Positions 1 to 32,087 of a stretch of 32,087 nt of DNA are shown here, piece by piece. Below the pieces are notes generated by a model. The model ran no database searches and was not told the DNA's origin. It saw only the letters and a program-made list of their open reading frames with translations. Source of the stretch: Nitrospirota bacterium (GTDB lineage: Bacteria > Nitrospirota > Nitrospiria > Nitrospirales > Nitrospiraceae). Position numbers and translations under genes: made by a program. Every line of letters starts with the position of its first letter. Position 1 is the stretch's first letter. The stretch covers positions 1 through 32,087 of the forward strand of contig JACZQN010000014.1 of assembly GCA_022545705.1 (NCBI GenBank). Reading direction: 5' to 3'.

Positions 1-118
1 TCTTATAAAAATGCATCACACTCGTACAACATGTGTATATCTTGTCAGAAGAGCTAGCAAGGTATTTGAACTTAAGGATATTTCTGAGTGTCAAAATTTA
101 CGACAGTTCTCAGATTCA

Positions 119-183
119 GTCAAGCCATACTTTAGTTCTGTCAAGCCATACTTTAGTAGGGGTATCTATTAGTCGGGGTATCT
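119..183. repeat. two adjacent pairs of short direct repeats
   Basis: An 18-base unit beginning gtcaagccatac is present twice without mismatch, at 119-136 and 140-157. It is followed at once by a 14-base unit (tag, t, any base, ggggtatct) at 154-167 and 170-183 with one mismatch. The stretch before it is clearly more AT-rich than the rest of the window. The repeats end exactly where homology to a nuclease gene begins, so they may mark a rearrangement joint. No transposase or long inverted repeat was seen here. Confidence 0.75.
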
Positions 184-441
184 GCAAGCCCGGGGTGTTT
201 CTGGACGGTGATACCAACGCGGTCCTGCACAACGGCAAGGCCGAGCGGATTCGGTTACATGGGATCGACTGCCCCGAGAAGCGTCAGGGGTTCGGTAGGC
301 TGGCCTGGCAGTTCACGTCCAACCTGATCTTTGGAAAGACGGTGACAATGCGGGATCATGGCCGCGACCGCTCTGGTGCACCATTGGTGGTGGGATGATG
401 CCCAAACCGCGTGTGAGACGCGAACGAGTCGGGGCGGGTAG
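183..441 (+). pseudogene. remnant of a thermonuclease (SNase) family gene
   Basis: The plus-strand translation contains the core of a staphylococcal-nuclease-like domain: LDGDT, then AERIRLHGIDCPEK, then the tail of the first half ending in GRDRSG. This frame stops at 396-398. A second frame starting at about 373 reads LVHHWWWDDA, which resembles the conserved C-terminal LV..G..WWY..YA segment of the family. The stretch that should lie between them, about 17-20 residues, is missing, and the frame changes there. The N-terminal secretion signal expected for the family is also lost, replaced by AT-rich repeat DNA. The gene therefore looks broken both by an upstream rearrangement and by an internal deletion. 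The nuclease identity is fairly sure. The assignment of the second frame is weaker. Confidence 0.7.
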
Positions 442-570
442 GTGCGAGTGGGATAGACGTCTTCAAATGACAAGAGCCTTGGCACGCTAGGAGCTAGGTG
501 AGAGCAGCAAAGGTTGGAAGGCCACCCTGAGACGAGGACCGACCTGGCGTACGATGGCCTCACTCTGGCG

Positions 571-599
571 TTGAAACGACCCCACAAGAAGTCTACACT
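571..599 (+). promoter_or_regulatory. candidate sigma70-type promoter for the bactofilin gene
   Basis: TTGAAA at 571-576 and TACACT at 594-599 are separated by 17 bases, and the start codon at 644 lies 45 bases downstream. The -35 matches five of six consensus bases and the -10 four of six. It is the best-placed match between the nuclease remnant and the bactofilin gene. The rest of 442-643 shows no gene I can support. Confidence 0.4.
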
Positions 600-643
600 G
601 GCGGGCACACGGGCTGGTCACGCGAAATGAAAGGAGGGTTGTC

Positions 644-1111
644 ATGGCAGGGACGGTTCAAGAGGCAGGGCAGAAATCTTCTTGTGACTCATCCGACCTG
701 GAGGTCGGTGGCGACGGAAACATCAACGCTTTTGTGGGCAAAGGGGTCGAGTTCAGAGGGACCCTAACCTATGACGGTACCATTCGCATTGATGGGTCCC
801 TTGAGGGGGAGGTGCAGACTGAGGGTTGCCTCTTGGTCGGCCAAGGCGCAGTAGTCACTGCAAAAATCACCGCGGGCATCGTCATCTGCAAAGGAACGAT
901 CATAGGGGACGTTATCGCCAAGGAGAAAGTTCATCTTCGGTCGCCAGGAGTGCTGAAGGGCTCCGTCACCACCCCGAAGCTCTCCTTGGAAGAGGGTGTC
1001 CTATTCAACGGAATCATTGAAATGGCACCGAGTGACGTGAGTCTCTTGTGGGAGCGTCAACACAACCTCGCAGGCGCGGAGCCACATTCTGGTGCGCAAT
1101 CCGCGGCGTGA
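644..1111 (+). CDS. bactofilin family polymer-forming protein
   Basis: This 155-residue protein has the bactofilin (DUF583) fold signature. It is a run of short beta repeats with spaced glycines and hydrophobics from about residue 27 to 125, including GTIRIDGSLEGEV and GTIIGDVIAKEKV, flanked by polar, probably disordered ends. Bactofilins self-assemble into nucleotide-free filaments in the cytoplasm or at the membrane and help place cell-wall or surface machinery. The ATG at 644 has a strong ribosome site, AGGAGG at 632-637, six bases upstream. The usual partner, an M23 peptidase, is not adjacent. The gene stands alone and converges on bioD across an 81-base gap. The family call is firm, but the cellular role here is unknown. 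Confidence 0.93.
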   Translation: MAGTVQEAGQKSSCDSSDLEVGGDGNINAFVGKGVEFRGTLTYDGTIRIDGSLEGEVQTEGCLLVGQGAVVTAKITAGIVICKGTIIGDVIAKEKVHLRSPGVLKGSVTTPKLSLEEGVLFNGIIEMAPSDVSLLWERQHNLAGAEPHSGAQSAA

Positions 1112-1192
1112 TCCTGCCCCATGGCCGCGATTTAAATCGGGAGCTGGTCAGGACGGGATTCGCGTGCAACCTCGCGGACACCATTCAAGGGT

Positions 1193-1954
1193 TCAGAATG
1201 CATCTGCCTTGATGAGGTCAGCCAGTTCGCTGAGAGCTTGGCTCTCTGCGACCCGTTCCACCCCCTGCTCCCAATTCTCGTTGAGGAGTGGCTCGTGGGG
1301 GAGGGGTCCGATCACCGGAACCCCGCTGAGTTCTCTGAGCAACTGGAGACATGACTCTCGTTGCATCTGAGGGACCGATGAGTTCTGCTGAGGGACCGAT
1401 GAGTTCTGCGCCTGCGAGATCTGATTAAGGACAATCCCGCGAACGACAATTCCATACTGTTGGAGCGCTTCGATCGTGAGGAGCCCGTGGTTGATGCCCC
1501 CGAGGGTCAGGCGTCCAACAATGATCGTCGGGAGTCCCAGCCGGACGATCAGGTCTCTGAAGGAGACCCCTCGGGCAATGGGGACCAGAATTCCACCGGC
1601 CCCTTCCACCAACATGAAAGAGTGCCGACTCGCAAGATCGCCAAAGGCTGCTAGGATCCGATCCACATCAAGCGTCTCGCCAGCATGCCTCGCGGCGTCC
1701 ATTGGGGCGAGGGGGAGGGGAAGCCGATACGGACTGACAGCGTCGAGCGGATCACTCACACAAGCAGAAGCCCGCAGGCGCATCGCATCAGAGTGAGCCG
1801 AGTGATCCGTGTTGAGACCAGTCTCGATTGGCTTCATCACGCCCACCCGAACGCCTTGCCGGCACAGCCTCAGGGACAGGGCTGCCGTCACGACGGTTTT
1901 GCCCACTCCCGTATCGGTTCCTGCCACAAAACAGCCAGATGGGAATTTGCTCAT
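1193..1954 (-). CDS. bioD: ATP-dependent dethiobiotin synthetase BioD
   Basis: BioD closes the ureido ring of dethiobiotin from 7,8-diaminopelargonic acid, CO2 and ATP, the step before biotin synthase, in the cytoplasm. The 253-residue product carries the family P-loop GTDTGVGKT at residues 12-20, the KPIETG segment near residue 41, and VEGAGGILVP near residue 115. Length is a little above the usual 220-240 residues, partly because of a seven-residue tandem duplication (see 1367-1408). The ATG at 1954 places the P-loop at the expected distance from the N-terminus. A short-chain dehydrogenase lies 60 bases upstream on the same strand and may be co-transcribed. No other biotin gene is in the window. 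Confidence 0.93.
   Translation of the reverse strand: MSKFPSGCFVAGTDTGVGKTVVTAALSLRLCRQGVRVGVMKPIETGLNTDHSAHSDAMRLRASACVSDPLDAVSPYRLPLPLAPMDAARHAGETLDVDRILAAFGDLASRHSFMLVEGAGGILVPIARGVSFRDLIVRLGLPTIIVGRLTLGGINHGLLTIEALQQYGIVVRGIVLNQISQAQNSSVPQQNSSVPQMQRESCLQLLRELSGVPVIGPLPHEPLLNENWEQGVERVAESQALSELADLIKADAF
1367..1408. repeat. perfect 21-base tandem duplication inside bioD
   Basis: A 21-base unit starting ctgagggaccgatgag occurs twice in direct contact (1367-1387 and 1388-1408) with no mismatch. Because 21 is a multiple of three, the bioD frame is kept and the protein gains a second NSSVPQ block. Identity of the copies suggests a recent slippage event or selection on the DNA. The repeat lies in a region between the core motifs and the C-terminus, where length variation may be tolerated. 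Confidence 0.95.
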
Positions 1955-2014
1955 TTGCTCATTAACTGATTTGGTGAGTTTGGACCATTGAAACCATCAC
2001 CAAATCGCAAATTC

Positions 2015-2791
2015 TTAGTACACGATGCGGCTGTCAAGGTTCCATACCTGGCCGGAGGCATCCTTGAGGAGCGCGAGGTGGTAGACCGAGCCCGCAACTT
2101 CTTGCAAGTCGGGCGTCCGTCCCAGGACATGGTCGTCAAGGTTCCCGGGGTCCGGCATGGTTCCACCCGACAGGGCTGTTCGATGCCAGCCGGGCAAAAT
2201 CGCATTGACACGCACATTGGAACCGCCCCATTCCCGCGCAGCGGTCTTGACCAGCCCTAATAACCCGGCTTTTGAGGCGGCATACACAGTCTGGCCGGTC
2301 CCACCCTGAACGCCGGCATAGGAGCTGACGACGATGACGGAGCCTGCACGCTGAGCGAGCATCACGGCGCCTGCGGACTGGAGACAATGAAACGTTCCCG
2401 TCAGATTGATCTCGATGATGGACGCCCACTCCTCGGGTTTTAACCTGAGCAGCAGCCTGCTCGAAGCCTGACCAGCGTTGCAGACCATCACATCCAGTCT
2501 TCCCCATTGGGCAGTGCAATCTTGGACCATCTGGCGCACGCAGGCTGCGTGGCGTAGGTCAGCCCGATAGGCTCGGCCTTCGCCTCCCAATTCCTTCACC
2601 ATCGCGGCTATGTGCTCGGCGTCGTCCTTGCGCGTATGGTAGTGCACCCCAACGCGCCATCCAGCACGTCCAAACTCCAGACAGATCGCGCGTCCAATGC
2701 CTCCCGATCCACCTGTCACGAGAACCGTCGATCGCGCAGTGAGGGGGGAAGGGGCGTTGGAGGTGTCGTGTGGGACTGGGAACCTCGGCAT
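2015..2791 (-). CDS. short-chain dehydrogenase/reductase, FabG-like
   Basis: The product (258 residues from the ATG at 2791) is a classical Rossmann-fold SDR. It has the cofactor motif TGGSGGIG at residues 26-33, CNAG in the middle, a catalytic serine in VVSSYAG and the YAASK tyrosine/lysine pair. It most resembles 3-oxoacyl-ACP reductases, which use NADPH on acyl-carrier-protein substrates, but SDR substrate cannot be read from sequence. The chosen start leaves about 20 extra residues before the first strand and its ribosome site is weak, so a nearby alternative start is possible. The gene lies upstream of bioD with a 60-base gap. A link to pimeloyl-chain reduction for biotin is an attractive but untested inference. 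Confidence 0.85.
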   Translation of the reverse strand: MPRFPVPHDTSNAPSPLTARSTVLVTGGSGGIGRAICLEFGRAGWRVGVHYHTRKDDAEHIAAMVKELGGEGRAYRADLRHAACVRQMVQDCTAQWGRLDVMVCNAGQASSRLLLRLKPEEWASIIEINLTGTFHCLQSAGAVMLAQRAGSVIVVSSYAGVQGGTGQTVYAASKAGLLGLVKTAAREWGGSNVRVNAILPGWHRTALSGGTMPDPGNLDDHVLGRTPDLQEVAGSVYHLALLKDASGQVWNLDSRIVY

Positions 2792-2925
2792 GGTGATTGA
2801 CCGCGCTATTATCCTGAATCGTTCGCCAAGAAGGCAAGGCATGAGGGCGCGAGCCATGTTGCGCGTGTTGCGAGCCCCTGAGTGATATGGTAGGGTTCGT
2901 TTCCGAACTTCGACGTGATCAGACG

Positions 2926-3825
2926 ATGACAGGCGAACTGCGGAATGCTCGGGTGGTGGCCTTCGCGGGCATCGCTCTGGGATGGGCGGTCGTCCACGGC
3001 CTCCTGATCCTTTCTGCGTCCGCCGCTGAGATTGTTCAGGATGCGGCCGCCTATTTCCCCGACACGGTCGGTAGCCGGTGGCATTATCGCGGACATGTCG
3101 CAACCTGGCCGCTCCAGACTGTCGCGAAACGTCAGTTCGTGAACGTGTCAACGGTCCGGGGCAGCGAGGACCTCAAGGGAGTGGCCGTGAAAGTGTTCCA
3201 CGATACGAATGCCGGGAACAACGGTCCTTCCGCTAGTTACTACCGGCGCGATGCCGCCGGTATCGTCTATTACGGGTCTGAGCCTGGCACGACCATCGAG
3301 AAACAGTTGATTCCCTACCAACTCCTGCGCTTTCCGATGACAATCCCCTCCTCGTTCCAGCAGTTCGATCGCAAGGAACTGAACTTCGGCGAGGATCTCG
3401 ACAGTGATGGGGAACACGAGCGGCTGGATGTGCAAGCATCCGTGAATGTGATCGGCAGGGAGGCCGTGACGGTACCCAGCGGGTCCTACCCAGCCGCCAT
3501 CAAAATCGAGGCGCGGATGGTCATGCGGATTCATCTGTCCCACAACAGCCGCATTGTCGTCGGAACGGATACGTTGACCGCCTGGTTCGCCAAAGGCGTG
3601 GGATTGGTGAAGTATGTTGAGCGGCAGGAATTGCCGCCGTTCAAGTCCGACCGGGGGATCGCGAGTGAGATTCTGGAGGAACTCGAAGAGGTTCAGATCC
3701 AACCCGAGACGGCGCTATTCAGAGGGCGCGAATCCCCGTCTCAGGGTATTTTCGCTGACAACACGGCTGACCATGAATTGGCTCACATAGTCCTCACCTC
3801 CGGCTTTAGCCCCGACACCAGATAG
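2926..3825 (+). CDS. secreted protein of unknown function (TapB-like)
   Basis: The product begins with a basic stretch, a hydrophobic helix and a likely signal peptidase site after ASA near residue 34 (ATG at 2926), so it should be exported. The mature part starts with YFPDTVGSRWHY, a pattern seen at the start of TapB-like and related exported beta-rich domains of Gram-negative bacteria. The rest (about residues 40-260) looks like one beta-rich domain with no catalytic motif I recognise. An upstream in-frame ATG at 2887 would add 13 residues; neither start has a good ribosome site. The last 37 codons run antisense through the 3' end of putA. The gene is divergent from the SDR gene, sharing 2792-2925 as a control region. 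Function is unknown. Confidence 0.75.
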   Translation: MTGELRNARVVAFAGIALGWAVVHGLLILSASAAEIVQDAAAYFPDTVGSRWHYRGHVATWPLQTVAKRQFVNVSTVRGSEDLKGVAVKVFHDTNAGNNGPSASYYRRDAAGIVYYGSEPGTTIEKQLIPYQLLRFPMTIPSSFQQFDRKELNFGEDLDSDGEHERLDVQASVNVIGREAVTVPSGSYPAAIKIEARMVMRIHLSHNSRIVVGTDTLTAWFAKGVGLVKYVERQELPPFKSDRGIASEILEELEEVQIQPETALFRGRESPSQGIFADNTADHELAHIVLTSGFSPDTR

Positions 3826-6690
3826 GCGATAGCCACCGAACGGCTGACGACCCACCAGCGATCCGGTGATCGTGCGGTTGATGTAGAGGTTGCCGACCTC
3901 GAACCGTTCGCGCGCGATCGCGATATTGTGGGGACTCCGGGAATAGATCCCTCCCGTCAAGGCGTAGGGAGTCGAGTTGGCCAGACGAATCGCTTCCTCG
4001 TGGTCGCGAGCCCGCATGACCGCCAAGACAGGCCCAAAAATCTCCTCCTGCGCCAGCCGGTGCGTCGGAAGAATGTCAGCGAAGACGGCGGGCCCGACGA
4101 AATACCCTTCAGCCGGACCTTGTCGCTCCACGAGAAGCCGTCCCTCTCGTTTGCCGATGTCAATGTACTCACGCACCTTTTCGTCAGCCCGCGCGTCGAT
4201 CATCGGGCCCATGCGGTTGCTCGGGTCTTCAGGAGGACCGATATTCAGGCTCATCACGGCTTCGCCGAGTCGTTGGAGAAACAGATCATACACCGCTTCA
4301 TGCACGATCGCCCGGGAGCAGGCTGAACACTTTTGCCCCTGGTATCCCGTGAACGATGCCACAACTCCCGTGACGGCCTCGTCGAGGTCCGCGGTGTCAT
4401 CGATGATGATGGCGTTCTTTCCCCCCATTTCCGCGACGACTCGCGTCACTGACCGCTTGTGTCGCTCGACCCGTCCTGCCTGACCGATGATCTGAAGCCC
4501 GACAGCTTGCGAGCCGGTAAATGCCACGAGATCCACTCCTCGATGCGAGACCAACGCGTGACCGACCTCGGGACCGCCTGGAAGGAAGTACAGGACACCG
4601 TCCGGGACGCCCGCCTCTGAGAGCATTTCGACAAGCAGCGAGCCCATCACCGGCGACCGCTCTGAGGGTTTGAAGAGCACCGTATTGCCGGTCACCAGGG
4701 CGGCAGAAACCATCCCAGTCGGAATTGCCAGAGGAAAATTCCAGGGAGCGACCACCGCCGCGAGCCCACGCGGCACCAGCATGAGATGATTCAATTCGCC
4801 CGGTTCCCGTCCGAGTCGCTTGGGAGTGCCGAGGCGCACCATTTCTCGGGCGTAGAAGTCGAGAAAATCGATCGCTTCCGCAACATCCCCGTCGGCTTCA
4901 CGCCAAGGCTTCCCTGTCTCGAAGATCTCCCACGCGGCCAGCTCATCGCGTCGGCTGCGCATGATGCCAGCCGTCCGAGCGAGTATCTCGGCTCGATGCG
5001 CTGGCGGTGTGGATTGCCATTGCTCGCATTTTGCCATGGCAGCCTGCGCGATGCGATCCACATCAGTGGGCGCCATGGAGCGGACTCGTCCGACAACTTG
5101 ACCCGGCAGGCTCGGATTGCGCGAGATGAGTTCCGGTCCTGAGGGTGAAAGGCCAGCCGGGACGGGGTAGGTGAACATGCGGCCCAGTTGCCCTTTCACC
5201 GCGGTGATGGCCCGAACCATCGCTTCTCGGTCGGCCGAGTGGGAGAAATCCCGGTGTGGATCGTTGACAAATGGATCAGCAAGACGCCTTTCTCGTGAGC
5301 TGATGGTGTGATCGTGCTCAGGCTCCGGCTTGGTGACGGGGGGAGGAGCCAGCAGGACGTCCAGCGCCTCGGATTCCACGTATTCTTTACGGAGAAACGA
5401 TTCGTTCGAAGTATTTTCTAACAAGCGGCGTACGAGATAGGCCATCCCCGGGATGAGCTCTCCGACCGGCGTGTAGATCCTGACGCGCCGTCCAAACTGG
5501 GTCACAGCCGCTTGAAGCGGTTCTGACATGCCGAAGATCATCTGGTATTCGTAGGCGTGAGGAGACAGACCAGCGGCTTGCGCAACAGCTTCAGCATGGG
5601 CGAGGCTGCGGAGATTGTGGGTGCCGAAGGCAGGTCTGAGGAGATCGGCGTGCTCAATGAGAGTTCTTGTCAACCGCTCAAAGTTGGCATCGGTCTCGGC
5701 CTTCCGCTCATACACCGGCACCGGCCAACCCCGTTGCTGATACCGAACGGTGTCTGAGTCCCAATAGGCGCCCTTCACGAGGCGGATCGTGACGGGTGTG
5801 CCACGGGACCGGACCCATCGAATCAGGCGCTCAAGATCCTTCGAACAGTCTTTCATGTAGGCTTGAATCGCGATGCCGCCGTGCGGATACGAACGGTACG
5901 CGTCCTCGGACAGCAGGCGCATGAAGATCATGAGGATCAAATCCTTGAGCTCCGCCTGCTCCATATCGAACGTGATTGCGGCAGGCAGTGCCTGGGCGAG
6001 ATCGAGCAGCGGGCGCAGCCGAGCGGCCACAGCACGATAGGTGTCCTCCGGGTCGATCGGATCGATTTGTGAATAGAGGGCTGACAGCTTGACTGAGACA
6101 TGGATTTTTGGGAGCGGGCCAAAATGATCCTGCTCCAGGCGCGCAACAGCTGGCCAGGAATCCGCGGCTCGGCCCAATCGTTGGAGCGCTTCAAGCCAGC
6201 GGTCACGGTACCGGTCAGCTTCGACTTCACTGACTGTGGCTTCGCCGAGTAGCGCCACCGAAAATCCGCGTCCGTCCGCCCAGAGGCGGGACAGCACCGG
6301 CAGGGCGTCCTCGACCGAAGCACCGGCGATAAACGTATGGGCCATCTGTTCGATCTGATGGCGAAGCGATTTGCTGCTCAGGTGGGAGCCGAGACGGGTC
6401 GCCGAGATGGCTCGCAAGCCCCACTGGAACGTGGAGGGCAGACTTGAGAGCCCTCCAAAATATTCCTCGACAAGCTTGGAAATTTGATCGTCGTTGCGAA
6501 GGGAGGGGAGCACATCGATAAACCGAAACAACTGGACTTTAAACGCCTCATCTTTCATACACCAGTCAAGCAGGCTGTTCGACCACCATCGGGCATCGAA
6601 CATTGTCGGCGAGAGTCCAGCCGATCGTTCAGCAAGTTCCTGCCCAATCTCTTGGATCGTGGACTCGAGCGTTGTGTCGGTCGTCTTCAT
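3715..6690 (-). CDS. putA: bifunctional proline dehydrogenase / L-glutamate gamma-semialdehyde dehydrogenase
   Basis: This 991-residue enzyme oxidises proline to glutamate in two steps. The N-terminal half (about residues 75-450) is the FAD-dependent proline dehydrogenase barrel, with GAYWDSDTVRYQQRG and a downstream YERKAETDANF segment. The C-terminal half (about 490-985) is an NAD-dependent aldehyde dehydrogenase, with PWNFPLAIP, FTGSQAVG, the general base Glu754 in EMGGKN and the nucleophile Cys788 in GQKCSAC. The ribbon-helix-helix DNA-binding domain of enterobacterial PutA is absent, so it should not repress its own gene. The C-terminus (SENTLRRGFAP) is typical of the family, so the 3' end is real even though a convergent gene overlaps it. 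It feeds electrons to the quinone pool and yields glutamate. Confidence 0.95.
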   Translation of the reverse strand: MKTTDTTLESTIQEIGQELAERSAGLSPTMFDARWWSNSLLDWCMKDEAFKVQLFRFIDVLPSLRNDDQISKLVEEYFGGLSSLPSTFQWGLRAISATRLGSHLSSKSLRHQIEQMAHTFIAGASVEDALPVLSRLWADGRGFSVALLGEATVSEVEADRYRDRWLEALQRLGRAADSWPAVARLEQDHFGPLPKIHVSVKLSALYSQIDPIDPEDTYRAVAARLRPLLDLAQALPAAITFDMEQAELKDLILMIFMRLLSEDAYRSYPHGGIAIQAYMKDCSKDLERLIRWVRSRGTPVTIRLVKGAYWDSDTVRYQQRGWPVPVYERKAETDANFERLTRTLIEHADLLRPAFGTHNLRSLAHAEAVAQAAGLSPHAYEYQMIFGMSEPLQAAVTQFGRRVRIYTPVGELIPGMAYLVRRLLENTSNESFLRKEYVESEALDVLLAPPPVTKPEPEHDHTISSRERRLADPFVNDPHRDFSHSADREAMVRAITAVKGQLGRMFTYPVPAGLSPSGPELISRNPSLPGQVVGRVRSMAPTDVDRIAQAAMAKCEQWQSTPPAHRAEILARTAGIMRSRRDELAAWEIFETGKPWREADGDVAEAIDFLDFYAREMVRLGTPKRLGREPGELNHLMLVPRGLAAVVAPWNFPLAIPTGMVSAALVTGNTVLFKPSERSPVMGSLLVEMLSEAGVPDGVLYFLPGGPEVGHALVSHRGVDLVAFTGSQAVGLQIIGQAGRVERHKRSVTRVVAEMGGKNAIIIDDTADLDEAVTGVVASFTGYQGQKCSACSRAIVHEAVYDLFLQRLGEAVMSLNIGPPEDPSNRMGPMIDARADEKVREYIDIGKREGRLLVERQGPAEGYFVGPAVFADILPTHRLAQEEIFGPVLAVMRARDHEEAIRLANSTPYALTGGIYSRSPHNIAIARERFEVGNLYINRTITGSLVGRQPFGGYRLSGVGAKAGGEDYVSQFMVSRVVSENTLRRGFAPSE

Positions 6691-6741
6691 GGATTCTCGC
6701 GAGGCACGTCTACGCGGAATGTAACGATGCCCACCTTAATT

Positions 6742-6770
6742 ATTATACACCTCCCACGTGCTCTAAGAAA
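6742..6770 (-). promoter_or_regulatory. candidate putA promoter
   Basis: On the minus strand a perfect TATAAT lies at 6747-6742, about 50 bases upstream of the putA ATG at 6690. The hexamer 17 bases further upstream (6770-6765, TTTCTT) is a poor -35. The -10 alone is convincing in this otherwise GC-rich region, so an activator-assisted promoter is possible. Confidence 0.35.
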
Positions 6771-6776
6771 AATTCC

Positions 6777-6806
6777 TTGCAAAATGCCCGCCTTCTCGGT
6801 TAGAAT
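6777..6806 (+). promoter_or_regulatory. candidate desaturase promoter
   Basis: TTGCAA at 6777-6782 and TAGAAT at 6801-6806 are spaced by 18 bases and lie about 70 bases before the GTG start at 6879. The pair is back to back with the putA candidate, in the 188-base divergent intergenic region. Confidence 0.4.
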
Positions 6807-6878
6807 TACCAGAATTGTGTATGGGCAGCGGTCCTGCTGCGGAGCAAAAGTCTAGAACTGCTAGAGGGAGATAAAACT

Positions 6879-7709
6879 GTGGAGACGAAGACATTCAAGG
6901 TCGACTACCCCGTTATCACGCTGTTTGCTCTTGTGACTCTGGCCACCGCGATCGGCGTGCCGGCATTTGCCTACGCATACGGGTTCACTGCGGTGGATTG
7001 GATCACGTTTGGCGTCTTGTACCTGACCAGTGGACTGGGCATTACGGTCGGGTATCACCGTCTGATCTCGCATAAGAGCTTTGAATGCCACGCGTGGGTC
7101 AAAGCCTGTCTACTGGTCTCGGGGGGATGGGCAATGGAGAACTCTGCGCTGAGATGGTGTGCGGATCATATTCGGCACCATGCACGGTGTGATCAAGAGG
7201 AGGATCCTTACAACGCCCTGAAGGGATTCTGGCACAGCCATTGTGGATGGATTTTTCGGAAGTCTCCCTATCGCGAAGAAAAGTATGCATCGAAATTGCG
7301 GAAAGACCCGTTGATCATGTGGCAGGATCGCTATTATCTCCCAATCGTGCTGTCTGGCTTCGCGCTGCCCTTTGTGATCGGGCTGGTGCATGGCGGTTGG
7401 ATCAGCGGCCTCGGCTGTTTTCTGCTGGCGGGGGTCTGCCGCGTGTTCTTTGTCCTGAACTCCACGTTTTGTATCAATTCCATTTGTCACATCTGGGGCT
7501 CCCAACCGCACGGAGCGGCTGACAGCAGTCGTGACAGTTGGTGGGTCTCCCTCGTCACGTTCGGAGAAGGCTACCATAATTACCACCACATGTATCTTCG
7601 TGATTACCGCAATGGACCGAGGTGGTATAACTTCGATCCGTCAAAATGGCTGATCTTCAGCCTCTCGCAGATCGGCGCGGCCTACAATCTGCAACGTCGC
7701 CTGACCTGA
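6879..7709 (+). CDS. acyl-CoA / acyl-lipid delta-9 type desaturase
   Basis: This 276-residue membrane protein is a di-iron fatty acid desaturase. It shows the three histidine boxes: HRLISH with His60 and His65, HIRHH at 97-101, and HNYHH at 233-237. Hydrophobic helices lie before box one (about residues 12-55) and between boxes two and three (about 150-200). Such enzymes use O2 and reducing power to place a cis double bond in a saturated acyl chain and so tune membrane fluidity. The start is a GTG at 6879 supported by a purine-rich site, AGAGGGAG at 6863-6870. Region and substrate (CoA- or lipid-linked) cannot be told from sequence. The electron donor may be any cellular ferredoxin; none is adjacent. 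Confidence 0.92.
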   Translation: METKTFKVDYPVITLFALVTLATAIGVPAFAYAYGFTAVDWITFGVLYLTSGLGITVGYHRLISHKSFECHAWVKACLLVSGGWAMENSALRWCADHIRHHARCDQEEDPYNALKGFWHSHCGWIFRKSPYREEKYASKLRKDPLIMWQDRYYLPIVLSGFALPFVIGLVHGGWISGLGCFLLAGVCRVFFVLNSTFCINSICHIWGSQPHGAADSSRDSWWVSLVTFGEGYHNYHHMYLRDYRNGPRWYNFDPSKWLIFSLSQIGAAYNLQRRLT

Positions 7710-8009
7710 TCCTCTTCGCTGTTTTCGTTCCTGGCGGATCCCCGACCAACTCCTGGCCTGCGACCTTGTCTGCGGGGAGATACTTGACTCTGTGATCGCA
7801 GCCAACCGTGCATCTCGCCCTTCACCTCTTTGGGGCCGCGCGCGCAGAAAGTTTGCCCCCCAATTGAGCTGATCGTTCGATAGATTCCAAGTCTTCGGTT
7901 GACAGGGACCAGACAAATCGTGTTCATGTTGCGTACAGGGGCAGATGTGTCCTAGTATGTGTCTTGCCGTTTGACCACTGAAGAAGCATCGAAAGTGAGG
8001 TGACCCCGT
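7710..8009 (+). other. 300-base intergenic region with weak promoter candidate
   Basis: No credible gene was found between the desaturase and mrp. TTGCGT at 7929-7934 and TAGTAT at 7953-7958 (18-base spacing) could form a promoter for mrp. A perfect TTGACA at 7899-7904 lacks a good -10 at the right distance. No clear terminator hairpin with a T-run follows the desaturase. Confidence 0.3.
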
Positions 8010-8885
8010 ATGGGAGAGGTCAACCAAGAAACGTCGTCCCAAAACTTACTCCCTCAGGTACAACACGTCGTGGCTGTCAGCAGCGGGAAGGGAGGCGTCG
8101 GCAAGTCAACGGTGGCAGTCAACCTTGCCGTTGCACTTGCGGCCTCTGGAGCGAAGGTCGGCCTGCTGGACGCCGATATCTATGGACCCAATGTCCCGAT
8201 GATGCTGGGGGTCGGCAAGCAGCCGGAGCAGAAGGAAGGCAAGATCATCCCGGCCGAAAGCCACGGCGTCAAGGTGATCTCCATGGGGTTCTTCGTCGGG
8301 GAGGATACGGCTGTCGTCTGGCGTGGCCCTATGATCCACTCCGCCATCCAGCAGTTTTTGCGAGACGTGATCTGGGGAGAACTCGACCACCTGCTTGTGG
8401 ATCTCCCACCAGGAACGGGTGACGCGCAGTTAACCCTCGCGCAGCTTGTCCCCTTGTGCGGCGCGGTCACGGTGACGACTCCTCAGGAGGTGGCCCTGCA
8501 CGACGTGAGGAAAGGGATAATGATGTTCCAGAAAGTCAACGTGCCGCTCCTGGGCCTGATCGAAAACATGAGCTATTTTGTGTGCGGGCACTGCGGCGAA
8601 AGGACCGAAATTTTTTCTCATGGCGGGGGCGAGCGCGCAGCAGAAAAGCTCGGGATACCGTTTCTGGGTCACATCCCCATTGACCCGGCTATCAGGGCCG
8701 GAGGGGATACAGGCATGCCGATTGTGGTGGCCGACCCGGCCTCTCCTCAAGCGAAGGCGTTCCGGGAAATCGCGGACGCGGTTATCGAGCGGATCAATGC
8801 CCTGAGTGCTGGACCGGATAGTGACGCGAAGGCGCCGATCGAGAGTCTCCTGAAAAAGGTCATACGCCCGCTGGGAACTGCGTAG
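8010..8885 (+). CDS. mrp: Mrp/ApbC/NBP35-type Fe-S cluster carrier ATPase
   Basis: The 291-residue product is a P-loop ATPase with the deviant Walker A motif SGKGGVGKST at residues 25-34, the LDADIYGPN switch segment, DLPPGTGD and a C-terminal CGHC pair (Cys192 and Cys195). The pair is the cluster-bridging motif of the Mrp/Nbp35 group. These cytoplasmic dimers hold a [4Fe-4S] cluster and pass it to apo-proteins, with ATP use. The N-terminal DUF59/MIP18 domain seen in longer Mrp proteins is absent. The ATG at 8010 has a site GAGGTGA at 7995-8001. It lies 62 bases before a Rieske protein, and Fe-S proteins (Rieske, lipoyl synthase) follow it downstream, which fits a maturation role, though this is inference. 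Confidence 0.93.
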   Translation: MGEVNQETSSQNLLPQVQHVVAVSSGKGGVGKSTVAVNLAVALAASGAKVGLLDADIYGPNVPMMLGVGKQPEQKEGKIIPAESHGVKVISMGFFVGEDTAVVWRGPMIHSAIQQFLRDVIWGELDHLLVDLPPGTGDAQLTLAQLVPLCGAVTVTTPQEVALHDVRKGIMMFQKVNVPLLGLIENMSYFVCGHCGERTEIFSHGGGERAAEKLGIPFLGHIPIDPAIRAGGDTGMPIVVADPASPQAKAFREIADAVIERINALSAGPDSDAKAPIESLLKKVIRPLGTA

Positions 8886-8947
8886 CGGGTCTCTCTCCCT
8901 GTTGAGCAGCGTAGCTCACATGCACGTACAAAGCTGAAGGAGGCGTG

Positions 8948-9253
8948 ATGGCTGAATTTGTGAGAGTCACGGGCACCGCTGATGTCGCATCCGGCAGCGG
9001 CATCGTCGCAGAGGTGAACGACAAGCCCATCGCCATCTTTAATGTAGACGGAACGTATTACGCCATCGACAACACGTGCGTCCACCGCGGGGGCCCTTTG
9101 GGTGAGGGGGAACTCGAGGGAGACACTGTGACGTGCCCTTGGCACGGGTGGCAATACAACGTCAAGACGGGCGTGTCGGTCAATAACCCGTCGGCCTGTG
9201 TGAAGTCCTACCAGGTACAAGTTGAGGGAGCAGACATCAAGGTTCAGCTCTAA
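8948..9253 (+). CDS. Rieske-type [2Fe-2S] ferredoxin
   Basis: This 101-residue soluble protein is essentially one Rieske domain. The cluster ligands are Cys44 and His46 in CVHRGG, and Cys63 and His66 in CPWHGW. There is no membrane anchor or signal peptide, so it is a cytoplasmic electron carrier of the type that serves ring-hydroxylating oxygenases, nitrite reductases (NirD) or other reductases. No such partner is adjacent, so its partner is unknown. The ATG at 8948 is preferred over the GTG three bases upstream because GGAGG at 8939-8943 then lies four bases away rather than one. The pdhA gene starts 52 bases downstream. Confidence 0.92.
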   Translation: MAEFVRVTGTADVASGSGIVAEVNDKPIAIFNVDGTYYAIDNTCVHRGGPLGEGELEGDTVTCPWHGWQYNVKTGVSVNNPSACVKSYQVQVEGADIKVQL

Positions 9254-9305
9254 GTTGACCCGACTTTCTTGAGTCCCTCACCAATCTCCTGCATAATAGG
9301 TCTTC

Positions 9306-10271
9306 ATGGAGCGTGAAGACCTGCTGATTCTGTATCGCCACATGCTCCTGATCCGCCGATTTGAAGAGAAATCGGCGGAGATGTACGCCCTCGCTAAAAT
9401 CGCCGGATTTCTCCACCTTTACATCGGGGAAGAAGCGGTCGCCGTAGGAGCGATCACCGACCTGAGGCCGGATGACTACGTCATCAGTGCGTACCGAGAT
9501 CACGGTCACTGCCTCGCCAAGGGCTCCGATCCGGATAAGGTCATGGCGGAACTGTTCGGCAAAGCGACGGGCTTGTGCAGGGGCAAAGGCGGCTCAATGC
9601 ATTTGGTGGATGCTCCGCGTCACTTCATGGGCGGCTACGCCATTGTCGGTGGGCACCTGCCGCTGGCCACGGGGCTGGCATTTGCCGTCAAGTACCAGAA
9701 ACGCGACCAGGTGGTCCTGTGTTTCTTCGGGGAGGGGGCTGTGCCGAGCGGGCAGGCGCACGAGGCATTCAATCTTGCGGCCCTGTGGAGTCTACCGGTG
9801 ATCTTTGTATGCGAAAACAATCGGTACGCCATGGGCACACCGGTCCAGCACGGGATCGCGCTCTACTCCGATGTTGCCGAAACCGCGCGCTCGTACGGGA
9901 TCGCAGCCGAACGAGTAGACGGTATGGATGTATTGGCCGTGCGCGCGCTGACGCATCGTGTCGTGGAAAACGTGCGGTCGAAGCCGGCGCCATTTTTCGT
10001 CGAGGCGATGACATACCGCTTCATGGGGCACTCGATGGCCGATCCGGCTCACGGCCATTACCGAACGAAAGAAGAAGTGGAACGAGAGCGGTCACGAGAC
10101 CCGCTGGTTGTCCTCCGGCAGACGATGTTGAATTCCAGGCTTGGGACGGAGGCCGATTTCAAACAACTTGAACAGGAAGTCGGGGAGGCAGTCGCCAAGG
10201 CCGTACGGTTTGCCGATGAGAGCCCTTTTCCGGAGCGACCCTCGCTGTATGAAGATGTCTACGTGGAGTAG
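9306..10271 (+). CDS. pdhA: pyruvate dehydrogenase E1 component, alpha subunit
   Basis: This 321-residue protein is the thiamine-diphosphate-binding half of a heterotetrameric 2-oxoacid dehydrogenase E1. The cofactor motif runs from GEG at residues 142-144 to ENN at 170-172, and YRDHGH is seen near residue 63. The motif starts with GEG where most members have GDG. Together with the beta subunit it decarboxylates pyruvate and passes the acetyl group to the lipoyl arm of E2. The neighbouring pdhB, E2 and lipA genes support the pyruvate (rather than branched-chain) assignment, but substrate is an inference. The ribosome site before the ATG at 9306 is weak (AGGT). Confidence 0.92.
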   Translation: MEREDLLILYRHMLLIRRFEEKSAEMYALAKIAGFLHLYIGEEAVAVGAITDLRPDDYVISAYRDHGHCLAKGSDPDKVMAELFGKATGLCRGKGGSMHLVDAPRHFMGGYAIVGGHLPLATGLAFAVKYQKRDQVVLCFFGEGAVPSGQAHEAFNLAALWSLPVIFVCENNRYAMGTPVQHGIALYSDVAETARSYGIAAERVDGMDVLAVRALTHRVVENVRSKPAPFFVEAMTYRFMGHSMADPAHGHYRTKEEVERERSRDPLVVLRQTMLNSRLGTEADFKQLEQEVGEAVAKAVRFADESPFPERPSLYEDVYVE

Positions 10272-10279
10272 TTGCACCG

Positions 10280-11257
10280 ATGCTGATCACCTATCGTGAA
10301 GCGCTGAACCAGGCGATGCGTGACGAGATGCAGCGAGACGAGCGGGTCTTTTTGATCGGCGAGGAAGTTGGCTATTACCAGGGCGCATTTAAAGTCAGCA
10401 AGGGCTTCGTGGAAACCTTCGGTCCGCAGCGGGTGCTCGACACGCCGATCACGGAAGCGGGATTCACAGGGTTGGCCATTGGAGCAGCGATGGCAGGATT
10501 ACGTCCGATCGTCGAGTTGATGACCTTCAATTTCGGGATCCTTGCCCTCGATCAAATCGTGAACAACGCGGCGAAGATTCGCTATATGTCAGGGGGACAG
10601 CTATCGATCCCGATCGTGATTCGAGGACCGGGCAGCGCCGCTCATCAACTTGCTGCCCAACACTCCCAAAGCTTAGAAGCGTGGTTCTGTCACGTGCCGG
10701 GTCTGAAAGTCATTGCTCCCGCTACCCCACATGATGCGAAAGGTCTGCTCAAGAGCGCAGTTCGGGACGACAACCCGGTCATCTTCATTGAGGCGCAGCT
10801 CCTCTATGGTACAAAGGGCGAGGTGGAGGACGGTGAGTACACGATTCCGATCGGCCAGGCAGAGATTACACGTCCCGGCGCCGACGTGACGATTGTCGCC
10901 TATTCGAAGATGCAACTCCTGGCCATGGAGGCGGCTGAAGTATTGGCCCAAGAGGGGATCCAAGCCGAGGTCATTGACCCCAGGACGCTCAAGCCGCTGG
11001 ATTCAGAGACCATTTGCACCTCGGTCAGAAAGACCGGTCGGCTTGTCATCGTGGAAGAGGGGTGGCCGTTCGCCGGGCTGGGAGCGCAAATTGCCGAGAC
11101 CGTCTATGCAAACACGTTTGATTATCTGGATGCGCCGATCGTCAGGGTGACGGGAGAAGAAGTTCCGATGCCGTACGCTCGACCACTTGAAGATGCGGCC
11201 ATCCCTGATCGGGCTCGTGTCATCACAGCCGTGAAGCAGGTCCTTGGTACGTCCTGA
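10280..11257 (+). CDS. pdhB: pyruvate dehydrogenase E1 component, beta subunit
   Basis: The 325-residue product is the beta subunit of the E1 heterotetramer. It begins with the typical ITYREALNQAMRDEM and contains GEEVGYYQGAFKVSKG, DTPITEAGF and RGPGSAAHQLAAQHSQ. The last is the segment that contacts the cofactor and the alpha subunit; the conserved EEGWPF lies near the start of the C-terminal transketolase-like domain. The ATG lies eight bases after the pdhA stop, so the two are certainly co-transcribed. It ends 20 bases before a small uncharacterised gene. Confidence 0.94.
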   Translation: MLITYREALNQAMRDEMQRDERVFLIGEEVGYYQGAFKVSKGFVETFGPQRVLDTPITEAGFTGLAIGAAMAGLRPIVELMTFNFGILALDQIVNNAAKIRYMSGGQLSIPIVIRGPGSAAHQLAAQHSQSLEAWFCHVPGLKVIAPATPHDAKGLLKSAVRDDNPVIFIEAQLLYGTKGEVEDGEYTIPIGQAEITRPGADVTIVAYSKMQLLAMEAAEVLAQEGIQAEVIDPRTLKPLDSETICTSVRKTGRLVIVEEGWPFAGLGAQIAETVYANTFDYLDAPIVRVTGEEVPMPYARPLEDAAIPDRARVITAVKQVLGTS

Positions 11258-11277
11258 CCGAGGGGCCTGATTGCACG

Positions 11278-11679
11278 TTGGAGCCGACTCTGATGCCAGG
11301 GGACCTGGTCGAAAAACATCAATTAGGTGGGTTGGATAGTAGAGGACGGGGATTTAACCGGGTCGTGGAGCTTGAGCAAGAAGGGGAACGCTATCGGGCC
11401 TTGTTTAGGTACGAGGCCGGTACCCTCGCGACCGATGGCTGTGAATCAATAGCTCGTGCGCTCGCTGACCTGGTCAACGTCCTGCATGCTACTGGGTTTA
11501 CGCAACTGCGGAGTCAGCTCAGTTTTCGAGGCGGGGCCTATCTGGGGAGCCGTGAACCCTGGATCGAGTATCCGGATCCCGAGCGCTCCTGTGAAGCCCG
11601 GACGAGCAGGTTCGCGAAGATCGTCGGTGGGCTGAGTCGTCTGTGGGGCCTTCTCCGGGCTCGGGGCATCTCTGGATAA
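11278..11679 (+). CDS. hypothetical small protein between pdhB and the E2 gene
   Basis: A 133-residue frame opens with TTG at 11278, 20 bases after pdhB, with GAGGGG about 12 bases upstream; an ATG at 11293 is an alternative start. I do not recognise the family. The middle part (about residues 55-100) reads as a mixed alpha/beta segment, and the C-terminus is basic. The gene points the same way as its neighbours and fills most of the gap, leaving 120 bases before E2. It is either a real PDH-linked protein or a chance frame in a longer spacer. Confidence 0.5.
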   Translation: MEPTLMPGDLVEKHQLGGLDSRGRGFNRVVELEQEGERYRALFRYEAGTLATDGCESIARALADLVNVLHATGFTQLRSQLSFRGGAYLGSREPWIEYPDPERSCEARTSRFAKIVGGLSRLWGLLRARGISG

Positions 11680-11799
11680 GTGTCCCGAGAACAGCGGGGA
11701 AAGCCTTCCGAAGTGGCCACAATCCATGGTACGGTAACAGGAGAGCGACGTATCGGCAGAATGATCCCGTTCTCAGGCTGAATATCTGGAGAAGACACC

Positions 11800-13020
11800 A
11801 TGGCCAGTCGAGTGGTCATGCCGAAACTGACAGATACCATGGAAGAAGGGGTCGTCCTGAAGTGGAAGAAGCAAGAAGGTGACCTGGTCGGCAGTGGAGA
11901 GGTGCTCGCCGAGATCGAAACCGACAAGGCTGTGATGGATCTCGAGTCGTTCGCCTCCGGCATCCTGCGTCGCGTCCTGGTCAACGAAGGGGACACCGTC
12001 AAAGCCGGCGCGCTCATCGCCGTGGTCGCTGGACCAGACGAAGATATCACCGAGGCACTGGCAGACACGATTGCCGTGTCCGGGGGCGTGTCCCCACCCG
12101 GAAAGGCCGCTGAGGGGGCAGGGTCCCGACAGGAGCAACAAGCTCACGCTACAGATACCCTTGCCGGCACGCAGAGGCCCTCGACGGTGAAGGCCTCACC
12201 GCGTGCCAGGACCGTCGCGGCCGAACGTGGGGTGGATCTTGCTACGGTGAAAGGCACGGGCCCCGGAGGGCGAATCGTGGAACTGGATGTCGCGACGGCG
12301 GGTAAGGCCGCAAAGGCGGCGAGCTTCCGTGGAACAGATCGTCCCCTCAGCCAGATGCGGAAAGCCATCGCGAGAACGACGACCCAAAGTAAAGCGCCGG
12401 TTCCTCATTTTTATCTCACCTCCGAAATCGAAATGGATGAGGCCGAACGGTTGCGTGGGCAGCTGAAACAGTCCCGACGCGCTCACCCGTCCCTCACCGA
12501 CTTGATTATCAAAGCTGCAGCCTTAGCGCTACAACACCATCCGGAGGTCAATGTCTCCTATGCCGGAGACAGCCTCCGCTACCACAGCTCGATCGATATC
12601 GGGATTGCCGTGGGATTGGATGACGGCCTCATTTCGCCTGTCCTTCGCCATTGCGAAAGCAAAAGCCTGGAGGAGATCTCGGGTGAGGCGAAGATGCTGA
12701 TTGAACGGGCGCGCAGCCAGCGGCTGCAACCACAGGAGTACACCGGCGCAACCTTCTCCGTGTCCAACTTAGGCATGTTTGACGTCGAACATTTTAGTGC
12801 CATCCTCGTGCCTCCTGAGGCGGCTGCGCTTGCCGTGGGGTCCGTGCGTGAGGTCCCGATCGCGGACGTTCAAGGCGTAAGGGTAGGCCTCCGGATGAAG
12901 GTGACCCTCTCCTGCGACCACCGCGCACTGGATGGCGTGCAGGGCGCGAAGTTCCTACGCGAGTTCAAACGCATTCTTGAACACCCGCTCGAATTGGTTC
13001 TGCCTGAGGAATGGTCATGA
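11800..13020 (+). CDS. pdhC: pyruvate dehydrogenase E2 (dihydrolipoyl acetyltransferase)
   Basis: This 406-residue protein has the standard E2 order. One lipoyl domain covers residues 1-80, with the lipoylated Lys43 in ETDKAVMD. A flexible linker rich in Ala, Ser and Thr follows, then a peripheral subunit-binding domain at about 125-165 (GTGPGGRI) and the acyltransferase core from about 175 to the end. The catalytic His374 and Asp378 lie in the HRALDG motif. It accepts the acetyl group from E1 and hands it to CoA. GGAGA at 11788-11792 supports the ATG at 11800. It needs an E3 (Lpd) encoded elsewhere, since none is in this window. Its stop overlaps the lipoyl synthase start. Confidence 0.94.
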   Translation: MASRVVMPKLTDTMEEGVVLKWKKQEGDLVGSGEVLAEIETDKAVMDLESFASGILRRVLVNEGDTVKAGALIAVVAGPDEDITEALADTIAVSGGVSPPGKAAEGAGSRQEQQAHATDTLAGTQRPSTVKASPRARTVAAERGVDLATVKGTGPGGRIVELDVATAGKAAKAASFRGTDRPLSQMRKAIARTTTQSKAPVPHFYLTSEIEMDEAERLRGQLKQSRRAHPSLTDLIIKAAALALQHHPEVNVSYAGDSLRYHSSIDIGIAVGLDDGLISPVLRHCESKSLEEISGEAKMLIERARSQRLQPQEYTGATFSVSNLGMFDVEHFSAILVPPEAAALAVGSVREVPIADVQGVRVGLRMKVTLSCDHRALDGVQGAKFLREFKRILEHPLELVLPEEWS

Positions 13021-13937
13021 CGTTTGTGCCGCTTGAAGAGGTTCGCGCTGCCGGAAAGGGTGTATCCACAAGGCAGACAGAACAGGTTCGGCGGCTTCCG
13101 CCCTGGTTCAAGGTTACGATCAGGCAAGGCCCTCGATACAAATCCATTCGCGAGACGATAGACACCCTCGGGTTGCACACGATCTGTGAAGAAGCCCGGT
13201 GTCCGAATGTCTGGGAGTGCTGGAACCAGGGCACCGCGACCTTTCTCATCCTGGGCGATATCTGCACTCGCCGGTGCCACTATTGTGCGGTGACCACGGG
13301 AAGACCGCATGATGTTGAGCCGGAAGAGCCGATTCGTGTCGCACGAGCGGTTCAGGCGCTTGCTCTCCGCCATGCGGTCATCACGTCCGTGAACCGGGAT
13401 GAGCTCGACGATGGCGGGGCGTGGGTCTTTGCCGAGACGATCAGGGAGATCAGACGTTTGACTTCCAACTGTACCGTGGAAGTGTTGATTCCGGACTTTG
13501 AAGGCAACGAATCCGCCCTGGCCACGGTCGTGGCCGAGCGGCCTGATATTCTCAACCATAACATCGAGACCGTGCGGCGGCTGTTTCCCACGGTCAGACC
13601 CCAGGGCAAATATCAGCGCTCAATCGAGCTGCTCGCTCGTGCGAAGCGCTGGGGCGCCCGGACAAAGACGGGCCTCATCGTCGGGATGGGGGAATCAGTC
13701 GAAGAGATTCGGGAAGTCATGCACGACCTCCGTGCGGTCGGGTGCGAACTCCTGACCATTGGACAATACCTGCAACCCACAAAACGGCATCTCCCCGTCG
13801 TCCGCTTCTATCATCCGACTGAATTCGCTGCCCTCAAGTCGGAAGGATTGGCTCTCGGGTTTCGTCACGTTGAATCCGGCCCCCTCGTGCGAAGCTCGTA
13901 TCACGCCGAGCAGCAGACCGATCTCGCCGCCAGCTAG
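13017..13937 (+). CDS. lipA: lipoyl synthase (radical SAM)
   Basis: LipA inserts two sulfur atoms into octanoyl-lysine to make the lipoyl cofactor of E2. Both [4Fe-4S] sites are visible. The auxiliary cluster cysteines are Cys57, Cys62 and Cys68 in CEEARCPNVWEC, and the radical SAM cysteines Cys83, Cys87 and Cys90 in CTRRCHYC. The C-terminal RSSYHA contains the conserved serine of the auxiliary cluster. The ATG at 13017 overlaps the E2 stop (ATGA) and has GAGGA six bases upstream. An ATG at 13011 would sit directly on that site and is less likely. Translational coupling to E2 suggests cofactor and target protein are made together. Octanoyltransferase LipB is not in the window. Confidence 0.96.
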   Translation: MTFVPLEEVRAAGKGVSTRQTEQVRRLPPWFKVTIRQGPRYKSIRETIDTLGLHTICEEARCPNVWECWNQGTATFLILGDICTRRCHYCAVTTGRPHDVEPEEPIRVARAVQALALRHAVITSVNRDELDDGGAWVFAETIREIRRLTSNCTVEVLIPDFEGNESALATVVAERPDILNHNIETVRRLFPTVRPQGKYQRSIELLARAKRWGARTKTGLIVGMGESVEEIREVMHDLRAVGCELLTIGQYLQPTKRHLPVVRFYHPTEFAALKSEGLALGFRHVESGPLVRSSYHAEQQTDLAAS

Positions 13938-13938
13938 G

Positions 13939-13967
13939 TTGACGGCGCAGGGTGGCTCCGTTAGTAT
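13939..13967 (+). promoter_or_regulatory. candidate promoter starting the mutL transcription unit
   Basis: TTGACG at 13939-13944 and TAGTAT at 13962-13967 are 17 bases apart, directly after the lipA stop. A TATACT at 13965-13970 overlaps the second. The position implies that the next gene starts at the ATG at 14000 rather than at the GTG at 13952 that lies inside this promoter. Confidence 0.45.
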
Positions 13968-13999
13968 ACTGGCACGAGCAGTCCCGCCCGATCTTTCAC

Positions 14000-14353
14000 A
14001 TGCCGTTTTCCAAGCGCTTCCAAACCCTTAAACATGCCCTCTCGCTCGCCTTTGCTGTGGAGACAGCTCGCGATCCACTCACGGTCGAGGATGTCGCTCT
14101 GCTCGATAAGGTGGCGCGCGTCGTGGTGGCCAGAGGGATGGCCAGCCCGGCTATGCTGTTTTTGGAGTCTGCAGCCCCGATGAATTTCCTCGGAAGCCAG
14201 GCGTTGCACTTTCTGACGCCCATCCTGAACCTTGCTTGCGAGACCCGAGAGATCGAGCAGGTCGCCCATCTCCTTGAACGGCGTGACGCCATTCCCAGAC
14301 TGATTGCTCTCATCGAGGCCAAGTGCTCTGCGGGAGGGGCTTCTCCTCGATGA
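14000..14353 (+). CDS. conserved-looking hypothetical protein coupled to mutL
   Basis: The 117-residue product is mostly helical. A central segment, about residues 43-63, contains ARGMASPAMLFLES followed by NFLGSQALHFL. I think this pattern recurs in small uncharacterised proteins of several bacterial phyla, but I know no named family. There is no signal peptide, and the helices are amphipathic rather than clear transmembrane segments. The ATG at 14000 is preferred because a promoter candidate covers the alternative GTG at 13952. Its stop overlaps the mutL start by an ATGA, so the two are very likely made together and may interact. Confidence 0.7.
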   Translation: MPFSKRFQTLKHALSLAFAVETARDPLTVEDVALLDKVARVVVARGMASPAMLFLESAAPMNFLGSQALHFLTPILNLACETREIEQVAHLLERRDAIPRLIALIEAKCSAGGASPR

Positions 14354-16194
14354 AGGCCTCCTCCTCGGAGCTTGACCAGCCGGTCGCCACCCATCCCCTC
14401 TCTGTTATCATTGCGACGGATTGCGGAAGCACAACCACGAAGGCCATCCTTATTGAAAAAAAAGGAGAGGTGTATCGGCAAACCTTCCGGGGCGAGGCCC
14501 CCACAACCGTGGAGGCTCCGTTTGAAGATGTCACGCGAGGAGTCCTCAACGCGATCGCGGAAGTGGAGGAACTGTCCGGGCGTAAAATCTTGGACGGTGA
14601 ACGCATCATCACACCGAATCAGGAACAGGCAGGCAACCCAAATGTTGGAGTGGACCTTTACATTTCGACCAGTAGCGCGGGCGGCGGCCTGCAGATGATG
14701 GTCGCCGGCGCGGTCCAGAGCATGACTGGCGAGAGTGCCCAGCGGTGCGCGCTGGGAGCAGGGGCGATCGTCATGGACGTGCTGGCGTCCAATGACGGCC
14801 GACTCCCGCACGAGAAGATTGAGCGGATCCGCTCGCTTCGACCCGATATGATCCTGTTGTCGGGTGGTACAGATGGAGGCACCGTCAGTCACGTGATGGA
14901 GATGGCGGAGTATATTGCAGCGGCGGAACCGCGTCCCCGTCTCGGCATGAGCTATTCCCTTCCGCTGATCTATGCCGGTAACAAAAACGCCCGTGAACTA
15001 GTTCAGGAGATTCTGGGTAAAAAAACCTCTCTGGTCATCACCGAGAATATCCGTCCAATGCTGGAGCGTGAGAACTTAGGGCCGGCCCGTGACAAGATCC
15101 ACGACCTCTTCCTGGAGCATGTCATGGCGCAAGCCCCCGGTTACAAAAAGCTCATCGCCTGGACGGGCGCCCCCATCATGCCGACTCCGGCGGCTGTCGG
15201 GCTCATCATGGAGACCCTGGCCAGGCGGGAGCACTTGAACCTGCTCGGGGTGGACATCGGCGGCGCGACCACGGACGTGTTTTCAGTGTTCCGGAACGTG
15301 TTCAACCGGACAGTGAGCGCGAACTTAGGGATGTCCTACAGTATTTCGAATGTGCTCGCGGAGGCCGGGCTGCCCAACATCATGCGCTGGGTCCCGTGTA
15401 CGATTGAAGAGCAAACCCTGCGCAATCGGATCAAGAATAAAATGATACGACCCACGACGATTCCACAGACACTCGATGAACTCCAAATTGAGCAGGCCAT
15501 CGCTCGTGAGGCCTTACGGCTCGCACTGGCGCATCACAAATCGCTGGCTACAGGCCTCAAAGGCGTGCAACAAGAGCGCACGATCTCTGACGCTTTCGAG
15601 CAGCGAGCCTCTGGCGCGACCCTCATTGACATGTTGAGCCTGGACTTGATCGTCGGAAGCGGGGGGATCCTGTCGCACGCCCCCAGGCGGATCCAGGCGA
15701 TGCTCATGATGGTTGACGCGTATGAGCCACTGGGATTCACCCTGCTCTCCGTGGACAGCATCTTTATGATGCCGCACCTGGGTGTGCTGTCCACTGTGAA
15801 TGAGCAGGCAGCGACTGACGTGTTTGTACGGGACTGCCTGGTCTATCTGGGCACGTGCGTCGCTCCAATCGGACAAGGCAAGGAGGGCGAACGATGCACA
15901 GACTACACGATGACGTTTGGGAATGACCGCAAGTCGGAACGCGGGACACTGGCCTTCGGGGAATTGAAATTACTCTCCCTGGGGCCCGACGAACGTGCGC
16001 AGGTGACTCTTCAACCCGCCAAACATGTGGATGCTGGGGAAGGACGGGGAAAGTCGGTCACCCGAGAGGTTCGCGGCGGCGTCGTGGGCCTGTTGTTGGA
16101 TGGCCGAGGCCGGCCCCTTCAGCTGCCGACCGATACGCCTACCCGGCTGGCTGCCCTGGACCGTTGGTATCGAGCGGTCAACCTATACCCGTGA
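14350..16194 (+). CDS. MutL/GlmL family ASKHA ATPase
   Basis: The 614-residue product belongs to the glutamate mutase MutL (GlmL) family. It is an actin/hsp70-type ATPase with phosphate-1 motif TDCGSTTTK at residues 23-31 and phosphate-2 motif VDIGGATTD at 301-309. In Clostridium the gene sits between the two subunits of the B12-dependent glutamate mutase and is thought to reactivate it. Here neither mutase subunit (a GlmS cobalamin domain or GlmE) is present, so the target may be different. The ATG at 14350 overlaps the preceding stop and has GGGAGGGG at 14332-14339. The glycine-rich loop GLVGSGGILSHAPRR-like segment near residue 436 is typical of the family. Function here is unknown. Confidence 0.88.
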   Translation: MKASSSELDQPVATHPLSVIIATDCGSTTTKAILIEKKGEVYRQTFRGEAPTTVEAPFEDVTRGVLNAIAEVEELSGRKILDGERIITPNQEQAGNPNVGVDLYISTSSAGGGLQMMVAGAVQSMTGESAQRCALGAGAIVMDVLASNDGRLPHEKIERIRSLRPDMILLSGGTDGGTVSHVMEMAEYIAAAEPRPRLGMSYSLPLIYAGNKNARELVQEILGKKTSLVITENIRPMLERENLGPARDKIHDLFLEHVMAQAPGYKKLIAWTGAPIMPTPAAVGLIMETLARREHLNLLGVDIGGATTDVFSVFRNVFNRTVSANLGMSYSISNVLAEAGLPNIMRWVPCTIEEQTLRNRIKNKMIRPTTIPQTLDELQIEQAIAREALRLALAHHKSLATGLKGVQQERTISDAFEQRASGATLIDMLSLDLIVGSGGILSHAPRRIQAMLMMVDAYEPLGFTLLSVDSIFMMPHLGVLSTVNEQAATDVFVRDCLVYLGTCVAPIGQGKEGERCTDYTMTFGNDRKSERGTLAFGELKLLSLGPDERAQVTLQPAKHVDAGEGRGKSVTREVRGGVVGLLLDGRGRPLQLPTDTPTRLAALDRWYRAVNLYP

Positions 16195-16212
16195 CGGGGT
16201 ACGCGTGACATC

Positions 16213-16317
16213 AGGACTGAGGAACGAGGACTGAGGACTCAGAGGGTATGTCGGAATCGTCAGGCACAAGGGTTATAGGACTCAGTCCTCAGCACTCAGT
16301 CCTCAGTCCTTAGTGCT
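16213..16317. repeat. palindromic array of ctgagga-type heptamers
   Basis: The left arm (16213-16242) consists of repeated aggactgagga units. The right arm (16277-16317) carries the reverse complement, in units such as ctcagtcctcag and cagtcctcagtcc. The arms can pair over most of their length around a loop of about 34 bases. It lies wholly between mutL and the next gene. This low-complexity, inverted arrangement is not an IS end and has no coding content. Confidence 0.85.
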
Positions 16318-16380
16318 TCGATTCGCAATTACGGTTACGTATTTAAATCCGTCAATTCAACGCCGGATGCTCCCTCAGCA

Positions 16381-16433
16381 CTAAGTCCTGAGGGAATAAG
16401 TTCGTCATCGAACTTATGAATCGATGGACTTAG
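16381..16433. repeat. nested perfect hairpin
   Basis: An inner stem ATAAGTTCG (16396-16404) pairs perfectly with 16409-16417 around the loop TCAT. An outer stem CTAAGTCC (16381-16388) pairs perfectly with GGACTTAG at 16426-16433. It follows the heptamer array by about 65 bases and shares the aagtcc/ggactt theme. It ends 37 bases before the next start codon, and lacks a T-run, so it is not a clear terminator. Confidence 0.85.
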
Positions 16434-16469
16434 GACGCCTCACCGGTCGCGCGCCACGAGATGTAAGAG

Positions 16470-17609
16470 ATGGGACATGCGTATACACCTGGCTTGATGG
16501 TGACCGAGCGGACGGTCGTGCGAAGACGCCGACTGCTCCCTATCCCCGGTACGGTGACGGTCCAAGCCGGCAGCCAGGTGACCGCGGAAACAGTCGTCGC
16601 GAAGACAGATTTGCCAGGGAATGTTCAGGCGATCAACCTGGCGAATGTTTTGGGGATACTTCCGGACGAGATCCGTGACTATCTACTCGTAAAGGAGGGT
16701 GAAGCTGTCAAGAAAGGCGGCGTGATCGCTGAAAACAAGCCATTCATTAAGTGGTTGAAAACGGAGGTGCGTTCACCAATTCAGGGAACACTCGAATTGG
16801 TCTCTACCGTGACTGGGCAAGTGATGCTTCGAGAACCACCGCGGTTACTGCAACTGCTCGCGTACATCGATGGGACTGTGGTTGAGGTCCAGCCCCAACA
16901 TGGCGTGACGGTCGAGACTCCCTGCAGTTTGATACAAGGCATCTTCGGGGTGGGGGGAGAAACCTCGGGCGAGGTCGTCATGGGGGTGAAGTCACCGGAT
17001 GATACGCTGACGCCGTCTCAGTTGTCGCCTGCGATGAAGGGCAAGGTCGTCGTCGGGGGCGCCTTCCTCACAGCCGAAACGATGACCCGAGCCCGCGAGA
17101 TAGGGGTCGCAGGGTTGGTCGTGGGCGGCATCGATGACAAAGACCTGCGTGCCTTACTCGGTTATGATTTGGGTGTCGCGATTACCGGAACTGAGCGAGT
17201 TGGATTTACGCTGGTGCTGACAGAAGGGTTCGGCAGGATCCCGATGGCAGGCAAGACCTTCACGCTTCTCTCCCGGCGTGCAGGTCAGAAGGCATCGCTC
17301 TCTGGCGCGACACAAATCCGTGCCGGAGTCATCCGCCCCGAATTGATCATTCCGACATCAGATGACAGCGCAGCCATCGCGACTCCTAGGGGGTCGGGGG
17401 TCTCCGAGGAACGGACCGGGCTCATGATCGGAGATGAAGTCCGCGTCATTCGTGATCCGCTGTTCGGCCGGATCGGTCAGGTTGTCGCCCTTCCATCCGA
17501 CTTGAGCCGCGTTGGGACGGAGAGTCTTGTCCGAGTCCTGGAGGTAGAATTCCCCGATAAGACTCGGGCGGTGATCCCCCGGGCAAACGTGGAGATTATT
17601 GAAGGATGA
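16470..17609 (+). CDS. uncharacterised protein with sandwich-barrel and KOW-like domains
   Basis: The 379-residue product has no signal peptide or membrane helix. Residues 25-170 contain repeated GTV..QAG..V and PIQGTLE.V patterns like the sandwich-barrel hybrid motifs of biotinyl/lipoyl domains, RnfC and RNA polymerase. They lack the acceptor lysine motif. Residues about 175-290 form an alpha/beta segment with GVAGLVVGGIDD. The C-terminal 60 residues start with GDEVRVIRDPLFGRIGQV, a KOW-like beta barrel as in NusG or ribosomal protein L24. It opens a row of membrane genes, its stop overlapping the next ATG (ATGA). I infer a cytoplasmic subunit of that membrane assembly. The ribosome site is weak, and an ATG at 16497 is possible. 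Confidence 0.75.
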   Translation: MGHAYTPGLMVTERTVVRRRRLLPIPGTVTVQAGSQVTAETVVAKTDLPGNVQAINLANVLGILPDEIRDYLLVKEGEAVKKGGVIAENKPFIKWLKTEVRSPIQGTLELVSTVTGQVMLREPPRLLQLLAYIDGTVVEVQPQHGVTVETPCSLIQGIFGVGGETSGEVVMGVKSPDDTLTPSQLSPAMKGKVVVGGAFLTAETMTRAREIGVAGLVVGGIDDKDLRALLGYDLGVAITGTERVGFTLVLTEGFGRIPMAGKTFTLLSRRAGQKASLSGATQIRAGVIRPELIIPTSDDSAAIATPRGSGVSEERTGLMIGDEVRVIRDPLFGRIGQVVALPSDLSRVGTESLVRVLEVEFPDKTRAVIPRANVEIIEG

Positions 17610-18892
17610 CCGCGGTTATTCCCGGCAGAACGCTGAGTGGCGTGTGTCTGCCATGGGTCATGCTGTTGCTGTGGTCCCTCCCCCTCTCAGCGCAGGCACA
17701 GGACTTGTTGCCTGCCCCTGAGCAGGTTCAGGTCTTCGACACCCCCAACGATGCCGGGCAAAGCCTCACGCTGCTTTGGGCTGACTCCCTGCGAGATGGG
17801 CCTGGGGTGCGCTATCAAATTCTGATCGCTCCGGTGGCTGATGCACGGGCGACTGCTCCGGCAGTGGACCCAGCCGCCATGGAAATAGTGGCCGAAATTC
17901 CGTCTGATTCTCACTATGTCCGTGATCGCTCTTGGCCCTGGTGGACGCACCCGGCTCCCCCCGCGTTTCACCGGTACGTGATCAATTCGCGGAGTGGCCT
18001 CGAACTGATGAATGATACCCCCTATGTTGTAACCGTGGCTGCGGTCACAGGTGAGATCCGTACTTTTGGGCCAGCCATCCAGGCCGTCCCTGAGCCGAAC
18101 TGGGTGAACTGGAACCAGATGAACAACCTGCTGCTTTTGCTCGCATTTGGAGCCGGAGTGTTCGGCTCAATCCGAACAGCCAAGCGTCGTGAGATCTTTC
18201 TCCGTCGAATCCCGGGTCTTGACGCGGTGGATGAGGCCATCGGGCGGGCTACGGAGTTAGGCAAGCCGATCCTCTATTTAACTGGTGCGGGAGATATGGG
18301 CGAGCCATCGACAATTGCGGCCGCGGTCATTCTCGGTCGCGTGAGCAAGCGCGTCGCCATGTATGAGACCGAACTCATAGTCCCACACCGTGACCCCATT
18401 GTCATGGTCGTCTGTCAGGAGATCACAAAACAGTCGTACTTAGAAGCCGGCAAGGCTGACATCTTCAAGGAAGACTCGAACTTTTTTATCACGACCGATC
18501 AGTTCAGCTACACCGCCGCGGTGGACGGAATTATGCTGCGTCGAAAACCAGCGGCCAACTTTTTCATGGGATCCTACTTTGCCGAGTCACTCCTCTTGAC
18601 TGAAACCGGAGCCAGCACCGGGGCAATCCAGATCGCCGGGACCGACTCCGACCACCAGCTACCCTTTTTCGTGACCACGTGCGATTACACACTGATCGGC
18701 GAAGAGCTCTATGCTGCGAGCGCCTACCTGTCGCGAGAGCCGGTCCAGGTCGGCACCTTGCGCGGCCAGGACCTTGGCAAGGCAGTCATCCTTGGCGTGT
18801 TGGCCTTGGGGACAGGCCTGGCAACGATCGGCCTGATACTCGACGCCCAATGGCCGGCCTTGCTGCTAGACCTCTTTCGAGACTACAAATGA
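17606..18892 (+). CDS. DUF6754-like membrane-anchored protein
   Basis: The 428-residue product starts with a signal peptide (hydrophobic to about residue 27, cleavage near AQA). A fibronectin-III-like exported domain follows (about 35-160), then a membrane helix near 173-190 (NNLLLLLAFGAGVFGSI). Next comes a basic stretch and an alpha/beta domain (about 195-400) with LYLTGAGDMGEPSTIAA, and a last helix near 393-418. This matches my memory of DUF6754 proteins, but no search was possible. With this topology the alpha/beta domain lies in the cytoplasm. The start overlaps the previous stop and the stop overlaps the next start, both ATGA, so three proteins are made in coupled fashion. No enzyme motif is sure; the Gly-rich LTGAGDMG could be a ligand loop. 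Confidence 0.75.
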   Translation: MTAVIPGRTLSGVCLPWVMLLLWSLPLSAQAQDLLPAPEQVQVFDTPNDAGQSLTLLWADSLRDGPGVRYQILIAPVADARATAPAVDPAAMEIVAEIPSDSHYVRDRSWPWWTHPAPPAFHRYVINSRSGLELMNDTPYVVTVAAVTGEIRTFGPAIQAVPEPNWVNWNQMNNLLLLLAFGAGVFGSIRTAKRREIFLRRIPGLDAVDEAIGRATELGKPILYLTGAGDMGEPSTIAAAVILGRVSKRVAMYETELIVPHRDPIVMVVCQEITKQSYLEAGKADIFKEDSNFFITTDQFSYTAAVDGIMLRRKPAANFFMGSYFAESLLLTETGASTGAIQIAGTDSDHQLPFFVTTCDYTLIGEELYAASAYLSREPVQVGTLRGQDLGKAVILGVLALGTGLATIGLILDAQWPALLLDLFRDYK

Positions 18893-19563
18893 CGTTCCTC
18901 CGCAGGCAGCTTCCCTTGGTCATCACGTTCGTAGCGGGTGTCATATTTACGCTCCAATACTATGTGCCCCATCCCAAATCCGAGATACTCCTCACCGAGG
19001 GCTCCCTGTGGATTCAGATCATCGGGTTGTTTGCGCTGGTTTTGGGCGTGACCAGCCTGTTTCACATTCACGCGGTCAAGATCAAGCGTCAGGAACCAGG
19101 ATGGGGATACAGCTTGATCCTTTATTTTGGGATCGTCGTGACCTTAGCCGTGGGCCTGTTCGTGCAGTGGGTTGGGGGTCAGCACCCCGGGGGGAAGGAA
19201 ACGATCGACGGCGCCATGACTGCTTTCGGGTGGATTTATACCTACACAATGGTTCCCCTCCAGGGAACGATGTTCGCCATTCTGGCCTTCTTCATCGCCT
19301 CCGCGGCGTATCGTTCTTTCCGGGCACGCAGCAAGGAAGCCGCCTTGCTCCTAACCGCGGCCGTCATCGTCATGATGGGGAGGGTGCCTCTTGGCGAGTA
19401 TCTGCTGCCCGTTACCGGTGATATCACGCTGTGGATTTTGAACGTACTGAACGCCTCGGTCCGACGCGCCATCCTGATCGGCATCAGCCTGGGCGCGGTG
19501 GCTCTTTCCATCAAGATCATTTTTGGCCTGGAGCGAGCGTATCTCGGGGGAGGCAAAGAATAA
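18889..19563 (+). CDS. uncharacterised six-helix membrane protein
   Basis: The 224-residue product (ATG at 18889, overlapping the previous stop) is almost wholly hydrophobic. I count about six membrane helices, near residues 8-27, 38-60, 74-95, 110-140, 146-165 and 187-210. Short charged loops lie between them, including KIKRQEPG and FRARSKE. A longer frame could begin at 18679 but would run inside the preceding gene, so the overlap start is preferred. I recognise no family. It is the third gene of the coupled set and probably forms part of the same membrane complex. Confidence 0.75.
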   Translation: MTFLRRQLPLVITFVAGVIFTLQYYVPHPKSEILLTEGSLWIQIIGLFALVLGVTSLFHIHAVKIKRQEPGWGYSLILYFGIVVTLAVGLFVQWVGGQHPGGKETIDGAMTAFGWIYTYTMVPLQGTMFAILAFFIASAAYRSFRARSKEAALLLTAAVIVMMGRVPLGEYLLPVTGDITLWILNVLNASVRRAILIGISLGAVALSIKIIFGLERAYLGGGKE

Positions 19564-19644
19564 GGTCAAAGGTAAAAGGTAAAAGGGCAAAAGTTAAATA
19601 TGACGACTTCCACACTTCTTCCTTTTTACGTTTTCCTTTTTACT
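19563..19644. repeat. purine/pyrimidine low-complexity inverted repeat
   Basis: The left arm (19563-19598) repeats aaaggtaaaagg-type units. The right arm (19617-19644) repeats the complementary ctttttacgttttcc type. The arms can pair imperfectly around a loop of about 18 bases. It fills the gap between two membrane genes, in the style of the heptamer array upstream of 16470 but of a different sequence. Confidence 0.75.
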
Positions 19645-19658
19645 TGGGAGCGAACACG

Positions 19659-20492
19659 GTGAGCTTTCCAGAGAAGATGTTGCGAATTGACCGCCGGATC
19701 ATCTTTTTCGTGATCGGCCTGTGCACGCTGTTGCCCCTTTTGTACCCCGTGGACCTTCCTATTATCGTAACACCGGAAGTCCGCATGGTGTACGATTACA
19801 TCGAATCCTTACCCGATGGGTCGGTATTTCTTCTGTCCATGGATTTCGACCCGGCCTCCAAACCCGAACTTGAACCCCAGGCTATCGCCTTACTGCGCCA
19901 CGCGTTCAGCAGAAATCTCAGAGTCATCGCGATGACGTTGTGGCTCCCTGGCACTGGCTTGGCCGAACAGACTGTCAACAGGGTCGCTCAGGAATTAGGC
20001 AAGGTCAACGGAGAGGATTACGTGTTTCTGGGTTATAGCCCCGGGGTCGGCGCGCTGATCATAGGGATGGGCCAAGATCTCTACAAGGCGTTTCCGAGCG
20101 ATTATTACGGCAATCCAACGAAAACGCTGGCGGTTCTGAAAGACGTGCCGAACCTTCGGCACGTGGACTATGTGGTAAGTCTGGCGGCAGGAACTCCAGG
20201 GGTCGAAACGTGGTACTTGTTCGGAAAGGACAAATACCAATTTGAGCTCGGGGGAGGATGCACCGGAGTGATCGCTCCGGGACTCTACCCCCTGCTGCGG
20301 AGCGGCCAGATCAACGGGCTTATCGGCGGAATGCGTGGGGCAGCCGAATACGAGTTACTCATCGACCAGAGTGGCTCTGCAGTTGCGGGAATGGATGCTC
20401 AGTCAGCGACGCACTTTGCGATCATCGTTCTGGTCATCTTGTGTAACACCTTTTATTTTATGACGCGGCGCGCCGCTGCGCGAGGTGGGTGA
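19659..20492 (+). CDS. uncharacterised protein with membrane anchors at both ends
   Basis: From the GTG at 19659 (GGGAG at 19646-19650) the product has 277 residues; an ATG at 19677 is an alternative. It has a membrane helix at about residues 14-32 and another at about 252-270. Between them is a soluble alpha/beta domain of some 215 residues. Helix position rules suggest the domain faces outward, but this is not sure. Motif-like stretches are LLSMDFDPASKPE, YSPGVGALIIGMG and GGMRGAAEYELL. The C-terminal sequence GMDAQ followed by a helix recalls GQDLG plus helix at the end of the 17606 protein, so the two may be distant relatives. Function is unknown. Confidence 0.75.
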   Translation: MSFPEKMLRIDRRIIFFVIGLCTLLPLLYPVDLPIIVTPEVRMVYDYIESLPDGSVFLLSMDFDPASKPELEPQAIALLRHAFSRNLRVIAMTLWLPGTGLAEQTVNRVAQELGKVNGEDYVFLGYSPGVGALIIGMGQDLYKAFPSDYYGNPTKTLAVLKDVPNLRHVDYVVSLAAGTPGVETWYLFGKDKYQFELGGGCTGVIAPGLYPLLRSGQINGLIGGMRGAAEYELLIDQSGSAVAGMDAQSATHFAIIVLVILCNTFYFMTRRAAARGG

Positions 20493-20496
20493 AGTG

Positions 20497-20612
20497 GAAG
20501 CGTATGGTCGCTTTGGTCTGTTGCGTCCATTCGCTTCGTCTCTCAACAAACCGGACTCAACAGAAGTAACGGACCACACAGACAACACTGACCTCACTGA
20601 CGAAACGACAAC
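20497..20612. repeat. inverted repeat plus low-complexity acactgacc tract
   Basis: GAAGCGTATGG at 20497-20507 pairs with CCATTCGCTTC at 20527-20537 with one mismatch. It is followed by a tract at about 20567-20605 of short repeated units of the type cacacagacaacactgacctcactgac. The tract has almost no coding potential and lies between two membrane genes. It is a third sequence type of the same intergenic style found at 16213, 19563 and 28656. Confidence 0.6.
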
Positions 20613-20626
20613 TCGCGAGCACCTCG

Positions 20627-21376
20627 ATGCCTTTTGACGTAGTCCTCGGTGCATGGGTTGCCGTAGGGCTGACCCTCTTCATCTTCACCTTCCTCTACGA
20701 GGATAACCCCCTCTTCAAGTTGGCGGAGCACCTCTATGTCGGCATCTCGGTCGGATACACGATCGTCAAAGGGTATGAGCTGGTCTTTCGCCTCATTTAT
20801 GATCCGATCGTAGACGAAGGGGAATGGTCACGGCTGATTCCGGTGGGCATCGGTATCTTAATGCTGACTCGGTATGTTCCCAAGATTGCCTGGCTTTCGC
20901 GCATTGCTTTTGCGTTCGTTGTCGGAGTCGGCTCCGGGCTGGCCATTCCTCGGCTGATCTCGTCCTATATCCTCAAGCAGGTCGAGGATACGGTGCGTCC
21001 CTTGGTCTCCGTCCTGGAGGGAGGCCTCATTAGGCCGACCTTCGACATCCTGAATCCGGAGAGCAGTCTCAACTCTTTGGTGATCCTGATCGGGGTCATG
21101 TCGGTGCTCTTCTATTTTTTCTTTTCGATCGAGCATCGCGGCCCCGTCAAAGTCGCTGCACGGACCGGCATCTTCTTTCTTATGCTGTCCTTCGGCGCTG
21201 CCTTCGGATACACGGTGATGGCCCGCATGTCCCTGCTGATCGGCCGCTTCAGGGATCTCATTGAATTCGCTCGGCCGGAGTACGGCCGCGCCACGTTGTG
21301 GCTCCTCGCCGTGACCATTGTGATCTTGGTCACTGCCGCATTCCGCAGACCCAGCGCACCTCCCGAGCAAGAGTAA
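20627..21376 (+). CDS. uncharacterised polytopic membrane protein
   Basis: The 249-residue product has about six or seven membrane helices, near residues 3-22, 33-55, 66-80, 84-107, 147-166, 176-196 and 213-238. It starts MPFDVVLGAWVAVGLTLF, then FLYEDNPLFKLAEHL with conserved-looking charges in the first loop. I recognise no family. Spacing of 134 bases from the preceding gene is larger than elsewhere in the row, but the direction and type of product suggest it completes the same module. The ribosome site is weak. A 44-residue reading frame and a Memo-family gene follow. Confidence 0.75.
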   Translation: MPFDVVLGAWVAVGLTLFIFTFLYEDNPLFKLAEHLYVGISVGYTIVKGYELVFRLIYDPIVDEGEWSRLIPVGIGILMLTRYVPKIAWLSRIAFAFVVGVGSGLAIPRLISSYILKQVEDTVRPLVSVLEGGLIRPTFDILNPESSLNSLVILIGVMSVLFYFFFSIEHRGPVKVAARTGIFFLMLSFGAAFGYTVMARMSLLIGRFRDLIEFARPEYGRATLWLLAVTIVILVTAAFRRPSAPPEQE

Positions 21377-21490
21377 CCCGCCCCAAGGCCCGCAGTCAGC
21401 CGGTTGCGCCCTGAGTCTAGAGGCAGGTAGAATGCTGTGCTTGTTATGAACGGGAGCAAACAATAGATAACAGGTATCCGAGGTTGGTCC

Positions 21491-21625
21491 ATGTCGAGGC
21501 CCGTCGACGGGGCTCAGGGCTGCCTGGATAAGCACCATATGATGGCGGAGCTACGACATGGTTCGATCAAAGAGGGTCTTACCTATCATGTGCTCGGAGT
21601 CATCACTACAGCCGGAATGACATGA
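21491..21625 (+). CDS. possible 44-residue small protein or leader
   Basis: An ATG at 21491 follows GAGG (21480-21483) by seven bases and opens a frame of 44 codons. Its stop overlaps the ATG of the Memo-family gene (ATGA). The gene arrangement repeats the coupling seen elsewhere in the window and would explain why the downstream gene lacks its own good ribosome site. The peptide ends in GVITTAGMT and shows no signal or motif. It could be a regulatory leader, a small protein or chance. The remainder of 21377-21490 shows nothing else. Confidence 0.35.
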   Translation: MSRPVDGAQGCLDKHHMMAELRHGSIKEGLTYHVLGVITTAGMT

Positions 21626-22872
21626 CCGAAAGAGCCAAAGATCCCAACCAGTACCCTCTGCTGCGGAATCTTCAGTTCTCTCCCCTTAGGCAGCAGGATG
21701 AGCAGTACATCATGCTATGGGATGCATCCGGAATTTCGGCCGACAAGTTGATCATTCCATTAAGCTACTTCTTCATCATCCAGCATTTCGATGGGGAACA
21801 TTCGCTAGAACAGGTCGCCACGCTGTATCTGAAAAGGTTCGGTGAGTTCCTGAGTCCAGACCGTCTCTCGAAGCTGGTGGCCGATCTCAACGAGAAGCTC
21901 TTTCTGGAAGGAGAGCGCTTTGCAGCCGCCAAGGCCGCCGCGAGAGCGGCGTACCGAGACGCCCCCGTCCGTAAGGCCGCCTATGCCGGGAAAAGTTACC
22001 CTGACGACTCAACCCAACTGTTGGCGCAACTTGAGTCGTTTTACAGCTCCAAAGAGGGCCCGGAGATCAGGCCATCAGCCAATCGTGGAAAGCGGATGCG
22101 AGGCCTCGTGGCCCCGCACTATGAAATGCGGGATGCCGGTCCCCTGTATGCCTGGGCGTACAAGGAGCTGAAGGAAGCCGTTGCACCGAACCTGGTTGTC
22201 GTGCTCGGAACCTGTCATGCTGGACTGGAAAACCTCTACGCGCTCACCGATAAAGATTTTGAGACACCCCTCGGGCTTGTACGGGTGGACCGGGACATCT
22301 TGGATTGGTTCAGGAAGCACGGCTCTAGCACCTACTTCGACGAGGAACTGAGCCATCAAAACGAGCACACGATCGAGTTTCAGCTTCCGTTCCTCCAACA
22401 CACGCTGGGACCGGACACCCCCTTTACGATTGTGCCCATCTTGTGCGCGTTTCCCCCTGCCTACGTGGCAGACCCCGCATCCCAGCCCGTGAAGGACAAG
22501 ATCGAGACTTTCATCCAGACCATGAAAGAGGGGATTGCAGCATCCGGCAAAGAGCCCTGCATCGTGGCGAGCGCCGAGCTGGCTCACATTGGCATGCGTT
22601 ATGGCGACTCCAACCCGCCCAGCGACTTTACTTTCCATCGGTGTATGCAGGCAGACCTGGCCATGCTCAAGCATGTGGAGGAGCTGGATCCCGAGGCCTT
22701 TGCACGGTTCATCCTCAAGGAAAACGATGAGCGAAGAATTTTCGGGTTCGCCCCGATCTATACCATGTTGCGGCTGATTCAGGCTGCCAAGGGAGAGGTT
22801 CTACGGTATGACCGAGCGATCACGGACCAGTTCAATTCGACCGTGACCTACGCAAGCATGGCCTTCTTCTAG
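21622..22872 (+). CDS. Memo-family (AmmeMemoRadiSam system protein B) with N-terminal PqqD-like domain
   Basis: Residues about 120-416 form a Memo-like domain related to extradiol dioxygenases: YAGKSYP, APHYEMRD, GTCHAGL, SHQNEHTIEFQLPFLQ and SAELAHIGMRYGD are all present, including metal-binding histidine candidates. Residues about 40-105 form an extra domain with FDGEHSLEQVATLY and a following helical repeat ending LFLEG. It resembles PqqD or related winged-helix domains that bind leader peptides. Bacterial Memo proteins often co-occur with AMMECR1 and a radical SAM protein, but neither is in this window. The overall role of the family is not established. The ribosome site is weak and the start overlaps a short upstream frame. 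Confidence 0.82.
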   Translation: MTERAKDPNQYPLLRNLQFSPLRQQDEQYIMLWDASGISADKLIIPLSYFFIIQHFDGEHSLEQVATLYLKRFGEFLSPDRLSKLVADLNEKLFLEGERFAAAKAAARAAYRDAPVRKAAYAGKSYPDDSTQLLAQLESFYSSKEGPEIRPSANRGKRMRGLVAPHYEMRDAGPLYAWAYKELKEAVAPNLVVVLGTCHAGLENLYALTDKDFETPLGLVRVDRDILDWFRKHGSSTYFDEELSHQNEHTIEFQLPFLQHTLGPDTPFTIVPILCAFPPAYVADPASQPVKDKIETFIQTMKEGIAASGKEPCIVASAELAHIGMRYGDSNPPSDFTFHRCMQADLAMLKHVEELDPEAFARFILKENDERRIFGFAPIYTMLRLIQAAKGEVLRYDRAITDQFNSTVTYASMAFF

Positions 22873-22877
22873 CCGAC

Positions 22878-23393
22878 TCATTCCTTCACGGTAACTTGCA
22901 TCGTGATGAGCTCAAGGGGATTGTCGCGCTCATCTCTGGGGGCGTTCACGATCTTGTCCAACACATCCAGCCCCCGCACGATTTCTCCAAACACGGTGTA
23001 CATCCGGTCGAGTCCGCTGGAGTCAGCCACGCAAATAAAAAATTGTGACCCGTTGTCGTTAAAATCGCGGCTACTGTCGGTCTCACGCGGCATCTTGGCC
23101 ATGGAGAGCGCGCCGCGCTTGTGCGGGCGATCGTTGGGTTCCGGGAGCAGCAAGTACCCTGGTTCGCCGGTTCCGTGCAGGCTCCGATCGGATTTTTTGC
23201 TGAGCGGGTCGCCTCCCTGAATCATGAACCCAGGGACCACGCGGTGAAACGTGGTCCCATCGTAAAACCCCATCTTGGCCAGCAAGACGAAATTGTCCAC
23301 ATGTCTGGGCGCATCATCCGGGTAAAACTTGAGATGGATCTCGCCGAATTTCGTGGAAATGATCGCACGTGGGTTTTTCTTTTGGAATTTCAT
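22878..23393 (-). CDS. cyclophilin-type peptidyl-prolyl isomerase
   Basis: The 171-residue product is a cytoplasmic cyclophilin with no signal peptide. It has FHRVVPGFMIQGGDP including the catalytic arginine, then GSQFFI and VFGEIVRGLDVLDKI. It speeds cis-trans isomerisation of Xaa-Pro bonds. The ATG at 23393 is chosen because GGGTGG lies nine bases upstream. A TTG two codons earlier lies too near this site. It is convergent with the Memo gene, with five bases between the stops. The upstream same-strand DNA is an MFS remnant, so the gene has no real operon partner. Confidence 0.93.
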   Translation of the reverse strand: MKFQKKNPRAIISTKFGEIHLKFYPDDAPRHVDNFVLLAKMGFYDGTTFHRVVPGFMIQGGDPLSKKSDRSLHGTGEPGYLLLPEPNDRPHKRGALSMAKMPRETDSSRDFNDNGSQFFICVADSSGLDRMYTVFGEIVRGLDVLDKIVNAPRDERDNPLELITMQVTVKE

Positions 23394-23487
23394 GGCCAAT
23401 CGCCACCCAAGAATCTACCAGCCTCGCTGCTGTCAATCAAGGTCGCCCTGAGCCTTGCCCAATGCCGTGCCCAGCCGGGACCCTCGC

Positions 23488-23836
23488 TCACCGGGATGGC
23501 GGGCCCTCGCCTGGCCTGATCTTCAACCACATGAGCCCGCCTAGCAGCGCAATCACCGCTGCGAATCCCAGCGTGGCCGGCCATCCCAGCTGTTCGGCCA
23601 GCCAAGGGGTCAAGGTAGGGGACAGGGTCCCACCGAGGTTGGCCCCTGTATTCATGATTCCCGGCAAGGTGCCGGCATAGGGTTTCGACAAATTGCAGAT
23701 TCGTCAACCCAAAGGCCGGCATCATCTGGTGGGCGGTGACGGAAATATTCACTCGATCAATGTACGTGATGATGCTGATCGAAAGGAGCAGCGCGAGGAT
23801 CACCCACCGAGTACGGGAAGGACGAGGCTTAGTCAC
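23488..23836 (-). pseudogene. MFS transporter pseudogene with large internal deletion
   Basis: Reading down the minus strand from the ATG at 23836, about 50 residues match the N-terminus of an anion-type major facilitator: helix 1, then TYIDRVNISVTAHQMMPAFG. The frame then shifts near 23690. From there another frame to 23488 gives the family's last two helices: GIMNTGANLGGTLSP, then WLAEQLGWPATLGFAA, and a short tail. Some 300 residues of the 12-helix transporter are missing between them. The two parts fuse near identical-looking DNA, with the first frame continuing out of register after FVETLC. It cannot make a working transporter. The substrate of the ancestor is not known. Confidence 0.85.
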
Positions 23837-24061
23837 AATCCGTATCTCCGTTGACCTGGCTGCCTTCTCAATTGTGATGCTCGCGCCCTCCGCGCGCGGA
23901 GGATATAGGGTCGGCGTCCGCCGGTCGCAAGGGAGGCTGTATTATAACTGCCTGAGGTGACCGAGACGAGCTGCTGAAGCCCTCGCCGGCGGCTCACTGG
24001 ATTTCCCCCAGCGAATTCTGTAGGATACGAGTGTGCCGAGCCTGCCTGTGCCGGAGGAGGA

Positions 24062-27000
24062 GTGACTGGTCGCTCCAGGGCGCTGTTTCGTAGCCTGCTG
24101 GCCATCTTACTGATCGTTGCAGTCCTGCTCTCCTTCCAGCTCCTTTATGATCCCGCCCATCTGAAGGGCTTGCTCCTCGAGCAAATGGAACAGAGTCTCG
24201 GCCGCAAAGTCGAGATTGGCCATGCAAGTCTGGAATTATTCCCACGCCCGCGGATCAAGTTTTCAGATATCGTGATCCGAGACCGTGATCCTTCAGGCGT
24301 GTTCGTAAAGGCCAAGCGTTTTGATCTGATTCTTCGAGTGTTGCCACTCTTCAAGTTGAAGGTGGTGGGCAAACGTTTACTGATTGATCAGCCGCAGGTA
24401 GACCTCCGCCGTGATTCCTCTGGCGACTGGAATTTCGTGGTTCCACAGGCGGCGGGCGTGATCGGGGATGGGGCAGGCGATCACCCGTTCAGTGATCTGT
24501 GGCTCGTGCAGGAAACCAGGGTGAGCAATGGGAGCGTGACGGTCGTAGATGAATTCCGCCCTGACGGAGTCCGTACCATCCACATCACGAGGCTCGACCT
24601 CACCCTCTCCATGAGGCCGGAGGGGTTACCCGCTGAACTCGGCATATCAGCCACAGTGTCATCCGGCGGCGGAAGCGCCGCGCTGTCCATCGTGGGGCAA
24701 CTGGCTCGATCTGGAGCCACGGCTACAACGGCGCCCGACACTCCAGCCCTAATCCTCCCGACCATTCAGTTTGATGGTTCAACAGAAGTGATAGACCTCG
24801 ATCTTCGCCAGTTGATGGATTTCTTTGGCCCACGACCGGTGCCGGAGGAGATCCACGGGTTGGCGAGCCTTCGGAGCCGCATCCGCATTGCCCCGGGAGT
24901 GTCCGGCTATGATTTGCTCCTGACCGAGTTGAGCGCGGAGATTGACGATTTAAAAATCGACGGCCAAGGGAGTCTGTCAGGATTGATGACGGCTCAACCA
25001 ACTTTCTCCCTGACCATTTCATCAGCTCCTGTCAGTCTTCACACGCTGCTGGAGTACTATCCGGCCCAGTGGCTACCCCTTCAGGTGCATGAGATGCTCG
25101 TGGAGCGCGACATCACCGGCGTCGTGGAGGCGGTCACCGCCACCATGACGGGTTCGACCATGCCTGAACCTCAAGTCTCTCTGACGGGCGAATTCCGCGT
25201 CCGGGAGGGGCACATGGTGCTCGGACGGGATCGAACAGCGGTCCAGGACCTGTCTGCCACCATCCTGCTCGAGCCGGATCGTATCAGGGTCGTAAAGATC
25301 ACGGGCATGCACGGGGCTCTGCGGGTCAGCGACGGGACGGTTTCCGTATCCTTCCCGGAGTCTGAAGCGTGGCTCCAAGTTGAGTTGTCGGGCGACATCG
25401 CGGCGACTGATTTGGTGCAGATTCTGGCGAAGAATGTCCGGTCAGCACCCCTTGCGAAGACCTTCACACAACTGCGCAACGTCACGGGCGATGTGGCGGT
25501 AACCTTCCAGCAGGAGGGCGCTTGGAGGGATCCGGACGGTCTCAAATTTGTCGGAGGCAATTTCATCACCCAGGAGGTCGGCTTTCGCAGCCCGGCGTTA
25601 CCCAAATCGGTGATGGGGTTGAATGGCCGAGTACAGTATTCAAAGGAGGGCTTCGCCTTCGAGGATGTGATTGGGCGCATGGGGCAGAGCGAATTTCGTC
25701 TGCATGGGACCGTCACCACCGCTCAGGGGGGCGTCTTCAAGGGATTTACGGTGCGCGCAACGGCTGATGCGTCCGAGCTGGTCAGTATGCTGCCCATTCG
25801 AGCCCAGCCTCACTCACAGGCGCGGGGTAGGATCGGCGCCGCTATCTCACTCTCGGGGCCCGTCAGCACTCCGAAGCTCAAGGGCGTGTTTGAGCTACAG
25901 GATATCGCGATCGATATTCCGGGCCTCCTGCAGAAGCCGATCGGTCTTCCCGCCTCTCTCTCGTTCGACGGCGCCTTGTCTGGCAACAATGTCCTTTCTG
26001 TGCATCGCGCGGAATTTACCCTCGCGGGCCTTCGTCTGACCGGGAAGGGTAAGGTGCGGTTGGGAAAACGATTTGTTATCGATGTAGCAGTCCTGTTAAC
26101 GCCGATCTCCTTATCCAGATTGCCGAGAGGTGTCGCGATCAGCGGCGTGAAAGCCGGCACCCTCGAGTTGTCTCTTGAGGCCAAGGGGATCGGAACGAAC
26201 TGGAAAGCGTGGGAGCTATCTGGCTGGGTCGCCTTGACAGATGGATTGATCCCAGCCAAGGGGCTCGACAGTCCGTTGGAGAACGTCTACCTGCGTGCCA
26301 AATTAGTTCGCCATCGCGCTGAGCTCAAGCGATTGGAATTTCGCATCAAGGAAAGCCGCGTGCGTGTGTCCGGAACGATTCGCGACTGGAACACGACACC
26401 GAACGCGACGTTGGAGATCCAGTCGCCCCAACTCGATCTTGATTTGCTCATCCCTAAGGGCAAGCGGTCGCCCGTGCGCGACATGCTGGAGCGCCTGGCG
26501 GCGACCAGCCGGGTGGTCGTGGACGTGCGCGTGAAGCGAGGCGTCTACGAGCAGATGACGCTGCGTGATCTGACGTGGCGAGCCACGATCGCAGATGAAA
26601 CGTTGCACCTGGACCAGATCCATGCTCGAACCGACGAGGGGACAGTGGCTGGGAGCTTGAGGGTCAAGCTGCCCAAGCAAAAGCCCGCTGAAGGCGCCTT
26701 GGCGCTCCAGGTCAATGGTATGCCCTTCCAAGAATTCACACACCTTCTGGGAACGAAGCAACACCCGGTGCGCGGACAGCTCGTCCTGAATGGCTCGATT
26801 CGTGGACACGGCCGGAACCCCGATGGTGTCACGAAGACATTGAGCGGAACGCTGAGCCTACGAATCGACAAGGGGCGGATTCTCAAGATGTCTGTAATCT
26901 CGAAGATCCTCGGCCTGCTCAATCTACCGGCGTTGCTCCAAGGAAAGGTGGACCTGGTGAATGAGGGAATGCCCTTTGACAAGATTACGGGAACGATCTC

Positions 27001-27418
27001 CATTAAAAATGGCGTGCTGACCTCGGAGAATCTCTTAGTGGACAGTCCGATCATGAAGATCAGCACGGCCGGCAGTTATGACCCGGCATCGGACCAACTG
27101 GACGCCATTATGGCTGTGAGTCCATTCGGATCCTATTCAAAGCTGCTTCAGAGCATCCCTCTCTTCGGCAAACTGTTTGCCGGCGAGCGCAAGAGCATTG
27201 TGACAGCCGTCTTTGAAGTGAAAGGCCCCCTGGAGGATCCTGAAGTGACCTATCTGCCGATCGATTCCTTGGCAAGCGGAATCGGCGGGCTGGCGGAGTT
27301 TGCGATTGACGTGCTGAAGAACACGCTGACCCTTCCCGTGAAGCTGATGCAACCGGATGAGGAGAGCGCTCGTGAACCACCCCTCGAGTCGGACGAGGTT
27401 CCGGCCTCCGTGCCTTGA
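24062..27418 (+). CDS. large AsmA-like / bridge-type lipid transport protein
   Basis: This 1118-residue protein has one N-terminal membrane helix (about residues 8-27) and a very long, repetitive beta-rich remainder without cysteine-rich or catalytic motifs. The start matches the AsmA N-terminal region: YDPAHLKGLLLEQMEQSLGR, then VEIGHASLELFPRPRIKFSD. The C-terminal 300 residues match the AsmA-like C-terminal region, including ILGLLNLPALLQG and GTISIKNGVLTSENL. AsmA, TamB and YhdP family proteins form grooves that carry phospholipids between inner and outer membrane; location would be inner membrane with a periplasmic body. The GTG at 24062 follows GGAGGAGG at 24053-24060. It stands 44 bases before the M24 peptidase gene. 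Confidence 0.88.
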   Translation: MTGRSRALFRSLLAILLIVAVLLSFQLLYDPAHLKGLLLEQMEQSLGRKVEIGHASLELFPRPRIKFSDIVIRDRDPSGVFVKAKRFDLILRVLPLFKLKVVGKRLLIDQPQVDLRRDSSGDWNFVVPQAAGVIGDGAGDHPFSDLWLVQETRVSNGSVTVVDEFRPDGVRTIHITRLDLTLSMRPEGLPAELGISATVSSGGGSAALSIVGQLARSGATATTAPDTPALILPTIQFDGSTEVIDLDLRQLMDFFGPRPVPEEIHGLASLRSRIRIAPGVSGYDLLLTELSAEIDDLKIDGQGSLSGLMTAQPTFSLTISSAPVSLHTLLEYYPAQWLPLQVHEMLVERDITGVVEAVTATMTGSTMPEPQVSLTGEFRVREGHMVLGRDRTAVQDLSATILLEPDRIRVVKITGMHGALRVSDGTVSVSFPESEAWLQVELSGDIAATDLVQILAKNVRSAPLAKTFTQLRNVTGDVAVTFQQEGAWRDPDGLKFVGGNFITQEVGFRSPALPKSVMGLNGRVQYSKEGFAFEDVIGRMGQSEFRLHGTVTTAQGGVFKGFTVRATADASELVSMLPIRAQPHSQARGRIGAAISLSGPVSTPKLKGVFELQDIAIDIPGLLQKPIGLPASLSFDGALSGNNVLSVHRAEFTLAGLRLTGKGKVRLGKRFVIDVAVLLTPISLSRLPRGVAISGVKAGTLELSLEAKGIGTNWKAWELSGWVALTDGLIPAKGLDSPLENVYLRAKLVRHRAELKRLEFRIKESRVRVSGTIRDWNTTPNATLEIQSPQLDLDLLIPKGKRSPVRDMLERLAATSRVVVDVRVKRGVYEQMTLRDLTWRATIADETLHLDQIHARTDEGTVAGSLRVKLPKQKPAEGALALQVNGMPFQEFTHLLGTKQHPVRGQLVLNGSIRGHGRNPDGVTKTLSGTLSLRIDKGRILKMSVISKILGLLNLPALLQGKVDLVNEGMPFDKITGTISIKNGVLTSENLLVDSPIMKISTAGSYDPASDQLDAIMAVSPFGSYSKLLQSIPLFGKLFAGERKSIVTAVFEVKGPLEDPEVTYLPIDSLASGIGGLAEFAIDVLKNTLTLPVKLMQPDEESAREPPLESDEVPASVP

Positions 27419-27461
27419 TCCCCCTCGGACCCCGTGCTAGCATGGCATCATAGGCGAGGGC

Positions 27462-28649
27462 ATGCCCAAAGACACTGAGAAGAGAAGCCGTTACGCTAAC
27501 TCACTGTGGGAGATTACGGTGATAGATGATCGCGCGACCCTCATGATCGCCGCGAGTGAATCGGATTCGAATCTCTACTATGCGACCCGGTTCGTGGCTC
27601 CGGATCCCTTTATCCTCTTGGAGGTCAAGGGCGAACGCATCATGGTGATGAGCGATCTTGAGCTGGATCGCGCCCGCAGTCAGGCCACGGTGGACCGAGT
27701 ACTGCCTTACTCGGAGATAGAACGGCGTGTGCGCGCGCAAGGGGTCCCTGAACCCGGCATGGCAGACATTGTTCATGCAGTGTTACAAGAGCAGGCAGTC
27801 AAGCGGATCCTGGTGCCTGGAAATTTCCCCTTCGCCTTTGCCCAGCGCTTCCAGCAATTGGGGTACCAGCTCGAAACCAAGAAAGAACCCTTTTACGAAC
27901 GCCGTGCCGTCAAGACTGACCAGGAAGTGGGCTTCATTGAAGCGACCCAGCGATCGACAGAGGCAGCGGTGGCCGCCGCCCATGCCGCCTTGCGTCAGGC
28001 GTCCATGCGTGAAGGCCTGTTGTGGTTGGAAGGCGAGCCGCTGACGTCGGAACGTATCAAAAAGCTCATTAACGTGAAGCTCATGGAGTGGGACTGTGTG
28101 GGTCAGCACACGATCGTGGCCGGCGGCGAACAAGCCTGCGACCCTCATCATGAAGGCTCCGGTCCCTTGCCGGCAGACCACAGCATCATTTTCGACGTGT
28201 TCCCACGTTCCGCCTACACTCGGTACTATGCCGATATGGCTCGAACGGTGGTGCGAGGGCAGGCATCTCCCGAACTGAGGCGATTATACCAAATCGTGAA
28301 GGACGTTCAGGAAGAGGCGATTTCAAAAATCCGTGACGGCGCCGATGGAGCTAAAATCCATCAGGAGATCTGTGACCGCTTTGAGTCAGCCGGCTATCGG
28401 ACAGGCCTCGTCAACGGCCGCATGCAGGGGTTTTTCCATGGAACAGGCCATGGCGTGGGGCTCGACATTCACGAGCATCCACGCATCAGCCGGAACGGGA
28501 CATATCTACAGGAAGGAGAAGTCGTGACCGTCGAGCCGGGCCTCTACTATCCCGGGCTCGGCGCCGTTCGTATTGAGGACATGGTGCTGGTCACGCGCGA
28601 CGGCTGCCGAAATTTAACGAACTTTCCCAAGGTACTTGAACTGGGCTAG
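27462..28649 (+). CDS. M24 family metallopeptidase (Xaa-Pro aminopeptidase type)
   Basis: The 395-residue product has a creatinase-like N-terminal domain (about residues 1-160) and a pita-bread catalytic domain. All five metal ligands are seen: Asp245 and Asp258 (FDVFPR and YADMART), His330 (GTGHGVGLDIHEH), Glu358 (VEPGLYY) and Glu372 (RIEDMVLVT). The wide spacing of the two aspartates is typical of a subgroup of the family. Members cut the N-terminal residue before proline; exact substrate is not readable. No signal peptide is present. The ATG at 27462 has a GCGAGGG site. Confidence 0.92.
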   Translation: MPKDTEKRSRYANSLWEITVIDDRATLMIAASESDSNLYYATRFVAPDPFILLEVKGERIMVMSDLELDRARSQATVDRVLPYSEIERRVRAQGVPEPGMADIVHAVLQEQAVKRILVPGNFPFAFAQRFQQLGYQLETKKEPFYERRAVKTDQEVGFIEATQRSTEAAVAAAHAALRQASMREGLLWLEGEPLTSERIKKLINVKLMEWDCVGQHTIVAGGEQACDPHHEGSGPLPADHSIIFDVFPRSAYTRYYADMARTVVRGQASPELRRLYQIVKDVQEEAISKIRDGADGAKIHQEICDRFESAGYRTGLVNGRMQGFFHGTGHGVGLDIHEHPRISRNGTYLQEGEVVTVEPGLYYPGLGAVRIEDMVLVTRDGCRNLTNFPKVLELG

Positions 28650-28655
28650 AGAGAA

Positions 28656-28755
28656 GCTGACAAGTGAACAAGCTGCAAGCTAGCAAAGAACCCTCTCGGA
28701 TCTCAGGGTTGCCCCTTATTAACTTGTGAGCTTGTGAGCCTGCTCTCCTGTCAGC
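28656..28755. repeat. imperfect long palindrome with agcttgtgagc units
   Basis: An outer stem GCTGACA (28656-28662) pairs perfectly with TGTCAGC (28749-28755). An inner stem AACCCT (28689-28694) pairs with AGGGTT (28705-28710) around a ten-base loop. Between them lie repeated caagctgcaagc and cttgtgagcttgtgagcc units. It fills most of the 118-base gap between the peptidase and the iron-sulfur subunit. It resembles the other three intergenic elements in style but not in sequence. Confidence 0.8.
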
Positions 28756-28767
28756 TAGGCTGAAAAT

Positions 28768-29739
28768 ATGCGGCTCACCTTTACCATCCAACGCTATAAT
28801 CCCGAAACGGACGCCCACCAGCATGAAGAGCAGTTTCGTCTCGACGTCGGCCGCGGCATGACCGTCCTCGAGAGCTTGATCCGGATCAAGAACGAGCAGG
28901 ACGGGACGCTCTCGTTACGGTACTCTTGTCGCTCGGCAATCTGCGGGTCCTGCGCAATGGAGATCAACGGGGCGGAAAAGTTGGCCTGCCGGACGACCGT
29001 TCGGAGGGAATTGGAACGCCATGGCCAGATCGCGGTGGCTCCCCTCAAGAACCTGCCCGTGATCAAGGACCTGGTTGTGGACATGTCTTCGTTCTGGGGT
29101 AAAGTCCTCGACGTGACCCCATGGCTATCGTCCACGTCACCAGCTAGCGCCGCGCATCCAGGCGACCCAATGAGGCTCCTGCCGGGTAGCTACCAATTTC
29201 ACAACGTGGACGCTTGTATCATGTGCGGGGCGTGTGTGGCTGCCTGTACGTCGCATGAGGTGTCCAAAGGGTTTCTGGGCCCGGCTGCGCTCGCGAAGGC
29301 GGAGCGATTCATGGCAGATCCGCGAGAGCCGGAGACGGCCAAGCGGCGACGGCTGGTTGAGCTGGATCAGGAAAACGGGATCTGGGACTGCGTCCGCTGT
29401 AATTTCTGTGTCCAAGTGTGCCCGAAGGACGTGAAGCCGATGGAGGCGATCATTCGTCTGCGCCGGCGAGCCATCGAGTCAGGGCTGGTTTCCAGCGGGG
29501 GTGCCCGCCATATCACCGGCTTCTCCGAAATTGTCCAGCAGGAAGGACGCCTCAATGAAGCCCGCATGCCCCTCAAGATCGTTGGGTTCAGCCTGAAGCG
29601 CCTCCTTCGTCTGCTTCCGCTAGGGCTCAAAATGCTGTTGAAGGGGAAAGTTCCGAACCCGCTGGCTCCACCCATTCCAGGCATTGCACAAGTCCGATCC
29701 ATTTTTGGAGTGGCTCGACGGCGAGCCGCAGGATCGTGA
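28768..29739 (+). CDS. succinate dehydrogenase / fumarate reductase iron-sulfur subunit
   Basis: The 323-residue product has a plant-type [2Fe-2S] domain with Cys54, Cys59, Cys62 and Cys74, followed by two bacterial ferredoxin motifs. The first is Cys150, Cys153, Cys156 and Cys160. The second is Cys208, Cys211, Cys214 and Cys218, in CVRCNFCVQVCP. In E. coli-type SdhB the second motif has an aliphatic residue in place of the second cysteine and binds a [3Fe-4S] cluster; here the extra cysteine predicts [4Fe-4S]. The protein would pass electrons between a flavoprotein and the quinone site, in either TCA direction. The flavin and membrane subunits are not in the window. It overlaps archease by GTGA. 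The ribosome site is weak. Confidence 0.9.
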   Translation: MRLTFTIQRYNPETDAHQHEEQFRLDVGRGMTVLESLIRIKNEQDGTLSLRYSCRSAICGSCAMEINGAEKLACRTTVRRELERHGQIAVAPLKNLPVIKDLVVDMSSFWGKVLDVTPWLSSTSPASAAHPGDPMRLLPGSYQFHNVDACIMCGACVAACTSHEVSKGFLGPAALAKAERFMADPREPETAKRRRLVELDQENGIWDCVRCNFCVQVCPKDVKPMEAIIRLRRRAIESGLVSSGGARHITGFSEIVQQEGRLNEARMPLKIVGFSLKRLLRLLPLGLKMLLKGKVPNPLAPPIPGIAQVRSIFGVARRRAAGS

Positions 29740-30176
29740 CCTTCACGTTCAGGTTCCTCGAAGAGGTGGCCTTAGCCGATTTGGCCTTTGAGGCGTGTGG
29801 GGATTCGCCCTCAGAATTGTTCCAAGCCGCGGCCCAGGCCGTGATCGAAACGATAGTCAATCCGATGACAGTCCAGCCATGCCGCGAGAAATCGATCGAG
29901 CGTCGAGCCCCGACCATCGCCGATCTCCTGTTTGACTGGCTCTCTGACATTGTGTACCTCAAGGATGCGGAAAGCATCGTGTTTCGCGAGGCGACCGCCG
30001 TTGTGACCCAAGACCAGAATCAGGGCGAATGGCAGCTCCATGGCACGCTGACCGGCGCGCCGATTGATCCCAACAGCCAAGAACTCCACGCTGATGTCAA
30101 AGCGGTGACCAAGCATCTCTATGAAGTGAGACAGGAAGGGCCACGATGGGTCGCACGGGTCGTTCTTGATATTTGA
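29736..30176 (+). CDS. archease, RtcB-activating protein
   Basis: The 146-residue product has the archease pattern: an ADLAFEA region near the start, the SELFQAAAQAV helix, LLFDWLSDIVYL, then VKAVTKH and the C-terminal VVLDI. Archease helps the RNA ligase RtcB load GMP and turn over. The GTG start at 29736 overlaps the stop of the preceding gene by four bases. rtcB follows after 90 bases, as is common for the family. The first metal-binding position usually seen as HTAD reads ALAD here, keeping the aspartate. Confidence 0.9.
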   Translation: MTFTFRFLEEVALADLAFEACGDSPSELFQAAAQAVIETIVNPMTVQPCREKSIERRAPTIADLLFDWLSDIVYLKDAESIVFREATAVVTQDQNQGEWQLHGTLTGAPIDPNSQELHADVKAVTKHLYEVRQEGPRWVARVVLDI

Positions 30177-30266
30177 AATGAAACCAGGCCAGGGGCCTTT
30201 CCCTGTTGCCTCCGGTTAGTCCCCCTTGCCTCTCGCCCCACGCCTCCAGCCCGCGAAGGTGAAAGT

Positions 30267-31721
30267 ATGACCAAGGTGAACACAGGCATGGCTGTAAACC
30301 GGATTACCAATGAGGTGTGGGAAATTCCGGTGACCGAGAAGTCCGGGATGCTGGTGCCGGCCAGAATCTACGCCACTGAGTCCGTCCTGAGCAGCATGGA
30401 CGGCGGTGTCTTTGAGCAGGTGACGAACGTGGCATGCCTCCCTGGCATTCAACGCTATGCGCTGTGCATGCCGGACGGGCACTGGGGATACGGGTTTCCG
30501 ATCGGTGGGGTAGCTGCCTTTGATCCCAGCCACGGAGTCATCTCACCTGGTGGAATCGGATTTGACATCAACTGCGGGATGCGGTTGATCCGTACAGACT
30601 TGACGCTGAGTGATGTCCAACCGCGGCTCGAGCAACTGATGACCGAACTATTCCGCAAGGTTCCAGCCGGTGTGGGCTCCAAGGGATTCGTGCGGCTGAA
30701 TCGCCAGGACTTCCAGAACGTCATGCGAAAGGGTGTGCGCTGGTGCGTGGAAAACGGCCACGGGTGGAATGAAGATCTTGCGCGCATCGAGGAGCATGGA
30801 TGCATTCCCGGAGCCGACCCATCGAAGGTAAGCGACCATGCCATCGAACGTGGCATCCATCAACTCGGCACCCTTGGATCGGGGAATCACTATCTCGAAG
30901 TGCAAGTTGCTTCCGATGATCGCATTTTCGATCGCGAGACGGCAGCGGCGCTTGGAATTACTGGACACGATCAGATCGTCGTCATGGTCCACTGCGGATC
31001 CCGCGGGTTCGGCCACCAGGTGGCGAGCGACTACTTGAGGGTCTTCGAGAAAGCCATGCGGCGCTATGGCATCTCGGTCAAGGATCAGCAGCTGGCCTGC
31101 GCACCGTTCCGTTCTCCAGAGGGCCAGGACTACTTTGCCGCCATGAATTGTGCCGCCAACAGCGCGTTTGCCAACCGCCAGGTGATTACCCATCAAATCC
31201 GTAAGGCGTTCGAATCCGTGTTTGGGCGCTCCGCTGAGGAACTTGGGATGGAGATCGTCTACGATGTTGCCCACAACATCGCCAAGGTGGAGCGGTATGC
31301 GGAAGGTGAGTTGGTGGTGCACCGAAAGGGCTCTACCAGGGCATTTGGGCCGGGAAGTCAGGAGTTGCCGGAACTCTATCGAGCGACTGGCCAACCGGTG
31401 ATCTGCGGCGGATCGATGGAAACAGGTTCGTATTTGCTGGTCGGGACGGACCAGGCGATGCGCGACACGTTTGGGTCTACGATGCACGGGTCCGGGCGGA
31501 CGATGTCGCGCGCGCAGGCAAAACGATCGGTCCGGGGAGATAAGCTTCAACGGGACATGGCCCAGCGGGGAATCATCGTGAAGGCGGTGTCGATGTCCGG
31601 GCTCGCGGAGGAGGCGGGGTTCGCGTACAAGAACATCTCGGAGGTCGTGGAGACGGTGGAGAGGGCGGGGATCACCAAAAAAGTAGCGGAGCTGCGACCG
31701 ATCGGAAGTATCAAGGGATGA
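30267..31721 (+). CDS. rtcB: RNA ligase RtcB
   Basis: RtcB joins RNA 2',3'-cyclic phosphate or 3'-phosphate ends to 5'-OH ends using GTP and Mn2+. The 484-residue length matches the archaeal/bacterial long form. Metal- and substrate-site motifs are present: PDGHWGYGFPIGG, FDINCG with Cys103, GTLGSGNHYLEV, VMVHCGSRGFGHQV and VYDVAHNIAK. The guanylylated histidine is His407 in STMHGSGR. The ATG at 30267 has AAGGTGAA upstream. Its function in this host, tRNA or mRNA repair or ribosome repair, cannot be told. The pair with archease is a well-known functional partnership. Confidence 0.95.
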   Translation: MTKVNTGMAVNRITNEVWEIPVTEKSGMLVPARIYATESVLSSMDGGVFEQVTNVACLPGIQRYALCMPDGHWGYGFPIGGVAAFDPSHGVISPGGIGFDINCGMRLIRTDLTLSDVQPRLEQLMTELFRKVPAGVGSKGFVRLNRQDFQNVMRKGVRWCVENGHGWNEDLARIEEHGCIPGADPSKVSDHAIERGIHQLGTLGSGNHYLEVQVASDDRIFDRETAAALGITGHDQIVVMVHCGSRGFGHQVASDYLRVFEKAMRRYGISVKDQQLACAPFRSPEGQDYFAAMNCAANSAFANRQVITHQIRKAFESVFGRSAEELGMEIVYDVAHNIAKVERYAEGELVVHRKGSTRAFGPGSQELPELYRATGQPVICGGSMETGSYLLVGTDQAMRDTFGSTMHGSGRTMSRAQAKRSVRGDKLQRDMAQRGIIVKAVSMSGLAEEAGFAYKNISEVVETVERAGITKKVAELRPIGSIKG

Positions 31722-31851
31722 AAGATTGAATTGAGGAGGGGAGGGTGTGGCAGGGTTCAACCGCTTCAGCGCCTCTCGGAGTGACCCACTCGGACTCTGC
31801 CAGGTCGAACCTTCCGAAATTCCATCGGCCACGGTTTCCAACCGTGGTGCC

Positions 31852-31944
31852 TCAGTCAGGTTCGGCTTTCTTACCCGCCACAGTCTCGGTGGGGCGCACG
31901 ATGCGAGGAATAACGAGCATCACGTTTGTGCGCGCCGCCGAGTC
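31852..31944 (-). pseudogene. possible C-terminal remnant of a secretin
   Basis: A minus-strand frame ending at 31852 gives SAARTNVMLVIPRIVRPTE, similar to the last strands of GspD/PilQ-type secretins, where a threonine normally precedes PRIV. Upstream sequence in this frame loses the resemblance, and the expected GDIPVLG-type region is not seen. It is therefore at best a decayed fragment, or chance. The stretch 31722-32087 otherwise shows no intact gene. Confidence 0.3.
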
Positions 31945-32067
31945 AGTGAGGCGGCCGGGTCTTGCCCGCTCCTCCGTCGAAGTCCGCTCTGACTCCCGCG
32001 ACACCCTCATCTGACGAAGACCGACCGGCCGGTGGGAAGGGGGAGTGGGATAAGAAAACATAAAGGA

Positions 32068-32087
32068 GTGGCGAAGCTGCGGCCGAT
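32068..32087 (+). other. short echo of the rtcB 3' end at the window edge
   Basis: The last 20 bases match the codons near the rtcB C-terminus (31683-31702) at 17 of 20 positions and read VAKLRP where rtcB reads VAELRP. Weaker similarity runs back to about 32030. It may be the start of a duplicated rtcB tail continuing outside the window. Confidence 0.4.

Follow-up and report, generated by a model that had tools for sequence, protein, structure and literature searches.

The window analyzed here, a stretch of 32,087 nucleotides from a member of the Nitrospirota, carries five consecutive genes, P1 to P5, which the sequence-only reading had singled out as an uncharacterized envelope module with no recognizable enzyme. 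We confirmed the five open reading frames as real genes on the plus strand, and since each protein aligns along most of its length with relatives in other phyla (roughly 37-80% identity across phyla), P1 to P5 are not chance open reading frames. The five-gene boundary proved too narrow, as two genes located upstream, S0 and a MutL-type ATPase (PF13941), recur across phyla; the description of a group with no recognizable enzyme, made for the five genes, misses this adjoining ATPase. The features of the locus, all on the plus strand, are the following:

13952 to 14353, plus strand: S0, a soluble protein of 133 amino acids, upstream partner gene, with no Pfam family.
14350 to 16194, plus strand: MutL-type actin-fold ATPase (PF13941), starting with the ATG at 14350.
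16470 to 17609, plus strand: P1, candidate cytoplasmic adaptor with a barrel-sandwich hybrid, a central swivel-like domain and a C-terminal KOW/SH3-like domain, as read from Pfam matches of its relatives.
17606 to 18892, plus strand: P2, with a signal peptide, a putatively external FN3-like domain, a helix, the DUF6754 alpha/beta domain (PF20539) and a further helix.
18889 to 19563, plus strand: P3, a six-helix integral membrane protein by hydropathy, with no Pfam family.
19659 to 20492, plus strand: P4, with an N-terminal helix, a Rossmann-like alpha/beta domain and a C-terminal helix in the predicted structure, and no Pfam family.
20627 to 21376, plus strand: P5, a polytopic membrane protein by hydropathy, with no Pfam family.
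21622 to 22872, plus strand: Memo-like protein (PF01875, by Pfam), adjoining P5 in Nitrospirales loci only.

A check of the sequence verified the ATGA overlaps between P1 and P2 (17606-17609) and between P2 and P3 (18889-18892), and revealed a third one between S0 and the MutL-type gene (14350-14353), missed previously. Because P2 and P3 share the ATGA overlap, the start of P3 is the ATG at 18889, while alignment with relatives makes the GTG at 19659 the most likely start of P4, rather than that of the longer open reading frame from 19431. In the window, P3 and P4 are separated by 95 bp and P4 and P5 by 134 bp, with no overlap; scans for sigma-70 promoters and terminators gave results near chance level. 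The Memo-like gene is probably a lineage-specific neighbor outside the module core. Its product presents about 118 extra N-terminal residues with no Pfam match, resembling by eye a PqqD/RRE-type peptide-binding domain. By eye, an AMMECR1-like gene is found near the module in one Armatimonadota locus (L165, 10647-11204). Further downstream in the window (28768-31721), a succinate dehydrogenase subunit-like Fe-S protein, an archease and an RtcB RNA ligase are encoded together; archease and RtcB form a known pair.

The MutL-type protein is a member of PF13941, with 428.4 bits against a Pfam gathering cut-off of 27. In 28 relatives, the motifs by which actin-fold ATPases bind phosphate and adenosine are retained, and the protein is therefore predicted to be probably active as an ATPase. 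The actin fold and the conserved nucleotide motifs are shared with the MutL/GlmL family, accessory to glutamate mutase and ornithine degradation, and membership in PF13941 could suggest that this protein serves a B12-dependent enzyme, as in the glutamate mutase system, and lies beside membrane genes by chance. However, it scores 226 bits against the NCBIfam GlmL equivalog (cut-off of 475) and 165 bits against TIGR01319 (cut-off of 204), also remaining under the cut-off of the Or-4 equivalog, and the E subunit of methylaspartate (glutamate) mutase was found in none of the 21 Nitrospirota genomes examined. Moreover, different from MutL/GlmL, the gene stands in an operon with membrane genes, and it adjoins P1 in several phyla, which makes an accessory role for a B12 enzyme extremely improbable. 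Among the loci with enough upstream sequence, the MutL-type gene lies upstream of P2 in 53 of 88 and S0 in 67 of 88. The ATPase is found in 18 of 20 genomes carrying the module and was not detected in the remaining 2, both draft assemblies, so that it may not be obligatory. As for S0, no Pfam match was obtained in 16 relatives, save one weak hit; in the Armatimonadota, where the MutL-type gene and P1 sit elsewhere, S0 directly adjoins P2.

P1 had been read as a soluble protein with sandwich-barrel and KOW-like domains, and models of this kind do match its relatives (RnfC_N in 16 of 27, Biotin_lipoyl in 12, KOW in 6 and NqrA_N in 6), the best RnfC_N E value being 1.6e-6, even though the P1 of the window itself stays under the Pfam cut-offs. 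A PA swivel domain matches the central part of one relative. Hydropathy detects no hydrophobic segment in P1, a soluble protein with no export signal, and a role as HlyD/RND periplasmic adaptor is disfavored by this lack and by an RND_mfp score of 14.4 bits against the NCBIfam cut-off of 94.9. A search of PDB sequences with P1, P2, P4 and the MutL-type protein returned only KOW, FN3 or chance matches.

The candidate barrel-sandwich hybrid in a soluble subunit, together with a multisubunit membrane core, recalls Rnf and Na+-NQR, and the sequence-only reading had considered a redox function among others. A redox or ion-pumping complex, with P1 in the place of RnfC or NqrA, would account for the RnfC_N/NqrA_N-type domain of P1 and could make use of the few conserved His and acidic residues of the P3-P5 core. 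On the other hand, different from Rnf and Na+-NQR, the module has no Fe-S, FMN-binding or Complex1_51K domain in any subunit according to the Pfam scans, and no conserved Cys cluster; a single invariant Cys occurs among P2 relatives and none among those of P1. Flavinylation at an SGAT-like stretch of P1 was rejected, as the Ser is replaced by Asn in some relatives, no FMN_bind domain is present and the protein has no export signal. The redox idea is thus weakened, and we regard it as very unlikely.

The resemblance of P2 to DUF6754 was borne out by a PF20539 score of 371.8 bits (cut-off of 27, E=1.9e-111), which makes it a full member of a family without a described function. Also the proposed signal peptide and anchor found correspondence in a signal-peptide-like start and in two helices flanking the DUF6754 domain, the first of which is below the hydropathy threshold, though present in the predicted structure (mean pLDDT of 73). 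PDB matches cover the FN3-like part only, which is absent from most Armatimonadota copies. Positive charges after the first helix suggest that the DUF6754 domain would be cytoplasmic. In one genome (G004), the P2 frame (L018:8626-10911, 761 aa) changes near its end and spans the place of P3, which may be a sequencing error.

The architectures previously assigned to the other membrane subunits agree with hydropathy, which detects six hydrophobic segments in P3, one at each end of P4 and five in P5; none of the three matches a Pfam family. The predicted structure of P4 is confident (pLDDT of 92.1 and pTM of 0.86), and its charged ends point to a location of the alpha/beta domain outside the cytoplasm. 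A fold search of this structure found no PDB match to the whole fold, only glycosyltransferase-like and universal-stress-like Rossmann matches with TM-scores of <0.4 by query length, and neither P4 nor P2 gave a catalytic or ligand-site match in the structure search. In the predicted structures, P2 and P4 are alike in presenting a helix, an alpha/beta domain and a helix with similar order of elements, and by eye they have in common a LIGxxxxAAxYL-like stretch. Their relation as paralogs was not accepted, as profile comparison was not significant (E values of 0.095 and 0.034); likewise, kinship between P3 and P5 was not accepted on a single pair with an E value of 0.0054 over 53 residues and a probability of about 7%.

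In the PilM-PilN-PilO system, an actin-fold cytoplasmic protein is combined with membrane-anchored alpha/beta partners. By the same logic, the module could be a static or signaling scaffold, in which the actin-fold protein docks on membrane-anchored alpha/beta proteins so as to signal or hold a state of the outside, without transport: the MutL-type protein, the soluble adaptor and the bitopic alpha/beta subunits would fit such an arrangement, and a P4 domain outside the cytoplasm, together with the optional FN3, would suit ligand sensing. The likeness, drawn from the general description of that system, is one of logic only, since Pfam scans gave no PilM, PilN or PilO family match, and the module has in addition P3 and P5, conserved polytopic subunits which a scaffold would not need, and the barrel-sandwich/KOW adaptor. 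We consider a scaffold doubtful.

The sequence-only reading had suggested a survey of gene neighborhoods across phyla, on the argument that genes scattered in other genomes, or belonging each to an unrelated characterized family, would speak against a complex. We did not meet with that outcome: the order P2-P3-P4-P5 holds in 91 of the 95 loci with enough sequence, with P1 co-retained. The four exceptions are L064, where P5 lies further downstream; L095, with no P4 match; L162, which has P2-P3 only and a second copy elsewhere in the genome; and L160, where P2 has no other module gene adjoining. P2 relatives were identified by a contig scan in Elusimicrobiota, Latescibacterota, Poribacteria, Methylomirabilota, Armatimonadota, Gemmatimonadota, WOR-3/Stahlbacteria, Coatesbacteria, anammox Planctomycetota and others, named as in the record titles. 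The Nitrospirales keep the order S0-MutL-P1-P2-P3-P4-P5-Memo in nearly every locus, and the usual order in Armatimonadota is X-S0-P2-P3-P4-P5, with a short P2 and an extra small gene, X, which also occurs in Latescibacterota. Variants include a tandem arrangement of P2-P3-P4-P5 with two complete sets and at least one more P2 (L102:2891-10774), a doubled P4 (L088) and a fusion of P3 and P4 in a single reading frame of 459 aa (L062:2872-6989). In the Nitrospirales subgroup of L062, a Tll0287-like secreted protein is encoded twice between P1 and P2, and single copies occur in L025, L027 and L028.

P1 lies upstream of P2 in 56 of the 88 loci with enough upstream sequence, and its retention extends beyond this linkage. 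Of 148 Nitrospirota genomes, 42 carry both P1 and P2 and the other 106 carry neither, one of the latter belonging to the window's own family. Among 81 Armatimonadota genomes, 72 carry P1 and P2, 3 carry P1 alone, none carries P2 alone and 6 lack both (Fisher 2.6e-7, a statistic that ignores kinship), and P1 is often distant from P2, as on one contig of G219, where the two are located at 555 kb and 1399 kb. Furthermore, P1 was found in 20 of 20 further module genomes, in many of them unlinked to P2, while a search of 14 well-known control genomes detected the module in none. Such co-retention of unlinked genes is a stronger sign of joint function than an operon alone, and we hold with high confidence that the module is one functional unit. 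The order of P2 to P5 and the co-retention of P1 also favor the proposal, made at the outset, of an envelope complex whose adaptor is a soluble barrel-sandwich protein.

Outside the Nitrospirota, the commonest neighbors are genes of Opp-type peptide ABC transporters: in an unbiased survey, 126 same-strand neighbors of these loci, related loci included, comprise 11 ABC_tran, 11 oligo_HPY, 7 SBP_bac_5 and 4 BPD_transp_1 domains. A full Opp set is inserted between P1 and P2 in two Elusimicrobiota loci (L070 and L089), OppD/OppF genes follow P5 in L074, L076, L079 and L088, and binding proteins adjoin the module in L082, L084, L087, L155, L158 and L161 and lie near P1 in L138. SBP_bac_5 genes fall within 5 kb of or inside the module in 9 of 79 loci, related ones included, whereas the 37 such genes of 20 genomes would give an expectation of 0.31; counted as four phyla, this proximity has a chance of about 3e-4. 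However, no SBP_bac_5 protein was found in 13 Nitrospiraceae genomes, that of the window included, nor in several other module genomes. Since the Nitrospiraceae carry the module without SBP_bac_5, association with the peptide importer is optional, and the importer does not belong to the machine; the module itself, different from Opp/Dpp-type transporters, has no ABC ATPase, BPD permease or SBP_bac_5 domain in P1 to P5 in the Pfam scans.

Other neighbors could indicate that the module works with glycosyltransferases to assemble a lipid- or polyprenyl-linked compound of the envelope. Several Elusimicrobiota (L071, L080, L083, L085, L089, L094 and L107) encode, between P1 and P2, a polytopic glycosyltransferase of PMT_2 type with a length of about 720 aa, and a YhdP/AsmA-like gene is found near the module in Nitrospirales; yet the PMT_2 insertion was seen in a single phylum and YhdP occurs only in Nitrospirales, outside the operon. 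We judge an assembly role quite unlikely.

From gene order, co-retention, domain content and neighbor statistics, it is possible to hypothesize how the products would be assembled, oriented and coupled, and which ligand they may handle. All the genes would contribute to one inner-membrane complex with a core of P3 and P5, in which P2 and P4 would each be anchored by two helices; the alpha/beta domain would face the cytoplasm in P2, whose optional FN3 would be outside, and the outside in P4. P1 would be the cytoplasmic adaptor linking the core to the MutL-type ATPase with the help of S0. Binding and hydrolysis of ATP by the latter would most likely change the state of P1 and P2 and so drive or gate the core. 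Since the genes most often added are those of Opp-type importers, the ligand outside would probably resemble a peptide or be released along with peptides. As a whole, an inner-membrane complex energized or gated through P1 by a MutL-type ATPase, with an envelope ligand possibly peptide-like, is put forward tentatively as the favored reading. The bolder proposal of an undescribed machine, in which an actin-fold ATPase, neither ABC nor P-type, would power P3 and P5 via the adaptor and thereby move or display envelope ligands of a peptide-like nature, appears unlikely at present.

Among open-licence PMC papers, our search retrieved no paper naming DUF6754, nothing relevant to the gene cluster and no description of the partners P1, P3, P4, P5 and S0, in line with the earlier statement that no experimental role is known. 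P2 and the MutL-type protein belong to named families, but the set as a whole falls under no named family or system, and the tests made here did not match it to any known type of system; any newness concerns the system, not an activity.

The module, retained as a set by Nitrospira-type nitrifiers, anammox bacteria, Armatimonadota (72 of 81 genomes) and several candidate phyla, is probably important to these lineages. Together with the partner P1, the ATPase and the optional link to peptide transporters, the gene set turns nameless families into one testable complex, and if the proposed machine were true, an actin-fold ATPase system of this kind would span about ten bacterial phyla.
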